Shown piece by piece: positions 1 to 64,000 of a stretch of DNA of 64,000 nucleotides. The stretch's first letter is position 1; the number at the start of each line of letters is the position of its first letter. Position numbers and translations under genes: made by a program. The DNA is from Imperialibacter roseus (GTDB lineage Bacteria; Bacteroidota; Bacteroidia; Cytophagales; Cyclobacteriaceae): the NCBI RefSeq assembly GCF_032999765.1, contig NZ_CP136051.1, positions 5,102,501 to 5,166,500 on the forward strand. The letters are read 5' to 3'. The notes under the pieces were generated by a model, which was not told the origin of the DNA, did not search any database, and saw only the letters and a program-made list of their open reading frames with translations.

Positions 1-1
1 A

Positions 2-1663
2 ACATTTGAGTACTTTCTGCGCAACCCTATTTGCCAGGAAATGGGCAGAAAGTTTAAAATTTCCTTCTCCAGTTCCGACGAAGATTCGGCGTTCTCTTTC
101 ATCCACGACATCGGGTTCATTGCCAAAGTGAAGCAGGTAAACGGAAAAGAGGTTAGAGGTTTTAAAGTGGTTGTGGGAGGCGGCCTTGGTGCGCAACCGA
201 TGCTAGCCCAGGTAGCCTATGAGTTCATGGAGGAAGATCAAATCATTCCGTTTGCCGAGTCACTCTTGCGGGTTTTCGATAGATATGGTGAAAGGGCACG
301 CCGTCAAAAGGCACGCATGAAGTTCTTGATGGCCGAAATCGGGTTGCAGGGCTTACTTGATCTGGCCAAAGCTGAATATCCGGCGCTCAAACACAAGACG
401 TTTCGTATTGATACCACATCAGTACAGCAGCCTGAACCGCAGCCAGAGGGAAAGGTATATCCGGAAGTAAGCATCGACAATGAGGCTCGGTATCAGCTAT
501 GGCTGCAAACGAACGTTTTTCCTCAAAAGCAAAAAGGCTTCTTCGCTATCGGGCTTAAAACCCAACTTGGCAACCTGAGTTCCGACAAAGCAAGGGCGCT
601 TGCAGAGGTCGTCAGGGAGTTTGCAGCGGATGAACTCAGAATTACTGTTACTCAAGGCTACATACTCAAGTTTGTAAGGGAAGAGGCACTTCGGGGTCTT
701 TACGTGGCATTGGACAAACTGGGGCTGGCCAATCCCGGTTTCGAATCGACTGCTGACGTGGCTGCCTGCCCAGGCACCGACACGTGTAACCTGGGCATTT
801 CCAGCAGCTATGGCATTGCTGTTGAACTGGAGAGGGTAATGACCGAAGAATTTCCCGACCTGGTGAAAAACAGTGACATCAGCATTAAAATCAGCGGTTG
901 CCCCAACTCTTGCGGGCAGCATGGCATTGCTGGCATAGGCTTCCACGGCAGCTCTCAGAAAAAAGACGGGCTGGTTCTCCCTGCCCTGCAAGTGCTTCTC
1001 GGTGGGGGAGTTGACGCCGACGGCAATGGCCGTATTGCTAACAAAGTGATCAAGATCCCCAGCAAAAGAGGCCCGGAAGCACTGAGAGTGCTACTCGCCG
1101 ATTATGACGAAAATGGCAACGATGGCGAGTACTACAAAGATTATTTCGCCCGACAAGGCGACAGGTATTTCTATACTTTGCTGAAGCCACTTACTTCGCT
1201 GGACGATCTTTCAGATTCTGATTTTGTAGACTGGGGCGAAGAACAGAATTTCAAGGTGGAAACAGCTGTTGGCGAGTGTGCAGGTGTGATCATTGACCTG
1301 GTGGCTACGTTGTTCTATGATTCTGAGGAAAAGCTCGACTGGGCGAATGAAGCCTTTGCGGAGGGCCGCTGGGCGGACTCGCTTTATCATAGCTACAATG
1401 TGTTTGTGACTTCTGCCAAGGCGTTGTTACTTTCTGAAGATGTGAAAAACAATACGCAGATAGCCATCATCAGAGACTTTGACAGAATTTTTGTTGAAAA
1501 AGGTGAGTTCACTTTCCCGGAAGGAAGCTTCGAAGCACACATCACCAAAATAAGCAGCAACGAGCCTACAAAGGCGTTCGCTGGCACATTTAAGGAGGAA
1601 GCGGCGGCATTTATTGAGAAGGTAAAAGCTACCCGTACCAAGCAGCTCATTGCATCCAATTAA
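2..1663 (+). CDS. Siroheme-dependent nitrite/sulfite reductase with HEPN-like C-terminal tail (5' end outside window)
   Basis: Six-electron reductase of sulfite or nitrite using siroheme coupled to a [4Fe-4S] cluster, probably cytoplasmic and assimilatory. The open frame runs through the left edge of the window, so the N-terminus is missing; the first in-window ATG at 41 is probably internal. The cluster-binding cysteines are visible as CPGTDTC (about 242 residues after that ATG) and GCPNSCG (about 286). The last 110 residues, from LDWANEAFAEGRWADSLYHS on, look like a HEPN helical bundle rather than reductase fold. Two siroheme synthesis genes follow at 21 bp, which supports the cofactor. The sulfite versus nitrite choice cannot be made here; sulfite is favoured because such gene sets usually serve sulfate assimilation in this phylum. 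Confidence 0.88.
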   Translation, partial: TFEYFLRNPICQEMGRKFKISFSSSDEDSAFSFIHDIGFIAKVKQVNGKEVRGFKVVVGGGLGAQPMLAQVAYEFMEEDQIIPFAESLLRVFDRYGERARRQKARMKFLMAEIGLQGLLDLAKAEYPALKHKTFRIDTTSVQQPEPQPEGKVYPEVSIDNEARYQLWLQTNVFPQKQKGFFAIGLKTQLGNLSSDKARALAEVVREFAADELRITVTQGYILKFVREEALRGLYVALDKLGLANPGFESTADVAACPGTDTCNLGISSSYGIAVELERVMTEEFPDLVKNSDISIKISGCPNSCGQHGIAGIGFHGSSQKKDGLVLPALQVLLGGGVDADGNGRIANKVIKIPSKRGPEALRVLLADYDENGNDGEYYKDYFARQGDRYFYTLLKPLTSLDDLSDSDFVDWGEEQNFKVETAVGECAGVIIDLVATLFYDSEEKLDWANEAFAEGRWADSLYHSYNVFVTSAKALLLSEDVKNNTQIAIIRDFDRIFVEKGEFTFPEGSFEAHITKISSNEPTKAFAGTFKEEAAAFIEKVKATRTKQLIASN

Positions 1664-1684
1664 CCTTTCAACCAGCAACTGACA

Positions 1685-2467
1685 ATGAATATTCAGGCAA
1701 AAAAACTTCCAAAAGTTTCCCTGGTTGGCGCCGGCCCGGGTGACCCTGAGCTAATTACGCTGAAAGCAGTGAAGGCCTTGCAGTCGGCTGATGCAGTGCT
1801 TTACGACGCCCTGGTTAACGAGGAACTGGTCGGCTATGCCCCTGCGTCGGCCGTCAGGCTTTTTGTAGGCAAAAGAGCCGGTAGACATAGCTACAGGCAG
1901 GAGGAAATCAATAAACTGATTGTGGAGCATGCCTATCACTACGGGCATGTGGTACGCCTGAAAGGCGGAGATCCTTTCATTTTCGGTCGTGGACAGGAAG
2001 AAATGGATTACGTGAAAAGCTTTGGGATTGACGTGGAAGTAATTCCTGGCATCAGCAGTTCGCATGCCGTTCCAGCTATAAACAATATCCCCCTTACTGC
2101 CCGAGGCATGAGCGACAGCTTTTGGGTGATTACGGGTACCACCAGTGGTGGCAAAGTATCGAACGATCTCTACTATGCTGCCCAATCAAATGCCACTGTT
2201 ATCATCCTGATGGGGATGAACAAGCTGAAGGAAATTATGGGAATCTTTTCCAGGTTTCAAAAAGACGAAACGCCCGTCGCTATTATTCAGAACGGCAGCC
2301 TGCCCAATCAAAAAATGGGTATTGGCACTGTGTCGAGCATTACCTCTATTGCCCGGGAAAAAAGACTCGGCAGCCCAGCCATTATCGTTATTGGTGAAGT
2401 GGTAAAAGTTGCGCAGAAAGAAGAATTCATGGCAACGATACTGGAACAACTGGAAAAAAAGTCATGA
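1685..2467 (+). CDS. cobA: Uroporphyrinogen-III C-methyltransferase
   Basis: SAM-dependent enzyme that methylates uroporphyrinogen III twice to give precorrin-2, the branch point to siroheme. The N-terminal signature VGAGPGDPELITLKA, the substrate loop LKGGDPFIFGRGQEE and VIPGISSSHAVPA are all present, and 260 residues is the normal length of the stand-alone enzyme (SUMT), not the fused CysG. It starts 21 bp after the siroheme reductase and overlaps the next gene by 4 bp (ATGA), so the three genes are almost certainly one transcript that supplies siroheme to the reductase. Confidence 0.95.
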   Translation: MNIQAKKLPKVSLVGAGPGDPELITLKAVKALQSADAVLYDALVNEELVGYAPASAVRLFVGKRAGRHSYRQEEINKLIVEHAYHYGHVVRLKGGDPFIFGRGQEEMDYVKSFGIDVEVIPGISSSHAVPAINNIPLTARGMSDSFWVITGTTSGGKVSNDLYYAAQSNATVIILMGMNKLKEIMGIFSRFQKDETPVAIIQNGSLPNQKMGIGTVSSITSIAREKRLGSPAIIVIGEVVKVAQKEEFMATILEQLEKKS

Positions 2468-3057
2468 GCCAAAATACGCTTTTTCCGGTTTTCCTGAAAC
2501 TCGAGAACTTCAACACGCTGCTTGTGGGAGGTGGCAATGTGGGGCTCGAAAAGCTTACTGCATTGCTGGTCAACAACCCACTGGCCAATGTAATGGTTGT
2601 TGCCGATCGCTATTTAGAAGAAACTGAAAAGCTGGCAAAAAGCTCCCCCAATGTGGTGCTGACCTACAGGAAGTTTGAATTTGACGACCTGAACAACAAG
2701 CAGCTGGTGATACTGGCGACAGATAATTTTGAACTTCACAAAGAAATCAAACTAAAGACAACGGAGCTGGGCATTTTGACCAATGTGGCAGATACTCCGG
2801 CGCTGTGTGATTTTTACCTTGGCTCTATCGTTCGCAAAGGAGACCTGAAAATTGCCATCTCTACGAACGGCAAGTCGCCCACCCTGGCCAAGCGCATGCG
2901 ACAGTACCTGGAGGAAGCTATCCCCGACAGCATGCAGTCGTTGTTGGACAATATGAAAACCTTTCGGGACAAACTGAAAGGCGACTTCTCAACAAAATTG
3001 GAAGTGCTGAACGATCTCACCTCATCGATGATTGAAAAAGAAAAGAAAGACAATTAA
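2464..3057 (+). CDS. Precorrin-2 dehydrogenase / sirohydrochlorin ferrochelatase (Met8/CysG N-terminal type)
   Basis: Completes siroheme synthesis by NAD-dependent oxidation of precorrin-2 to sirohydrochlorin, and in this family often iron insertion. The NAD-binding glycine motif LLVGGGNVGLEK lies at residues 19-30, and the family motif ISTNGKSPTLAKRMRQYLE sits near residue 140. At 197 residues it corresponds to the N-terminal half of CysG. Its ATG overlaps the stop of cobA, so translation is probably coupled. A hairpin with a T-run follows at 3116-3151 and probably ends the operon. Confidence 0.9.
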   Translation: MSQNTLFPVFLKLENFNTLLVGGGNVGLEKLTALLVNNPLANVMVVADRYLEETEKLAKSSPNVVLTYRKFEFDDLNNKQLVILATDNFELHKEIKLKTTELGILTNVADTPALCDFYLGSIVRKGDLKIAISTNGKSPTLAKRMRQYLEEAIPDSMQSLLDNMKTFRDKLKGDFSTKLEVLNDLTSSMIEKEKKDN

Positions 3058-3115
3058 GAACCCTTCACGCTTAACACACCTCTTCACAGTTGGAAGGGAG
3101 GAATAGGTAAAGAAA

Positions 3116-3151
3116 AAGGACTCGCCTGCTGTGAGTCCTTCTCTTTTTTAT
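3116..3151 (+). terminator. Rho-independent terminator of the siroheme operon
   Basis: An 8-bp perfect stem (AAGGACTC at 3116-3123, GAGTCCTT at 3133-3140) with a 9-nt loop is followed by a T-rich tract. It lies 58 bp after the stop of the last siroheme gene. Confidence 0.8.
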
Positions 3152-3245
3152 GGCGATCATATTTCACACCGCCGACAGCAGTTGCGGCGGATTTCAAGGA
3201 TCAATCTATATTTCTGGGGATTGAATGTTTCGTTTGTGACTAAAT

Positions 3246-3295
3246 AAAAAAGCAAAAGGTCCAAGCGAGACGCATTGAACCAGTTTTGCTTTTTT
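3246..3295. terminator. Bidirectional terminator-like inverted repeat
   Basis: AAAAAAGCAAAA (3246-3257) pairs with TTTTGCTTTTTT (3284-3295), and GGT/ACC extends the stem inward. The A/T-rich arms give a U-tract in both directions, which suits the end of the minus-strand DUF5916 gene. Confidence 0.55.
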
Positions 3296-3400
3296 ATGAC
3301 CGCACGGGAATTGGATTTGAAAGGTAATCCCCCAGATTTCCCGCTTGATCCAATTTCAAAGGGAAGTTGATGCTTGTTTTTGCTTACCTTTTGTTTGCCA

Positions 3401-6025
3401 CTACAAAACAAACCTGTAGGTGAACTTGAAAAGGAAAATATTGTGCCCCCGTTCATCAAAGTCAAAAGAGTATTTGTCATGATCAGGATGGGAGTCGTAG
3501 AAGGCACCATTTCTTTCCCTTGTCCAGACCAGGAACAGTGTGGAGCCAGGTATATACTCCCATCGAACGACCATATTGGAGCGGAACTGTCCAAAATTGA
3601 AATCCGGTTTTCCGAAGGAGTAATCGGACGTGCCATCGTTGTTTTCATCAACAAAATATTGGTCGTTGCCGGTTGACATGACACTGGCAGGAAGCGGAAT
3701 GTAACGCTGACTGTACTCCGAGGCGCTGGCGTCGGTGATGGATTTAAACTCGCTATATTTTCCTGAAGTGCCGAAAGGCTGCCCGTAGTATTGAACCGAA
3801 AGATTCGGAGTGATCATGTACGTAGCCCTGAACACAACCCTGGCCGTGGTCTGGTCTATTGTCCCCATTATGTACCTGCTACCATCATCTGTGGTGGGCG
3901 ACGAAACATATTGTAATTGATTCTTGCTGGTTTCAAAGGTTGGAGAAACAGAAATGTTCAAAGCGTTGGTTGGCCTCAGTGTAAAATTAAAATATAAGCC
4001 AGCATATCTGCGATAATTCTCCCTACCGACCCCAAACTCAGGATTTACGTTGACATGAAATTTTTTCCTTGGATCGGTGCCTGTGTAAGCCCAGAAATTG
4101 AACATGCCGGGATAAGCAATGGTTGGGCCGCCCCTCAAATCAGCGTTGGAAGCGCTTCGGACTCGGTAGGTAATGCCACCGCCCGACTGCCAAAAGTTTT
4201 TGAACTCGGCGTGCGCATTCACATTGTATCCTTCGTTGAGGCTACGCCAGCCAAAATCGTACTCTTTCCACTGGTTGATATTATAGCGCTGCCACCGGGT
4301 TATGCCTTTGGCCTGCAGTATCCGGTATTGCATCCAGAACCACTGCGAAATATTGTCTGTTTGCGCCAGGTAACCAATATCATTCAATTCGAACCCCGGC
4401 GACTGCCAAACAATGCCGAGGTCGCTGATAAGGTTACCACTTTTCTTCCCCACAATCACCTCACCGCCTGTGCCTGTTAGCGACGTGCGTGTTGGGTCGT
4501 ACTCGGTGTGATCGTTATCGGGCCGCTGAAAATAACGCTCAGACGACAGCTGCGTATTGGAAATGGCCTCAGCACTTCCCTTTACATGGCTCATCATTAT
4601 TTTGCTGCTGACGTAGTATTTTCTTTCACTCCAGTTGTGCAGAAAGTCGACACCTGCAGAGTACGCCGCATCATGCAGCCAATCCAGCTGCTGGTCTTTA
4701 ATATTGCGGTTTACGCCAGTTACAATGCCGCCAAGTATCGAATTTCCCTTGTTAATATCCTGCTGCCCCCGGGCTACAAAGTAATTAGTGAACGGCTCAA
4801 TTGCCTCTTTTCTGATATGGCCGAGGCTATCAATTTCCGCATACTCTTTCGAGGTCGCACTTTCAAGGATTCCCCAGGAGAATCCTTTTTTATTCTTGCC
4901 AGTCAGCTTGGCAGCGCCAAGAATGGTTGTCCGGTTGTTGGGCTTTACGTATTCGTCGACAGCATCGGGGCCAGAAGCATCCGTATCTACCCCTCCTTGC
5001 GGCTGCCTGCCAATCCGGCGTGAGTAGAACAGGATGTTGTTATCGTTTTGCGAAACAGGAAAATTGAGGGTATTGTTTCCTTCGGTAAAGAAGGGTCTTC
5101 GTTCCTGAAAAAAAAGCTCGAAGGCGCTCAGATTGACCTGCGAAGGATCCGCCTCCACCTGTCCAAAATCGGGGTTAACGGTAAGGTCAAGTGTGACGTC
5201 GCTGGTGATTCCGATTTTTGCGTCAAGGCCCACGTCTGCTCCGGCAGAACGGCCAGTTAAGTAAGGGTTGCCCTCTTCCTTTTCAAAGCGCTCCATCTTT
5301 GTAACTACATACGGCTGAATCTCCAGCTGCTTCTGTGGCTTTATTCCCTTAATTCCAGTCATTTCACCCATCAGGTGGACATAACCAGCAGCATCAGGAG
5401 GGATATACTGCCACTGCGAGCGCTCCTGGTTGCGGAAGTAAAGGCGCTGCACTTGTATGCCCCAGGTTAACTCTGGTTTTTCAGCAAATCGGAGCTGGCT
5501 TAGCGGAATTCTTATTTCGGCGACCCACCCTTCTTCATCAATGCTTGTTTTGAGATACCAAATAGGATCCCAACTGTCGTCCCAATTGTCGCCGTTGTTC
5601 GAAATGTACTCATCTCCCTTTACACCGGAGACGGAGGAAGTGAAAGAAAACGCAGTTCTTTTGTCGTAGTAGCTGTCAATATTAATTTCTACCCAGTCGC
5701 CATCGAATCCGTCTCTCCGTGACATCCGCCTTACTATTTTGTCGGGCTCAGGGTCGTAGCACCTGAAAGCCACGTAGAGGTTTTTAGCGTCGTAAAGTAT
5801 CTTAAACTTAGTCTGCACTGTGGCTGGCTTGCCTTTGTCGGGGTTTACCTGCCGAAAATCGCCCCCGGCCCAGTCTACCTCTTCCCACACAGGGTCGTTG
5901 ATGTAGCCGTCGATTTCGGGAGCGGCTCCAATAATGTGAGCCGTGGTGTATGATTTAGTAGAGTTTGACTGAGCCTGAGCAAAAAAATGACCGGCCACCA
6001 ATAAAAATAAAATGGTATGCTTCAT
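3401..6025 (-). CDS. DUF5916 outer-membrane protein with N-terminal CBM9-like domain
   Basis: Residues 1-18 form a signal peptide ending AQA. Residues about 28-220 look like a family-9 carbohydrate-binding-like domain (from PEIDGYINDPVWEEVDW). The rest is the DUF5916 region, rich in alternating aromatic strands and ending in the outer-membrane barrel signature KFTYRFVL with a terminal hydrophobic residue. A conserved stretch is FFQERRPFFTEGNNTLNFP. At 874 residues it is full length for the family. The function is not established; an outer-membrane role in handling a glycan or another bound ligand is inferred from the domain pair. It is monocistronic and points away from the neighbouring siroheme operon. 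An 8-bp inverted repeat lies just before the start codon. Confidence 0.85.
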   Translation of the reverse strand: MKHTILFLLVAGHFFAQAQSNSTKSYTTAHIIGAAPEIDGYINDPVWEEVDWAGGDFRQVNPDKGKPATVQTKFKILYDAKNLYVAFRCYDPEPDKIVRRMSRRDGFDGDWVEINIDSYYDKRTAFSFTSSVSGVKGDEYISNNGDNWDDSWDPIWYLKTSIDEEGWVAEIRIPLSQLRFAEKPELTWGIQVQRLYFRNQERSQWQYIPPDAAGYVHLMGEMTGIKGIKPQKQLEIQPYVVTKMERFEKEEGNPYLTGRSAGADVGLDAKIGITSDVTLDLTVNPDFGQVEADPSQVNLSAFELFFQERRPFFTEGNNTLNFPVSQNDNNILFYSRRIGRQPQGGVDTDASGPDAVDEYVKPNNRTTILGAAKLTGKNKKGFSWGILESATSKEYAEIDSLGHIRKEAIEPFTNYFVARGQQDINKGNSILGGIVTGVNRNIKDQQLDWLHDAAYSAGVDFLHNWSERKYYVSSKIMMSHVKGSAEAISNTQLSSERYFQRPDNDHTEYDPTRTSLTGTGGEVIVGKKSGNLISDLGIVWQSPGFELNDIGYLAQTDNISQWFWMQYRILQAKGITRWQRYNINQWKEYDFGWRSLNEGYNVNAHAEFKNFWQSGGGITYRVRSASNADLRGGPTIAYPGMFNFWAYTGTDPRKKFHVNVNPEFGVGRENYRRYAGLYFNFTLRPTNALNISVSPTFETSKNQLQYVSSPTTDDGSRYIMGTIDQTTARVVFRATYMITPNLSVQYYGQPFGTSGKYSEFKSITDASASEYSQRYIPLPASVMSTGNDQYFVDENNDGTSDYSFGKPDFNFGQFRSNMVVRWEYIPGSTLFLVWTRERNGAFYDSHPDHDKYSFDFDERGHNIFLFKFTYRFVL

Positions 6026-6028
6026 TGA

Positions 6029-6058
6029 GAGTGATAGGATTTCTACTGTATATCACTC
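6029..6058. promoter_or_regulatory. Inverted repeat in the leader of the DUF5916 gene
   Basis: GAGTGATA (6029-6036) and TATCACTC (6051-6058) are perfect 8-bp arms around a 14-bp spacer, beginning 4 bp upstream of the minus-strand start codon. It could be an operator or a leader hairpin masking the ribosome site. Confidence 0.4.
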
Positions 6059-6199
6059 CCAAAGACACCAAACGTTACAATTCCGACGCAAATTATTTCA
6101 GAAATACTCAAGCAAAGGACGGGCTGATGAATCAGTCGGCAAAGTTCAAAGTCCCGTTTCTTTGCGTGATACACTTTTTATAAAGCGACAAGGATTCCG

Positions 6200-8584
6200 T
6201 TACTCCGTTCGTAGCGACCCAGCCGGGTTTCTTATCGCCGCCTTGATCGATTGATAGCTCACTGTCAGCACTGAAATGAGTACTGCAGCGCTGGCGGCAG
6301 CAACGAAGAACCACCATTTCAACTCAATGCGGTAAGCGAAACCTTCCAGCCAGCCGTCCATGGAGTACCAGGCTATTGGCACGGCAATGAGGCAGGCTAC
6401 AACCACCAGCTTCAAAAACTCCTGTGAAAGCAAAAACACTATGCCCTGCACAGAGGCTCCCAGCACTTTGCGTATGCCAATCTCTTTTACTTTTTGCTCT
6501 GCCGTAAAAGTGGAAAGACCGAACAAACCAAGACAAGCGATAAAGATGGACAGCCATGTAAAGTTTTGGATCAGGCCAGCAAACTCTTCGTCGCTTTCGT
6601 ACTGGCGACCGAATTCTTCGTCAAAGAACGTATATTCATAAGGGTGGGCTGGCAACATCGTTTTCCACATGCTTTCCATTGAAGCGAGCACTTCTTTAGT
6701 TTGAGAAGCATCTATTTTCACTGACAGCGTTGAGGTCGGATTGGGGTTGAAGGCAATGATGATGGGCTCAATTTTGTGACGCATACTGGCGAAGTGAAAG
6801 TTCTTCACCACACCCACGACAGTTCTTTCAGCTGGCCCATACCCAATCTTTTTTCCAACTGGCTCGTCCCAGCCCAAAGCTGCCGCCGCTGCTTCGTTGA
6901 TAATCAGGCTTTGCTGCTCGTCGGCAGGAAAGTCCTTTGAGTAATTTCTCCCTTTTACTATTTCCATGCCCATGAGCGGAAAGTAGTCCTCATTGACTGA
7001 CATCACGCTCACGATCCACACGTCATCAGGGTCGCTTCCCTCCGGCCTGATGCCCCGGCGCCCGAAACCCCGGCCCGGCATGCTCGAAGAGTAGGCGGCT
7101 GACAAAACGCCTCTCTGCTGTAGCAGCTCATTTTTCATGGCCTCAGCCTTCTGCTGAACAGTCTGGTCGCTCAGGCTTAACGTAATAACCTGCTCTTCCG
7201 AAAAGCCCTTGTCGATGCTTTTGATATAGTTGAGCTGCCTGCCAACCACCACTGTTCCAATGATCATGGTGACAGAGGCAGTAAACTGAATGATCACCAG
7301 CAACCTTCGAAGCCAAACACCACTTTTCCCTGTTTTAAAGTTGCCACGAAGCACCTTGAGAGCCTGGAAGCCAGACAAGAAAAAGGCTGGATAAAAGCCG
7401 GCCAGCACCCCGATGCCCAATGTAATGCCTAAAATGCCCACCACGGTGGAAGCATCAGAAAGTAGGTAAACCAACAGGTTATCCGGGATACCAAAATCAA
7501 GGTAGCTCGACAAGAGACCAACTGCCAGCAGAGACACGAGCATGGCGATGGTGCATAGCAGGATGGCTTCACTTAAAAACTGAACCACTAATTGCGGTTT
7601 GTAGGCGCCCAATACTTTGCGCATGCCCACCTCTTTGGCTCGATTGGCCGAGCGGGCTGTACTGAGGTTCATAAAGTTGAAAGTGGCGATCAGAATGACA
7701 AACAAGCCCACCATCAGCAGCGTGTACACATAGTTGAGATCGGTTTTTTCAAAGTTGAAATTGTCAAACAGTATTCCTGTTGAGCTCAGATGCACGTCGC
7801 TGAGGGGTTGCAAGGTGACCGAAAAGTTCTCACCCACATCATTCTTTCTAATCAGCGCTTCCATATCTGCTTCTGTAGCTTCCTCGCTGGCACCAGGCTC
7901 AAGTACCGCATAAGTGGTAATAGCAATCGACCGCCAGGTACTCAGAAACTGCCTGGTAGAGCTGTCCGCCTCGGTAGGCACCAGCGATGCCAGCACATCG
8001 AACCTCAGGTGTGTGTTTGTTGGCAGGTCTTTTACGATCCCCACCACTTGCATATTGGTTGAGTTGTCAATCTCAAAGGTCTTTCCCATGGGGTCTTCTA
8101 CCCCAAACACTTTTTTGGCGAAGCTTTCTGTCAAAACCGCTGTGTTCGGGTTCAACAACACTGTTTCCTTATTGCCCGCCAGCAGCTCCAGGTCAAACAC
8201 ATTGAAAATCGAGTTTTCAACATAGGCGCAGTTCTCCGTGTAAAGCGGCACATCGTTGTACTCGACCAGGTTTCGGCCACTGTAGCTGATCCGGGTGGTT
8301 TCTTTCACCTGACTGAGTTCTGTCTTCATGGCGGGGCCAATAGCAGGCATGGTAATCCCGACCAGGTTGCTGCTGACTCCCAGCGCCTCATCGATGGTGA
8401 GCACCCGGTAGATGTTGTCCTTTTGGGTGTTCCAGTCGTCGAAACTGAGCTGGTTTTTGGCAAAAAGAAAAATGAGCATGGCACATGTGAAGCCAACGAT
8501 GAGCCCTCCAAGGTTAATGATGGAGGTTTCCCTGCTTTTCAGGAGATGCCTGAAAGCAAGTTTGAGGTAGTTTCCAATAAGCAT
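6200..8584 (-). CDS. Stand-alone MacB/FtsX-type ABC permease
   Basis: Inner-membrane permease of the MacB-FtsX class. The first membrane helix (about residues 21-43) is followed by a MacB periplasmic core domain, then three helices of FtsX domain 1 (about 285-420, with NFMNLSTARSANRAKEVGMR), a second periplasmic domain, and FtsX domain 2 (about 670-785, with TFTAEQKVKEIGIRKVLGAS). The conserved RKVLGA cytoplasmic motif occurs in both halves. No ABC ATPase or membrane-fusion gene lies beside it, as is common for this expanded family in Bacteroidota, so an ATPase elsewhere must drive it. The substrate is unknown; export of a drug, peptide or lipoprotein is possible. Confidence 0.88.
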   Translation of the reverse strand: MLIGNYLKLAFRHLLKSRETSIINLGGLIVGFTCAMLIFLFAKNQLSFDDWNTQKDNIYRVLTIDEALGVSSNLVGITMPAIGPAMKTELSQVKETTRISYSGRNLVEYNDVPLYTENCAYVENSIFNVFDLELLAGNKETVLLNPNTAVLTESFAKKVFGVEDPMGKTFEIDNSTNMQVVGIVKDLPTNTHLRFDVLASLVPTEADSSTRQFLSTWRSIAITTYAVLEPGASEEATEADMEALIRKNDVGENFSVTLQPLSDVHLSSTGILFDNFNFEKTDLNYVYTLLMVGLFVILIATFNFMNLSTARSANRAKEVGMRKVLGAYKPQLVVQFLSEAILLCTIAMLVSLLAVGLLSSYLDFGIPDNLLVYLLSDASTVVGILGITLGIGVLAGFYPAFFLSGFQALKVLRGNFKTGKSGVWLRRLLVIIQFTASVTMIIGTVVVGRQLNYIKSIDKGFSEEQVITLSLSDQTVQQKAEAMKNELLQQRGVLSAAYSSSMPGRGFGRRGIRPEGSDPDDVWIVSVMSVNEDYFPLMGMEIVKGRNYSKDFPADEQQSLIINEAAAAALGWDEPVGKKIGYGPAERTVVGVVKNFHFASMRHKIEPIIIAFNPNPTSTLSVKIDASQTKEVLASMESMWKTMLPAHPYEYTFFDEEFGRQYESDEEFAGLIQNFTWLSIFIACLGLFGLSTFTAEQKVKEIGIRKVLGASVQGIVFLLSQEFLKLVVVACLIAVPIAWYSMDGWLEGFAYRIELKWWFFVAAASAAVLISVLTVSYQSIKAAIRNPAGSLRTE

Positions 8585-8827
8585 AATTAGTCCTTTTTTG
8601 AGTTGTCCTTTTGTAATCTACTGAATTTTAGAATGTTCAGTTCTTCAATATAACGTTATTGGTTGTTGCAGTAAGGGATTTAACGATTTTTAACACATGG
8701 GTTGCTTAAAGTTGCGGATCGGTAAATCACGGAATGGCTACGGAGAATTCAGATGTTGGTTGGGGTGAAAAAAGTCGGGATTTTTTGACTACGCAAAGAC
8801 GACGAGAACAACCGCCGGCTTTGCTAC

Positions 8828-9742
8828 TTAGTGTGAATTAGTTCGTGCAACACGTTCAAAAGAAAACTGCTTCAACATCTCATCCAAACTCCCGCACGCT
8901 TCCGGTTGCAGCCCCAGCCAACCACCGAGCTTTCGGAACAGTTTTGCCTTGTCCTGCGAAAACTCATCCAACACTGCTGACGACCGCTGCGACTTGGAAA
9001 GCTTCACTCCCCCGTCCAGGATCAGCGGGTGATGAAAAAATTCTGCATGAGAAAAAGTGCCCAGCCCCAGCTTTTGAGCCAAATACAGTTGCGCCACCGA
9101 GCTTTCAAAAAGGTCCTCTCCCCTCACAATAGCGTTCACCCCAAAGTGCACATCATCAACCACCGAGGCCAGGTGATAGGCCGGAATGCCGTCTCTTCTT
9201 CTGACAACAAAATGAGATTGAGCATATGACAGCTTTTCTACAGTTGTATCATTTTTGAATCTCTTCATTTGAACCACTGCCATTCCTTCGGTCTTAAGAC
9301 GCCAGCTGATATCAGGGCCATGGAGCTCAAGGCCTTTGTGCTGACATATTCCCTCGTAGTTGTGCGCTTCAATGAGCTTTTTCACCAGCTTTCGGGAACA
9401 ATCGCAGCCGAAAACCGCCCCTTCGTTCTCCAACTTTTGCAAAGCAGCCTCATAAAGCTCCATGCGGCGAAGTTGGGAAAATTCTTTTTCAAACTGCTCA
9501 ACAGAAGAAGGCCCCAAATCCCAATCCAGCCCGAGCCATTCCAGCGTGCGAAAAATGTTCTCAACGTACTCCGGCCTCACTCTTTCCTGATCCAGGTCGT
9601 CGATCCGGAGTAAAATTTGCCCATTGTTTTTTCGGGCCAATAACCACGTGATTAGAAAGGAATAGACATTGCCGATGTGTAAAAAACCACTGGGAGTGGG
9701 TGCAAATCGGGTAATGGGCGCAGGTAGCTGTAACTTTTGCAA
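8828..9742 (-). CDS. gluQ: Glutamyl-Q tRNA(Asp) synthetase-like protein
   Basis: A truncated relative of glutamyl-tRNA synthetase. In characterised members it attaches glutamate to queuosine at position 34 of tRNA(Asp). It has the class I signature PTPSGFLHIGN near the N-terminus, the second motif as KLSKS, and the four-ligand zinc site CDC...YEGIC (C-x-C ... Y-x3-C) diagnostic of GluQ. At 304 residues it lacks the anticodon-binding domain of GluRS, as expected. Its 3' end is followed by a 243-bp spacer in which I see nothing clear. Confidence 0.85.
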   Translation of the reverse strand: MQKLQLPAPITRFAPTPSGFLHIGNVYSFLITWLLARKNNGQILLRIDDLDQERVRPEYVENIFRTLEWLGLDWDLGPSSVEQFEKEFSQLRRMELYEAALQKLENEGAVFGCDCSRKLVKKLIEAHNYEGICQHKGLELHGPDISWRLKTEGMAVVQMKRFKNDTTVEKLSYAQSHFVVRRRDGIPAYHLASVVDDVHFGVNAIVRGEDLFESSVAQLYLAQKLGLGTFSHAEFFHHPLILDGGVKLSKSQRSSAVLDEFSQDKAKLFRKLGGWLGLQPEACGSLDEMLKQFSFERVARTNSH

Positions 9743-9951
9743 ACCGTTTACAAACGTTGTTTTTTCCGTTCGTCTAAGTTCGGCTGGTAAAAACGAAAAA
9801 GCCAGATTACTTCAATGAATATTTGACAATCAAAATCTAATAAATGAACGTCACTTCGAACCGCCACCAGGCGGGAGAAGTCTCCTCAAGGTGACTCTGA
9901 TCTCCACGGGTAGACTTCCCTCGTAGGACTTCTCACACTAAACCGTTTACT
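9743..9951. other. Divergent promoter region with degenerate repeat
   Basis: The spacer separates the divergent gluQ and amidohydrolase genes. About 9860-9935 contains several GAAGTC/GACTTC words in both orientations and short palindromes such as GGAGAAGTCTCC. It resembles a degenerate interspersed repeat but no clean unit could be defined. Confidence 0.35.
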
Positions 9952-11544
9952 ATGAAAAGGATTCTTACTGTTTGTTTTATGCTGGCGTGTGCCCCCGCAC
10001 TGTTGATGGGCCAGGCCAAAAAGTACAGTGCCAAACAAATTGAAGCGCTGAAAAAAGAAGCGGCCGCCAAGGTTGAGGCTAACGCCAAACTGGCCCAGGT
10101 AATGGTCGACAAGGTATTTAGCTTTTCGGAGCTCGGCTTTCAGGAAGTGGAAACATCGAAATACCTTACGGGTATTCTCGAAGAAAATGGCTTCACCATC
10201 GAACAAGGCATTTCAGGCATTCCTACAGCGTGGTTTGCCAAATGGGGCAACGGCAAGCCAGTCATCGCTATCGGCTCCGACCTTGACTGTATCCCAAAAG
10301 CATCGCAGAAGCCTGGCGTAGCCTACCACGACCCGATTGTGGAAGGTGCTCCCGGGCATGGTGAGGGGCACAACTCCGGCACACCGCTCAACATTGCCGC
10401 CGTGTTGGCAGTGAAGGAGATCATGGAGCGGGAAAAAATGTCAGGAACGCTGATCGTTTGGCCTGGCGTAGCGGAAGAGTTGGTAGGCACCAAAGCGTTC
10501 TACACCCGTGACGGCTATTTCGACGATGTGGACATTTCCATCTTTACACATGTGGGCAACAACTTTGGTGTTTCCTACGGGCAAGCCTCCGGTACCGGCC
10601 TGATTTCGGTGGAGTACTCTTTTGAGGGTGAGGCGGCTCATGCTGCTGGCGCCCCCTGGAGAGGTAAAAGTGCTTTGGATGCCGTAGAGCTTACTTCTAT
10701 CGGCTGGCAGTACCAGCGGGAGCACCTTGATCCGCTGCAGCGCTCACACCACGTGATCAAAGATGGTGGTGATCAGCCCAATGTGGTGCCTTCCAAGGCT
10801 TCCATCTGGTTTTACTACCGCAACGTGACCTACCCAAAAATCATGGAGATGTATGAAAAGGGCAATCGCATTGCCGATGGTGCCGCCATGATGACAGGCA
10901 CCACAGTCACCCGCAGAGTGCTGGGCAGCGCCTGGCCCCGCCACTTCAACAAAGTGATCGCAGAAACCATGTACGAAAACATCAAAAAGGTCGGTCTGCC
11001 TACCTGGAGTGATGACGACCAGACTTTGGCTAAGGCGCTGCAAAAGGAGCTCGGCAATCCCAAGCAAGAGGGGCTACCGACGGCACTTGACACGTTGAAA
11101 CCACCGACACGCAATTTCGTGAGCGGTGGCTCTGATGATATTGGCGACATCAGCTGGAAGCTGCCAACAGTTACCATGCGGTTTCCTTCCAACATCCCAG
11201 GGCTGCCAGGTCACCACTGGGCCAATGCTGTAGCCATGGCCACACCTATTGCCCACAAAGGCGTGGTGGCAGGTGCCAAGGCTGAGGCCATGACGTTGGT
11301 GGATTTTCTACTGAAGCCAGAGCTGGTAACACAGGCCTGGGACTATTACCGCAATGTGCAGATGATGGACACTGAGTATAAGCCGATGATTGCTGACGAT
11401 GAGAAGCCGGCAACTCATTTGAATACCGAAATTCAGGATGAATTCCGTCCACAGCTGAAGCCGTTTTACTATGACGAAAGCAAGTATGGCACTTACCTGG
11501 AGCAGTTGGGCATTAAGTACCCGACGGTGAAGAGTGAGCAATAA
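9952..11544 (+). CDS. M20-family amidohydrolase (AbgB-like), exported
   Basis: A signal peptide covers residues 1-22 (MKRILTVCFMLACAPALLMG). The M20/M25/M40 metallopeptidase fold follows, with metal-site segments GSDLDCIP, GHGEGHNSGTPLNIAA and AEELVGT, and the dimerisation-domain motif HAAGAPWRGKSALDAVEL. The length of 530 and the order of motifs match p-aminobenzoyl-glutamate hydrolase subunit B-like proteins. It probably hydrolyses an acylated amino acid or dipeptide in the periplasm; the substrate is unknown. A strong terminator follows at 11564-11595, so it is probably a single-gene transcript. Confidence 0.88.
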   Translation: MKRILTVCFMLACAPALLMGQAKKYSAKQIEALKKEAAAKVEANAKLAQVMVDKVFSFSELGFQEVETSKYLTGILEENGFTIEQGISGIPTAWFAKWGNGKPVIAIGSDLDCIPKASQKPGVAYHDPIVEGAPGHGEGHNSGTPLNIAAVLAVKEIMEREKMSGTLIVWPGVAEELVGTKAFYTRDGYFDDVDISIFTHVGNNFGVSYGQASGTGLISVEYSFEGEAAHAAGAPWRGKSALDAVELTSIGWQYQREHLDPLQRSHHVIKDGGDQPNVVPSKASIWFYYRNVTYPKIMEMYEKGNRIADGAAMMTGTTVTRRVLGSAWPRHFNKVIAETMYENIKKVGLPTWSDDDQTLAKALQKELGNPKQEGLPTALDTLKPPTRNFVSGGSDDIGDISWKLPTVTMRFPSNIPGLPGHHWANAVAMATPIAHKGVVAGAKAEAMTLVDFLLKPELVTQAWDYYRNVQMMDTEYKPMIADDEKPATHLNTEIQDEFRPQLKPFYYDESKYGTYLEQLGIKYPTVKSEQ

Positions 11545-11563
11545 AATTGTCAATAACTGATCG

Positions 11564-11595
11564 AAAAAGGGCCGTTTTGAAGTGGCCCTTTTTTG
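11564..11595 (+). terminator. Rho-independent terminator after the amidohydrolase
   Basis: AAAAAGGGCC (11564-11573) pairs with GGCCCTTTTT (11584-11593) across a 10-nt loop and runs into T residues, 20 bp after the stop codon. Confidence 0.88.
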
Positions 11596-11677
11596 TTTCA
11601 TGAGTAAATCCCCGTTCTACTTACCTCCACAGTCACTTAAAAAGACATTATTCGTATATTTGAGAAAACCATGGTTT

Positions 11678-11908
11678 ATGAAGGCATTTGAGTTCACAAC
11701 CAAGATTAAAAAGAATAAGATCGATATTCCCTCCAGGCTTCAGAATGAAATTGCTCAATCTGAAGATGGAGCTGCGAGAGTAATTATTTTACTGGAAGAG
11801 TCGCCCATTCGTGATGAAAGTGCGCTAGGGCAGCTGGTGGTTGAAAAATTTCTTGAAGGTTATGATGAGTCTGATGCTATTTATGACACCTACAAGATAG
11901 ATGAGTAG
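11678..11908 (+). CDS. Putative antitoxin of a MazEF/PemIK-like pair
   Basis: A 76-residue acidic protein beginning MKAFEFTTKIKKNKIDIPSR. The ATG at 11678 is chosen over the farther 11582, because the latter lies inside the preceding terminator. Its stop overlaps the start of a MazF/PemK-fold protein by 8 bp, the usual antitoxin-first arrangement. I do not recognise the DNA-binding fold with certainty; the antitoxin role is inferred from position and size. Confidence 0.7.
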   Translation: MKAFEFTTKIKKNKIDIPSRLQNEIAQSEDGAARVIILLEESPIRDESALGQLVVEKFLEGYDESDAIYDTYKIDE

Positions 11909-12236
11909 GCTCAGTTTTGGTGATGTTGTGCTCCTGAAATTTCCTTTCACTGATAATTCTGCATCAAAAAGAAGGCCTCCGCTAGTCATCAGCGATTTTG
12001 AAGACGGCGATATTATCGTTTGCAGAATCACCAGCAGGCTATACCAAATCGCTTTCGATATTGTCCTGACTAACTGGGAAAAAGCAGGTTTAAAACTCCC
12101 CTCAATAGTACGAATCCATAAAATAGCTACACTGACCAAGAACATGGTCGAATTGAAAATGGGAGAAATTCATAGGACGGACAAAGATAAGGCAAGAGAG
12201 CTAGTCGGTAAGTTGTCTGAGAGTAACGCTCACTAG
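11901..12236 (+). CDS. MazF/PemK-family endoribonuclease toxin
   Basis: A type II toxin of the MazF/PemK fold; characterised members cleave mRNA at short sequences. The family opening GDVVLLKFPFTDNSASKRRPPLVIS is visible in the first 30 residues: it combines GDVV, PFTD and the RPPLVI strand. The 111-residue length is standard. Translation is coupled to the upstream antitoxin (8-bp overlap, ATG inside the antitoxin stop region). Confidence 0.85.
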   Translation: MSRLSFGDVVLLKFPFTDNSASKRRPPLVISDFEDGDIIVCRITSRLYQIAFDIVLTNWEKAGLKLPSIVRIHKIATLTKNMVELKMGEIHRTDKDKARELVGKLSESNAH

Positions 12237-12323
12237 AAAAGTAATCACTTGGGCAGGTCACAGAAAAGAACTTGTTCAAGCTCCACAGGCTGGTTACATT
12301 GTCTTTTGAACCAAAACCAACCT

Positions 12324-13073
12324 ATGAAAAAATTAATCCTCCTCAGCCTCGCCATTCTATCTGCAACAGGCATCTCTCTTGCCCAAGACCAGTACATCTT
12401 CCCATTCGGCGGTGGTTCCAATAAGTTATTCATCAAAGAAATAATCAAACTCACCGGTAAGGAGCGCCCGAAGATCTGCTACCTGCCAACCGCCTCAGGC
12501 GACAGCGAACAAGGAATTATCCGCTTTTACGAGCTGGTGCATGACCTGTCAGTGGAGCCGTCGGTGCAAAAGGTGTGGATCAGCTCTTACAACCAGAAGC
12601 AGACTTTCGAAGAGGTGCTCTTAAATGTCGATGCTATTTATGTCGGCGGCGGTAATACCCTCAACATGATGGCCATCTGGAAGGCACAGGGTATTGACCT
12701 AGTACTCAAAAAAGCGCTTGAAAAGGGTATCATCCTGGCTGGCGGCAGTGCTGGCTCACTTTGCTGGTTCGATAATGGCACCACCGACTCCCGCCCCATC
12801 GAGTTGAGCGTAGTGGAAGGCCTTGGATTTTTACCCTACAGCCACAGCCCACACTACGATGCTGAGGAATTTCGCAGGCCGTTGTACATGAAAAACATCG
12901 AAAACGGCATTTTCAAAGCTGGCTACGCCATGGACAACTACTCAGGCATCATTTTCAAGAATGGCAAGCCCTTCAAGGTGGTGGCCACCAAGCCCGAAGC
13001 CAATTGCTACTTCGTGTCGATGAAGGATGGCAAAGTAGTAGAAGAGAAGCTGGAGAAGGTGATTTTGGAGTGA
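12324..13073 (+). CDS. Exported peptidase E (S51 family)
   Basis: A serine dipeptidase-like protein of the S51 family, which includes alpha-aspartyl dipeptidase and cyanophycinase. The nucleophile elbow GGSAGSLCWFDNGTTDS and the strand motif YVGGGNTLNMM are present. The ATG at 12324 is preferred over 12249 because it starts a clear signal peptide (MKKLILLSLAILSATGISLA), so the mature enzyme is periplasmic or secreted. The gene's last codons, K-V-I-L-E-stop, recur beyond the mobile mystery cassette at 14311-14328, which suggests this gene's 3' end was the insertion target. Confidence 0.87.
   Translation: MKKLILLSLAILSATGISLAQDQYIFPFGGGSNKLFIKEIIKLTGKERPKICYLPTASGDSEQGIIRFYELVHDLSVEPSVQKVWISSYNQKQTFEEVLLNVDAIYVGGGNTLNMMAIWKAQGIDLVLKKALEKGIILAGGSAGSLCWFDNGTTDSRPIELSVVEGLGFLPYSHSPHYDAEEFRRPLYMKNIENGIFKAGYAMDNYSGIIFKNGKPFKVVATKPEANCYFVSMKDGKVVEEKLEKVILE
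13047..13069 (+). repeat. Left direct repeat flanking the mobile mystery cassette
   Basis: This 23-bp stretch inside the 3' end of the peptidase E gene matches 14302-14324 at 20 of 23 positions, and its last 15 bp (GAAGGTGATTTTGGA) are identical. Both copies read K-V-I-L-E followed by a stop codon. Confidence 0.7.
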
Positions 13074-13165
13074 GCTGGCCTATCTCGCTCCAAAAAATCC
13101 CGTGGTTCGTGAAGCTATTTCCACGCTTAGTACTTTTATATATATCCAGGCGCAATCCTTTCGTC

Positions 13166-13218
13166 AGGTTATAAGCTGACAATTCACTTGATTTTGTCAA
13201 ATTATAACCTTACTTTTG
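13166..13218 (+). promoter_or_regulatory. Promoter and operator of the mobile mystery A/B genes
   Basis: Arms 13166-13182 and 13194-13210 form a 17-bp inverted repeat (15 of 17 paired; outer arm AGGTTATAA) around an 11-bp spacer. A Bacteroidota-type -7 element TACTTTTG follows directly at 13211-13218, with TTG at 13188-13190 as a possible -33 element. A repressor on the repeat would block RNA polymerase, and the HTH protein encoded next is the obvious candidate. Confidence 0.65.
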
Positions 13219-13249
13219 TATTATAAAAGTCAGGCTATATCCTTACATA

Positions 13250-13708
13250 ATGAAAGCTAAAAGGCTACAGTTAGATCAACTCGAAAGAAAACTAAAGGTA
13301 TATTCGAGCATCAAAAGCACGCCTATTCCCCCAACGGGTTGGATAAAAACCGTTCGACTAGCCTTGGGTATTTCGCTACAGCAAGTAGCTACCAAGCTCT
13401 CCATAACCAGACAGAGCGTCCTTGAAATAGAGAATAGGGAGAAAAACGGGAGCATCACCATCAAGTCATTGCGTGAAGCGGCCAATGCCCTGGATATGGA
13501 TTTGGTATATGGTTTTGTGCCAAAGGATGGCTCACTGGATGCGCTTGTTGAAAGAAAGGCCAGAGAACTCGCCACGAAAATTGTGCGCCGAACTTCCAAT
13601 ACCATGAAGCTGGAAGCTCAGGAAAATTCAGAGTCAAGGTTAAGAATGGCCATATCGGAAAGGGCATCTGCGCTAAAAAGTGAAATGCCAAAGGTGTTAT
13701 GGGATTAG
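13250..13708 (+). CDS. Mobile mystery protein A (HTH regulator)
   Basis: It matches the TIGR02612-type mobile mystery protein A: a basic N-terminal region (RLQLDQLERKL), the segment PPTGWIKTVRLALGISLQQV, and an Xre-like helix-turn-helix at about residues 43-62 (LQQVATKLSITRQSVLEIEN). The family always occurs with protein B and has no established biochemical role. By analogy with Fic-based toxin pairs it may be antitoxin and autorepressor. It overlaps the next gene by 10 bp and sits behind a palindromic promoter. Confidence 0.85.
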   Translation: MKAKRLQLDQLERKLKVYSSIKSTPIPPTGWIKTVRLALGISLQQVATKLSITRQSVLEIENREKNGSITIKSLREAANALDMDLVYGFVPKDGSLDALVERKARELATKIVRRTSNTMKLEAQENSESRLRMAISERASALKSEMPKVLWD

Positions 13709-14295
13709 ATTTTGAATACATCAACGGTCAAACCCCGCTGGATGAGGAGGAGAGGGAGGGACTTTTGATAGAAACGATAGCAACAAGGACTGAATTGGAT
13801 GAATTCGAGCAGCAAAACATTGAAGATGCCATTCAGTGGACTTTGGGCCGTTCTTTCAAGCCTGAAACAATTTTGACTGAGTCGTTTATACGAGGCCTGC
13901 ACCGGCGGATGTATAAAAATGTATGGAGCTGGGCAGGTGAATTTAGAAGGACAGATAAAAATATTGGGATAGACAAATGGCAAATCGCCACTGCTCTAAA
14001 GGCACTTTGTGACGACGCGGCATTTTGGATTAAAAACGAAACCTATTCGCCGGATGAGACGGCCATACGGTTTAAACATCGGCTTGTCAGCATCCATTGT
14101 TTTCCAAATGGTAATGGTCGACACAGTCGATTAATGGCAGACGTAATTATTGACAAAATATTTAAGCAACCCGTATTTACCTGGGGAGCTGGCGATCTTG
14201 CCAAGCTAAGCGACAGCAGAAAAGAATATTTGCTAGCATTAAAAGAAGCAGACAAAGGTCGGCTGGATGAACTCTTAAGGTTTGTCCGGTCATAA
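13699..14295 (+). CDS. Mobile mystery protein B (Fic-domain protein)
   Basis: A Fic-fold protein of the TIGR02613 type. Fic enzymes transfer AMP or a related group to target proteins. The core motif is HCFPNGNGRHSR at residues 133-144: the catalytic His133 and the GNGR loop are kept, but Asn137 replaces the usual Asp/Glu that binds Mg2+. The central segment RGLHRRMYKNVWSWAGEFR and the helix around IDEFEQQNIEDAIQW-like positions 31-47 fit the family. It is co-translated with protein A (10-bp overlap). A toxin or modifier role is inference. Confidence 0.85.
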   Translation: MGLDFEYINGQTPLDEEEREGLLIETIATRTELDEFEQQNIEDAIQWTLGRSFKPETILTESFIRGLHRRMYKNVWSWAGEFRRTDKNIGIDKWQIATALKALCDDAAFWIKNETYSPDETAIRFKHRLVSIHCFPNGNGRHSRLMADVIIDKIFKQPVFTWGAGDLAKLSDSRKEYLLALKEADKGRLDELLRFVRS

Positions 14296-14301
14296 GAACC
14301 A

Positions 14302-14324
14302 AAGCGGCGGAAGGTGATTTTGGA
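14302..14324 (+). repeat. Right direct repeat flanking the mobile mystery cassette
   Basis: It matches 13047-13069 at 20 of 23 positions, is followed by a TAA in the same relative frame (14326-14328), and lies 6 bp after the stop of mobile mystery B. It has no coding role here. Confidence 0.7.
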
Positions 14325-14380
14325 ATAATTATCTTTAAAGCCCGAAGTGCTATATTCGGCCATTTATCAAACCAGTCAGT

Positions 14381-15013
14381 ATGAAGTTCACTCTTATCGG
14401 GGTTATTTTTTGCTCTTCGCTGCTTTCGTGCGCTGCCAACGACGAGCGCTACCTGTTTTTTCTGCACAACAAGTGGTTAGAAGATCATGAGTTTAATGAA
14501 GGTCATCCCAAATACGGCAGGGCTGAGTACCAGGAGATCGTAAGCGCCTTCAAGAAAGAAGGTTTTACGGTGATCACTGAAAAGCGCCAGCCCAATACCG
14601 ACGAGAAAGCTTACGCCCGCAGAGTGAAGGGGCAGATCGATAGTCTACTGCAAATGGGTGTTGAGTCAGTTGAAATCACGGTAGTTGGCACGTCTAAGGG
14701 CGGATTTATTGCACAGTATGTTTCTACCTACGCCAGAAACGAACAGCTGAATTTTGTTTTTATCGGCAGCTCCTTTAAAGGGCTGGTGGAGCAAATTCCT
14801 GACATTGACCTGTGTGGTAATATCCTGGCGATCAACGAAAAAACTGACCATGGCTCTGTGTCTCTTGCTGGCAGAATAGAAAAGTCCACCTGCCATATAG
14901 CGCATTTCAAAAACATCGAGCTCAACACCGGCAAAGAGCACGGCTTCCTCTTTCCACTGATGAATGAGTGGTTTGAGCCTGCTGTGAAGTGGGCCAGAGA
15001 AGATTACCAGTAA
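14381..15013 (+). CDS. Small lipoprotein with alpha/beta-hydrolase fold
   Basis: A lipoprotein signal peptide ends in the lipobox LLSC at about residues 14-17, so the protein should be anchored to a membrane facing the periplasm. The body (210 residues) has the nucleophile-elbow pattern VGTSKGGFIAQYV and a late His in KEHGFLFP, which together suggest an alpha/beta hydrolase such as an esterase. The substrate is unknown. It lies just beyond the mobile mystery cassette, with a promoter-like TATATTCG at 14351-14358, and ends at a REP hairpin. Confidence 0.7.
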   Translation: MKFTLIGVIFCSSLLSCAANDERYLFFLHNKWLEDHEFNEGHPKYGRAEYQEIVSAFKKEGFTVITEKRQPNTDEKAYARRVKGQIDSLLQMGVESVEITVVGTSKGGFIAQYVSTYARNEQLNFVFIGSSFKGLVEQIPDIDLCGNILAINEKTDHGSVSLAGRIEKSTCHIAHFKNIELNTGKEHGFLFPLMNEWFEPAVKWAREDYQ

Positions 15014-15031
15014 TATCACCGACGATGCGCC

Positions 15032-15052
15032 GGTGGGTGAAGACACCCCACC
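15032..15052. repeat. Solitary REP hairpin
   Basis: GGTGGGTG-AAGA-CACCCCACC, followed by AGAACGG, forms a hairpin with one bulge in the 61-bp gap between two convergent genes. The AAGA loop and the AGAACGG tail are shared with the hairpins near 30.3 kb and 47.3 kb. Confidence 0.7.
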
Positions 15053-15074
15053 AGAACGGCGATATCATCCTGCA

Positions 15075-16259
15075 TCACTTCAAGTACTTATCCGCAAAAA
15101 TGATAAACTGCGCCCAATCGTAAAAAGTAAGGTCATGAATACCGGTGCGGTTGTGATACGACAACGGCCAGGCAATGATCGGGCTATCAGGCTTTGGGGG
15201 TGTGGCGGGCAGGTGCGACTGCCGATTGTAAAGGTTGAACACCGGCTCGGCGTTTTTCATGGCCAGGTAGGTGCCGGTGGGGTCGGCCCAGAGGTCTTCC
15301 GTAGCATTGGTGGCATAGACAGGACGAGGCGCTGCCAGGGCAATCAGCATGTGCTGATCGACAGGGAGTGCCGCTTCGTTACCGTTGTATTTTTTGTAAT
15401 TGGTATTGAACCAATGCGGAAAAGCGGTATTGATAACCTCCACCGTTTCCCCAAAATTCCGTTTTGATAAAGCCGCTCCGGTATTGCCCGAGCAGTTGGT
15501 GACACACATGGCAAAGCGCTGGTCTTGCGCTGCTGCCCACAAAGAAGCTTTTCCCCCACGGGAGTGGCCGACTACAATAACGTTCTTGTGGTCGACGGTC
15601 TCCTCTTTTTCGAAATAATCCAACACCCGGCTGGCCGCAAAGGCCCAGGCCCCGATGGCTTTCATGCCATTGTCTCTGGCTAACTCATTCGGGAAAAGCC
15701 GCAGCAAACCATTCTGATAAGTGTTTTTGTCATCCGGTGCTGCATCGCTGACATGGAAGGCTGCAATGCCATAGCCCGCCGCAATTACCTGCTCGGCAGG
15801 CCAGAAGCCCATGATGGTATCTCGTGAAGCCAGGGTATTTTTCGGGCTTCGGTTATTGATCAGCAGAAAAGTGGGCACAGCTTTTTTCGCCTGCTGTGGC
15901 GTGAAAAGCACCACATGGATGGTGGCCTGCTGCCCGTTGTTGTAAATAGTCACATCGGTTTCCTTCAGGTGAGCCGCTCCCTGCATCACCCCGGGCTGGT
16001 CATTGAGGACCTTAAACGAGACACTATCGAATGTTTTCGGCATCGTGCCGTATACATTGTCTTCGAATAGCTGTAGTATTTCCGACCGTCTTGAGGTTTC
16101 CCACTGGCTCTTGTTCTTGATCGTTTTGCCATTGCTGTCTACCAGCAGCGGCGGTAAGGTGTAGGTGTAGGTGCCTGCTTTGGATTCGTCGTAATTTTGG
16201 GCCAGTGCAGGTTGGAAAACGAAAAGGATTAGGGCAATTAAGGTCAGTAGTCTGTTCAT
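15075..16259 (-). CDS. CE15-like carbohydrate esterase (glucuronoyl esterase family), exported
   Basis: It has a signal peptide (residues 1-20, ending ALA) and an alpha/beta-hydrolase core. The nucleophile elbow is VGHSRGGKASLW, with the serine inside GHSRGGK. The CE15-typical segment NCSGNTGAALSKRNFGE follows, and the late catalytic His lies in YHNRTGIHDLTFYDW. Glucuronoyl esterases cleave ester links between lignin and glucuronoxylan, but bacterial CE15 proteins vary in substrate. No other polysaccharide-degradation gene is directly adjacent, so the substrate cannot be inferred from context. Confidence 0.8.
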   Translation of the reverse strand: MNRLLTLIALILFVFQPALAQNYDESKAGTYTYTLPPLLVDSNGKTIKNKSQWETSRRSEILQLFEDNVYGTMPKTFDSVSFKVLNDQPGVMQGAAHLKETDVTIYNNGQQATIHVVLFTPQQAKKAVPTFLLINNRSPKNTLASRDTIMGFWPAEQVIAAGYGIAAFHVSDAAPDDKNTYQNGLLRLFPNELARDNGMKAIGAWAFAASRVLDYFEKEETVDHKNVIVVGHSRGGKASLWAAAQDQRFAMCVTNCSGNTGAALSKRNFGETVEVINTAFPHWFNTNYKKYNGNEAALPVDQHMLIALAAPRPVYATNATEDLWADPTGTYLAMKNAEPVFNLYNRQSHLPATPPKPDSPIIAWPLSYHNRTGIHDLTFYDWAQFIIFADKYLK

Positions 16260-16504
16260 AACACATTTGGAAAGTGGAGGGTAAAAGGTACGAAAATAGC
16301 AGGAGGTTTACAGGATGCACATCACCGATCTGGAAGTCCCTTGAGCCGCCAAAGCAACAAGAAAATGAACAAACAAGGAGAATTGAGCGATTGCTCAATG
16401 TCAATGCTCAAACTTTAACACCCTAGTAATATCATGAATGACTCAAATTGTATTAGAAGAACAAGACAGTTCTTATATTCAATTTCTATTACCAATTCTG
16501 GCGA

Positions 16505-17287
16505 ATGAAGAATAGCTTTTTGATTGCTTTGGGTTTGATGATTTTGTTTCAAGTTAGGGGCCAGCCAGTTAGGTTTATGTATTCAGATGCTGTAACTGAT
16601 ACAGTACACTATTTCACCCCAATCCTGAAACGCCTCATATCTGAAGGAAAAATTGACACTACTGAAAGGACGGATGAAAAATTCGTGTTCTGGTCAGACT
16701 TAGAGCGAAATAGAATCAGGCTTTTGCTTTTTGAAGAGCCAGTAATTGAGGAGGCAGAGTCCGTAATGCTTCGAGTTTGTTATTTTCCGTGCCACGACGT
16801 TAGCAGAATAGTTAGAATCGAGAATTCTCCAAATGGGTATCGGGCGGTGTGTAAAACCGAAGCTGACAATTCATATAAACTATCATACTTCAATCAGAAA
16901 AAACTAACTAGCCGGGAAATCTCAAAATTACGAAGGGAAATCAAAAAAATGGGAGAAGAAGTATGGCCAACTTACAAGAGTGACATTTTTAAGAAGTCGG
17001 CGATCACAGATTCTCTGAAATTTAGATTTCAGATGAGTGAATTTGTACTAGACAGTTCGCTATTTCGAAGAAATCTTGACCTCATGACTTATCTTAAAAT
17101 CGGAGAATTAGACCCCTTCATTTCCGAAAATATGGAGATGTATAACCGTTCACATTTTTGCGCTCCCGATTGGATCCTTGAGTGGAGGGAGAATGGACAA
17201 TACAAGGTAATCAAAAGGAGTAACCCAAGTTTTGAGCTAGAATCTCTGCTACATGAATTTTTTCGCTTTTGCGACGGCAGCAATTAG
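16505..17287 (+). CDS. Exported protein of unknown function
   Basis: I do not recognise this 260-residue protein. It starts with a plausible signal peptide (MKNSFLIALGLMILFQVRG) and is otherwise mixed charged and aromatic, with two nearby cysteines in RVCYFPCHD. Its DNA is visibly A+T-richer than the genes on both sides, with more AGA and ATA codons, so a separate origin is possible. Both neighbours are unrelated hydrolases, and no operon partner is seen. Confidence 0.6.
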   Translation: MKNSFLIALGLMILFQVRGQPVRFMYSDAVTDTVHYFTPILKRLISEGKIDTTERTDEKFVFWSDLERNRIRLLLFEEPVIEEAESVMLRVCYFPCHDVSRIVRIENSPNGYRAVCKTEADNSYKLSYFNQKKLTSREISKLRREIKKMGEEVWPTYKSDIFKKSAITDSLKFRFQMSEFVLDSSLFRRNLDLMTYLKIGELDPFISENMEMYNRSHFCAPDWILEWRENGQYKVIKRSNPSFELESLLHEFFRFCDGSN

Positions 17288-17402
17288 TTAGCCCAACAGT
17301 AGCCTAGAAAACCTGCAAAGCCGTTGGCCACCTACTCCGCCAAAACCTTCCCCCAAATCCCGTGTTTTCCCTATATTGAAACACTACTTACTTCAACTAC
17401 AT

Positions 17403-18701
17403 ATGATACGTCGCCCTACCCTCCTTATCTTGCTGCTTCTTGCTGTTTCCAGCATCTACCAGCCAGCTTTTAGCCAAAGCACTCAGAAAACCTTCGTTTA
17501 CGGCGATGCCCTGCCAGATGCCCCCGAGCTGTCCGTTAGAGGCAGCAATGCGGTGGGCGTGCAAACCATAGAGGTGGTCAACAAAAACCAGGTGGATGTG
17601 CTGAGCTTTGCCAAAGACAGTTTAGCTCGATACGACAGAAAGCTGACGCTGGAGGTCTGGTACCCAACCACTGCACCGGCAGGGCTCATTACCTACGATG
17701 AAGTGATGGGCCAAAACTGTAATCCTGAGCGACCGATCATTCCTTTTTCCTTTTCTGGAAGAGCTACCCGCAAGGCAGCACCGCTGTTGAAAGACGGCCC
17801 TTACCCGCTGATCATTGTATCACATGGCTACACTGGTTCCCGCTACCTGATGACCTACCTCACAGAAAACCTGGCGTCCAAAGGGTATGTGGTGGTGTCT
17901 ATCGATCACATGGAATCAACCTTCAGAGATGCCGATGGCTTCCCCAGTACCCTGCTCAACCGTTCATTGGATGATCTTTTTGTGCTGAACGAAATCGCCA
18001 GGCTTAGCAAAGACAAAGGTTCGTTTCTGGCAGGGCTGGTGAATACCGGCAACACAGCGCTCGTCGGCTACTCCATGGGTGGCTATGGTGCTGTGAATGT
18101 GGCCGGAGGTGGCTACAGTCCACAAGCCGTGGAGCTATTTGGTGGCATGGCGGGGGGTAGCAAGGCTTTGGCCGTACGAATGAGGGGCAATGCTGCTTTT
18201 GAAGCTTCCATCGATCCGAGGATCAAAGTAATTGTGGCCTTTGCTCCATGGGGCATGGAAAGAGGACTTTGGGATGCAGAAGGATTAGCCGGTATCAAGA
18301 TTCCGTCGCTGTTTGTCGCTGGCAGCATGGACGATGTGTCGGGCTACGAAAAGGGCATCAAAGCTATTTATGAAGGCGCTGTCAATTCCGACAGATATAT
18401 GCTCACATACATAGACGCACGGCACAATGTGGCGCCCAACCCACCGCCCGTGGAGGCTATGCAGCCAGGATTGAATATCAACGAATACCTGCGCTACGCC
18501 GACTCGGTGTGGGACATGCGCCGCATCAATAATATCAACCAGCACTTCGTGACTGCCTTTCTGGGTATGCATTTGAAGGGGATGGCGGAGTATAAGAAGT
18601 ACCTGGATGTGCCTGTTGAGTCAAGTGCAGAGGTGTGGACGGGCTTCAAGCCAAGGACTTCCATTGGTTTGCAGATGGCGCACGATGCACCGGAGAAATA
18701 G
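17403..18701 (+). CDS. Exported alpha/beta hydrolase (dienelactone hydrolase / PAF-acetylhydrolase-like)
   Basis: The ATG at 17403 starts a good signal peptide (MIRRPTLLILLLLAVSSIYQ). The upstream alternative at 17376 is a TTG and is less likely. The fold is clear from the oxyanion segment VSHGYTGSRYLMTYL, the nucleophile elbow VGYSMGGYGAVNV and the Asp-containing LFVAGSMDDVSGYE. The length and internal insert match secreted hydrolases related to platelet-activating-factor acetylhydrolase. The substrate is unknown. Confidence 0.8.
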   Translation: MIRRPTLLILLLLAVSSIYQPAFSQSTQKTFVYGDALPDAPELSVRGSNAVGVQTIEVVNKNQVDVLSFAKDSLARYDRKLTLEVWYPTTAPAGLITYDEVMGQNCNPERPIIPFSFSGRATRKAAPLLKDGPYPLIIVSHGYTGSRYLMTYLTENLASKGYVVVSIDHMESTFRDADGFPSTLLNRSLDDLFVLNEIARLSKDKGSFLAGLVNTGNTALVGYSMGGYGAVNVAGGGYSPQAVELFGGMAGGSKALAVRMRGNAAFEASIDPRIKVIVAFAPWGMERGLWDAEGLAGIKIPSLFVAGSMDDVSGYEKGIKAIYEGAVNSDRYMLTYIDARHNVAPNPPPVEAMQPGLNINEYLRYADSVWDMRRINNINQHFVTAFLGMHLKGMAEYKKYLDVPVESSAEVWTGFKPRTSIGLQMAHDAPEK

Positions 18702-18876
18702 GCCGTGGTGCCCGTGGTGCACACAGCCTTAGCTGGTGGCAACACATGCAGGGCTTGAGGGAGCGACTTTCTTGAAGTAGAAGATCCCTACGGGATGGCT
18801 GGAGTGGAGAGAACCGTTGTTACAACATCCATTCAGATCCATGATTTTTATTAATCAATAACAATTTTCAAAAGAG

Positions 18877-18925
18877 ACTTGCGCAAGTAAATGCTTGCGC
18901 ATATATTTGCAAGCAAACACTTGCA
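18877..18925 (+). promoter_or_regulatory. Promoter with ArsR-type operator cluster
   Basis: The -33 TTG (18879-18881) and -7 TATATTTG (18902-18909) are 20 bp apart. Overlapping them are a perfect 12-bp palindrome ACTTGCGCAAGT (18877-18888), the related ATGCTTGCGCAT (18891-18902), and then TTGCAAG and CTTGCA words up to the start codon. The dense CTTGC words suggest that the ArsR protein encoded next binds here and represses its own operon. Confidence 0.65.
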
Positions 18926-18929
18926 TATT

Positions 18930-19265
18930 ATGGAGGCCAGACGAGACGTATTTCAGGCAATAGCAGACCCCACCCGCAGGGAAATTATTGGCATGGTGGC
19001 TCACCAGTCGCTCAATGTGAATGCCCTGGCGGAGAAATTTGATGTAAGTCGGCAGGCTGTGTCACTCCATGTAAAGATTTTGCAGGAGTGCGGACTCATC
19101 TCCATCCGTCAGCAAGGAAGGGAGCGCTACTGTGAGGCCAAACTGGAAGGCCTCGCCGAAGCCTCGGCTTGGATAGAGCAATACAAGCAGTTTTGGATGA
19201 GCAAATTCGACTCTCTGGATAAATACCTGACCAAAATTCAATCAGAAAAAAAGACCGACAAATGA
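18930..19265 (+). CDS. ArsR-family transcriptional regulator
   Basis: A winged-helix repressor of the ArsR type. The opening VFQAIADPTRREIIGMVA and the recognition helix segment EKFDVSRQAVSLHVKIL are diagnostic. No cysteine-rich metal site is visible (only two isolated Cys), as in the ArsR subgroup that partners with SRPBCC proteins. The ATG at 18930 follows the operator cluster directly; the alternative at 18891 lies inside it. It overlaps the next gene by 4 bp (ATGA) and is the first gene of a four-gene operon. Confidence 0.88.
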   Translation: MEARRDVFQAIADPTRREIIGMVAHQSLNVNALAEKFDVSRQAVSLHVKILQECGLISIRQQGRERYCEAKLEGLAEASAWIEQYKQFWMSKFDSLDKYLTKIQSEKKTDK

Positions 19266-19765
19266 ATGCACCAACAATTTCAGACAAAGACAAGCTGAGG
19301 CTGTCTTATGAGTTCAACGCTCCAAAGGAGCTGGTATTCAATGCCTTCAGCACAGCCGAAGCACTGAACGAATGGTGGGGGCCTGTAGAAACGAAGAACA
19401 GCGCCATTAGCCTCGATTTCAGGCCAGGTGGCGTGTTCCATTTCAGTATGAAGTTTGGCGAACACGTGAACTATGGAAGATTTCTCTTCAAGACGGTTAA
19501 TGCCCACGACCTGTTAGAGTTTACCAATGCATTTGCCGATGAAAAGGGCAATCCTATTCCGGCTCCTTTCGATGTAAAGCTGCCAGTAGAAATTTTTTAC
19601 AGCCTTCGGTTTACCGAAACAGGCGGCAAAACAAGTATCGAACTAACAGGAGAACCGTTCGATGCTACACAAGAGGAAATTGACGGTTTTAATTCCATCG
19701 CCGAAGATATGCAGCGGGGCTTTGGTGCGACTTTTTCCAAATTGACCGACTTTCTTAAAAAATAA
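19262..19765 (+). CDS. SRPBCC (AHSA1-type) protein, first copy
   Basis: A small START-like fold protein related to the C-terminal part of the Hsp90 activator Aha1. It shows the family opening FNAPKELVFNAFSTAEALNEWWGP and a C-terminal helix (MQRGFGATFSKLTDFLK). The fold has a hydrophobic ligand cavity, and the ligand is unknown. Its start overlaps the ArsR stop by 4 bp, and the second SRPBCC gene follows after 4 bp. Confidence 0.85.
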   Translation: MNAPTISDKDKLRLSYEFNAPKELVFNAFSTAEALNEWWGPVETKNSAISLDFRPGGVFHFSMKFGEHVNYGRFLFKTVNAHDLLEFTNAFADEKGNPIPAPFDVKLPVEIFYSLRFTETGGKTSIELTGEPFDATQEEIDGFNSIAEDMQRGFGATFSKLTDFLKK

Positions 19766-19769
19766 CACC

Positions 19770-20237
19770 ATGGCAAAAGATCATTTAGATACTTCAGACA
19801 GAGAGCTACGGATCTCCAGACTGTTCAATGCCCCCATTGAGCTGGTGTGGGAAGTGTGGACTGACCCCAATCACCTGAAAAACTGGTGGGGGCCGAATGG
19901 CTTCACAACCGACATCAGTCAAATGGACGTGCACCCCGGCGGACAATGGTCGCAGGTGATGCATGGGCCAGACGGCACCGACTACCCGAACGAAAGCATT
20001 TTCAAAGAAGTGATCAGGCATAAAAAAATTGTGTATAAGCATGTCTCTTCTCCATCGTTTTTAACGACGGTTGAGTTTGAAAGTCAGGGCAAAAAAACAC
20101 TGATGCACTGGCACATGCTGTTCGAAAGCAGGGAGCAATTCATAGAAGTAGTGAAAAAGTACGGTGCCGACGAAGGCTTGAAACAGAACATCGAAAAACT
20201 TGCCCAATACCTGACAAAGTTTGTCGCCAAAAAATGA
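19770..20237 (+). CDS. SRPBCC (AHSA1-type) protein, second copy
   Basis: It is related to the preceding gene, with the opening LFNAPIELVWEVWTDPNHLKNWWGPNGF and the signature HPGGQWSQVMHGPDGTDYPN. It is typical of stand-alone AHSA1 proteins found behind ArsR regulators. The two copies are divergent rather than a recent duplication. It overlaps the next gene by 4 bp. Confidence 0.85.
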   Translation: MAKDHLDTSDRELRISRLFNAPIELVWEVWTDPNHLKNWWGPNGFTTDISQMDVHPGGQWSQVMHGPDGTDYPNESIFKEVIRHKKIVYKHVSSPSFLTTVEFESQGKKTLMHWHMLFESREQFIEVVKKYGADEGLKQNIEKLAQYLTKFVAKK

Positions 20238-21136
20238 CAACTATGAAGAATTTGTCTCAACCAATAATACTGAGCCTTGGTGTGGCAGTTGCCCTGCTGG
20301 CTTCATGCAGTACAAAAAATAATGAGCCGATGGAATCAGCAAAATCAACTGAAAAGCCTGCTTACTTCAAAAGCGGTTATTCGGACGTCAACGGCCTGAA
20401 AATGTACTACGAGATTCACGGTGAAGGAGAGCCGCTCGTACTTATCCACGGAGGCGGTTCAACTATACAAACCACGTTTGGCAATATTATCCCCGAACTG
20501 GCGAAAAACCAAAAGCTCATTGCCGTTGAGCTACAGGCCCACGGCCACACCAGCGACCGGGATGCCCCGGAAACATTTGAGCAGGATGCGGACGACGTGG
20601 TTACACTTCTGCAAAATCTGGGCATTGCCAAAGCTTCCTTTTTCGGCTTCAGCAATGGAGGAAATACCACGATGCAAATTGGCATCCGCCACCCTGAAAT
20701 AGTAAAAAAACTGATCATCGCTTCAGCTTTTTTCAAAAGAGAAGGCATGTTTCCAGGGTTTTTTGATGGCATGGAGCATGCCAGCCTCGATAATATGCCG
20801 GCCGACCTGAAAGAAGCATTTTGGGCAATCAATCCTGACTCTACTAAACTCCTTGCCATGTTCAATCATGATAAAAATCGGATGCTCGGGTTTCAGGATT
20901 GGGATGTGGCTTTGCTGCAATCTATTCAGGCACCATCGCTCATTATCAATGGCGATCAGGATGTGGTGCAGAACAGTCATGCCTCCCTTATGGCAGCGCT
21001 GATTCCCAATGCCAGGTTAATGATACTACCCGGCAATCATGGCTCGTATATGGGGCAGGTGGAAGGATCTTATCAGGGAAGCAAAACGACCGAGTTGACG
21101 TTGTCAGTGATAGATGAGTTTTTGAAGAGTGAGTAG
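20234..21136 (+). CDS. Lipoprotein alpha/beta hydrolase at the end of the ArsR operon
   Basis: A lipoprotein signal ends in the lipobox LLASC (about residue 26). The protein is an alpha/beta hydrolase with the oxyanion motif LVLIHGGGSTIQTTF, the nucleophile elbow FGFSNGGNTTMQIG, an Asp in INGDQDVV and a His in LPGNHGSYM. The complete catalytic triad suggests an active esterase or lactonase facing the periplasm. It is translationally coupled to the second SRPBCC gene (ATGA overlap). ATG 20243 is an equally plausible start. Confidence 0.82.
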   Translation: MTTMKNLSQPIILSLGVAVALLASCSTKNNEPMESAKSTEKPAYFKSGYSDVNGLKMYYEIHGEGEPLVLIHGGGSTIQTTFGNIIPELAKNQKLIAVELQAHGHTSDRDAPETFEQDADDVVTLLQNLGIAKASFFGFSNGGNTTMQIGIRHPEIVKKLIIASAFFKREGMFPGFFDGMEHASLDNMPADLKEAFWAINPDSTKLLAMFNHDKNRMLGFQDWDVALLQSIQAPSLIINGDQDVVQNSHASLMAALIPNARLMILPGNHGSYMGQVEGSYQGSKTTELTLSVIDEFLKSE

Positions 21137-21275
21137 CCCGAATCGGTGGTGCCGACAGCCCTTGCCGGCCGTAGCACAAAGAAGGAATCAGGATGGCCAT
21201 TCGAGGTGCATAAGATTCCTTTGTGATAGCTGGTGTGGAAAGACTGGATGCTCATTATGCGCTGAACAAAAAAAT

Positions 21276-21307
21276 ACCCCTCTGATCCTATCATAGACCA
21301 AAGGGGT
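21276..21307 (-). terminator. Hairpin terminator between convergent genes
   Basis: ACCCCT (21276-21281) pairs with AGGGGT (21302-21307). On the minus strand the hairpin runs into TATTTTTTT, so it mainly ends the porin/OmpA transcript. Confidence 0.65.
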
Positions 21308-21336
21308 TTCTTGCATTCCTCCTGGGAAGTCTTCTA

Positions 21337-22014
21337 CTAAAATCTATAGCCGGCTGAAAGGCCAAAGCCTGTGTTTTTGACGTTGGTTTTGTCGTTGGCG
21401 ATTCTATTATCGTCGGGGTTGATTTTCACCATACCAAGTTGCGAGTTGAGCTGAAAAAACAAACCACCAGCCATCTCATAGCCAAACAGAATATTTCCCC
21501 CAAAATCGAGTGGCTTAAAATAGGGGGTTAGCAATGCATCGCCGTCATTCACTTCATTGGTGAATTCAATGTCATTGTTGACTTCTACAGAACCAGACAC
21601 ATAGGTAGCCTTGCCACTAACAGCATACCCCACGTAAGGCCCAAAGCCCAGCATAATATAGCCATTACCCACCTGGCTTTTGTACACCAGATTCAAAGGC
21701 AGTTCCAAATACGAGAGTCTGTAAGTACTCGTCACTTGTCCTGTTGTATTTTTGGCTCCCTTGGTGCTGAACATCAGCCCTGGCTGAAAGTAAAACTCAG
21801 GAGCAATGGGTATTTGGATATTAAGGCCAGCATGAAAACCAGCCAGTAGGTCATTCTCAAGTTTGTCTCCGTTAAAATCTTTTCCATTAAAGTTCTGTAA
21901 ATTAACCCCACCCAGAATGGCCACACCGTCATTTTCTGATGCAGTGCTTTGAGCCATGGCCGCTGACGCAGCAAAGACCAGGGCAAGGAAGATGTATAAT
22001 TGTCTTGCTTTCAT
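21337..22014 (-). CDS. Outer-membrane beta-barrel (porin-family) protein
   Basis: A signal peptide (residues 1-21, ending AMA) is followed by a 200-residue barrel of the OMP_b-brl_2 type: repeated amphipathic strands such as FYFQPGLMFSTKG and YLELPLNLVYKSQ, and the C-terminal strand GLSAGYRF with a terminal Phe. It probably forms a small eight-stranded barrel; ligand or adhesion roles are unknown. It lies 24 bp downstream of an OmpA-type lipoprotein in the same direction, so both may contribute to envelope integrity. Confidence 0.82.
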   Translation of the reverse strand: MKARQLYIFLALVFAASAAMAQSTASENDGVAILGGVNLQNFNGKDFNGDKLENDLLAGFHAGLNIQIPIAPEFYFQPGLMFSTKGAKNTTGQVTSTYRLSYLELPLNLVYKSQVGNGYIMLGFGPYVGYAVSGKATYVSGSVEVNNDIEFTNEVNDGDALLTPYFKPLDFGGNILFGYEMAGGLFFQLNSQLGMVKINPDDNRIANDKTNVKNTGFGLSAGYRF

Positions 22015-22038
22015 TTTAGTTTTCTTAGATTGTTTGAA

Positions 22039-22707
22039 TTAGTTAGAGGCTTCTTTGGCAGCTTCTGCCTTCATTTTTTCGTTGGCAGAGATCAGGAATT
22101 CCACCCTACGGTTTTGGGCCTGTCCGCTAGACCTACCGTTGTTGTATTTCGGCACCGATTCACCAAACCCTTTGATGCGCACCCTGTTGTAGGCGATTCC
22201 CTGGCTCCTTATGTAGTTTGATGAAGTACTTGCCCTTCTTTCCGACAAACCCTGATTATAAGACTCAGATCCTTTGCTGTCAGTATGCCCCTGCACTTCA
22301 ATGTCCGTGTCGGGATAAGCGTTGAGCACTTTCACCAGCTTATCCAGCGAAGTCTTTGATTCTGACGAAAGGTCAGATTTATCAAACCCGAAGAGCACGT
22401 CGCTACTAAATTCGACCACGATGCCCTCTCCTACTCTTTCCACTTTTGCATCGGGAACGGTTTTTTCCAGTTCAGCGGCCTGCTTGTCCATTTTGTTGCC
22501 AATCAAAGCGCCGGCAGTGCCCCCAACGGCGGCTCCGATAATAGCACCCAAGGCTGTGTTTCCAGAAGCCCTGCCAATAACGGCTCCCATGGCGCCTCCA
22601 CCAACTACGCCAACAGCTGCCCCTTTCTTAGTTTTATTGGCAGCACAGCCTGAAAAGACCAAAGCCACGCTTAAAAGGAAGATCAAACTCTTACTTGAAT
22701 TTTTCAT
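22039..22707 (-). CDS. OmpA-family lipoprotein with glycine zipper
   Basis: The lipobox LVFSGC is at about residues 16-21. A glycine-zipper segment follows (about 30-70, with VGVVGGGAMGAVIG and IIGAAVGGTAGALIG), then an OmpA peptidoglycan-binding domain with QGHTDSKGSESYNQGLSERR and RIKGFGESVP. It should tie the outer membrane to the cell wall. The order of elements matches the YiaD group. It is the first gene of a pair with the porin; a TACTTTTG-type promoter lies 93 bp upstream on the minus strand. Confidence 0.9.
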   Translation of the reverse strand: MKNSSKSLIFLLSVALVFSGCAANKTKKGAAVGVVGGGAMGAVIGRASGNTALGAIIGAAVGGTAGALIGNKMDKQAAELEKTVPDAKVERVGEGIVVEFSSDVLFGFDKSDLSSESKTSLDKLVKVLNAYPDTDIEVQGHTDSKGSESYNQGLSERRASTSSNYIRSQGIAYNRVRIKGFGESVPKYNNGRSSGQAQNRRVEFLISANEKMKAEAAKEASN

Positions 22708-23027
22708 ACTTAGCTACTTATTGATTGATGTGGTAGTGAGTCACCCCGAAGTATTCAGATCGGATAAGGCCCACCTTTTGAGAGAAGGAATATTTTCATC
22801 AAAAGTAGGCTCCTTGAAGCCGCTGCGAGTTACACATCTGTCTATATGAGTTGCATAAATCACGCATTGGCTTAGAGGTTCTGTCGCAAAACGGAAAAAG
22901 GGAGGAGGGGCTGGTGCCTTGTTTGAAACCGAAAATTTGTAATTTATCGGCAGGTTGCGTGTGCACTTTCTTTGCCAATGGCAGACCAGTTCTTTCACCG
23001 TGCCAGCTGCCTTTATAACCGCATGTA
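22708..23027. other. Divergent promoter region, ompA-like and metallophosphoesterase genes
   Basis: This 320-bp spacer separates two divergent genes. On the minus strand CAAAAGTA (22800-22807) is the reverse complement of the TACTTTTG promoter element and would give a leader of roughly 90 nt for the OmpA gene. I see no clear promoter for the plus-strand gene and no RNA gene. Confidence 0.5.
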
Positions 23028-24194
23028 ATGAAAACCTTATTTACGTTAATTTTCATAATTGCCGCCTTGCCTCTCTTTGCACAGGACACTGAAATAATTG
23101 GAGTTGTGTTTCACGATGTCAACGGCAATGGCAGAAAAGATGCCAAAGAAGCCGGGCTCCCCAACGTTACCGTGTCCGACCAGGCGATTACCACCGTTAC
23201 TGACGAAAAAGGCGAATTCACACTGACGTCTACCACCGATTTTCCTTATGTTTTCATCACACAACCCACAGGCTATACCGGCAAGTACTACTACCCAAAG
23301 GCTGCCACTGTCACGTTTGCATTGGCAAAAAGCAAAGACCAGAAGGAATTCACCTTTATCCATGCCTCCGATACGCACGTGGACTCACTGAACCTGCTCA
23401 GGATAGCCAGACTCCGGCAAATGGTGGATTCCATTGGGCCAGCTTTTGTCATCGTCTCTGGCGACCTCATCAGGGATGCCCTCCGGGTGAACGAAGCTAC
23501 CGCCAGCAACTACTACAAAATGTACTTGGCGGAAATAAGTAAATTCAGCATGCCGGTATATAGCGGCGTGGGTAATCACGAGCTTTTTGGCATCGAAAGA
23601 GACAAATCTCTGGTGAGCAGCGAACACCCGTTGTACGGCAAAAAGATGTTCCGACACTTCCTTGGGCCTGACTATTATTCTTTCAATTATGGGGGTATAC
23701 ACTTTATTTCCATCGATGGGGTGGACTATCAAAACCTGTACTACTTCGGAGGAGTTGACTCACTTCAATTAGCCTGGCTGGAAAATGACCTGAAATATGT
23801 GGCTCCGAATATGCCCATCGTTACGTTCAACCACATTCCCTTTGTCTCACCAGGCTTTTCTTTCCAGGACTATGACAATGACGTCTTCTATGGGCCTAGT
23901 TTGTTGATGCAAAATGGAAAGCTTGAGCATCGGCATATCGTTTATAACTATAATGAGGTAAGAAAAAGAATTGGAAAGAGGCCGTACCCATTGGCTCTGT
24001 CCGGGCATTACCATGCCGCCATGGAGGGGGCAATGATTGGTGATCAAACCAGATTTGTGCAAACTTCAGCCATTACCCGACCAGGTGAGTTTGAGCATGA
24101 AGCCGGTTTTACTGTGCGTTCAGGGTTTACGGTTTATAAGGTGAAGGACGGGGAAATTGTGTCGAGTGAGTTTGTGCCTCTCAACCTGCCTTAG
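23028..24194 (+). CDS. Exported calcineurin-like phosphoesterase with SdrD-B-like N-terminal domain
   Basis: The signal peptide covers residues 1-18. Residues 22-100 resemble an SdrD B-type / carboxypeptidase-regulatory-like immunoglobulin domain (GVVFHDVNGNGRKDAKEAGL). The metallophosphoesterase domain follows, with HASDTHVD, VSGDLI, GVGNHELFG, FNHIP and SGHYHAAM supplying the two-metal ligands. The pairing is common in Bacteroidota and points to hydrolysis of a phosphoester outside the cytoplasm. Its stop codon shares bases with the stop of the convergent gene (TTAG at 24191-24194). Confidence 0.88.
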   Translation: MKTLFTLIFIIAALPLFAQDTEIIGVVFHDVNGNGRKDAKEAGLPNVTVSDQAITTVTDEKGEFTLTSTTDFPYVFITQPTGYTGKYYYPKAATVTFALAKSKDQKEFTFIHASDTHVDSLNLLRIARLRQMVDSIGPAFVIVSGDLIRDALRVNEATASNYYKMYLAEISKFSMPVYSGVGNHELFGIERDKSLVSSEHPLYGKKMFRHFLGPDYYSFNYGGIHFISIDGVDYQNLYYFGGVDSLQLAWLENDLKYVAPNMPIVTFNHIPFVSPGFSFQDYDNDVFYGPSLLMQNGKLEHRHIVYNYNEVRKRIGKRPYPLALSGHYHAAMEGAMIGDQTRFVQTSAITRPGEFEHEAGFTVRSGFTVYKVKDGEIVSSEFVPLNLP

Positions 24195-24772
24195 CGATTC
24201 GGTAATATTGACGGGTCATACGTTTCCCCTGCTGCTACCTGCACCATGGTGATGCGCACTTTGGTTGGAAAAAAGTGCTCATGATCGGCTCGCTTGTGGG
24301 CGTGGCCCTGCCCCCCACTGTCATCTTTGATCACGAGATCCATTTGTTTGATGCCCTCACTCCAGATGATCGACTCGTTCTCCCAGAATTCCGTCATGGG
24401 AACGTCCACTTCGTAAACTCCTTCTGCTGTATAAAGGCCGGTATTGGTGCAGCCGTAGCCGTTGCCCTGGCCTTTGTTGGGAATGTAACACAGCGTCCAC
24501 TGCGTGGGGTAGCCTCCGGCAGGCTTTTCCATCACTTCCAGTCGAATGTGCACCGTTCCGTTGCGGTAGTCAACAGGCGAAGTCCAATCGGTAGGCCGCT
24601 GGGTATTGAGCATATCGCCTTTTACGTAATAGTGCGACTTGCTGGGTGTGGAATTGTCTGCGTTCTGTTTGCTGTAAGTGAATTCTGTATCGAAGAGAAG
24701 GAATTGCTTGGGCTGCTGCGCCAGGAGCAGCGTGGGGAGGGACAGGACAAATAGGAGAGAAAGCTTTTTCAT
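24191..24772 (-). CDS. Exported protein of unknown function
   Basis: The ATG at 24772 starts a good signal peptide (MKKLSLLFVLSLPTLLLAQ) and is preferred over 24814. The mature 174 residues look like a single beta-rich domain (NGTVHIRLEVMEKP, YEVDVPMTEFWENE) with a His-rich stretch GHAHKRADHEHFF that could bind a metal. I do not recognise the family. It overlaps the convergent metallophosphoesterase by 4 bp, so the two stop codons interlock with no terminator between them. Confidence 0.65.
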   Translation of the reverse strand: MKKLSLLFVLSLPTLLLAQQPKQFLLFDTEFTYSKQNADNSTPSKSHYYVKGDMLNTQRPTDWTSPVDYRNGTVHIRLEVMEKPAGGYPTQWTLCYIPNKGQGNGYGCTNTGLYTAEGVYEVDVPMTEFWENESIIWSEGIKQMDLVIKDDSGGQGHAHKRADHEHFFPTKVRITMVQVAAGETYDPSILPNR

Positions 24773-24869
24773 AGGATGCTGCTTAACGACGTAATGTGTG
24801 AGAAAGATACTCAACAGAATTGACAGTTGGGTTAAAAGAGTACTGATGAACAGAGCAATCGCCGCTATT

Positions 24870-25009
24870 TATACCCGGTTGGGTATATTTATTACCTTCT
24901 GATGAAAATTATACCCTAAAGGGTATAATTTTATAGTTCTCTGATTATTTTATACCCTTACAGGTATAATCTAAAGATTATTGACTATTTTTATACCCGT
25001 AAAGGTATA
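24870..25009 (+). promoter_or_regulatory. Four hip operators with 40-41 bp spacing
   Basis: There are four 18-bp palindromes of form TATACCC-n4-GGGTATA: 24870-24887 (perfect), 24910-24927 (perfect, with arms extending to 24905-24932), 24951-24968 and 24992-25009 (one mismatch each). Their starts are 40, 41 and 41 bp apart, close to four helical turns, so bound repressor dimers would line up on one face of the DNA. The last ends 10 bp before the hipB start, and the promoter must lie among them. Confidence 0.85.
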
Positions 25010-25019
25010 ATATTAAGAT

Positions 25020-25241
25020 ATGGACTTAAGCCAGTTCGTTAAAGAGAAAAGAAAGTCGCTGGGACTGACCCAGGAGGAGTTGTCAGTAAAGGCTGGCGTG
25101 GGGCTGAGGTTTGTGCGTGAGATGGAGCAAGGAAAACAAACTTTACAAATGAGCAAAGTCAATCAGGTGTTGAAACTCTTCGGGTATGAACTCGGGCCAA
25201 AGGCAATCAACAGAAGTGCGCTACTCGATGAAAAAAGCTAA
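25020..25241 (+). CDS. hipB: HipB-like HTH antitoxin/repressor
   Basis: A 73-residue Xre-type protein with helix-turn-helix LGLTQEELSVKAGVGLRFVREMEQG at about residues 14-38 (quoted in overlapping form: GLTQEELSVKAGVG then LRFVREMEQG). Position and fold match HipB. In HipBST systems HipB represses the operon and augments neutralisation. It is preceded by four palindromic operators and overlaps the next gene by 14 bp. Confidence 0.88.
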   Translation: MDLSQFVKEKRKSLGLTQEELSVKAGVGLRFVREMEQGKQTLQMSKVNQVLKLFGYELGPKAINRSALLDEKS

Positions 25242-25557
25242 AATATACATGCATGGTGAGTTGGCCGGATTCCTTGCTGAGGACGATGAAGGCTATCATT
25301 TTGCGTATCAAAAGAAGTATGTCACCGAAGGAGGAGAGCCCATTAGCCTGACCATGCCACTTACAGACAAGGTTTATCACAGTGCCATGCTGTTCCCCTT
25401 TTTTGATGGCTTGATCCCTGAAGGTTGGCTGCTGGAAATAGCCGAGAAGAGCTGGAAGATCAATGTCCGAGACAGAATGAGCTTGCTATTGGCCACCTGC
25501 AGAGACTGTATCGGGGCTGTTTCTGTTGAACCAGTAGACGCTGAAGAGAATGAATAG
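25228..25557 (+). CDS. hipS: HipS-like protein (separate HipA N-terminal subdomain)
   Basis: A 109-residue protein equivalent to N-terminal subdomain 1 of HipA: MHGELAGFL, LTMPL, FFDGLIPEGWLLE and CIGAVSVEP align by eye with the start of E. coli HipA (FFDNLLPDS, SVGAVTLIP). In the described hipBST systems the separate HipS acts as the antitoxin of the kinase. ATG 25228 is chosen because the farther start at 25186 would overlap hipB by 56 bp. It overlaps hipT by 8 bp. Confidence 0.82.
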   Translation: MKKAKIYMHGELAGFLAEDDEGYHFAYQKKYVTEGGEPISLTMPLTDKVYHSAMLFPFFDGLIPEGWLLEIAEKSWKINVRDRMSLLLATCRDCIGAVSVEPVDAEENE

Positions 25558-26542
25558 AAAATCATGCCTCTATTGCTATCAACCTCTCATTGGAGAAGAC
25601 CTGGCGACTCAAGCGGGGGATGCTGGCTTCCATCCATCGTGTAGTAAGAAGTTTTTTGGGACGGCTGCCCCTCCAGAACTACCCTTCACAGAGAACGATA
25701 TGTTACAACTTGCTGAGCAGATTATCAAAAGCCACAAAGCAGTCACTGGCGTCCAGCCGAAGCTATCTCTCAGAATTGAAAACGTAAAAAACAGTCAGGT
25801 TCCTGAAAGGTTTACCATAGTCGGTATATGGGGTGAGTACATTTTGAAGCCACAGACAGAAGCATTTAAACACCTGCCGGAGAACGAAGACCTAACGATG
25901 CATTTGGCAACCCTATGTGGAATAAACACCGTGGAGCACTCGCTAATAAGTCTCAAATCAGGGCAGTTAGCCTACATCACCAAACGAATAGATCGAAAAA
26001 AGGTATCAGGAAAAAGTGTCGCTGCCAGGAAACTGCATATGGAAGACATGTGTCAACTGACCGAAAGGCTAACCGAGCACAAATACAAGGGGTCTTATGA
26101 ACAGATAGCAAAAACCCTCCTCAGATACTCGGCAAATCCCGGCCTTGACGTCATCAATTTTTACGAGCAGGTTATCTTCTGCTTTCTGACAGGCAATAAT
26201 GATATGCATCTCAAGAATTTTTCATTGTTAAAAGCCGACAGAGTGAATTATAATCTTTGCCCCGCCTATGATCTGGTAGCATCGGCCCTGGTATTGCCAG
26301 AAGATGATGAAGAGCTTGCGCTGACTTTAAACGGAAAAAAGAAAAAACTGAAAAAAGCTGATTTCGACACTGCCATGTTATCTGCGGGAATCGAACAAAA
26401 AGCCATGGACAATATTTACAGGAGATTTTCCAACTCGCTAGCCAGATGGGAGGATTTCATTGACATCAGTTTTTTGCCTGAAGACATGAAGGTGAATTTT
26501 CAAGAGTTGATCAACTCGAGATTTGATACGCTCGGACTGTGA
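25550..26542 (+). CDS. hipT: HipT-like Ser/Thr kinase toxin (HipA C-terminal part)
   Basis: A HipA-fold kinase lacking the N-terminal subdomain, which the upstream gene encodes. The phosphate-loop motif is VTGVQPK (65-71), the catalytic segment is NDMHLKNFS with Asp218, and the metal-binding segment is YDLVAS with Asp241, so it should be active. Known homologues phosphorylate aminoacyl-tRNA synthetases (HipA: GltX; HipT: TrpS). The N-terminus carries a CxxC...HxxC knuckle (Cys6, Cys9, His28, Cys31) that could bind zinc. Ala64 is at the position of the autophosphorylated Ser150 of E. coli HipA in my manual alignment. Confidence 0.87.
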   Translation: MNRKSCLYCYQPLIGEDLATQAGDAGFHPSCSKKFFGTAAPPELPFTENDMLQLAEQIIKSHKAVTGVQPKLSLRIENVKNSQVPERFTIVGIWGEYILKPQTEAFKHLPENEDLTMHLATLCGINTVEHSLISLKSGQLAYITKRIDRKKVSGKSVAARKLHMEDMCQLTERLTEHKYKGSYEQIAKTLLRYSANPGLDVINFYEQVIFCFLTGNNDMHLKNFSLLKADRVNYNLCPAYDLVASALVLPEDDEELALTLNGKKKKLKKADFDTAMLSAGIEQKAMDNIYRRFSNSLARWEDFIDISFLPEDMKVNFQELINSRFDTLGL

Positions 26543-26559
26543 TCCGGAAAGCTGCTATG

Positions 26560-27096
26560 CTACCACCCCATCCTTTTCTTTAGCTCCGTAATGTGCGCCA
26601 GGTGGTGCCTGCCATGCCAGGAATACATAGCTAACACAGTGGCCAGCCTGGATGTCTTTCCTGAGGCTGGATGAACAAAAGCTCGTTGGTAGTCTTGTTC
26701 AGACATCGCCTTTAATAGCACCACCCATCGCTTGTGGAGCATTTCAAGCAAATCGAGAGAAAGATCTATTTCTCCATGCGCTGCATCGGGTAGCTCAGCC
26801 CATAGCTGTTCTTCGTAGGGTCTGATGGTCGGATTGTCCTCTGTGAGCGCCAATCTGAAGCGCATATACGAATTCATATGGCTATCAGGGATGTGGTGCA
26901 CTACCTGCCGTATCGTCCAACCGCCGGGGCGGTAGGGAGTTTCCAACTGTTCCTCAGAAAGGCCCACGACTGCCGTCCTCAATTGCGAGGGCAAATGGGC
27001 AATGTCTTCTATCCAATGGCTACGCATCGCCAGCGATGTATCTTTTGGTGGGATAAAATCACCTATTGGGTATTTGAGCGCTTCGAGGTTTTCCAT
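26560..27096 (-). CDS. YfiT/DinB-type bacillithiol transferase-like protein
   Basis: A DinB-fold protein of the YfiT group. The three metal-ligand histidines typical of the fold are visible in VVHHIPDSHMN and SWHGRHHLAHI, and the N-terminal segment PIGDFIPPKD is family-specific. YfiT-type enzymes are proposed to conjugate bacillithiol to electrophiles. The next gene upstream on the same strand is a YpdA-type bacillithiol disulfide reductase candidate, which strengthens the assignment. Confidence 0.82.
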   Translation of the reverse strand: MENLEALKYPIGDFIPPKDTSLAMRSHWIEDIAHLPSQLRTAVVGLSEEQLETPYRPGGWTIRQVVHHIPDSHMNSYMRFRLALTEDNPTIRPYEEQLWAELPDAAHGEIDLSLDLLEMLHKRWVVLLKAMSEQDYQRAFVHPASGKTSRLATVLAMYSWHGRHHLAHITELKKRMGW

Positions 27097-27204
27097 GGAT
27101 TCGTGTTGAAAAAATTGAAAGATGAATTTAAAAAGAAAGCAACCAGCTTAGCAAAATATTTTATTAACCCTCCAAGGATTCAAACCCATTGGAGACCTCA
27201 AACT

Positions 27205-28173
27205 TCAAACCGCCTCCTTCTTCGCAATTCCCTCCATAATCACCTCCGCATGTACCCTGGAGTTTTCAATAAACCATTTGTTGGTTTTCAGGCCTCCACA
27301 GATGACGCCTGCCAGATAAATGCCTGGTACGTTGGTTTCCATGGTCTCGGGATTGTGAACAGGTGTCAGAAAATCATCGGTGCCAATTTCGATGTTCATA
27401 CTTTTCAGAAAGCTGAAACTAGGCTGGTAGCCCGTCATGGCCAGCACAAAGTCGTTTTCGAGGGTCTTCATGCCCTCCGGCGTCACGATGTCTACTTCCG
27501 TTTCTCTAATGGCAGTCACTTGTGATTTAAAATAGGCCTTAATCGACCCTTCTTTGATCCGGTTTTCAATGTCCGGCTTCACCCAGTATTTTACCCTTTC
27601 GCCGATCACATCATCCCGGATTACCATCGTCACTTCCTTCGCTCCTTTTCGGTAGGTTTCCAGTGCCACATCAACCCCTGAGTTGGCCGCCCCAATCACC
27701 AGCACCTTCATCCCAAAATAGGGATGCGCTTCTTTGTAATAATGCCTTACTTTGGGCAAGTCTTCGCCGGGCACATTCAGCAAATAGGGCAAGTCGTAAA
27801 AGCCGGTAGCCAGGATCACATTGCGGGCTTCAAAGGTGGCTTTGGAGGTGGTGATAACAAAAAAATCACCCTTCTTCTCCACACTATTGACAGGCTCATA
27901 CAGTCGCACATTCAATTTCCAGGAGCTGGTCACCCGGCGGTAATATTCCAGGGCCTCCGGTCGGGTAGGTTTGGGATTGTGAGAAATGAACGGCACCTCC
28001 CCTATTTCCAATTTATCCGAAGTAGAAAAAAAGGTCATATTGGCCGGGTAGTTATAAATAGAGTTGACCAGGCAGCCCTTATCCACAATCACATAACTCA
28101 AGCCTCTTTTCTGAGCCTCTATTCCGCAAGCCAGCCCAATGGGGCCCGCACCTATCACAAATACGTCTAACAT
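27205..28173 (-). CDS. ypdA: YpdA-type flavoprotein, putative bacillithiol disulfide reductase
   Basis: A two-dinucleotide-domain flavoprotein of 322 residues. The FAD site is VIGAGPIGLACGIEAQKRG near the N-terminus and the NADPH site is VLVIGAANSGVDVALE near residue 165. A segment typical of YpdA is NYPANMTFFSTSDKLEIGEVPF. It lacks the CxxC redox pair of thioredoxin reductase, as YpdA does. It should recycle oxidised bacillithiol (BSSB). It lies 108 bp upstream of the YfiT-like gene in the same direction. Confidence 0.88.
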   Translation of the reverse strand: MLDVFVIGAGPIGLACGIEAQKRGLSYVIVDKGCLVNSIYNYPANMTFFSTSDKLEIGEVPFISHNPKPTRPEALEYYRRVTSSWKLNVRLYEPVNSVEKKGDFFVITTSKATFEARNVILATGFYDLPYLLNVPGEDLPKVRHYYKEAHPYFGMKVLVIGAANSGVDVALETYRKGAKEVTMVIRDDVIGERVKYWVKPDIENRIKEGSIKAYFKSQVTAIRETEVDIVTPEGMKTLENDFVLAMTGYQPSFSFLKSMNIEIGTDDFLTPVHNPETMETNVPGIYLAGVICGGLKTNKWFIENSRVHAEVIMEGIAKKEAV

Positions 28174-28243
28174 CAGTAATATTTAAAACCTAACCTTATG
28201 CCAACCCCAAATTCGGCCAACAGGTTTCATCTGCAACGTTCAA

Positions 28244-28927
28244 TTAGCTATCGCCATAAATTTTATAAACACCCTGCCGCAAGGCGTCGCCTTCCTCAGA
28301 GCAAATGAAGCCAATGGTCTTGGCAATTTTTTCTGGTTTCACCCACTTGTTGAAGTCGGCATCGGGCATGTTCTTTCTGTTGGGAGGCGTGTCGATGATG
28401 CTGGGCACCACGACGCTTGAAGTGATGTGTTTACCCTTGCCTGATTCGTTGAGGATGTCGGACAGGTTAAACAACAAGGACTTCGAAAGTGCATAGGGCA
28501 GCGTGTCTTTTCCAGCCGCAGCTTGAATGGCCGGCCGGGCACCTGCAAACACCAATCTACCTCCGCCTGTTTTTGCCATTGTTTGAAACGCTGGCCTGGC
28601 TGTGAAATAGGCTGTATAAAAGTTCAGGTGGAGCATTTTGTCGAGATCAGTACCATCAGTATTTTCAATATTTCCCATGGCAAAGCCACCGACCAACATA
28701 ATCACCGCATCGAGGCGTCCATGTTTGGCAACTACCTTGTCTATGGTGGCTGAAGCCGCTTTCTCGTTGGTCAAATCAGCCTCGACAAACTCAGCTTTAG
28801 TCGGTCCTTTTGGTAAGTGACCGGGCACCGCCGTGCCTATCACCTTGTAGCCCAAGCTTGAAAACTCGTTCACAACTGCCTCGCCAAGATTTCCCCCGGC
28901 TCCTGTAATCAGCACAATTTTCTGCAT
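28244..28927 (-). CDS. Short-chain dehydrogenase/reductase
   Basis: A classical SDR of 227 residues with the nucleotide motif TGAGGNLGEAVVNEF at the N-terminus, the structural motif MLVGGFAMG in place of NNAG, and a Tyr-x3-Lys-like catalytic segment LPYALSKSLLF. The C-terminus is short. The substrate is unknown. Its order beside the bacillithiol genes on the same strand (71 bp from ypdA) may be accidental. Confidence 0.82.
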   Translation of the reverse strand: MQKIVLITGAGGNLGEAVVNEFSSLGYKVIGTAVPGHLPKGPTKAEFVEADLTNEKAASATIDKVVAKHGRLDAVIMLVGGFAMGNIENTDGTDLDKMLHLNFYTAYFTARPAFQTMAKTGGGRLVFAGARPAIQAAAGKDTLPYALSKSLLFNLSDILNESGKGKHITSSVVVPSIIDTPPNRKNMPDADFNKWVKPEKIAKTIGFICSEEGDALRQGVYKIYGDS

Positions 28928-28988
28928 AACATTTTCTGTTTTGCCTGGTCAAAATAAGATATTGCAAGATGTAATATTTGAGCCTCCT

Positions 28989-29321
28989 ATGCCAGCAGAC
29001 AAGACGTCGTTTTTCCAGGATGTGTACGAAGTGGCTCGACTGATCCCCAAAGGTCGGGTAACAAGCTACGGTGCTATTGCTAACTATCTTGGCACCAAGG
29101 GCAGTTCCCGCATGGTTGGCTGGGCGGTGAACAGCGCTGGCATGCCCGACGACGTGCCGGCACATCGGGTGGTAAACAGGGTGGGAGTGCTTTCCGGCAA
29201 ACACCACTTTGGAGGCTCCAGAATGGAAGATCTATTGAAGACAGAAGGCATTGAGGTGAACAATGACAAGATCGTGGCGTTTGACAAGTTATTCTGGGAT
29301 CCGATGAAAGAACTAGAGTAA
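28989..29321 (+). CDS. MGMT-family protein, alkyltransferase-like (ATL)
   Basis: A DNA-binding domain of the O6-alkylguanine methyltransferase family. PKGRVTSYGAIANYLG and the family segment GWAVNSAGMPDDVPAHRVVN are present, but the active-site PCHRV has become PAHRV (Ala for Cys), the hallmark of alkyltransferase-like proteins. These bind O6-alkylguanine without repairing it and hand the lesion to nucleotide excision repair. ATG 28989 is preferred to 28941, which overlaps the divergent gene's promoter region. Confidence 0.88.
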   Translation: MPADKTSFFQDVYEVARLIPKGRVTSYGAIANYLGTKGSSRMVGWAVNSAGMPDDVPAHRVVNRVGVLSGKHHFGGSRMEDLLKTEGIEVNNDKIVAFDKLFWDPMKELE

Positions 29322-29633
29322 ACGGGGAAGCACCAAATGGCAAAAGACAAATAGCAAGTAAGCTCCAAGTGCTAATTGCTGAATTTCAAAACACCAACGC
29401 CTCCCTTCGTATCTATACGTCCACTTTCTCTAAGCACCAAGTGGCAAAAGAGAAATAACATATGAGCTTCAGGTACCAACTCCTGAAATTCAAAACCATC
29501 ACTCCTTCCTTTCTTGCCACCTGATGCGGCTTTTGAGCAGCCTTAGCTTAATACTAACTTTTGTAGTAATTTATTCCAACATTTTTTGCATAATGTTTTA
29601 GTATTACTAAATTTGATAGCAAATACTACCGCT
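29322..29633. other. Gene-free region with degenerate direct repeat
   Basis: About 310 bp lie between the ATL gene and the following gene. It contains the 64-bp direct repeat pair listed separately, and an A/T-rich stretch before 29634 with promoter-like words (TTTGCATAATG). No gene or RNA was recognised. Confidence 0.5.
29329..29496 (+). repeat. Two 64-bp imperfect direct repeats
   Basis: Copy one is 29329-29392 and copy two is 29433-29496. They are equal in length and match at about 52 of 64 positions, both starting AGCACCAA and ending ATTCAAAAC or TTTCAAAAC. A 40-bp spacer lies between them. The function is unknown. Confidence 0.65.
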
Positions 29634-30263
29634 ATGAAAATGTTCTACAAAGTTCAGCTTCCTGCGTCACAGCCAGTGGCTTCTTATGTACACCAGTGCA
29701 AGCTGTATATACAGCAGAGAGCCGGGAAGTTCAAGTTCATGACCTCAGAGGCGTTCATTTCACTTTTTTCCTTTGAGGCTGAAGTGGCCGACGAGCAGCA
29801 ATTGATCAAGGCACTGAGAAAGGCGGCAGCTTATCTCGATACTTTCGATGTGTCGCTTAATGGCTTTTCTCACTTTCCACAAAGCCGCACTCTCTTCATA
29901 AAAGTGGAGAATGCCAGAACGCTGAAGGAGAGAAATAGACTTTTTCATGATGCCTTTCTTTCTATCACAAAAGACATGGGCATCGACATCAGTAATATGA
30001 CGTTTACCGATCATCCACATTTGACAATTGGTGCCGATTTCGACAGCAAAATCTATGGCTCTTTATACAATGCGTTTGTTCAGCATCGTTATCACCAGGG
30101 CTTCAGAGCCGAAAGCGCTTTACTCGTAAAGTATATCGGTAGAGGAAAAAATAAAGTGCTTTCTAAAGCGCCCTTTCAAAAAGTTTCCAGGCATCGGCCT
30201 CCTTTTATTGAAGCACCAACCGCCTCAAAGGAAAAAGGTCAAATGACATTGGAATTCAATTAG
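29634..30263 (+). CDS. 2'-5' RNA ligase / 2H-phosphoesterase-like protein
   Basis: A 209-residue protein whose layout resembles the 2H superfamily: an N-terminal strand KMFYKVQLPASQPV, then a central strand pair, then DHPHLTIGADF (H129-x-T131) as a canonical second HxT motif. The place of the first HxT is taken by FISLFSF (41-47), with no His. Either the enzyme uses one motif or has become a binding protein. ATG 29634 is used; 29640 is possible. The assignment is by pattern only. Confidence 0.55.
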   Translation: MKMFYKVQLPASQPVASYVHQCKLYIQQRAGKFKFMTSEAFISLFSFEAEVADEQQLIKALRKAAAYLDTFDVSLNGFSHFPQSRTLFIKVENARTLKERNRLFHDAFLSITKDMGIDISNMTFTDHPHLTIGADFDSKIYGSLYNAFVQHRYHQGFRAESALLVKYIGRGKNKVLSKAPFQKVSRHRPPFIEAPTASKEKGQMTLEFN

Positions 30264-30274
30264 CTGTGTTAGTA

Positions 30275-30342
30275 CCAGTGTGGGGAAACTCACACTGGAA
30301 CGCCTATTTTTCAACATTCATTGCGGGTGTGAAGACACACCC
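30275..30342. repeat. REP hairpin pair upstream of the RAYT gene
   Basis: First hairpin: CCAGTGTG (30275-30282) and CACACTGG (30291-30298) with loop GGGAAACT. Second: GGGTGTG-AAGA-CACACCC (30325-30342). Both stems are perfect. The second shares its AAGA loop and GTG/CAC core with copies at 15.0, 31.0 and 47.3 kb. Confidence 0.8.
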
Positions 30343-30423
30343 TCTGGCGAATTAAACTACAGACACTGTCCTCTCTGCTACATTCGCCACAGATAATTTC
30401 TATTTTTAATGCTTTTCGTTTTA

Positions 30424-30441
30424 GGGAGTGTCTTCACACCC
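30424..30441. repeat. Inverted REP copy just upstream of the RAYT start
   Basis: GGGAGTGTCTTCACACCC is the opposite orientation of the REP unit (loop TCTT instead of AAGA). Together with 30325-30342 it forms a REP/iREP pair, the usual bacterial interspersed mosaic arrangement. It ends 9 bp before the preferred RAYT start. Confidence 0.75.
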
Positions 30442-30450
30442 ATTCAGAAA

Positions 30451-30972
30451 ATGGAACTTGATAACATCTACTTCTACATTGCCACCATCAAGGCTTGGAA
30501 ACCCCTCCTTTCCAAAGACTCGTACAAAGAAGTGCTCATTGAAAGCCTGAGGTTTTTGACACAAAGTGGGAAATTGGTCGTCTATGGCTTTGTTATCATG
30601 CCCAACCACTTCCATATCATCTGGGAGATGCTGGAATTGAATGGTAACGAACTCCCCCACACTAGCTTTATGAAATTCACAAGCCATGTGATTTTCAAAG
30701 ATATAAAGGCCAGCAACCCTGGGCTACTTTCTGATTTCAAAGTTCTCTCGGTCAGCCGCTCTCACAATATCTGGATGAGGCATTCGCTTCCGATCCATTT
30801 ATACTCCGATAAATTCATCCTCCAAAAGCTCACCTATATCCATAATAACCCTTTGCAGGAACATTGGCGGTTGGCAGAAAGGCCAGAAGACTATAAGTAC
30901 TCTTCTGCAAGGTTCTATGAAACTGGAATCGATGAGTTTGGAATATTAACTCATATTAAGGAAAGGACATAA
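30451..30972 (+). CDS. REP-associated tyrosine transposase (Y1 HUH family)
   Basis: A 173-residue single-strand endonuclease of the IS200-like Y1 type. The HUH metal site is MPNHFHIIW, and the catalytic Tyr lies in LTYIHNNPLQEHW. RAYTs are domesticated relatives of TnpA that act on REP hairpins. ATG 30451 is preferred to 30409 because the latter would place a REP copy inside the protein. REP hairpins flank it on both sides (30275-30342, 30424-30441, 30980-30997), as expected for a transposase with its substrate. Confidence 0.88.
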   Translation: MELDNIYFYIATIKAWKPLLSKDSYKEVLIESLRFLTQSGKLVVYGFVIMPNHFHIIWEMLELNGNELPHTSFMKFTSHVIFKDIKASNPGLLSDFKVLSVSRSHNIWMRHSLPIHLYSDKFILQKLTYIHNNPLQEHWRLAERPEDYKYSSARFYETGIDEFGILTHIKERT

Positions 30973-30979
30973 ACGCCAC

Positions 30980-30997
30980 GGGTGTGAAGACACACCC
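30980..30997. repeat. REP hairpin downstream of the RAYT gene
   Basis: GGGTGTG-AAGA-CACACCC, 8 bp after the RAYT stop, is identical to 30325-30342 over all 18 bases. Confidence 0.85.
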
Positions 30998-31030
30998 AAC
31001 AACCATTTAGGTTCCTCAATTTGATCGCCC

Positions 31031-32485
31031 TCACACGGGAACATCTACTTTACGGCTGCTAATCGCCCAAAGGCCGAGGAAAGTAAGCAACCCATTCAAA
31101 AGCAAAATCTCAAATCCGAACTTATATCCCCACAGAAGGCTTTCGGAGCTAATGTTGATGAGGTACGACAACAATGGCGACAGCACGCAAACTACCGGCA
31201 CATACTTGTCTGTTAACGGGCGTTTAGTGAAAAGCCCAAAGGAGAAGAGCCCGAGCAGGGGCCCATATGTATAGCCAGCCGCTGTAAACACAGAATTAAT
31301 TACGCTCGAATCGTTGATGGCGTTGAAAATAAGGATGACGAAAAAGAGCAGAAAGGAAAAGCCCAGGTGAACGAGCATCCTTACCTTGTCGTTGTTTTTT
31401 ACCTCTTTTTTTTCAAAACCCAAAAAGTCGACACAGAAAGAGGTTGTCATGGCGGTTAAAGCTGAATCAGCGCTACTGTACGCAGCAGCTACAATGCCCA
31501 GGAGAAAAAGCACTCCTGCAAAAGTATTGAAATGACCAAGCGCTAGCATCGGGTACAGATTGTCGGTACGGTCAGGAATAGGAATGCCTGTGGCTTCCGC
31601 ATACATAAACAACAGCGCCCCCAGACTCAAAAACAAAAAATTAACGATGACCAGCACCACGCAAAACCAAAACATATTTTTCTGGGCATCGCCAATATTG
31701 CGGCAGGTGAGGTTCTTTTGCATCATGTCCTGGTCGAGGCCTGTCATCACTATGGCAATGAAGGCTCCTGCAAAAAACTGTTTGAAAAAGTTTCTGCCAC
31801 TCTGCCAATCCCATTCAAACACCCGGAAGTACTCGCTTTTCACAACCGTAGATCCTATGTCTGCAATTCCAATATTCAATTCGGTACTGATGAGGTATAT
31901 ACTAACAACTACGGCCAGGATCATAAAGCCGGTCTGCAGAGTATCGGTCCACACAACGGTTTTTATACCTCCTTTAAAAGTATACAACCATATCAGCCCG
32001 ATGGTAATGAGCACGCAAGCCCAAAAGGGGATACCAAAAGAATCAAAAATTGCCAACTGCAATACACCAGCCACCAGAAACAGCCTGAAAGACGACCCAA
32101 CCACCCTGCTGAGGAGAAAGAAAAAAGAACCTGTTTTGTAAGAAGCCACACCGAACCGCTGTTCGAGATAGGTATAAATCGTGACCAAATTGAGTTTGTA
32201 ATAAAGAGGCATCAACACTGTGGCAATGATCAGGTACCCAGGCAAATATCCCAACACTACCTGAAAATAGCTGAAACCGCTATTACCCACCTCGCCAGGA
32301 ACACTGATGAACGTAACACCACTCAATGAAGCTCCGATCATCCCAAAGGCCACCAAATACCAGGGAGATTCTCTGTTTCCCGTAAAAAATGTCGACGAAG
32401 TAGCGCCTCTGGAGGTAAAATAGGAGATAACGAAGAGCAGTAAAAAATAACTTCCAATGACGGCGAGAACAAGAGTAGGTGTCAT
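31031..32485 (-). CDS. Sodium:solute symporter (SSS family)
   Basis: An inner-membrane carrier of 484 residues with about 13 membrane helices. The family segments are GNRESPWYLVAFGMIGASLSG near the N-terminus, FKGGIKTVVWTDTLQTGFM and AAAYSSADSALTAMTTSFCVD, the last containing the Na+-site Ser/Ala-rich helix 8. The substrate could be a sugar, amino acid or organic acid and is not evident from neighbours. It is divergent from the clpS-recR genes. Confidence 0.9.
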   Translation of the reverse strand: MTPTLVLAVIGSYFLLLFVISYFTSRGATSSTFFTGNRESPWYLVAFGMIGASLSGVTFISVPGEVGNSGFSYFQVVLGYLPGYLIIATVLMPLYYKLNLVTIYTYLEQRFGVASYKTGSFFFLLSRVVGSSFRLFLVAGVLQLAIFDSFGIPFWACVLITIGLIWLYTFKGGIKTVVWTDTLQTGFMILAVVVSIYLISTELNIGIADIGSTVVKSEYFRVFEWDWQSGRNFFKQFFAGAFIAIVMTGLDQDMMQKNLTCRNIGDAQKNMFWFCVVLVIVNFLFLSLGALLFMYAEATGIPIPDRTDNLYPMLALGHFNTFAGVLFLLGIVAAAYSSADSALTAMTTSFCVDFLGFEKKEVKNNDKVRMLVHLGFSFLLFFVILIFNAINDSSVINSVFTAAGYTYGPLLGLFSFGLFTKRPLTDKYVPVVCVLSPLLSYLINISSESLLWGYKFGFEILLLNGLLTFLGLWAISSRKVDVPV

Positions 32486-32512
32486 ATCTATCGGGATGTC
32501 AGTTTATTTTCT

Positions 32513-32520
32513 TAATTTTG
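32513..32520 (+). promoter_or_regulatory. TAnnTTTG-type promoter element ahead of clpS
   Basis: TAATTTTG matches the Bacteroidota -7 form. It is 160 bp upstream of clpS in the divergent spacer; no good -33 TTG is visible at the right distance. Confidence 0.35.
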
Positions 32521-32680
32521 CGGGATATTCAAACCAAATTAACGAACAGAACATCACTCTGGCAAAGTAATTCATCTGGAATAAAATAAACGGAATACTA
32601 AAATGGACTGCCTTCCAGAAGCATCCAAAGATGGCAACTGAGACTGGAAGAACCACAATTCATTTAAATCACAAAAGACT

Positions 32681-32962
32681 ATGAGTTATCAACCGCAAAA
32701 AGAAGATTTGGTTGAGGTATTGGAAGACCTTGAGTCAACCGATTTACAGGACTTAATTGTCTACAACGACGACTATAACACATTCGATCATGTGACCAAC
32801 ACACTGATCAAGGTTTGTAAGCACGACAAGCTTCAGGCGGAACAGTGCACGTGGATCATCCACTACAAAGGCAAATGTGGAGTAAAAAAGGGCTCTCTGC
32901 CTGAGCTGAAGCCTATGAAAGAAGCTATTTTAGAGGCTGGCATCAACGCTGAAATTCTTTAA
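32681..32962 (+). CDS. clpS: ClpS-like adaptor of the Clp protease
   Basis: ClpS hands N-degron substrates to ClpAP (or ClpCP). The family motif LIVYNDDYNTFDHVTNTL and the end segment WIIHYKGKCGVKKGSLPELK cover the N-degron pocket region. It is 93 residues, which is normal. The N-terminal 20 residues are acidic and variable, as in the family. It lies 8 bp upstream of recR, an arrangement with no obvious functional logic but a probable shared transcript. Confidence 0.87.
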   Translation: MSYQPQKEDLVEVLEDLESTDLQDLIVYNDDYNTFDHVTNTLIKVCKHDKLQAEQCTWIIHYKGKCGVKKGSLPELKPMKEAILEAGINAEIL

Positions 32963-32970
32963 CAGCCTGC

Positions 32971-33591
32971 ATGGAATTTCCTTCTAAACTCATTGAAGAG
33001 GCCGTAGAACAATTTTCTCAATTTCCTGGTATTGGCAAAAAGACAGCATTACGGCTGGTACTCTACCTTTTGAAGCAGGAAAAAGATCAGACAACCCGCT
33101 TTACAGAGGCACTTGACAATCTCAGGAAAAACATCCGCTACTGTGTCGAATGCCATAACATATCAGACACCGAGGTTTGTAGCATTTGCACCAGCCACCG
33201 CCGTGAGCGCTCGCTTATTTGTGTAGTAGAAGATATTCACGACGTGCTGGCCATAGAAAACACATCTCAATACAACGGACTTTACCATGTACTCGGTGGC
33301 ATCATCTCACCCATGAACGGCGTGGGGCCCGATGAACTGAATATTCAATCGTTGGTAGACAGAATTGCCGGAAAAGGTGGCGAAGTGCAGGAAATCATTC
33401 TGGCACTGAGCGCCACCATGGAGGGAGACACGACGTCGTTTTACATTACCCGAAAAGTGAGCGATAAAGGAGTGAAGGTTTCCACCATTGCCCGTGGCAT
33501 TCCATTCGGTGGCGAGCTGGAGTACACCGACGAAATCACCCTTGGACGAAGCATATTGACCAGGGTAAATTATGACCTTCCCGCATCATAA
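32971..33591 (+). CDS. recR: Recombination protein RecR
   Basis: RecR, with RecF and RecO, loads RecA at single-strand gaps. The HhH-like FPGIGKKTALRLVLYLL, the four-Cys zinc finger CVECHNISDTEVCSIC, and the Toprim segment ICVVEDIHDVLAIENT with HVLGGIISPMNGVGP are all visible. At 206 residues it is full length. Confidence 0.96.
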   Translation: MEFPSKLIEEAVEQFSQFPGIGKKTALRLVLYLLKQEKDQTTRFTEALDNLRKNIRYCVECHNISDTEVCSICTSHRRERSLICVVEDIHDVLAIENTSQYNGLYHVLGGIISPMNGVGPDELNIQSLVDRIAGKGGEVQEIILALSATMEGDTTSFYITRKVSDKGVKVSTIARGIPFGGELEYTDEITLGRSILTRVNYDLPAS

Positions 33592-33755
33592 AGCCCGCCC
33601 ATTACGAGAAGCTAAATATTAGCCTGCTTTCGAAAGAATAATTTCGATAATCTCAATCGATCTGCTGCATATTTTTGAAAGTCCTAAAAAAGCCCGGGCG
33701 CTTGGCATAAGCGATTCATAATCTTTAATTTGCGCCGCAATTACACCCGATCAAC

Positions 33756-34952
33756 ATGAGTTTCTTATCTAAAAGAGTAAATGCCCTGGCCGAATCGGCC
33801 ACGCTGGCGATGGCTAAAAAAGCCAGAGAACTGAAGTCAACCGGCGTTGACATCATCAGCCTAAGCTTAGGCGAACCTGACTTCAAAACTCCCAAACACA
33901 TCCAGGAGGCGGCAAAAGCAGCCATTGATGAAGAGAAGTATTTTGCCTACTCGCCTGTAGCCGGCTACCAGGATCTCCGTGAGGCCATCGCCGCTAAATT
34001 CAGAAATGAAAACGGCCTTGAGTCGAAGGCAGAAAATATCGTGGTGTCTACTGGTGCCAAGCAGTCGATCTACAACCTGATGTCGAGCATCCTCGATCCG
34101 GGAGATGAAGTGATCATTTTCTCTCCCTACTGGGTGAGCTACTCTGACATCGTTCAGCTTTGCGACGGCAAGTCGGTATTGGTGTCGGGCACAATCGAAA
34201 ATGGCTACAAGCCCACTCCGGCACAATTGGAAGCTGCCATTACGCCCAGAACAAAAGCATTGCTTTACTCCTCTCCCTGCAACCCTACCGGATCGGTTTT
34301 CAGCAAAGAAGAGTTTAAGGGCTTTGTGAAAGTGCTGGCCAAGCACCCACAAATCCTTATCCTGGCTGACGAAATCTATGAGCACATCAACTACGTAGGC
34401 AAACACATCAGCATCGGCACTTTCCCTGAAGTTAAAGACCGCACGGTGACTATCAACGGGATGGCCAAAGGCTTTGCAATGACCGGCTGGAGAATTGGAT
34501 ACATCAATGCACCCAAGGAGGTTGCGCAGGCTTGCGAAAAAATTCAAGGGCAGGTAACGAGCGGCACTAATACGATAGCACAGAGGGCAACTGTTTCTGC
34601 GCTGACTTCGGGGCTCGAGGCAACTGAGAAAATGTCAGCCATCTATCGCAAGCGCCGGGACATGGTATATGACCTCCTGAAAGAGGTTCCAGGCCTGAAA
34701 GTGAACATGCCGGAGGGAGCCTTTTATTTCTTCCCGGACGTCAGCCACTATTTTGGCAAGAGCGACGGTGAAATGACCGTAAAAGATGCTGATGATTTCT
34801 GTATCTACATTCTGGCCAAAGCCCATGTGGCATTGGTAACTGGCAGTGCGTTTGGCGACCCAAATGCGGTAAGACTTTCTTATGCTGCGTCAGAGGCCGA
34901 ACTTCAGGAGGCAATCAAGAGAATTAAAGCGGCGCTGGCTGTTCTGAAATAA
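33756..34952 (+). CDS. Class I/II pyridoxal-phosphate aminotransferase (aspartate type)
   Basis: A PLP enzyme of fold type I, subgroup I-gamma aspartate aminotransferase. The motifs are SLGEPDFKTPKHIQEAA at the substrate arm, SSPCNPTGSVFSKEEF, and NGMAKGFAMTGWRIGYI containing the PLP lysine. It probably interconverts aspartate and oxaloacetate, possibly with prephenate activity as in relatives. It has no operon partner; the next gene is separated by an interspersed repeat. Confidence 0.92.
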   Translation: MSFLSKRVNALAESATLAMAKKARELKSTGVDIISLSLGEPDFKTPKHIQEAAKAAIDEEKYFAYSPVAGYQDLREAIAAKFRNENGLESKAENIVVSTGAKQSIYNLMSSILDPGDEVIIFSPYWVSYSDIVQLCDGKSVLVSGTIENGYKPTPAQLEAAITPRTKALLYSSPCNPTGSVFSKEEFKGFVKVLAKHPQILILADEIYEHINYVGKHISIGTFPEVKDRTVTINGMAKGFAMTGWRIGYINAPKEVAQACEKIQGQVTSGTNTIAQRATVSALTSGLEATEKMSAIYRKRRDMVYDLLKEVPGLKVNMPEGAFYFFPDVSHYFGKSDGEMTVKDADDFCIYILAKAHVALVTGSAFGDPNAVRLSYAASEAELQEAIKRIKAALAVLK

Positions 34953-34970
34953 CATCTTTTGAATACAATT

Positions 34971-35034
34971 GTCATCTTGAGCTTGTCGAAAGAGATTATT
35001 GAAACCAAATCGTCTTCGACAAGCTCAGACTGAC
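34971..35034. repeat. Interspersed inverted repeat (AGCTTGTCGAA type)
   Basis: The 20-bp arms 34971-34990 and 35015-35034 match at 17 of 20 positions around a 24-bp loop. The core AGCTTGTCGAA / TTCGACAAGCT is a repeat word often seen in intergenic DNA of this phylum. It lies between two co-directional genes and could form an RNA hairpin. Confidence 0.7.
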
Positions 35035-35066
35035 ATCCCTTCTTTAAAATTTCTTTTTTAAACTTA

Positions 35067-35074
35067 TATATTTG
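35067..35074 (+). promoter_or_regulatory. TATATTTG promoter element of the heptose kinase gene
   Basis: It matches the TAnnTTTG -7 form 25 bp before the preferred ATG, implying a very short leader. Confidence 0.5.
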
Positions 35075-35098
35075 GGCCGTTAACCCAATCATTTGTCC

Positions 35099-36109
35099 AT
35101 GCCCTTCTCCTCCATTCAGGAAGTTTTCAACGCTTTTGAAAGCCTCAAAGTACTCGTCATCGGTGATGTGATGATCGACTCGTACATCTATGGCAACGCT
35201 GGCCGGATCTCTCCTGAGGCACCTGTGCCTGTTGTCAACGTCAATAAGAAAGAAAACCGACTCGGCGGTGCCGCCAATGTGGCGCTCAACATCCAGTCGC
35301 TGGGAGCCACCCCCATTCTTTGCAGTATCATTGGCGACGAGCTGGACGGCGAAACATTTTTTGAGCTGTTGAAAGCAAGAAACATTTCTTCCCAGGGCAT
35401 CATCAAAAGCAGAGAGAGGATCACAACAGTTAAAACGAGAGTGCTGGCTGGCTCACAGCACATGCTCCGGGTCGACAGCGAAACCGACAAAGCCCTGACC
35501 GCTCTTGAGCAGCGTGCACTTATGGATCATATTCGTAATCTGGCAACAGGTTGCGACGTCATCATTTTTGAGGATTACGACAAAGGTGTACTTAACCCGG
35601 CCATCATTTCACAAACCATCAATCTGGCCAATGAGCTGGGCATCCCCACAGTAGTGGATCCAAAGAAAAGAAACTTTCTGGCCTACAGCGGTGCTTCGCT
35701 GTTCAAGCCCAACCTGCGAGAGCTGAAAGAAGGCCTGAAGCTGGAGTTCGATCACCACGACCTGGATCAGCTGTCGTCAGCAGTGAACCAGCTCAATGCT
35801 CATATGCCGGTTGAAAAAGCGCTCATCACGCTATCAGACAGAGGTGTTTACCTTACCGACCATGTGCAGTCCATCCACTACCCTGCCCATATCCGCCGCA
35901 TTGCCGACGTATCGGGTGCTGGCGACACTGTGGTCAGTATTGCCGCACTTTGCGAGGCACTGCATTTGTCGCTGGAAGTGCAGGCAGAACTTAGCAACCT
36001 GGGCGGCGGCCTCGTGTGCCAGCACCTGGGTGTAATGCCCATCGAAAAGGAGAGCCTGCTTCAGGAAGCGCTGAAAAATGAAATGATTTTGAAACACCTA
36101 ACGAATTGA
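35099..36109 (+). CDS. rfaE1: PfkB-family D-glycero-beta-D-manno-heptose-7-phosphate kinase (HldE kinase domain)
   Basis: It phosphorylates heptose 7-phosphate at C1 in ADP-heptose synthesis for lipopolysaccharide core. The motifs are IGDVMIDSYIYGNAGRISPE, RLGGAANVALNI and the catalytic DVSGAGDTV. At 336 residues it has only the kinase domain, so the nucleotidyltransferase must be encoded separately. ATG 35099 is preferred over the TTG at 35093. The PIN-toxin pair follows convergently after 10 bp. Confidence 0.88.
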   Translation: MPFSSIQEVFNAFESLKVLVIGDVMIDSYIYGNAGRISPEAPVPVVNVNKKENRLGGAANVALNIQSLGATPILCSIIGDELDGETFFELLKARNISSQGIIKSRERITTVKTRVLAGSQHMLRVDSETDKALTALEQRALMDHIRNLATGCDVIIFEDYDKGVLNPAIISQTINLANELGIPTVVDPKKRNFLAYSGASLFKPNLRELKEGLKLEFDHHDLDQLSSAVNQLNAHMPVEKALITLSDRGVYLTDHVQSIHYPAHIRRIADVSGAGDTVVSIAALCEALHLSLEVQAELSNLGGGLVCQHLGVMPIEKESLLQEALKNEMILKHLTN

Positions 36110-36119
36110 CAAAGAACCA

Positions 36120-36524
36120 CTATCTATTTGGAGTGAAGAGCTTTAGTCCCTGGATAAAAACAAAGTCTTTTAAATTATAGGTAAATAGTTCCAAACCAGT
36201 AACAATGGCAGTCGCCGCAATCAGCGCATCAGGAAATGTAAGCCCGTGGCTCAGCCGATATTTGAGTAGCAATTCTACTGCCTTTATTGAGATGGCCTCG
36301 CTCAGAAGGGAAATATTGAATCGGGTTAATTTTTTATTCAGCCTGTTTAGATCACGTTTATTTAAAGCCCCCGACAACAACTCCATTTTTGTCACCACAG
36401 ACAATAAAACATTGTCCAATCTTATTACGTTTTCTACAATTTCTCTGGTGGAGTCGTGGCGCTTTGCAGCTACATCCCAAAAGTCAATCATGACATCCGT
36501 GTCGCAAATTACGTTCTTTGCCAT
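36120..36524 (-). CDS. PIN-domain (VapC-like) toxin
   Basis: A PIN-fold RNase of 134 residues. Acidic catalytic residues are seen in CDTDVMIDFW (start), VTKMELLSG (Glu) and LTFPDALIAATA (Asp), matching the VapC pattern. It is the downstream gene of a pair that overlaps by 16 bp; its product probably cleaves tRNA or rRNA when free, but the target is unknown. Confidence 0.85.
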   Translation of the reverse strand: MAKNVICDTDVMIDFWDVAAKRHDSTREIVENVIRLDNVLLSVVTKMELLSGALNKRDLNRLNKKLTRFNISLLSEAISIKAVELLLKYRLSHGLTFPDALIAATAIVTGLELFTYNLKDFVFIQGLKLFTPNR

Positions 36525-36751
36525 CCCTTAGCTCTCAAGTCCCTTGCACTGAGTTTTTTATTAGAAAAAATTTTCTCCAATCCAGTCAAGTCAATGGATT
36601 GATCACCCTTTAAAATGGTAACTCCATTTATTTTAAACGTCGGAGGCACAACTTCGTCGGGCGCAGAAACAACAAAGTCAAGGTGTTTTGACAGATCCTT
36701 CAGTGCCTCCAAAGTCTTCTTATTTTTATACTTAATGGTTACTTCCGCCAT
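36509..36751 (-). CDS. Antitoxin partner of the PIN toxin
   Basis: An 80-residue basic-acidic protein (MAEVTIKYKNKKTLEALKDL) immediately upstream of the PIN gene and overlapping it by 16 bp. The DNA-binding fold is not obvious; the role is inferred from order, size and overlap. It has no homology that I recognise to the classic AbrB-type VapB. Confidence 0.65.
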   Translation of the reverse strand: MAEVTIKYKNKKTLEALKDLSKHLDFVVSAPDEVVPPTFKINGVTILKGDQSIDLTGLEKIFSNKKLSARDLRAKGWQRT

Positions 36752-36790
36752 GAGCCTCTTTTTTCAAATTTAACAATCTGCAACCTAAAT

Positions 36791-37417
36791 TCACTCATTC
36801 TCCGCTTTAAACTCTTCCAGCACCTCTTTCAATTGTCCCAAAGGTGCCTCAAAGTTCCTCTTGTTCTCCGCAAAAATAGCTACGCCGCAAGACACCAGGG
36901 TAATTGCAAGTGCGATGCCTACTCCCATCCAGTGCGCTTGCACGCCGCCAGGTACCCAAATCCTGAAGACAAGAAATACACCTATCGCTGAACTGACTGG
37001 AATAAGTATCCATTCGTACTGCCGTTTGAACTTATAGAACTGTTGCAGGTTGTCGTGTTGTAGTCGAATACTTTCCTGCAGACTGCCTCCTTCTGTTTTC
37101 GCCACATTAGTCCTGGCTATAGCCTTGAACCTGCGCATGAGCACCACAGTAAAAGGAATATACAGAGCTACTCCAACGAGTGCAGTTAGCACCGCCTGCG
37201 TGTCGGACCAGTACTTTGCTACCACATGCCCCAGCAGGGCATACACCAGTATCTGCAGCGCAAATGCTGCCCAGAAATACTGCACGGCTGTGTTGGTGTG
37301 CTTTTTCACCCTTGTCCTGACTATCTTTTCAAAAGACTCAGGCGCCATGCCCTCCGGAGCAGGAAGCGCTCCTCCGCTTTCTCCCCATTTCATTTTCAAT
37401 TCGTCCAGTGTTGCCAT
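36791..37417 (-). CDS. Membrane protein coupled to an ECF sigma factor (possible anti-sigma factor)
   Basis: A 208-residue protein with an N-terminal cytoplasmic part (MATLDELKMKWGESGGALPA) and about four membrane helices (two near 43-90, two near 136-190), followed by a charged C-terminal tail. Its start codon shares one base with the sigma factor stop (TGATG), so the two are co-translated. This layout suits a sigma-regulating membrane partner, but no zinc anti-sigma motif (HxxxCxxC) is visible, and the role is inference. Confidence 0.6.
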   Translation of the reverse strand: MATLDELKMKWGESGGALPAPEGMAPESFEKIVRTRVKKHTNTAVQYFWAAFALQILVYALLGHVVAKYWSDTQAVLTALVGVALYIPFTVVLMRRFKAIARTNVAKTEGGSLQESIRLQHDNLQQFYKFKRQYEWILIPVSSAIGVFLVFRIWVPGGVQAHWMGVGIALAITLVSCGVAIFAENKRNFEAPLGQLKEVLEEFKAENE

Positions 37418-37914
37418 CAGTTCATCATTTTTTTGAGTAGCACTTCTAATTCTTTTTTGATTCGGAACATTTTCACGCTCACATTCGACTTCGATAGACC
37501 GGTAATACCAGCAATTTCTTCATAGCTCAAGTCTTCCAGATATAGCAAAACCACTGCTTTGTTCACTGGTGACAGCGTGGCAATGGCTTTGAAAAGCAGA
37601 CCTAGTTCCTCCTCGTTGTTTACAGATGGTGAGGCTGGCATCTGATCGTGCCTGTCTGAAAGTGCATCGAAGGTGTTTTTCCTGCTCTTTCGCTTGTATG
37701 TCATGGCTGTGTTCAGGCAAACCCGGTACATCCAGGTCGAAAATTTAGCATCGCCCTGAAAGCTTTCGTATGATCGCCAGAGTTGATACATCATTTCTTG
37801 AAATGCATCGGCTCTGTCCTCAGCATCCTGAAAGTAGCCCAGGCAGATCTTGTGAGCGATGCCCAGGTTTTGGTTGATCTGTTGCAGAAAAGTGCTGTCT
37901 ACCGATTCGGACAT
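37417..37914 (-). CDS. ECF-type RNA polymerase sigma factor
   Basis: A group 4 sigma factor of 165 residues. Region 2 includes AFQEMMYQLWRSYESF and DAKFSTWMYRVCLNTAM; region 4 includes LSPVNKAVVLLYLEDLSYEEIAGITGLSKSNV, the last part being the -35 recognition helix. It is the first gene of the pair with the membrane protein. I do not recognise the specific subgroup or its stimulus. Confidence 0.92.
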   Translation of the reverse strand: MSESVDSTFLQQINQNLGIAHKICLGYFQDAEDRADAFQEMMYQLWRSYESFQGDAKFSTWMYRVCLNTAMTYKRKSRKNTFDALSDRHDQMPASPSVNNEEELGLLFKAIATLSPVNKAVVLLYLEDLSYEEIAGITGLSKSNVSVKMFRIKKELEVLLKKMMN

Positions 37915-38028
37915 TTTATTCTTCTTTTATTGCCTTCGATGAATAAGTAGCCGGAACTGAAGAATCACTACACTTTGCGGAGTTCTTTTTTTCAAAAAAA
38001 ATGAAATAGCGACGTGGCAAGCTCAGCT

Positions 38029-39273
38029 TCAAAAGAAATCCTTCAATGCCGTAAACCCAATTACAGAAATAACGCACGAGAAGATGAACGCCAGCACCAG
38101 CCCGGTGTTTAGCAACCAGCCTGCCCGGTGCTCGCCCATTACCGCTTTCCGATTGACCATGTAGATGATTCCACCAATGACCAAAGGCAGCACAAACACA
38201 TTGGCCACCTGAGTGGCTATCTGGGCTGCGATGGGGTTAGCCCCCAAAATAGGTACCGACAGCCCGACGACGCAAGCGACGGCTGTGAGCCGCTTGAAAA
38301 GCTTCGACTTTAAATCAAGTTCACCGTTTTTATAATCGGAAATCAATAGCGGTGCCACCATCAGGATAGGAAACACCGACGAAAGTCCTGCGCTGAGCGC
38401 TCCGGTCATAAACAGCGCCACAGCAAATTTTCCTGCCACAGGCTCCAGGGTGTACACCATATCAATCACCTTGTTGATCGTCAGCCCCTTGTAATACAGG
38501 GCACCCATGGCCGTAACCATGATGGAGGCGCTTATGACAAACATGAGCAACGCCGATGACAGGGCGTCTCTCGACTGCAGAGAGGTATGCTCCCTGGCCC
38601 AGCCTTTCCCTTGCATCAGCAGCGGCCTCACCACAAAGGTAGGCGCCGCCATGGTGGTGCCCACAAAGGCAGCCACAAGAAGACTTCCTCCCTCGCCTTC
38701 AGGAATGGAAGGGATAAAGCCCATCGCTATTTCGCCTGGGGGAGGCAGCACAATGAACATGGAAATGAGAAATGACACGCCCATGATGGTGACGAAAAGA
38801 ATAAGGATCTTTTCAAAAAACGAATACTTACCCACTATCAGCAGAAAGTACAGGATGGCAAGAATGACCACGGCGATAGACAAAACGGCCCAGTAGCTTT
38901 CCGCTGGCAGGCCGGGCAGAAACAAACGAGCGATCTCATAAAGTGCGTTGGCTGAAAGCCCCACGATGCCCGACAGCGAATTCCACTGGCCGATAACGAT
39001 GCCAACGATAAGTACTACCGCCAGCACTTTGCCAAACTTCAGCTCCGTCTTGAAGCTGTTGACAGCCGTTCGGCCAGTCACCACTGCATACCTGCCATAC
39101 GCCTCCATGAGTGCCCATGAAAAAATGCAGCTCAGGGCCAGCACCCACAGCAGCTGCGAACCATACTGGCTGCCGGCTTTAGCCATGGAGGTAACACTGC
39201 CTGTGCCTACCGTGTACCCAATGCAAAAGAGCCCTGGCCCTATCGACAATAAAAAAGCGGCGATCTTCTTCAT
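38029..39273 (-). CDS. Nramp-superfamily transporter with altered metal site
   Basis: A 414-residue inner-membrane protein with about 11 helices and the Nramp opening IGPGLFCIGYTVGTGSVTSM. The first-helix metal motif DPGN is replaced by GTGS (my alignment) and the sixth-helix motif MPH is AAP (MAAPTF), so the usual Mn/Fe-binding Asp, Asn and His are missing. It may carry something other than divalent transition metals. The gene is 9 bp downstream of an enolase-superfamily enzyme in the same operon, so an organic acid is a reasonable guess. Confidence 0.75.
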   Translation of the reverse strand: MKKIAAFLLSIGPGLFCIGYTVGTGSVTSMAKAGSQYGSQLLWVLALSCIFSWALMEAYGRYAVVTGRTAVNSFKTELKFGKVLAVVLIVGIVIGQWNSLSGIVGLSANALYEIARLFLPGLPAESYWAVLSIAVVILAILYFLLIVGKYSFFEKILILFVTIMGVSFLISMFIVLPPPGEIAMGFIPSIPEGEGGSLLVAAFVGTTMAAPTFVVRPLLMQGKGWAREHTSLQSRDALSSALLMFVISASIMVTAMGALYYKGLTINKVIDMVYTLEPVAGKFAVALFMTGALSAGLSSVFPILMVAPLLISDYKNGELDLKSKLFKRLTAVACVVGLSVPILGANPIAAQIATQVANVFVLPLVIGGIIYMVNRKAVMGEHRAGWLLNTGLVLAFIFSCVISVIGFTALKDFF

Positions 39274-39282
39274 ACGTTTCTC

Positions 39283-40515
39283 TTACCAGTTGGTAAATGA
39301 TCCGTCAGCTCTCCTGAAGCCGGGGTGGTTGTATTCGCTTCCTTTGGTAATCTCGTTGATCAGCTCAACATTGGCAGGATTGAACTCCACACCAAGCCCA
39401 GGCCTCTCAGTTGGGTAGAGCTTCCCATTTTTGAAGTTCAGATAGTCGTCGTTGAGGTAGTCAGTCTTCGTTGCGGCATTACCCAGTATCTCAGTGAGCA
39501 CAAAGCCCGACGAGGCACCCAGCGCATGCACAAGGGCTGCCGTTGAAATCGGGCCGGTAAAGTGAGGAATGAGACCAACATAGTGTGTTTCACAGATGGC
39601 AGCGATCTTCATGAATTCGGTAATGCCCCCGGTATTTGGCAATGTTACCCTCGAAAAATCAATCAAGTGGTCTTCCACCAGCTCGTTGATATCCCACCGG
39701 TCGCCAAACTGCTCGCCTACGGCGATAGGCACATTCACTTTGGCCCGCAGCGTCTCGTAGATGCCTGGGTTTTCTGACCGCACCAGGTCCTCTACAAAAA
39801 GTGGCCGAAGCGGCTCAATCATGTTGCACACCGTCACGGCTTCGGCTGTGTCGAACCGGGTATGCAGGTCGATGCACCATTGCCCGTCTTCCCCTACACC
39901 CTCCCGAATTTGCTCACAATGCCTGCGGTAGTTGTTCAGCCACTTGTGTACATCAAAAACGTCTCTCGATCCCACGCCACCATCCGTGCGGAAGGCATAA
40001 AATCCGGCTTCCATGCAGGCCTTTGCGGTTTCCTTCACTGTGCCCTGGCCGGGGAAGCCGGTGGAATAGCAAGGAATATAGTCACGGGTAAGGCCGCCAA
40101 GCAATTCATACACCGGCACATTCAGCGCTTTACCTTTGATGTCCCACAGAGCCATGTCGAGCGCACCCATGGCGTGGAGCCGCTCACGACCCGAGGGGTA
40201 GAAATAGCCCCTGTTCACTTTCTGCCACAGGTGCTCTATGCGAAACGGATCCTCCCCAATCAGCATTTCGGCCACGTTCTGGATCATCTCTTTGGAGCCG
40301 CCCTCCCCGATGCCTGTAATGCCACCATTGGTTTCCACCACCACAATGTCCCGCATCTGAGCAAAGGCCGGCTTGGTATAATCGGGATCCCGGTAGTGCC
40401 GGATTTTTGTGATTTTGAGGTCGGACTGGGTATGGGCATTCAAAAATGGGAGCCCCATGGCAAGGCCGCTGGCCGTCAAAAGGCTTTTTCTGACAAAGTC
40501 TCTTCGGGTGGTCAT
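39283..40515 (-). CDS. Enolase-superfamily (mandelate racemase/muconate lactonising) enzyme with Tat-type signal
   Basis: The N-terminus carries a twin-arginine signal (TTRRDFVRKSLLTASGLAMG), so the enzyme is exported folded. The body follows the mandelate racemase subgroup: Mg2+ ligands in WCIDLHTRFD, FVEDLVRSEN and IAVGEQFGDRW, plus the late VGLIPHFTGPIS. Such enzymes dehydrate aldonic or uronic acids. The substrate cannot be read here. The Nramp-like transporter follows after 9 bp. Confidence 0.85.
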   Translation of the reverse strand: MTTRRDFVRKSLLTASGLAMGLPFLNAHTQSDLKITKIRHYRDPDYTKPAFAQMRDIVVVETNGGITGIGEGGSKEMIQNVAEMLIGEDPFRIEHLWQKVNRGYFYPSGRERLHAMGALDMALWDIKGKALNVPVYELLGGLTRDYIPCYSTGFPGQGTVKETAKACMEAGFYAFRTDGGVGSRDVFDVHKWLNNYRRHCEQIREGVGEDGQWCIDLHTRFDTAEAVTVCNMIEPLRPLFVEDLVRSENPGIYETLRAKVNVPIAVGEQFGDRWDINELVEDHLIDFSRVTLPNTGGITEFMKIAAICETHYVGLIPHFTGPISTAALVHALGASSGFVLTEILGNAATKTDYLNDDYLNFKNGKLYPTERPGLGVEFNPANVELINEITKGSEYNHPGFRRADGSFTNW

Positions 40516-41134
40516 GAGCAGGTAGTTTTAAGTGGTAGCTATAATGGTCAACCGACAGCAGAAGGTCTGATGTCAGGTAAGGGAAATTAGTATAAAATGA
40601 GGAGAAAACGTGAGGGGTGTATTTTTCTGTGACGAGTGGAGAGCTCAGTTGAAGGAAATCCTTTTGTAAAATGCAACGGCACCCAAAAAGGTCCTATTTT
40701 TCATAACTCCCTCTTTATCAACCTCCTGCACTACTGCGGCCAGCTTTATCAAGCTGGGCAAACGTGCTGCAAAGCTACAGGAGCCTTGCCCAACTTGGGC
40801 AACCTTGCTGCAGTACTGCGGCAGCTTTGCTCAAGCCGAGCGAACGTGATGCAAGCTTGCGGCGGCCTTGCCCAGGTTGAGCAAAGGGTTTTCAGTTTCG
40901 ACTTGCAAAAAGGCTCGCCATGCCCTGCGACAGACGTGAGTATTTGCGTTATTTAGGATACAACGACTTTGAAATAACCCACAGACAAAATGTAAAAAAA
41001 GAGTTTGCAAAAGTTAGACCACTGATAGCACGTTACAATTTCTGTTACAAAAAGTATGATATTAACATCGAACCATTTTGAAGGATTGAACCAATCCTTA
41101 GTTTTAGAGTAACATCGATTGAATCTTCGACCAC
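40516..41134. other. Long gene-free region with 41-bp tandem repeats
   Basis: This 619-bp stretch between divergent genes contains the tandem repeat listed separately. An open frame at 40636-40956 spans the repeat, but 41 is not a multiple of three, so the frame of successive units drifts, and the product is not repetitive in a sensible way. The rest is A/T-rich and unremarkable. Confidence 0.6.
40724..40887 (+). repeat. Four tandem 41-bp repeats
   Basis: Units are at 40724-40764, 40765-40805, 40806-40846 and 40847-40887. Each starts near T-n-CTGCA/TGATGCA and contains a central short inverted repeat, for example TTGCCCAACTTGGGCAA in unit two. Units are strongly diverged from each other but keep exact length. 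It is G+C-richer than its surroundings. The function is unknown. Confidence 0.75.
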
Positions 41135-42577
41135 ATGCACCTACTTTTCCTTCTTGGCTTCTTGTCTCTACAAAACCGCATCGATGAGCCGCCGATAAAA
41201 TTTGTCATCGAGTCCAATAAAACTACAGTCATTGAGGGCGAATGCTTTATCTTGACTGCCTACCTTATTTTCCCATCAGATAGCATAGGGTTTAGCCTCC
41301 CACCCAATTTCTCGCAGCAGGTTTCAGAATTGCGGAGTAAAATGAAACAAGAGAACTACTTCTACCATGAAAATCTCAAGCCTGAACCTTTCTTTGAAGA
41401 CCTGCTAATTAATGGGAAAAAATATCGAAGGTTTGAGCTAACAGAGATAGCTGCATGCCCATGTACCGATGACGACATCACGATTCGCTCGCACAAGCTT
41501 ACCCTACTAAAAGATAAAACATTTGAAACAGAGTTGGAAAGTCAGCCACTCAATATTCGGGTAAACGCAATTGACCAAAACCTACAGGACTCCTTGTATA
41601 TCAATTATTTCTACAAAATGGTTGGGGTATTTGACCTTTATGAAAAAATAGAAAATGAAAAGAAAAGCTATACAGTAGGAGATACCATTGATTTCACTCT
41701 CAGGGTTTATGGAGAAGGGATTTCCTTTCCCGTTGATTTGAATATAAAGAATAGTGATGACTGGATTGTGGAAACCAGAGGAATAACACAAAAAGACACG
41801 GTTAGAAGCGGTAAAATGCGAATGTTTAAGACTTTTAACCTGAAACTCATCCCCCTAAAGCCATCGGCCGGTTTTGCTTTTTCAGACCTTTTCTCGTGGA
41901 CCTATTTTTCATTAGCCGAGAACAAATTAGTTGTACTTGCACCAAAAACAGTTGTAGAGATAGATAACAACATCTCGTACGACCCGCCTGAGCCAAAAAA
42001 ACGAAAACCAATCTCTACTGCGATCGCAATGGACATTTCGGAGTCGATGCAAATTATCGACTATTACCCCAACCGACGGTACAAAGCATTTGAAGTAACC
42101 AACATTTTGCGAAATAAGAACTGCGCTATTCCTGTTCTTTATTTTTCGGGGGAAGTATTCAATGTCGATCGATGTAATTTACTGGACGTGAAAATTCCCG
42201 ACAAAATGAGAAAGGGTACAGCCCTGGGAGACGCCGTTTGGCAAGCATTGAAGCTTTTGGAAGGCGGACAGGGGGAGAGAAATATCATTTTAATTGGTGA
42301 TGGCGACGAGACTGCCGGAACTGTTCCGGCAATGAAGATTGCAAAGCTAGCAAATGAAATGGGTGTCAAAATACACACAGTTGGTATTGGCTATAGTGAT
42401 AGTGTTCCCATCCCAGTTACCTTAAACCAAAAAGTCGACACTGTCTATTTGGATAACACGTTTCGGGACGATCTCTTCAAGGCTGTCAGTAGGGCTTCTG
42501 GGGGAGCATACTATTGGATTGATAAATATGTTGATCCGAGATTAACACTTCAGGATTTGGTGCAAACTATCAAATAG
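41135..42577 (+). CDS. BatD-like plus von Willebrand A domain protein
   Basis: A 480-residue protein. The N-terminal half has BatD/oxygen-tolerance-like beta domains (KFVIESNKTTVIEGECFILT; YTVGDTIDFTLRVYGEG). The C-terminal half is a VWA domain with a complete MIDAS: DISES, GTALGD and IGDGDE. In Bacteroidota, BatA/BatB (VWA, membrane-anchored) and BatD are normally separate genes in one operon; here both modules lie in one chain, with no MoxR ATPase nearby and no C-terminal membrane helix. The short N-terminal helix (MHLLFLLGFLSLQ) may serve as export signal. The function is unknown. Confidence 0.7.
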   Translation: MHLLFLLGFLSLQNRIDEPPIKFVIESNKTTVIEGECFILTAYLIFPSDSIGFSLPPNFSQQVSELRSKMKQENYFYHENLKPEPFFEDLLINGKKYRRFELTEIAACPCTDDDITIRSHKLTLLKDKTFETELESQPLNIRVNAIDQNLQDSLYINYFYKMVGVFDLYEKIENEKKSYTVGDTIDFTLRVYGEGISFPVDLNIKNSDDWIVETRGITQKDTVRSGKMRMFKTFNLKLIPLKPSAGFAFSDLFSWTYFSLAENKLVVLAPKTVVEIDNNISYDPPEPKKRKPISTAIAMDISESMQIIDYYPNRRYKAFEVTNILRNKNCAIPVLYFSGEVFNVDRCNLLDVKIPDKMRKGTALGDAVWQALKLLEGGQGERNIILIGDGDETAGTVPAMKIAKLANEMGVKIHTVGIGYSDSVPIPVTLNQKVDTVYLDNTFRDDLFKAVSRASGGAYYWIDKYVDPRLTLQDLVQTIK

Positions 42578-42658
42578 AGCTACTGGTAAATCTACCCATT
42601 CATCTTTTTAGTGCTACTTGAGCGTTGATCAGCGTTGAGTGGGAATAGTCCACATCAA

Positions 42659-42695
42659 AAAGTCTGCACTGAGTAAAAAAGACAGTGCAGACTTT
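42659..42695. terminator. Bidirectional terminator
   Basis: A perfect 13-bp stem, AAAGTCTGCACTG (42659-42671) and CAGTGCAGACTTT (42683-42695), with an 11-nt loop, sits between the convergent VWA and YiaA-like genes. Confidence 0.8.
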
Positions 42696-42745
42696 CTGAT
42701 TTAAAGCCTTGTGAAGCTGTGATGTTTACACAGCACCTGGCAACA

Positions 42746-43135
42746 TCACTCTGTTGCGATTGAATCTCGGGTGTTTTTTTGTACCGCAATCACCCCAAAA
42801 AGTGAAAGGATAAAAGAGAACGCATAAAAACCTTTTTCGCTGGGAAGCAAATCAGCATTCCACAAGCCGATGGTAAGAAGTACTAGGCACAAAACTGTGC
42901 AGAACCAGCAAATGGAATAATACAAATCAGTTACCGGAATGTTTTCCAGCTTGTCACGCACGGCCTTCTGCAGAGAAATCACGGCAAACAAGCCAAACAT
43001 CAAAACAGTAAAATAATAACCCTTCTCGTTAAGCATCATCTCTGCTCTGAAGAGACCTACGAGGTACCCAATCATACCTGTCAACAGCGCAATCCATGAC
43101 GCAGCGACAAATGCATTTGATGGTTTTTGATTCAT
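42746..43135 (-). CDS. YiaA/YiaB-family inner-membrane protein
   Basis: A 129-residue protein with two tandem two-helix modules: SNAFVAASWIALLTGMIGYLVG then FGLFAVISLQKAVRDK, and YYSICWFCTVLCLVLLTIGL then FGVIAVQKNTRDS. (Each quoted segment is part of a longer hydrophobic stretch.) Both modules end in a similar FAVISLQK/FGVIAVQK sequence, the YiaAB signature. The function is unknown. It is divergent from the TetR-like pseudogene. Confidence 0.85.
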   Translation of the reverse strand: MNQKPSNAFVAASWIALLTGMIGYLVGLFRAEMMLNEKGYYFTVLMFGLFAVISLQKAVRDKLENIPVTDLYYSICWFCTVLCLVLLTIGLWNADLLPSEKGFYAFSFILSLFGVIAVQKNTRDSIATE

Positions 43136-43205
43136 GGTTTTGTGGTTTTTGCTTTGAATAAAAATTAACCTGATGCTTTCAACGAGGTAATTTGACTACT
43201 TTGTT

Positions 43206-43221
43206 TGTACAATAGTGTACA
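43206..43221. promoter_or_regulatory. Palindromic operator-like site in the divergent spacer
   Basis: TGTACAATAGTGTACA has TGTACA words at both ends separated by 4 bp. It lies 28 bp before the TetR-like ATG in the spacer shared with the YiaA-like gene, a typical place for TetR binding. Confidence 0.45.
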
Positions 43222-43248
43222 GAGAATTTTTTGCCCTGGCTTCCTGAA

Positions 43249-43784
43249 ATGAAGAAAACAAGTGAAAACAAACTGAAATGGATAGAATGCGGGTATTCGC
43301 TATTTGCCTCTATAGGCCCGGAAGCACTTAACATAGAGCGGCTGTCCGGCCTGGTTTCGCTGAGCCGGTCGAGTTTCTATTACTACTTCGGTGATCTTGT
43401 CAATTTTGAGCATGAGCTGCTGAAAACCCACATCATGCACTATAAAAAGTTTGGGCAATTGATGCGTGACTATGTTCATTTCGAACAGCTGTTTTCGGAC
43501 GAAATCATGGAAAACAAAATCGCACTTGCGTTTCACGTCAGTTGCTCATTAACAAGTCAGTAAAACGGTACCAGGAGTGCTCGGACAAGGCACGAGAGTT
43601 TACTGAAAAAAAGACCTACGAACTTTGGGCAAAGGCCAAAAACGTGGATAGCAACTCCGAAGCGGAATGGATGCTGTTCAGGGCCATCAGAGACTTCTAT
43701 TTTGTTCAGTTTGGGCAGGCAGGCCAGGATCCGCAGGATGTGCTGGTGTTACTTTATTCTTATTTGGGGAAGTTGAAGGAGTAG
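43249..43784 (+). pseudogene. TetR-family regulator with an apparent frameshift
   Basis: The first part (43249-43563) encodes a TetR-type HTH: WIECGYSLFASIGPEALNIE then RLSGLVSLSRSSFYYYFGD. It runs out of frame after AFHV at about 43539. The second part, in the next frame, continues directly as QLLINKSVKRYQECSDKA and ends at 43784 with a plausible ligand-binding C-terminus. Adding one base near 43540 would restore a protein of about 178 residues. Either the gene is broken in this strain or one base was lost in sequencing. Confidence 0.7.
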
Positions 43785-43866
43785 AGGACGTTGCTTTGAG
43801 CAAGCCGGAAGCTTGAATAGAAATATCCACATACGCTAAGGCTAAACTTGCCGGAGTGAAGGGAAT

Positions 43867-45294
43867 CTACTTAATGCCAATAACCTTATTGATCTCCCCA
43901 AGGTACTGCTCACCTCTAAGTCTAAGTTCATCCATACTTACATTATTAGACGCTCTACTTACAAATTCTTCCAGCCGTTCATATGCCTCTAAAGGCCTAT
44001 CGAGTTTTTTATACATTATACAGCCTATTATAAAGAAAGACTGAATATGGTTCTCATCTTCCTGGTAGCACACTTCATTATATTTAATTACCTGGTATAT
44101 GGAATCAATCTCATTAGGGTATCTTTCTTGACTTATCTCATCAAAAACGATAAGAGCTTCCTTCATTCTTCCAAGTTTAATGAGCAAGTACAGTTTACTG
44201 TACCTCCAAGTCCCATCTGCTCCGGCCATTCCTGCTGCTTTCTCAACATATTCTAGTGCGAGCTTTGCATCGCCTCTCAGCTTTACCTGTCTTATCGCCT
44301 CACTTAGATGTCTATCGTACTCATTCGGTGTAATTTCCAAGTACATTTCCTGATATTCAAGGGACAACTCAATGTCTCCACGGAAGTAGGATAGCCTCGA
44401 TAGAAGAAAACAGCAAACCCATTTTTGTTGTAAAACCTTAAGTCTGTATTCAGCCAATTCCGGCTTCTGTTCAATGTACTTTATTAATGTATTCCATATT
44501 GATATTCCTTGCTCAAATTTATTATCTACCAGTGTCGCAAGACCCATCATATACGTAGCAGTGAAGAAAATTTGTTCTGCGTTGCTTCTAAAGCCGTTCA
44601 ACTCATCCTCCTCTAAAAAGGTGATCTCCCTTTTCCATAACTCAGCGAATTCTCTCTGAAGGCTTTTGCTGTTAGTCACATTGGTCTGTGCGTGCATAAT
44701 CAACGCATCTATGCTTAGACAATAGGTGCTTTTGGATGAGTTACGAATAATCAAATCCCCATAAACAAAGAATTTTGCATTTAGCCTTTTTGCCATCTTC
44801 AGAAAGGACTTAGATTCGTTTGAATCCATCAAATTTGCTTTTCGAGCCTCAATCCACATCTCAATCTTGTGCCTTGCTGTTTCGGAAAGATGATTATGTA
44901 GTACAACTACCTCATAAGTATTATTTAGACCATGGTTTTTTAATTGTCTCTTAAGTTCTTTTGCAAAGTCATTCGCAATCCTGACCTTTTGTTTAACATC
45001 TTCAGTGGTAATAGCAATTACGAGGTTCTGCCTTTTTCTATTCCCTAAAGGGAACACCGATCTTTTGTAGTACCAAAATGACACTATTACAAGTTCAACA
45101 ATGACAAAAGTCAAAATGTGAACTATGGAATTCTCAAAATATGGTTTCAAAAATGGGATCACAATCTCCATCAAAGCCAAAGAAGAGGTTACTATTATGA
45201 CAATTAGGCTTGATATCCTATTAAAGGAGAAATCCTTATCTAACAGCAACTCTTTCAAATCCATACTTTTGAACACTTCGTAAAAATCTTTCAA
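43867..45294 (-). CDS. Two-TM protein with TolB-like region and TPR-like C-terminus, unknown
   Basis: I do not recognise this 475-residue protein. Two membrane helices near residues 27-48 and 57-75 are followed by a cytoplasmic region with a nucleotide-sensor-like strand pattern (RQNLVIAITTED, EVVVLHNHLSE, AKFFVYGDLIIR), reminiscent of TolB/FlgO-like N-terminal domains, and then about six helix pairs of TPR type to the end (for example LSYFRGDIELSLEYQEMYLE and DAKLALEYVEKAAGM). The DNA is visibly A+T-richer than flanking genes. It stands alone, and a signalling or defence role would be speculation. Confidence 0.6.
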   Translation of the reverse strand: MKDFYEVFKSMDLKELLLDKDFSFNRISSLIVIIVTSSLALMEIVIPFLKPYFENSIVHILTFVIVELVIVSFWYYKRSVFPLGNRKRQNLVIAITTEDVKQKVRIANDFAKELKRQLKNHGLNNTYEVVVLHNHLSETARHKIEMWIEARKANLMDSNESKSFLKMAKRLNAKFFVYGDLIIRNSSKSTYCLSIDALIMHAQTNVTNSKSLQREFAELWKREITFLEEDELNGFRSNAEQIFFTATYMMGLATLVDNKFEQGISIWNTLIKYIEQKPELAEYRLKVLQQKWVCCFLLSRLSYFRGDIELSLEYQEMYLEITPNEYDRHLSEAIRQVKLRGDAKLALEYVEKAAGMAGADGTWRYSKLYLLIKLGRMKEALIVFDEISQERYPNEIDSIYQVIKYNEVCYQEDENHIQSFFIIGCIMYKKLDRPLEAYERLEEFVSRASNNVSMDELRLRGEQYLGEINKVIGIK

Positions 45295-45479
45295 ATATGT
45301 TATAAGTTATCGGAATTATATTTAATGTCAATTTCTATTCGTAAGGATCACTAAAGAAGAAATGAAAAACTAGCCAAAAAAAGAAAGAACGATCAAATGC
45401 CTTCCATCCACCCGCAAATTGTCTAGCTGTTATGCCATGAGCTGCATTTATCGTAAGTTCAACCCATTAAACATGCCTA

Positions 45480-47321
45480 ATGCCTACTATGCACAAACTT
45501 TCCGCTTCTCTGCTATCAGCAGCCCTATTTTTAGCGCTGCTTACCAATTGCACTCAAAAAGAACCCCTTCAGGCCACTAAATGGGACAAACTTACCCTCA
45601 GTTTCGCTGGCCCGGAAACTGCTGAAGACGCTGCTGACAATCCCTTCACCGACTACCGGCTGAACGTGGTCTTCTCCAAAGGGCTGAAGAAAATGCTGGT
45701 ACCGGGCTACTATGCCGCCGATGGCAACGCCGGGGAAAGCAGTGCCGCCGCTGGCAATGTGTGGAAGGTGCATTTCCGCCCCGATGAAGAAGGCGAATGG
45801 ATCTACCAGGTTTCGTTTCGCAAGGGTGCCAATATAGCCGTAGATGATGATCCTCAGGCAGGAGAACCCGTCGCCTTTGATGGTGAGGAAGGCAAACTAA
45901 TAGTGGCAGCTGGCAACTACCAGCTGCCCGACCTTCGGGCGAAAGGTCGCCTAACCTATGTGCGGGAGCGCTACCTGCAGTTTCAGGAAACAGGAGAGTA
46001 CTTTCTGAAAGGCGGGGCCGATAGCCCGGAAGATTTGCTTGGCTACGCCGACTTCGACGGCACCTACAAAGGCACGGCCGGAGAAAACAGATCGGGCGAA
46101 GCAGAGAACAAAGCCACTTTGCACAATTACGCTCCCCATGCTGCCGACTGGAAAGCGGGCGACCCGATCTGGCAGGGCGGCAAAGGCAAAAACCTGATTG
46201 GGGCCATCAACTACCTGGCCAGCAAAGGCATGAATTCCATCTACTTCCTCACCATGAACATTGGCGGCGATGGCAAAGATGTGTGGCCTTACACCGGCTA
46301 CGACGAGCGCAGCCGGTTCGACTGCAGCAAGCTCGACCAGTGGGAGGTGGTGTTCGATCACATGGAGCGCAAGGGCATCATGCTCCACATAGTGACACAG
46401 GAAACCGAAAACGAAAAACTGCTCGACGATGGCGACACCGGCCCGCAGCGGAAACTTTACTACCGGGAACTGATCGCCCGCTTTGGACACCACCTGGCCG
46501 TGACCTGGAACATGGGCGAGGAAAACGGCCCAGCCAGCTTCAGCCCCAACGGGCAAACCACTGAGCAGCAGAAGGCCATGACCGACTACTTTAAAACCCA
46601 CGACCCCTACCAAAACTACGTGGTCATTCACACCCACTCCCACAAGGAGCTGCGCCACGAAATGTTCGACAGGCTGCTGGGTCACCCAAGCCTTGACGGG
46701 CCATCGATCCAGATCGGGTACATTGGCGACGCCCACGACGACACCAAAAGATGGGTAAAAAACTCAGCTGAGGCTGATCACCCATGGATAGTGAATATCG
46801 ACGAAATAGGCCCCGCCAACCGTGGGCTGGATCCCGACGACCGAACCGACAACAACCAGGATACCGTGCGGGTGGCGGTGCTGTGGGGCAACCTGATGGC
46901 TGGCGGCGGCGGAGTGGAGTGGTACTTCGGCTATCTCAACCACAACAACGACCTGGGCTGCGAAGACTGGCGCTCAAGAGACCGCATGTGGAACTATACC
47001 AAAGTCGGCCTCGACTTTTTCCAACGTTACCTGCCTTTTGCAGAAATGGAAAGCCACGATGAACTATCGGGAGAGAACACGTACTGTCTGGCCAAGCCGG
47101 GAGAAGTATATGCGGTGTTTTTGCCGCTGGGAGGAGAAGCCTCTATCGACCTGGCCGGCGCTGAAGGAAGCTATTCCGTGAGCTGGTACAACCCCAGAAC
47201 AGGGGGTGAGCTACAGCAAACCGATATCAAGACGGTGGAAGGCGGCGAGGTGCGTTCGCTTGGGAACCCGCCTTCAGAGCCAGAAAAGGATTGGGCGGTG
47301 TTGGTAAAAGCTGGCGGGTGA
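45480..47321 (+). CDS. DUF5060 glycosidase-like lipoprotein with collagen-binding-like C-terminal domain
   Basis: The lipobox LLTNC is at about residues 20-24, so it is a lipoprotein. DUF5060 (an immunoglobulin-like domain seen in putative glycoside hydrolases) covers about residues 33-140. The central region resembles a TIM-barrel glycoside hydrolase (GMNSIYFLTMNIGGDGKDVW, AVTWNMGEENGPA with a candidate acid Glu). The C-terminal 90 residues resemble the putative collagen-binding domain of collagenase family proteins. ATG 45489 is an equally good start. The substrate is unknown. Confidence 0.8.
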   Translation: MPTMHKLSASLLSAALFLALLTNCTQKEPLQATKWDKLTLSFAGPETAEDAADNPFTDYRLNVVFSKGLKKMLVPGYYAADGNAGESSAAAGNVWKVHFRPDEEGEWIYQVSFRKGANIAVDDDPQAGEPVAFDGEEGKLIVAAGNYQLPDLRAKGRLTYVRERYLQFQETGEYFLKGGADSPEDLLGYADFDGTYKGTAGENRSGEAENKATLHNYAPHAADWKAGDPIWQGGKGKNLIGAINYLASKGMNSIYFLTMNIGGDGKDVWPYTGYDERSRFDCSKLDQWEVVFDHMERKGIMLHIVTQETENEKLLDDGDTGPQRKLYYRELIARFGHHLAVTWNMGEENGPASFSPNGQTTEQQKAMTDYFKTHDPYQNYVVIHTHSHKELRHEMFDRLLGHPSLDGPSIQIGYIGDAHDDTKRWVKNSAEADHPWIVNIDEIGPANRGLDPDDRTDNNQDTVRVAVLWGNLMAGGGGVEWYFGYLNHNNDLGCEDWRSRDRMWNYTKVGLDFFQRYLPFAEMESHDELSGENTYCLAKPGEVYAVFLPLGGEASIDLAGAEGSYSVSWYNPRTGGELQQTDIKTVEGGEVRSLGNPPSEPEKDWAVLVKAGG

Positions 47322-47427
47322 GGATACCCTCCCGGAACGGTTCGGGCTGGCGTGTGAGACACACGCCAGAACGGTAGCGGGTGAGGACACCCCGCTAAAC
47401 GGGCTGGCAGGTGAAGACACCTGCCAG
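47313..47427. repeat. Cluster of four REP hairpins
   Basis: Hairpins at about 47313-47334 (degraded), 47347-47369 (10-bp perfect stem, loop AGA), 47376-47396 (one bulge) and 47404-47427 (10-bp perfect stem, loop AAGA). Units are separated by spacers containing AGAACGG or AAACGGG. It fills the gap between two convergent genes and may also stop both transcripts. Confidence 0.8.
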
Positions 47428-47440
47428 AACAGCGATCCCG

Positions 47441-48676
47441 CTAACCCCGCTCTATCGGAAAAGTGAGGCAATGCGGGCCCCCGCTGCCACGACTAAGCTC
47501 ACCCGCTGGAATGGTGATGATGGTGTTTTGAATCTTCTCTTTTTCAATTTTGCCTTCGGCGGCCTGCTGAAGAAATTGCTCAGCAGGGATAACAGTATAT
47601 CCAAGCTGCTGAAAGCCTTCGATGGTTTTGGTATTCCGGCGGTAAGTAACTGCCACACCAGGCCTTACAGCCACAAAATTGCAGGCGCTGCTCCATTGCT
47701 CCCGCTGGTCGAACGGATGCTCCCCATTGCCACACGACACAAATCTTGCGTCGGCGTCTTCGGCCAGTATCAAATCCTTGATGGTATCAAATCTCTGCGA
47801 AGTGTTCCCCTGCAAATCGAAGCTTTCTATGCTGATCTGGGTGGGATCCTGCAGCACATGCTCATATAACACATAGTCATGAGTATTCACCTTGGAGAAA
47901 ATAGTATCGATGTGCATGCAATATTCTTCCTTGGGAATATCTACAATGGTGAACTTCTCCACCACCTTGTGCTCACGCAGCTGCTCTCTGATTCTCCAAA
48001 GTGCCACCATATTAGTTCTTTCGCTGCAGCCAATAAGCAAGTGTGATGGGCTCAAATGAATAATATCACCTCCTTCAATCGTCTCCGCCCTGTTAGAAAG
48101 TGTAGTAGCCAGATGATCCGACGAAATGCACAAGTCAAGATATTTGTAACCCACTTTTACAAACACCGGGTGGTAATGTGTGATAAACCAGGTAAGTATA
48201 TTTTCTCTTTTGCGAGGCATTTTTTCAGCCTGACAAGTGATCACATAATTGTTCACTACCGCCCCTATGTCCCTGGTGAAAATGAGGTTAGGCACGGGGT
48301 TGAGCAGAACACTTCCGCCTGCCTTATAGCCGCTAATCAGGGCCTTGGCGAGGTTCTTAGGTAAGAGCTGCTGCAACGTCAGCTGTGTATCGGGCGGCAA
48401 GCTCTCCAGCTTAAATACTTCATCGAGCAACTGCGACCTTAGCTTTGCATTGGTCAAAATATCTGTCAGAAGATCGGTAAACTCCAGCACATTTTCCTCC
48501 CCGGCAAAAAAAGAAAGCACGCCTGTCAACAAGCTATGCTCCTCCTGCATTTTGGGTAAAAAAACAATGTCATCGTACAAGAGCTCGGCCTTGTTGAAGG
48601 GAGTTACCCATTCTATTCCCTGATCAGGGCGATGAACTATTACCTTTCTTAGTATGTCGATATCTGAAGTAACCAT
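47441..48676 (-). CDS. Arginine deiminase-family protein
   Basis: A guanidino-group-modifying enzyme of 411 residues with the deiminase motifs: FTRDIGAVV, EGGDIIHLSPSH, CMHIDTIFS (catalytic His), and the C-terminal GPHCLTFPI with nucleophile Cys403. The classic deiminase ending is GGPRCMSMP; here it is GPHCLTFP. It could hydrolyse arginine to citrulline and ammonia. No carbamate kinase or ornithine transferase gene is adjacent, so a fermentative pathway is not supported. Confidence 0.85.
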   Translation of the reverse strand: MVTSDIDILRKVIVHRPDQGIEWVTPFNKAELLYDDIVFLPKMQEEHSLLTGVLSFFAGEENVLEFTDLLTDILTNAKLRSQLLDEVFKLESLPPDTQLTLQQLLPKNLAKALISGYKAGGSVLLNPVPNLIFTRDIGAVVNNYVITCQAEKMPRKRENILTWFITHYHPVFVKVGYKYLDLCISSDHLATTLSNRAETIEGGDIIHLSPSHLLIGCSERTNMVALWRIREQLREHKVVEKFTIVDIPKEEYCMHIDTIFSKVNTHDYVLYEHVLQDPTQISIESFDLQGNTSQRFDTIKDLILAEDADARFVSCGNGEHPFDQREQWSSACNFVAVRPGVAVTYRRNTKTIEGFQQLGYTVIPAEQFLQQAAEGKIEKEKIQNTIITIPAGELSRGSGGPHCLTFPIERG

Positions 48677-48794
48677 GGGTTAGTCTGCCGTTAAGTATTC
48701 GTCGAAAACAATTATATTCGAAACTTATTCAACCAGCTCGCACGGCCATTTGTTGAACTATTAAGCCTATATTGAATCCCTTTAAGGGGCTAAG

Positions 48795-51161
48795 ATGTCG
48801 AGATTTTTATTTTTTGTTGGAGTCCTCACCACTTTTATTTCATTTTCCCTGCACGCAGATGCTGAAAAACCAACAGCAACGAAGGGGACATTGGACTTGA
48901 GGGGCTGGGATTTTTTGCGGGATGGCCCAATAAAGCTGGATGGAGAATGGGGCTTTTACTGGGAAGAATTGCTTGTACCAGAAGGTGCTGAATTAGCCAA
49001 AAAACCTCCTCACTACTTTCAGTTTCCCAGGATTTGGAACAATGCGGAGGTAGACGGTATCGAACTAAGCAGAGCAGGTTACGCCACCTACTCTCTTACT
49101 GTTCTTTTGCCCAAAGACCATCCACCCTTGCTCATGTGGGTAGAAGACTTTTTCACCAGCTACCAGCTATTCATCAACGGCGAGGTGTTTTCAAAAAACG
49201 GCATTGTTGGAAAAACCAAAGAAGAATCGCAACCTCAGGCTTATCCAAAAACAAAGCCGCTGAGAGAAAAGGCAGATACACTTCACCTGGTGCTTCAAGT
49301 CTCCAATTTTGTTCATCGAAAAGGCGGAAGCTCTCAAAGCATTACCCTTGGGGAGGAAATGCAATTGGCCCGAGCCAAAGAAGTCGAGCTGGCTTACGAC
49401 TGGATTCTGGCAGGTGCCATGTTTATGGGGGGCTTTTTCTTCTTTGGTCTATACCTGTTTGGGCGGCACGACAAGCCCATGCTTTACTTTGCCCTGTTTT
49501 GCCTGGTATACGCCTACAGAAATATCGGCTCGGATATCTATGCTATCAACTCAGTATGGGAGATGCCGTTTTCGCTATTGCTAAGGCTCGAACACCTCAG
49601 TGTATTTATGGGTCTTTATTTCTTTACCCGTTACATCGTCAGCCTGTATCCCGAAGAAATATACAAGCCCATTTTTTCAGTCTTTTTTTGGGTCACTTTG
49701 GGGATCAGCTTCCTGACTGCCGTGGGGCCGATATTACTGTTTACTTCTATCCTTCCCTACTATCTCTATGTTCTTCTGCTGGCTATTTGCTACGGGATAT
49801 ACATAGTGGTGATGGCTGTCATTCACAAAAGGCCGGCAGCTGTGTATGCACTTGTGGCAAAACTGATCGTTTTTGCAATTGTGGGCTATAATGTACTGGT
49901 GTATTTTGACCTGACACCAAGAATTGTCCTGTTTAATTTCATTGCCCACATCCTCTTCTTCTTTTGTCAGGGCCTTATCCTGTCATTTCGGTTTGCGCAA
50001 AACCTTAAGGAAGCCAAAGAGCAAGCGGAAAAGGCCTCCAGAGCCCGTACTGAGTTCCTTTCGACCATGTCTCACGAAATGAGAACCCCATTGAATGCTG
50101 TGTTGGGCATGACCAACTTTTTGATCGGGGACAAGCCGAAGCAGACACAAAAGGAAAGCCTGAATACACTTAAGTTTTCAGCGGAGCGACTCATGAACCT
50201 GATCACCGAGTTGCTTGATTTTAGCAAAATAGATTCTGGCCAAATCGACTTTTCTACGGAAAAAATATCTCTTAAAGAATTCCTTCAATCGGTTTACACC
50301 TCCTTTGAAAAAACTGCTAAACAGAAGCGGCTGGACTTTCAACTTCAAATAGGCGAGGATATCCCCGACCACATTCTATGCGACAAAGCCCGGCTGTCGC
50401 AGGTGTTGGTCAACCTTTTAGACAATGCGTTTAAGTTTACCCCGTCGGGCTTTGTCCATCTTAAGGTTTCGCTGGAGGAAAAAGAAAGCGACAGCGTCAA
50501 GTTGCTATTTGAGATGATTGATAGTGGCATTGGCATAAAAGAGAGTCAGAGTGAAATGATTTTTGAAAGCTTTTCGCAGGGCAACGCTTCCACCACCCGG
50601 GAGTACGGAGGAACAGGGCTTGGCCTCAGCATCATCAGGCGGCTGCTGAGGCTCCAAGGCTCCGATATTCAGTTTGTTAGCACACCTGGCGAAGGTTCCC
50701 GCTTCTACTTCAGCCAATGGTTTGGCCTGGTGAAAACGGCAGAAAAATCCCCCGCCCCCGTGGCTCCAAAGGTGATCGACAGAAACATTGTGGAGCGCAA
50801 AAAAATATTAGTGGTGGAAGACAACAAGGTGAATGTGCTGGTCATCAAAAAATTTCTGCAAAAGTGGGGAGCCAACATAGAAATTGCTGGCAATGGCCAG
50901 ATAGCCGTTGAAAAACACGCAGCCACGCCTTTTGATATTATCCTGATGGATCTTCAGATGCCAGTTATGGATGGTTACAAGGCCACCGAAAAAATCAGGG
51001 AAACAGATGCGAAAACGCCCATTATCGCCATTACCGCCGCCATCCCCTCAGACATCCGGGATCAGATTTTTACTGTTGGCATGAACGACATTGTCACCAA
51101 GCCATTTGTGCCTGAGGACCTCCATGAGAAGCTCATCAAGTACTTATCGCTGGCGAGTTAA
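48795..51161 (+). CDS. 7TM-DISM hybrid sensor histidine kinase with receiver domain
   Basis: The signal peptide covers residues 1-24. A DISMED2-like extracellular domain (about 35-185, with PIKLDGEWGFYWEEL) comes next, then seven membrane helices (about 200-395), HisKA with phospho-acceptor His427 in STMSHEMRTPLN, HATPase_c with DNAFKFTPSGFV and the GTGLGLSI box, and a receiver domain with Asp719 in IILMDLQMPVMDG. Soluble carbohydrate-like ligands are typical for DISM sensors. There is no cognate response-regulator gene beside it. A long nested inverted repeat follows. Confidence 0.92.
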   Translation: MSRFLFFVGVLTTFISFSLHADAEKPTATKGTLDLRGWDFLRDGPIKLDGEWGFYWEELLVPEGAELAKKPPHYFQFPRIWNNAEVDGIELSRAGYATYSLTVLLPKDHPPLLMWVEDFFTSYQLFINGEVFSKNGIVGKTKEESQPQAYPKTKPLREKADTLHLVLQVSNFVHRKGGSSQSITLGEEMQLARAKEVELAYDWILAGAMFMGGFFFFGLYLFGRHDKPMLYFALFCLVYAYRNIGSDIYAINSVWEMPFSLLLRLEHLSVFMGLYFFTRYIVSLYPEEIYKPIFSVFFWVTLGISFLTAVGPILLFTSILPYYLYVLLLAICYGIYIVVMAVIHKRPAAVYALVAKLIVFAIVGYNVLVYFDLTPRIVLFNFIAHILFFFCQGLILSFRFAQNLKEAKEQAEKASRARTEFLSTMSHEMRTPLNAVLGMTNFLIGDKPKQTQKESLNTLKFSAERLMNLITELLDFSKIDSGQIDFSTEKISLKEFLQSVYTSFEKTAKQKRLDFQLQIGEDIPDHILCDKARLSQVLVNLLDNAFKFTPSGFVHLKVSLEEKESDSVKLLFEMIDSGIGIKESQSEMIFESFSQGNASTTREYGGTGLGLSIIRRLLRLQGSDIQFVSTPGEGSRFYFSQWFGLVKTAEKSPAPVAPKVIDRNIVERKKILVVEDNKVNVLVIKKFLQKWGANIEIAGNGQIAVEKHAATPFDIILMDLQMPVMDGYKATEKIRETDAKTPIIAITAAIPSDIRDQIFTVGMNDIVTKPFVPEDLHEKLIKYLSLAS

Positions 51162-51167
51162 ATATCA

Positions 51168-51296
51168 TTAAGTTAAGAGGTTCGCTCTCCCAATTCTATT
51201 TTTACCCCTGACCCTAAAGGGCGACGAACGATCATTAGTATGCCCTTTAGGGGTGCCCGGCTTAGGGAACAAAAGGGTAAAATACTCTTAACTTAA
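51168..51296. repeat. 129-bp nested inverted repeat (MITE-like or structured RNA)
   Basis: The outer arms TTAAGTTAAGAG (51168-51179) and CTCTTAACTTAA (51285-51296) are perfect. Inside them TATTTTTACCC (51197-51207) pairs with GGGTAAAATA (51275-51284) with one bulge, and CCCTAAAGGGC (51212-51222) pairs perfectly with GCCCTTTAGGG (51242-51252). It lies between the stop of the hybrid kinase and the stop of hemE. Confidence 0.75.
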
Positions 51297-51312
51297 CGAC
51301 ACAGCTGGCAAG

Positions 51313-52344
51313 CTAGCCGTGCCTGTACTCCTTCACTGTTTCAATAAAACACTTCACCTTCTCAGGGTCGGTATCGGGATAAACGCCGTGACCCAGGTTG
51401 GCGATATGACGCTGAGGCCCAAAGGCCTTTAACATGCCTTTTGTAGCCTTCTCTATCTCTGCAAAGCTCCCGTAGAGGGCACAGGGGTCGAGGTTGCCTT
51501 GCAGTGTTTTGCTGGCTCCCACTTTTGCCCTCGACTCGGCCACGTCCATGTTCCAGTCGAGGCCGACGGTAGCGCAAGGCAGTTGACCAGTCTCTTCAAG
51601 CGCAAAAAAGGCTCCCTTGGCAAAAACTGTGACCGGCACCTCCGGAATAGCCTCGCATATTTTCCTGATATAGGCGAGGGAGAATTCTCTGTAATGCTGA
51701 GGCGGCAATACGCCTGCCCATGAGTCGAAAATCTGCAACATGTGGGCACCAGCTTTTACCTGCGCCTTCATGTAGCTGATGGTGCTTTGTGTGATTTTTT
51801 CCAACGCCTTGTGCGCCAGGGCCGGTTCGGTGTACAAAAAGCCCCTGGCTTTTGAGAACGTTTTGCTGCCAGACCCTTCCACCATATAAGAAAAAAGTGT
51901 CCATGGGGCTCCGGCGAACCCTATCAGGGGTACTCTGCCTGCCAGCTCTTTATTGGTAAGCTTGATGGCCTCTATCACATAGCCCAAATCGGTTTCTCCG
52001 TCGGCGATGCGCAATTCGTCTATATCTTTCTCAGTCTTTATTGTTTTGGGAAATGTTGGCCCTCTCTTCTCCACCATTTCGTAAGGGCAGCCCATGGCCT
52101 CGGGTATCACCAAAATGTCGGAAAAGATAATGGCAGCGTCTACTCCCAGAATGTCTACCGGTTGCACTGTCACTTCTGCAGCAAACTGCGGTGTTTTTAC
52201 CAATTCAATGAATCCGTTCAGGCTGTTTCGCACGGCACGGTATTCAGGCAAAATTCTTCCTGCCTGTCGCATCATCCATACCGGGGTTCTCTCCGTTTTC
52301 TCTCCTCTGGCAGCCCGGAGGATCAGGTCGTTCTTCAATTGCAT
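51313..52344 (-). CDS. hemE: Uroporphyrinogen decarboxylase
   Basis: It decarboxylates the four acetate chains of uroporphyrinogen III to give coproporphyrinogen III in heme synthesis. The family motifs are [19 protein letters not shown] near the N-terminus, [15 protein letters not shown], and the C-terminal [16 protein letters not shown]. At 343 residues it is complete. A CAAAGTTA (minus-strand TAACTTTG) lies only about 5 bp before the start codon, so the transcript may be almost leaderless. Confidence 0.96.
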
Positions 52345-52439
52345 GCGGCAAAGTTAGTCAGGCTTTGCATATTTCCATTCAGATTTTATCAAGACAAATA
52401 GACACCTGGGGGCAAAACGTTTCCGGGTTCCTTTTTCGT

Positions 52440-52447
52440 TATCTTTG
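52440..52447 (+). promoter_or_regulatory. TATCTTTG promoter element of the serine dehydratase gene
   Basis: It matches the TAnnTTTG form and lies 21 bp before the ATG at 52469. A -33 TTG at the correct distance is not seen. Confidence 0.45.
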
Positions 52448-52468
52448 TTGAACAACAAATGACCCATT

Positions 52469-53374
52469 ATGAGTATCTTATTTGAAAGCTTCGTCAGCTG
52501 GAAGCAGGATTGCCAGGACAGAAGCATAAAGCTCTATGAGCCTGTCATCGAATACGAAATCCAGCAAAAGAATAAAACGGAAGAGGAAATATGGGATGGC
52601 CTGCAAAAAGCCTATGAGGTAATGAAGGAGGCCGTTCAAACCGGGCTCACTGAGAATATGACCTCCCGCTCAGGGATGATCAACAACGGAGCAAAAAAAG
52701 TATACAATAACCCCATCACTGTCCTGTCGAAGGAATTTCAAGTGCTGATTTCACGGGCCCTGGCCGCCAAAGAGGTCAATTCTTGTATGGGCCGGGTAGT
52801 AGCAGCACCTACCGCCGGGGCTTCTGGCATCCTGCCCGGAACGCTTGTCACTCTACAGGAGCTTCACCAGCTCGATGATCGGAAAATTTTAGAAGGCCTG
52901 TTAGTCGGGGCAGGCATTGCCTTGATCATGGAGCAGAAGGCCTCCATTTCCGGCGCAGTAGGTGGGTGCCAGGCGGAGACAGGCAGTGCCGGGGCCATGG
53001 CCGCCGGGGCGATCGTTTATTGCCTTGGAGGCAGCATTGACCAGGTTTTCAACGCTGTGGCCATCACTGTTCAGTGCATGCTCGGCCTTGTGTGCGACCC
53101 CGTGGCCGGGCTGGTAGAAGTGCCCTGCGTAGTGCGCAATGCCAGCGCAGCTGCTATTGCCAACTCCTCGGCCCAAATCGCTATTTCCGACGTAAGCAGC
53201 GTTATTCCTGTGGACGAGTGTGTAGAGGCCATGGGTGAAATAGGCCAGGCGATGGAAAGCCGTTATAAGGAAACAGCTGAAGGTGGGCTTGCTACCACAC
53301 CTACCGGACGATCAATAGCCAAAAAGGTTCTCATCCATGATATTGAAATCCTGGATGATGATACTGACAATTGA
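52469..53374 (+). CDS. sdaAA: L-serine dehydratase, iron-sulfur type, alpha subunit
   Basis: It deaminates serine to pyruvate using a [4Fe-4S] cluster. The family segments are MTSRSGMINNGAKKVYN, MGRVVAAPTAGASGILPGTL and GGCQAETGSAGAMAAGA, and the cysteines lie in GGC, VCDPVAGLVEVPCVVR and CMLG. The length of 301 is typical for the separate alpha chain; a beta chain is not nearby and may be fused or encoded elsewhere. Its stop is only 2 bp from the stop of the convergent MFS gene. Confidence 0.93.
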   Translation: MSILFESFVSWKQDCQDRSIKLYEPVIEYEIQQKNKTEEEIWDGLQKAYEVMKEAVQTGLTENMTSRSGMINNGAKKVYNNPITVLSKEFQVLISRALAAKEVNSCMGRVVAAPTAGASGILPGTLVTLQELHQLDDRKILEGLLVGAGIALIMEQKASISGAVGGCQAETGSAGAMAAGAIVYCLGGSIDQVFNAVAITVQCMLGLVCDPVAGLVEVPCVVRNASAAAIANSSAQIAISDVSSVIPVDECVEAMGEIGQAMESRYKETAEGGLATTPTGRSIAKKVLIHDIEILDDDTDN

Positions 53375-53376
53375 GA

Positions 53377-54591
53377 TCAGGAATTTCTTTTGTTGAACGA
53401 CGGGATTGCCAAAAAAACTGCCACGACCGTGATAAGGGCAGCAGCCAGAAAGGCTGCGCCAGGGAAATAAACGATGGGATTTTCTCCAGTGAAATAGGCA
53501 AAGAGATTTGTCATCAGGGGCGGCCCAATGATAGACGTCACACTGGTCATGCTGGTCAACGCCCCCTGCAGCTCCCCTTGCTCGTTGGACGGCACCTGCC
53601 CGGAGATGAGGCTTTGCAGCGAAGGCCCTGCGAACCCGCCTAAAGCAAACGGCACCATGAAAGCAAACATCATCCAGCCTTGTGTGGCAAAAGCAAACAA
53701 GATAAAGCCCAGTATATAAAAAAACATGCCAACAAAAACAGCATTCCACTGGCCAATTTTAGGCACCACAATGCGGATAAGCCCTCCCTGGACTATAGCG
53801 ACAGTTAAGCCGACAAAGCCGAGCGAATAGCCTACCCAGGCCTCATTCCAGCCAAACTTCAGCATAGTGAAGTAAGCCCAGGTGCTTTGGTTCACATGGC
53901 CCCCCAGGTAAATGAAAAAGAAAGCGCCCACCAGGCCTAGTACCTTAGGGTATTTTTGCAAGGCTTTGAGCGACCCCAGCGGATTGGCCCGACGGATACT
54001 GAAAGCCCGCCTTTTATCGGCTGGCAACGACTCAGGAAGCACGAAGTAGCCATACAACCAGTTGAGCAACGCCAATGCGGCAGCGGCAAAGAAGGGCACC
54101 CTTGAGCCATACTGACCTAGTAAGCCGCCAATCACGGGGCCAATAATAAAGCCAAGGCCGAATGCAGCCCCTATGATTCCGAAGTTCTGTGCTCTTTTTT
54201 CCGGCGTGCTTATGTCGGCGATGTAGGCCGATGCCGTTGTGAAGCTGGCGCCGGTTACTCCCGCCAGCAGGCGACCAACAAATAGCCACCAAATATTGGG
54301 TGCAAAAGCCAGCAACAAGTAGTCGAGCCCAAAGCCAAACAGGGAGGCCAGCAACACCGGGCGGCGGCCAAACCGGTCGCTCAGCCCGCCCAGCACCGGA
54401 GCAAACAAAAACTGCATGCCGGCATAAGCAAACAACAACCAGCCGCCATACTGCGCTGCCTGACTGAGGTCGCCGTTAATAAGCTCTTTGATAAGGCTCG
54501 GCAGCACTGGTATAATGATACCCAGCCCGGTAACGTCTATAAGAAGTGTGATGAAAATGAAGCCGAGGGCGGCCGGGCGTTTTTCAGACAT
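53377..54591 (-). CDS. MFS transporter of the TetA / multidrug group
   Basis: A 12-helix drug:H+ antiporter-type protein. Motif [15 protein letters not shown], lies in loop 2-3, and a motif C-like glycine-rich segment [16 protein letters not shown] is in helix 5. ATG 54591 ([20 protein letters not shown]) is used because the farther start at 54666 adds a non-hydrophobic, basic leader unusual for the family. The substrate is unknown. Confidence 0.87.
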
Positions 54592-54723
54592 GAGGAGAAA
54601 ATTACAAGGCCGAAAGGTACGAAATAAGCGGATAGTCCAAACCGCTTTTGTTGACGCATTATACAAAAGATAGGCAAGGTTCTTTGGCCTCTAAATAGTA
54701 TTTTAGGGGAAATATTGATACTA

Positions 54724-55476
54724 ATGGATCAAAGGTTCTATATCCTTCTTTTCATTATTTTTCTCCGCTATGCCCTGATCGCTGGACTTGCCTTTTTCAT
54801 TTTTTACAGGATCCTTAAGAGTAAATGGGCGAAAAGAAAAATTCAGCAGGTCTTTCCAAAAAAAAATGACTACCTGCGTGAGATAGGCTATAGTCTGCTA
54901 ACAGTCTTTATTTTCTGGATCGTGGCACTCAGCACATTCACTCCATTTATCAAGCCCTACACCAAACAATACACCGAAATTGCGGACTATGGCTGGGGGT
55001 ATTTTGCCTTCAGCATCGTGCTGATGCTCCTCATTCACGATGCCTATTTTTACCTGATTCATCGGGTAATGCACCACCCTAAGCTATTCAATGCTTTGCA
55101 CAAGGTTCATCACCTTTCGACCAATCCCTCGCCATGGGCTGCGCTAGCGTTCCAGCCAGCAGAAGCAGTTATAGAAGCATGCGTTATATATGTCATTGTT
55201 TTCTCCATTCCAACACACAGGTCAGCCGTCTTGATTTGGCTGGCACTGATGATGCTCTATAACGTTTACGGGCATCTTGGCTATGAACTCTACCCAAAAA
55301 ACTTCCAACGAACGTGGCTGGGCAAGTGGTTCAACACGTCAGTGAACCACAATCAACACCACAAATACTTTAAAGGTAACTATGGCCTGTATTTCCTGTG
55401 GTGGGACAGGCTTTTCGGCACCCTTCGCAAAGACTATGATGAAGAATTTGATCGGGTAAAATCTTTGGCCAAATAG
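54724..55476 (+). CDS. Sterol desaturase / fatty acid hydroxylase family membrane protein
   Basis: An integral di-iron enzyme. Its histidine clusters are HDAYFYLIHRVMHH, LHKVHHL and NHNQHHKYF, the eight-His pattern of the family. Four membrane helices are predicted by hydrophobicity. The ATG at 54724 is preferred to a TTG at 54715. The substrate could be a lipid or carotenoid; neighbours give no clue. Confidence 0.87.
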   Translation: MDQRFYILLFIIFLRYALIAGLAFFIFYRILKSKWAKRKIQQVFPKKNDYLREIGYSLLTVFIFWIVALSTFTPFIKPYTKQYTEIADYGWGYFAFSIVLMLLIHDAYFYLIHRVMHHPKLFNALHKVHHLSTNPSPWAALAFQPAEAVIEACVIYVIVFSIPTHRSAVLIWLALMMLYNVYGHLGYELYPKNFQRTWLGKWFNTSVNHNQHHKYFKGNYGLYFLWWDRLFGTLRKDYDEEFDRVKSLAK

Positions 55477-55655
55477 ATTTCCAATGGAACATTTCTATGA
55501 CGGAAAGTAGAGGAATACCAGTGTTACCTTATTTTTTGCTAAATTTGACCATATTGGATTGCTATCCGCCCCTGGAACTTCGTTGGCACAGTTAAATAAC
55601 TCCCTGATTTAAAAATATTTAAGGGCCAACTTCATTAGCGAATTTATCTTTTACA

Positions 55656-55663
55656 TACTTTTG
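55656..55663 (+). promoter_or_regulatory. TACTTTTG promoter element of the coiled-coil lipoprotein gene
   Basis: It matches TAnnTTTG, 32 bp before the preferred ATG at 55695. Confidence 0.5.
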
Positions 55664-55694
55664 CCTCGCAATTTTAAAAATGCACCAAACTATT

Positions 55695-56447
55695 ATGAAA
55701 AATCAATTGGCAGTGTTGGTTATTGTTACCTCACTCATGGCTTCTTGTGGCCTTAAACAGGAAAATGAAACACTTGTGGCAAAGATTGACTCCCTTAATA
55801 CGGAGCTTGCTTTCCAGCGTCAAATGTCGGCGGTTCTTGAAAACGTCGGCGTGTTACTCGATTCGATCGATCAAAACAGGAATGCGCTTAAGGTGAACAT
55901 GGAAATGGGCACTACTTACGATGACTTCAACACTCGTTTGAGTGAATTGAATCAGTACGTAAAGGACTCTGAAAAGAAAATCGACGAAATGGAGAAGAGC
56001 CTTGCTAAGTCAAATTCTTCAAACAAAACATACGCAAACTCTATCGCAAGGTTGAAGAAGCAGTTGGAAGACAAAACGGCTCAAATAGCTCAGTTGGAAG
56101 CAACAGTTGCTGAATACAAAGAGAAGAATGAGCAGTTGGGCACTTTGGTTGAGCTTCAAAACACTGAGTTGGAAGACAAAGCGCTGCAAATTGAAGCTAA
56201 GCGTCAGGAGTTGACCATGCTGGAAACCAGAATCACTGAACTGCTCACTCAGTCTAAAGTCTCACAGGCCGACTCTTACTTTATGAGAGCTCAGGCAGCG
56301 GAAGAGGCAGCCCGTCGTACGCAGCTTGCTCCCAAGAAAAAGAAGGAGTCTTACAAAGAGGCGCTCGACTTATACCAGAAAGCGTTCGACCTTGGCCGTG
56401 AAGACGCCAAGCCAAAAATTGAAGAAATAAGCAAAAGACTTAAGTAA
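55695..56447 (+). CDS. Coiled-coil lipoprotein of unknown function
   Basis: The ATG at 55695 is chosen for its lipoprotein signal (lipobox LMASC; ATG 55680 would add five residues). Residues about 25-190 are nearly continuous heptads (DSLNTELAFQRQMS, KKQLEDKTAQIAQLEATVAE), and the C-terminal 60 residues look like one or two TPR-like helix pairs (SYKEALDLYQKAFDLGR). It is probably envelope-associated. The gene is bounded by a TACTTTTG promoter and a strong terminator. Confidence 0.75.
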   Translation: MKNQLAVLVIVTSLMASCGLKQENETLVAKIDSLNTELAFQRQMSAVLENVGVLLDSIDQNRNALKVNMEMGTTYDDFNTRLSELNQYVKDSEKKIDEMEKSLAKSNSSNKTYANSIARLKKQLEDKTAQIAQLEATVAEYKEKNEQLGTLVELQNTELEDKALQIEAKRQELTMLETRITELLTQSKVSQADSYFMRAQAAEEAARRTQLAPKKKKESYKEALDLYQKAFDLGREDAKPKIEEISKRLK

Positions 56448-56453
56448 TTATTA

Positions 56454-56487
56454 AGAGGCCTTCAAATTTGAAGGCCTCTCTTTTTTT
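56454..56487 (+). terminator. Rho-independent terminator of the coiled-coil lipoprotein gene
   Basis: A perfect 26-bp palindrome (56454-56479, core AGGCCTTCAAATTTGAAGGC) is followed directly by T residues to 56487, 7 bp after the stop codon. Confidence 0.9.
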
Positions 56488-56494
56488 GTCTCCC

Positions 56495-57079
56495 CTATCC
56501 CGCCTTTTTCGTTGCTACAACTATCCCTGTTGACCAAGCCTGCTTTGTCAGTAGCAAGCTTTCATTTTTTTCCAGCTCTTCCACCAGTCGAAGCGCTTTC
56601 TCATGATGACCTTCAGGCCAGTTAGGCTGAGGCAGCATGTCGTCGATGATATAGAGCCCTCCTGGTTTGAGCATCGCCAACACGTCCTCCAGCATTAAAT
56701 ACTTCCCATGCCACGTATCAGCAAAGATGTAGTCGAATCGCAGGCTACTGTTGGCTAACAACCACTCCTCGCCATCGGCGCACACAAGCTGTAGCCGGGG
56801 ATCATGATCCAAAAAATCGGCAGCGATACCCAGAAATGTCTCGTTATTGTCGACCGAAATCAGGGACGACTTTTGATCCATGCCGCTCAATATCCACGAG
56901 GTGGAAAGCCCTGTGCCAGTACCCAGCTCCAAAAAGCTGCCCTGCGGTTTTGAGGCGGCAAGAGTTCGCAGCAGGGAACCTGTCAAAGGGTCAGAGGCCA
57001 TTGTGAAGCCAGCTTTCTCAGTGGCCACAGCAATTCCACGATACGCAGGTGGTATCGCTTGTTTGATCTCGTCGGTCAT
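56495..57079 (-). CDS. SAM-dependent O-methyltransferase-like protein
   Basis: A class I methyltransferase of the O-methyltransferase group: FLELGTGTGLSTSWIL (motif I), SLISVDNNE (acidic loop), and IFADTWHGKYLML with LKPGGLYIIDDML. At 194 residues it is close to COMT-like proteins. The substrate is unknown. The gene's start faces leuA across 111 bp. Confidence 0.82.
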   Translation of the reverse strand: MTDEIKQAIPPAYRGIAVATEKAGFTMASDPLTGSLLRTLAASKPQGSFLELGTGTGLSTSWILSGMDQKSSLISVDNNETFLGIAADFLDHDPRLQLVCADGEEWLLANSSLRFDYIFADTWHGKYLMLEDVLAMLKPGGLYIIDDMLPQPNWPEGHHEKALRLVEELEKNESLLLTKQAWSTGIVVATKKAG

Positions 57080-57190
57080 AGGGGTAACGTTTACAGAAGT
57101 CTCCTGTATTAAAAATTTGTTCGTATTGACTTAAGAATTCTGAAGTGTTCGGGAAATCAACATCCGATGCTTCAAAGGCTCCCCCCTGGT

Positions 57191-58390
57191 TTATAGCACG
57201 TCCTTGCCTTTTCCAGTTTTGGTGCTCAACAAAGCTTCCACCTCATCAATCTTCACCAATTCAAACAAATCCTCATCTTCGATTTGCTTTTTGCGGTCGG
57301 CCATTTCAAGGAAGTGCATGTAAATCACTTCCATTTCGTCTTTGTCGAACTTGTACCCAAGCACCTGAAGCCGGTGCGTAAGCGCAGCCCTGCCACTGCG
57401 GGCAGTAAGAAGGATCAATGACGAAGGAACACCAACATCCTCCGGATCGATGATTTCGTAGTTCTCTCTGTGCTTGAGGAAGCCGTCCTGGTGAATACCC
57501 GATGAGTGCGAAAAAGCATTTTTGCCCACAATCGCCTTATTGGGCTGCACCGGCATATTCATCATGTGCGACACCATTTTGCTCATCGCATAAATGCCTT
57601 TGGTGTTGATGTTGGTTTCCAGGTTCAGGTATGGGTGCGACTTCAATGTCATCACCACCTCTTCCAAAGAAGTGTTGCCAGCTCTTTCTCCAATACCGTT
57701 GATAGTGACTTCCACCTGGCGAGCACCGTTGGCCAAACCAGAAATTGAGTTGGCAGTCGCCATACCAAGGTCGTTGTGACAATGCACCGAAATAATGGCC
57801 TTGTCGATATTCGGAACGTTGTCGTACAGGTACTTGATGCGCTCCCCAAACTGCCATGGCAATGTGTATCCGGTTGTGTCAGGGATATTAACCACCGTGG
57901 CACCCGCAGCGATCACGCCTTCTACCATCAATGCAAGGAACTCAAGGTCGGCACGGCCGGCATCTTCACAGAAAAATTCTACGTCGTCGACAAAGCGGCG
58001 AGCGTATTTTACAGCAGAAATGCCCTGCTCAAGCACCTTCTCACGGGTCGACTTAAGCTTATGTTGAATGTGGATATCGGAAGATCCGATGCCAGTATGG
58101 ATTCTCTTTCTTTTGGCTAAATGGAGGGCTTGAGCTGCACAATCAATGTCAACCACTTTGGCCCTGGTAAGCGCACAAACCACCGGCTCAGTCACATTCC
58201 TGGAGATTTCTACTACAGAGTTAAAATCTCCAGGGCTTGACACTGGAAAACCAGCCTCAATTACGTCAACGCCGAGGGCCTCGAGTTGCTTGGCAACAAT
58301 TACTTTTTCTTCAGTATTCAATTGACAGCCGGGAACCTGTTCGCCGTCTCTAAGGGTAGTGTCGAAAATGTAGACTCGATCTTTGCTCAT
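57191..58390 (-). CDS. leuA: 2-isopropylmalate synthase, short form without the regulatory domain
   Basis: It condenses acetyl-CoA with 2-oxoisovalerate, the first step of leucine synthesis. The catalytic motifs are [32 protein letters not shown] and [14 protein letters not shown], and the metal-binding [15 protein letters not shown] is intact. At 399 residues it ends after the catalytic and accessory part and lacks the about 110-residue LeuA dimer regulatory domain. Feedback by leucine may therefore be lost or performed elsewhere. A close alternative is a citramalate-type or homocitrate-type synthase of the same fold. Confidence 0.85.
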
Positions 58391-58584
58391 ACTAAGGTGT
58401 GTATTTTCTTAACAAGAATCCCATTTCTGGTATTCGATAATTGATTCTATGTAACAAATCTACTGTAACTGAAGGTCTGCCAAAGCCTAAAATTCAAAAT
58501 CACTACGACAGCCAAAGGCATCTATTTGATAACAAAAAGGCTCAAATTGCAAATTAACGGCTATATTGCCATGCAGACAATACA

Positions 58585-60132
58585 ATGGCCAAACAAGAAA
58601 CAGACCCCTTATTCCAGCTGATTAAGTCGCTTACCAAGGCTGAGAAGCGCAATTTCAAGCTGTATGCCAGGCGCATCAACGGCAAGGAAGACAGTAAGTT
58701 TATCACTCTTTTCGACGTGATGGACGATGTTGATGTTTATGACGAAAAGGTGATCCTCAAAAAAGCTCCGTCATTGATTCCTCAGCAGCTTTCCAACCTG
58801 AAAAGTCATTTGTACGGGCAGGTGCTGAAAAGCCTCCGGCTTATTCATATCAACTACGACTACCCCATTGAAGTGCGGGAGCAAATTGATTATGCGAGGG
58901 TGCTGTATAACAAAGGCCTTTACAAGCAGAGCCTCCGGATTCTCGACAAGCTAAAACAGAAGGCCGCTGAAAACAATGAAGAGATTCTGCAGCTGGAGAT
59001 TATCGACTTTGAAAAACTAATTGAAGGGCAGTACATCACCCGAAGCATTGGCAACCGAGCAGAGGAGCTGGTGAATGAGTCGAGGCATGTAACCAAAATA
59101 ATTGCCAAAACACAAGAGCTGTCGAATCTGTCTATTTCTCTTTACAGCCTTTACATCAAGCTGGGCTATGTGCGAAATGAAGAAGACTATAGGGTTGTGC
59201 AACATTATTTTAAGAGGAACCTGCCTGACTACGAGTATGATAGCCTCAGTTTCAACGAGAAGGTGTACCTCTGCCAATCGATGGTTTGGTACTACTACAT
59301 CGTGCAGGATTTTGTGAAGTGCTACCGCTATGCCGACCGCTGGGTGGAGCTTTTCAAAAGCCATCCGGCGATGATCAAAAGGAAGCCCGACCTTTACATC
59401 AAAGGGCTACACAATCTCCTGGCGGCACTCTTCAATATTCAGCATTATCCGAAATTTGCAGAAAACCTTCTGGTGCTGGAAGAACTAAAGAATTCGACTC
59501 TTTTCTCGCAGAATGAGAACATTCAAAGCTTGCTTTCCTTCTACTACTACAACGACAAAATCAACCTGTTCTTTATGGAGGGGCGGTTTACCGAAGGCGT
59601 AGTCATTGTTCCAGAAGTGCTGGAAATCATTGATAAGTTTGAAAACAAAATCGACTCGCACCGGGTACTGCTTTTTTACTACAAAATCGCCTGCCTTTAT
59701 TTCGGCAGCGACGACAATAAAAACGCCGTCAAATACCTCAACAAAATCATCAATCTCAAAGATGTTAGCCTTAGAGAAGACATCCATTGCTTTGCCCGTA
59801 TCCTCAACCTGATTGCTCATTACGAAATGGGCAACAGCGACTTGCTGGAATACCAAATCAAGTCGGTATATCGGTTTTTAGTGAAAATGGATAACCTCCA
59901 GGGGGTACAAAAGGAGATCATCAAGTGGCTGCGAAAAGTGCCGGGCATGCTGCCAGAAAACATAAAAAAGGAGTTCCAGGCATTGAAGGAAAGGCTGGAG
60001 GAAACACTGAAACAGCCCTTTGAACTCCGAGCCTTCCTTTATCTCGACATTATTTCGTGGCTTGAAAGCAAGATCGACGGCGTGCCGGTTCAGCTGGTGA
60101 TCAGGAGGAAGTTTGAGGAGAGAAATGGTTAG
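58585..60132 (+). CDS. Large helical-repeat protein, conserved hypothetical
   Basis: A 515-residue cytoplasmic protein (no signal peptide) beginning LFQLIKSLTKAEKRNFKLYA, followed by repeated helix pairs of TPR-like spacing (LYNKGLYKQSLRILDKLKQK; KIACLYFGSDDNKNAVKYLN). I do not recognise a named family, although this kind of protein is common in Bacteroidota. Its stop shares bases with the convergent stop (60129-60132). Confidence 0.7.
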   Translation: MAKQETDPLFQLIKSLTKAEKRNFKLYARRINGKEDSKFITLFDVMDDVDVYDEKVILKKAPSLIPQQLSNLKSHLYGQVLKSLRLIHINYDYPIEVREQIDYARVLYNKGLYKQSLRILDKLKQKAAENNEEILQLEIIDFEKLIEGQYITRSIGNRAEELVNESRHVTKIIAKTQELSNLSISLYSLYIKLGYVRNEEDYRVVQHYFKRNLPDYEYDSLSFNEKVYLCQSMVWYYYIVQDFVKCYRYADRWVELFKSHPAMIKRKPDLYIKGLHNLLAALFNIQHYPKFAENLLVLEELKNSTLFSQNENIQSLLSFYYYNDKINLFFMEGRFTEGVVIVPEVLEIIDKFENKIDSHRVLLFYYKIACLYFGSDDNKNAVKYLNKIINLKDVSLREDIHCFARILNLIAHYEMGNSDLLEYQIKSVYRFLVKMDNLQGVQKEIIKWLRKVPGMLPENIKKEFQALKERLEETLKQPFELRAFLYLDIISWLESKIDGVPVQLVIRRKFEERNG

Positions 60133-60815
60133 CTCTCAGGCAGCTTTTCCTTTTTCCGAAGTCCGAACACATAGCCCACGTTGATTTGAACAACGGGATA
60201 CCTACCCTTTCTGAAATTTTCAACATACTCTCTGTTCTCTTCCCAGTTCTGATGGTTATTATCCCAATCATTGTATCGCCAGTATGCAGGGTTGCTGGTG
60301 ATTTTATGTGTATTGAATGTGTTGAAATAGTGCCGATAGCCCACAAGGGTGGTCAATGTTACCCGTTTAAAGACTGTGATTTTGGCTCCGAAGTTTACTT
60401 CGGGCCCTATCATCACGCCTTTCATTTGCAGAGAGTCGGAGGGCACGAATGCACCTTGCCGAATAGCCAGCTTTCCAGCTTCAAGGTTTAAGTTGGCTGT
60501 TGCAAAAGCCTGCATCCAACGAACCTCCGTAGGCATGTAGAATCTGTGGCCAAGGTCAAGCCGGTAGCCTTTATAATTTCCATTTCTAAAAAAGAGCTCC
60601 CATAACTCCCCACCTTTGTAACCAGCAGTTGCTATCCAGCTTCTTTTTGGTGTTACGTACAGCTCCGACTGCAGGTAGTAATTTTCGAAAGTTCGAATGA
60701 ACGGGTGCAGAGGAGCTGCCACCTCTATTCTTTGGTATGCTTCCTGCCCGTTTGCGAAAAAACTCATGCAAACAAAAAAAGAAGTCGCCAGCGCAAAAAT
60801 TTTACTTGCTCTCAT
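60129..60815 (-). CDS. Exported outer-membrane beta-barrel-like protein, unknown
   Basis: A signal peptide (residues 1-23, ending ANG) precedes about 200 residues of alternating strands (RSWIATAGYKGGELWELFF, GYRLDLGHRFYMP, VTLTTLVGYRHYFN) ending YVFGLRKKEKLPES. The strands suggest a small outer-membrane barrel, but the usual terminal aromatic residue is missing. The function is unknown. It is probably transcribed apart from dnaK, whose terminator lies 80 bp before its start. Confidence 0.65.
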   Translation of the reverse strand: MRASKIFALATSFFVCMSFFANGQEAYQRIEVAAPLHPFIRTFENYYLQSELYVTPKRSWIATAGYKGGELWELFFRNGNYKGYRLDLGHRFYMPTEVRWMQAFATANLNLEAGKLAIRQGAFVPSDSLQMKGVMIGPEVNFGAKITVFKRVTLTTLVGYRHYFNTFNTHKITSNPAYWRYNDWDNNHQNWEENREYVENFRKGRYPVVQINVGYVFGLRKKEKLPES

Positions 60816-60890
60816 CTGAAAAAATATGAATCAATGACTAAAGTAAGTGAAAAACACCCTCTTTTCGAGAATCGTGTAAAAATAAAACAC

Positions 60891-60920
60891 AAAAAAGCCC
60901 CTCAGTTTCCTGAGAGGCTT
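60891..60920 (-). terminator. Rho-independent terminator of dnaK
   Basis: On the minus strand a hairpin (AAGCC/GGCTT outer and CTCAG/CTGAG inner pairs; 60895-60920) is followed by T residues (60891-60896), 27 bp after the dnaK stop. Confidence 0.8.
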
Positions 60921-60946
60921 CGTGATCTATGATGTAGGGCAAACGA

Positions 60947-62875
60947 CTATTTTTTGGTATCGTCTACCTCTTCGTATTCTACGTCAGACACATCACTGTC
61001 TGCTTTTGCCTCACCTCCGGCTGCTCCGTTAGCTTGCTGTCCCGGATCTGCACCTGGCTGCCCACCTTCAGTAGAAGCGTACATTTCCTGAGAGGCTGCT
61101 GCCCATGCCTGGTTCAAAGCCTCAGTGGCAGTGTCTATACCTGCGATATCCTGAGCCTTGTGAGCTGTCTTCAGATTTTCAAGGGCCGCTTCAATAGCGG
61201 TCTTGTTACCTTCGGAAAGCTTCTCACCATACTCCTTCAGCTGCTTCTCGGTCTGGAAGATCATAGAGTCAGCGCCATTCAGCTTATCTATTTTCTCTCT
61301 TTCAGCCTGATCAGAATCTGCGTTGGCTTTTGCTTCGGCTTTCATCTTTTCGATTTCAGCATCAGTCAATCCAGAAGAAGCTTCAATCCTTATCTTCTGC
61401 TCCTTACCAGTTCCTTTGTCTTTGGCAGACACATTGAGGATACCGTTGGCATCTATGTCGAATGTTACTTCGATCTGTGGCACACCACGTGGTGCTGGTG
61501 GAATGCTGTCGAGGTGGAAACGACCGATGGTGCGGTTGTCTCTCGCCATTGAGCGCTCACCCTGCAAAATGTGTATCTCCACAGATGGCTGGTTATCAGA
61601 CGCCGTTGAGAACACCTCCGACTTCCTTGAAGGGATCGTTGTATTCGACTCAATCAGCTTGGTCATCACGCCACCCATCGTTTCAATACCCAATGAAAGT
61701 GGAGTTACATCAAGCAGAAGTACGTCTTTTACTTCTCCAGTCAACACACCACCCTGAATAGCTGCTCCTACGGCCACTACTTCGTCAGGGTTAACACCTT
61801 TAGAAGGCTTTTTGCCAAAGAACTTCTCTACCTCTTCCTGAATTCTTGGAATACGGGTAGAACCCCCTACCAGAATTACCTCATCAATATCTGTAGGATT
61901 CAGGCCAGCATCTTTCAATGCTTTGCGGCAAGGCTCCAGCGTACGCTGCACCAGGCTGTCGGTCAATTGTTCAAACTTAGAGCGAGAAAGAGTTCTCACA
62001 AGGTGCTTGGGTATGCCGTCAACTGGCATGATATAGGGCAAGTTGATTTCGGTGCTAGCAGAGCTTGAAAGCTCAATTTTAGCTTTTTCAGCTGCTTCTT
62101 TCAAACGCTGTAGCGCCATTGGATCCTTGCGGAGGTCGATGTTCTCGTCTTTCTTAAACTCTTCAGCCAGCCAGTCGATGATCAATGAGTCAAAGTCGTC
62201 GCCACCCAGGTGAACATCACCATTGGTAGATTTCACCTCGAACACACCATCGCCAAGTTCAAGCACAGAAATATCGAATGTACCACCACCAAGGTCATAC
62301 ACCGCAATGGTCATGTCCTTGTTTTTCTTATCAAGACCATAAGCCAGCGCAGCGGCAGTAGGCTCGTTGATAATTCTTTTCACATCAAGACCTGCGATCT
62401 GTCCGGCTTCTTTGGTAGCCTGACGCTCCGCATCGTTGAAGTAGGCAGGCACAGTGATTACCGCTTCTTTCACTTCAGTACCCAGGTAATCCTCAGCTGT
62501 AGACTTCATTTTCTGAAGAATCATTGCTGAAAGCTCTTGCGGAGTATAGTTACGATCACCAATTTTCACCCTTACAGTGTCATTGCTGCCTGATTCAAGA
62601 CCGTATGATACATTTTTACGCTCGGCAGTTACTTCCGAGTATTTCTTACCCATGAAGCGCTTGACAGAGCTAACTGTATTTTGTGGGTTGGTGATGGCCT
62701 GACGTTTAGCAGGATCGCCAACTTTGCGCTCGCCCTTGCCGTTGTCCAGGAAGGCTACAATTGAAGGGGTTGTCCTTCTTCCTTCGCTGTTAGGAATCAC
62801 CACCGGCTCATTCCCTTCCATTACAGCGACGCAGGAGTTAGTCGTTCCTAAGTCAATTCCAATAATTTTTCCCAT
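60947..62875 (-). CDS. dnaK: Chaperone DnaK (Hsp70)
   Basis: It is an Hsp70 with ATPase motifs [29 protein letters not shown] and the linker [19 protein letters not shown], then a substrate-binding domain and a helical lid. The C-terminal end is the acidic [12 protein letters not shown], typical of DnaK. At 642 residues it is complete. dnaJ and grpE are not adjacent; the upstream gene is a nitrilase-family enzyme on the same strand, 108 bp away. Confidence 0.97.
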
Positions 62876-62983
62876 GATTATGTATTTTATTCCTTTAAAT
62901 TTTCAATCCGTACTCACTTAGCTAAACAAGGGTTGTGCCAAGTGGTTTTTAAGGGAATAGTTGTGACAAGATGTCAGAATTAC

Positions 62984-64000
62984 CTAAAACTGCAGATTAA
63001 CAATGGCAGCCCCATCTGCAGGAATTTCGATCATTTCGGGCTGGCCTTCAGACAGCACAAGGGGGTTTCCGTTGGTGCCAAGGTTCCATAGCTGGCCTCT
63101 CAGAAAAATGTTGAGCCCCGTTTGGATGCCAAATTCCGGTGCCCGACCGAGCATGCCATATTTCTGCCAGGCTTGACCTTCTGTCAGTGTGCCGATGTCA
63201 TCGGGACTGACATTGGCAGGAGGCTGGCCTCCATTGTATCCCTTCCATGGTTGGTTCCACACATTTTCCCCAGCCAAAAAAGAGGGCACCACCACAAAAT
63301 CGACTTCCTTGTCGGCGATGACCCTATATGCATCATCATACCATGAATCCGCACAGATCAACGTCGCTACCTTCCCGGCCGACGTACCAACTACAGGCAG
63401 TTGGCTACTATTTCCGGCCACGATAAAAGCCGTTTCCTCGGATGTCAAAAAATTCTTCACTGTAAGGGGAGCCATCAACTTACCCGTTGCATCAAATGTG
63501 GCCGAAACGTTAATCAAGGGCCCTCTACCCACCCGCAGCACGCCAGCTTCTACCGATGGCGAAGGCAAAACAATGGATCCTGCCACCACCGTTGCCTTGT
63601 ATTCAGCCGCCAGCCTGCTAAACACCTGCTGATAAGCCTCTGCCATTTCAACTGCCTTCAATGAAAAAAGAGCTGCCACAGCCCGATCCCTGGCATCCGA
63701 CGCAAAATAGTTGGTAAGGAAAGAAATCGGATGAGAGTACGCCGCAGTACTTAGTGCATCTTCAGCCTTTTCTTCCGTATACACCGAGGCCTTTTCGCCA
63801 ATGGCCACCAGCCACGTGCCTATGTATTCCGGAAAGACTACTACGGTTGCCGACGTGAAACAGCCATTTTTCTTTGCAATGGAAAGATAGCGGTTCAACT
63901 TAGCATAGAGCGCATCGGCCGATCGGTAGTCTGCCGGCACCATATAGGGCTGAATGCCAACGATATTGCCTTTGGTGTAGGTGCCCGCTTTGACAAAAAC
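62984..64000 (-). CDS. Carbon-nitrogen hydrolase (nitrilase superfamily), 5' end outside window
   Basis: An amidase or nitrilase-type enzyme. The nitrilase triad is Glu in VVFPEYIGTW, Lys probably in PLTVKNFLTSEETAF and Cys in TLICADSWYDDAYR. The reading frame stays open through the right edge of the window: 19 further codons precede the first in-window Met at 63943, including the likely N-terminal strand GNIVGIQPY. The true start is therefore outside. The substrate is unknown. Confidence 0.8.
   Translation of the reverse strand, partial: VFVKAGTYTKGNIVGIQPYMVPADYRSADALYAKLNRYLSIAKKNGCFTSATVVVFPEYIGTWLVAIGEKASVYTEEKAEDALSTAAYSHPISFLTNYFASDARDRAVAALFSLKAVEMAEAYQQVFSRLAAEYKATVVAGSIVLPSPSVEAGVLRVGRGPLINVSATFDATGKLMAPLTVKNFLTSEETAFIVAGNSSQLPVVGTSAGKVATLICADSWYDDAYRVIADKEVDFVVVPSFLAGENVWNQPWKGYNGGQPPANVSPDDIGTLTEGQAWQKYGMLGRAPEFGIQTGLNIFLRGQLWNLGTNGNPLVLSEGQPEMIEIPADGAAIVNLQF

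Follow-up and report, generated by a model that had tools for sequence, protein, structure and literature searches.

Integrative or cis-mobilisable elements insert at gene 3' ends. The loci considered here share with them the gene-end insertion, the direct repeats and the accretion, but the unit holds no integrase, there is no constant attachment core, and the length of the repeat varies widely. A second relation is with restriction-modification (R-M) systems, for which insertion with a long target duplication has been described (Nobusato 2000 and Furuta 2010, as cited in PMC3874152). There too one finds a small selfish two-gene unit, no transposase, and long direct repeats of variable length; the present case differs in its cargo, a Fic-type pair along with other toxin-antitoxin (TA) and defence genes, in having its border at a stop codon, and in its tandem arrays and diverged copies. 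Homology-facilitated illegitimate recombination has been proposed for the T6SS effector-immunity arrays of Vibrio cholerae, and PMC5361080 describes homology on one side, an illegitimate join on the other and stepwise build-up, much as we propose below. In those arrays the anchor lies upstream and the effector gene is displaced, whereas here the host gene is intact and its end is copied. Finally, a table in PMC2701414 lists xre partners of Fic_Doc. The XRE-Fic TA pairs resemble ours in that a helix-turn-helix (HTH) gene overlaps a Fic gene behind an operator-rich promoter.

The window, a 64,000-nucleotide stretch of the Imperialibacter roseus genome, contains one mobile mystery A/B gene pair (Table 1). 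Our main reading, to which we give a probability of roughly 0.55, is that A and B together with an operator array are a TA-like cassette that inserted directly after a host gene, leaving the gene's 3' end duplicated beyond the cassette. That insertion took place behind a gene and duplicated the gene's end is well supported by the sequence comparisons in Algoriphagus aquimarinus and relatives, and is probable in the window, where it rests on a 23-bp copy. We are more tentative about a broader proposal, that the 3' ends of host genes act as portable homology arms, so that TA and defence cassettes of the Bacteroidota travel between species with a neighbour's gene end, enter exactly behind that gene, and form integrase-free arrays punctuated by gene-end fragments. 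Such a footprint bears on how TA and similar defence modules that encode no recombinase are able to spread. It supplies exact borders and the relative order of insertions, it makes the route testable by donor allele and by predicted empty sites, and it suggests a computational border finder that seeks fragments of the neighbour's 3' end.

Table 1. Features of the cassette locus, in window positions.
Feature	Position	Strand	Remarks
Peptidase S51 family gene (PepE/cyanophycinase-like)	12324..13073	+	3' end is the repeat; Pfam PF03575, 126.8 bits against a cut-off of 23.9
Left repeat copy, native	13047..13069	+	final codons of the host gene; same in G001
Putative operator 1	13164..13179	+	TCAGGTTATAAGCTGA
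Putative operator 2	13197..13212	+	between CTTG (13187-13190) and TACTTTTG (13211-13218)
Putative operator 3	13230..13245	+	just 5' of the A start codon
Mobile mystery protein A, XRE-type HTH	13250..13708	+	TIGR02612, 141.3 bits against a cut-off of 122.6; HTH_3
Mobile mystery protein B, Fic-domain	13699..14295	+	TIGR02613, 252.9 bits against a cut-off of 124.4; PF02661
Right repeat copy	14302..14324	+	6 bases 3' of the B stop codon; missing between the G001 flanking genes
Downstream host gene	14381..15013	+	G001 ortholog starts 145 bp past the peptidase stop codon

A preliminary description of this DNA had reported that a 23-bp word at the end of a peptidase E gene recurs beyond B with 20 of 23 matches and an identical 15-bp core, and that both copies read K-V-I-L-E and then a stop. 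A repeat search of the window and a search of the whole genome confirm the recurrence. The first pairs 13040-13069 with 14295-14324 (30 nt, 80%), with the exact 15-mer GAAGGTGATTTTGGA starting at 13055 and 14310; in the second, which allowed up to three mismatches, the 23-mer occurs twice in 6.75 Mb, both times at this locus. The K-V-I-L-E reading is likewise evident in the sequence, the stops being TGA on the left and TAA (14326-14328) on the right, and the right copy's frame is that of the B stop codon. Between the copies are a 90-bp spacer, the operators and the two genes, and since both proteins score above their NCBIfam cut-offs, the claim that a mobile mystery A/B pair is bracketed by the repeat also stands. 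The name peptidase E stood only as far as the S51 family assigned by Pfam, as the host gene scores below the cut-offs of both the NCBIfam peptidase E and cyanophycinase models.

Might the 23-bp match be due to chance, or to some other short repeat, even if gene-end duplication is real elsewhere? The word is short, and in order-3 Markov simulations of the window an exact 15-mer same-strand repeat within 1.5 kb arose in 2 of 20, and a 20-of-23 near-repeat of any kind in 1 of 10; the real window has two exact 15-mer pairs within 1.5 kb and four such near-repeats. Because simulated windows also yield repeats, the occurrence of some repeat in 64 kb is not very rare by chance, and it is the placement at the cassette borders that is unusual. 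The word's confinement to two sites in the genome, and the position of the right copy, in frame just after the B stop codon, both argue against coincidence, as does the finding that only 0.2% of 430 mispaired A/B-locus flanks score as high as the window's repeat, 15 being the maximum they reach. Another short repeat was considered as the source of the right copy because in G001, the only other member of the genus in the genome set compared, the peptidase gene is preceded by an inverted-repeat element that begins GAAGGTGATTTT; that candidate was weakened when no end of this element was found within the 64-kb window. Taken together, we regard a match by chance or through another short repeat as improbable.

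Several other features of the window may be recorded here. An exact 19-bp direct repeat, its copies 655 bp apart, occupies 30324-30342 and 30979-30997. A REP-like inverted repeat of the TTTCGACAGGCTCAA type occurs at 34970-35037 and upstream of the G001 peptidase gene, the two being 75% alike over 73 bp. Just 5' of the peptidase gene is a second TA-like pair, a PemK/MazF-family toxin with a small upstream ORF (11582-12236), which is missing at the same place in G001; no flanking repeats were found around it (score 8).

In G001 the peptidase ortholog, 96% identical in protein sequence, is followed by the same downstream gene at the distance given in Table 1; neither A/B nor a second repeat copy was found between these two genes, and a family search of the genome for A returned none. 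The gene end, its stop codon and the 7 bases that follow (TGAGCTGGCC) are common to G001 and the window, so the left copy is the native one. Where the preliminary description had allowed that the unit kept or replaced the terminus of the gene, the terminus was kept. The description had also proposed that an empty locus with one copy of the repeat, in a relative without A/B, would prove insertion, and that relatives lacking A/B yet carrying both copies would speak against insertion. G001 has one copy only and no A/B, but it was rejected as a clean empty site, as its spacer holds two palindromes, TCAGACTATATCCTGA-N17-TCAGGTTATAGCCTGA, set 33 bp apart exactly as the operators of the window are. 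Since G001 keeps these A-type operators, insertion in the window cannot be proved from G001, and the simplest reading is that the A/B pair predates the split and was afterwards deleted in G001, whose spacer would be a relic of the deletion. We note that on the reverse strand of locus L125, at 5371-5657 and beside an intact A/B copy, a second gene-end copy runs into two operators without A/B, a tandem state that resembles G001.

What kind of pair is the cargo? A precedes B, and the two genes overlap by 10 bp. The Fic domain of B scores 39.3 bits with PF02661 against a cut-off of 24, and among solved structures B matches FICD and NmFic at E about 1e-3; for A no solved structure matched at E <= 0.01, and B had no match in the phage records. 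The canonical Fic AMP transferase motif is HxFx(D/E)GN(G/K)R. All 41 distinct B proteins instead carry HxFxNGNGR, with N in place of the canonical D/E, as do 16 of 19 plasmid B proteins, the remaining three giving no match to the motif expression. Thus B has the Fic domain without the canonical catalytic motif of the AMP transferases, and because of the N at the D/E position AMP transfer may not be its reaction. In this the pair is unlike the XRE-Fic pairs. In the literature searched, no paper contained both 'mobile mystery' and 'Fic'.

The three putative operators of the window have a constant 33-bp spacing, and the CTTG and TACTTTTG words of Table 1, read by eye, fit the Bacteroidota promoter consensus with a 20-nt spacer. 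A decayed fourth operator at 13131 or 13135 was considered and rejected, the matches being poor. At least one pair of palindromes 33 bp apart lies upstream of A in 46 of 54 A loci, most of which were fetched by the operator pattern itself and four of which are identical DNA drawn from two collections; of the 16 A loci in the family set, 8 have such a pair. The recognition helix of A contains QS at 44 of the 46 loci with a palindrome pair and at 3 of the 8 without, an association that fits autoregulation by A through the putative operators. An overlapping pair with putative operators at its promoter has the look of a type II TA system, and A and B may serve as an addiction module.

The preliminary description had recommended comparing the ends of other mobile mystery A/B pairs. 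From 67 loci, 15 from the family search besides the window's own and all 52 from the operator pattern, we retained the 46 with both genes and enough flank, and 42 after four duplicates were dropped. For these and the window, 400 bp upstream of A were compared with 250 bp downstream of B, and random segments of equal size, from those loci of the set that were long enough, were used as controls. Direct repeats scoring at least 15 occur at 10 of the 43 loci, a set that includes the window and, being mostly fetched by operator pattern, is biased to that operator class; none of the 145 control segments reaches this score (maximum 12). The ten are L082 (144 bp), L028 (95), L129 (94), L084 (94), L125 (84), L106 (63), L039 (51), L033 (48), L035 (21) and the window (15), and gapped alignment lengthens several of the repeats. 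On present evidence four of the ten are gene ends, those of the window, L082, L084 and, by our own reading, L125. The repeats of L033 and L106 look like dispersed repeats; at L033 one repeat recurs four times, in full or in part, around other genes. At L028 a 95-bp non-coding repeat is present three times and bounds first A/B and then a nucleotidyltransferase/HEPN-like pair, named by eye. At L257 (G128), too, a 95-bp repeat in three copies bounds A/B and a nucleotidyltransferase/HEPN-like pair, all within 3 kb.

The other 33 of the 43 loci have no flanking repeat scoring 15 or more. Nor do any of 19 plasmid A/B loci, where the best score is 14 and no tRNA genes were found, and where L244 has a 17-bp match, tRNA-like by eye, on both sides with one mismatch. 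Rhizobial plasmid cassettes are discrete blocks found in many contexts: when 16 loci were compared in pairs, the best-matching stretch stopped 0-221 bp upstream of A and no more than 140 bp from the end of B, the exception being L244 and L245, which share 527 bp. Because most A/B pairs and all 19 plasmid loci lack the repeat, gene-end duplication is not the universal end of the cassette; it is one footprint or route among others, and is documented in the Bacteroidota. On the Rhizobium ruizarguesonis plasmid of L252, A/B lie behind genes annotated as DUF6088, AbiEii-family and NTP-transferase, all in one direction.

At L082 the right copy corresponds to the final 46 codons and the stop codon of a 292-aa gene on the other strand. 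Because the left of the two 144-bp copies abuts operator 1, and the right one follows directly after the B stop codon, the cassette at this locus is exactly the operators, A and B. No empty site was found for L082 among 60 genomes, the left-flank gene not being near the gene in the relatives fetched, which left no usable synteny, nor was one found for the L028 neighbour among 58 genomes, from which only distant homologs were returned.

An empty site and a filled one can be compared in Algoriphagus aquimarinus and relatives. Locus L084 lies in Algoriphagus aquimarinus G262, where the order is a PhyH-family gene; B and A, exactly behind the PhyH stop codon; a copy of the last ~125 bp of the gene; ParDE; a longer, interrupted copy (about 455 bp); two further genes; and the MFS transporter region. 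In G387 the PhyH gene is followed by an intact ParDE, a gene-end copy, a 334-aa gene, another gene-end copy, a DUF1016/YhcG nuclease and the MFS transporter, and there is no A/B behind the gene in the stretch examined; ParE and ParD are 95% and 94% identical to those of G262. In G410 no gene stands between the PhyH gene and the MFS transporter found at the close of the other two arrays; this is the empty site of the whole array. A different set is found in G409: a histidine-kinase-like gene, a gene-end copy, an R-M methylase and others. Across these genomes, then, copies of the PhyH gene end separate ParDE, DUF1016 nuclease and R-M-like genes.

The junctions of G262 and G387 can be set side by side. 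Positions 1263-2499 of G262, counted behind the gene, are collinear over 1.24 kb with positions -125 to 1085 of G387 (87.6% identity over 1238 bp), so that what sets G262 apart from G387 here is A/B plus a single additional gene end. Both junctions are at the stop codon. The native TGA of G262 is followed by the tail of A/B, and the TGA of the copy by TTCGGA(A/T)AAAGTA, nearly the same bases as those behind the native stop codon of G387. We have here long direct repeats and a one-copy relative without the insert, as expected of an insertion with long target duplication, and the earlier notion of a small mobile unit entering at a gene's 3' end is borne out by this comparison; for the window itself, G001 is unable to prove it. 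Alternatively, an ancestor of G387 may have had both copies, with A/B since lost precisely. In both G387 and G262 the outer side of the outermost cassette lacks a gene-end copy, which is not what a strict rule of one copy per insertion predicts.

How might such a footprint be produced? We suppose that DNA from a relative would bring in a donor gene end together with the cassette, that the donor gene end would recombine with the recipient's homologous gene end, and that the far side of the cassette would join illegitimately, slightly upstream of the recipient's stop codon. The product would be gene, cassette and gene end, in which the border always falls at the stop codon while the length of the repeat varies; if the process were repeated at one gene, arrays of cassettes separated by gene-end copies would result. 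The short copy of the window would have originated by the same process. This route, homology-facilitated illegitimate recombination carrying a donor gene end, is unproven, and we prefer it to duplication in situ.

Duplication in situ is the main rival: the cassette itself would insert and copy the end of its target gene, as has been proposed for some R-M systems. That the repeats vary from tens to hundreds of bp around a TA-like cargo without a transposase is in keeping with it, and for R-M insertions PMC3874152 describes duplications that vary in length, on a scale of 100 bp. Copies made in place are expected to be identical at birth, yet those seen here, which may be old, differ by 13-17% in a coding-like pattern. 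Differences between fragment and intact gene fall at third codon positions in 14 of 19 cases at L082 and in 13 of 19 and 32 of 46 in the two G262 fragments. Together these make 59 of 84, a share clearly above one third and modestly above the 57% of an assumed half-neutral case (pooled p 0.009; singly 0.06 to 0.22). We counted this third-position pattern, which is as in orthologs, in favour of the main reading. Of the changes unique to the fragments 11 of 23 are at third positions, against 13 of 19 unique to the genes, so the fragments have been relaxed since they were copied. This weaker bias and the modest size of the third-position excess we counted against donor import.

A related issue is which allele the G262 fragments descend from. 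At about 85-120 bases before the stop codon both fragments, aligned and compared by eye, read like the G387 and G410 genes and unlike G262's own gene, which reads like that of G409; in that part they resemble another lineage's allele, a point against duplication in situ. Over the last 90 bases the first fragment shares 87% identity with its own gene and 83% with the gene of G387; for the second the values are 85% and 79%. The first matches its own gene about as well as it does any other gene compared, in keeping with duplication in situ, and we counted the lack of any closer relation to G387 over these bases against donor import. The allele signal along the fragments is mixed, as they are G387-like at 85-120 bases but not over the last 90. 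On balance we hold duplication in situ to be unlikely, while keeping it ahead of the other rivals.

Could a recombinase encoded elsewhere have used the gene ends as attachment sites, A/B being the cargo left between them? Site-specific integration in trans would be suited by a border that falls precisely on the stop codon and by cassettes accreting in tandem at a single gene end. The repeats, however, run from 23 to about 450 bp and the host genes differ, and no recombinase gene is present in the window's 1.25-kb unit, in which A and B are the sole recognised genes and no constant attachment core was seen. We think such integration very improbable. An insertion sequence or transposon is also not indicated in the window unit, as no transposase was recognised there and no inverted repeat has its arms at the borders of the unit.

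A-type operators are also met away from A/B. Among IMG/VR viral contigs with two A-type palindromes, 43 have them at 33-bp spacing (L132-L174), 27 at 32 and 8 at 34 (one contig being shared), and none at 38. By tblastn (1e-4) neither A nor B was found in the 43 fetched stretches, and HTH_3 exceeds its cut-off in one of these 43 records, many of which are fragments. Titration of A, or a phage regulator, are possible explanations of A-like operators on phages. Among the 52 GTDB stretches with an operator pair, 11 have no A/B nearby (L080, L088, L092, L095, L099, L101, L108, L109, L111, L121 and L126), and B had no match (E <= 1e-10) in the 10 of their genomes that were searched. Several of these operator arrays without A/B adjoin other TA-like genes, as in Roseivirga (L109), where arrays lie behind a gene that by eye is VapC-like and one that is HigA-like.
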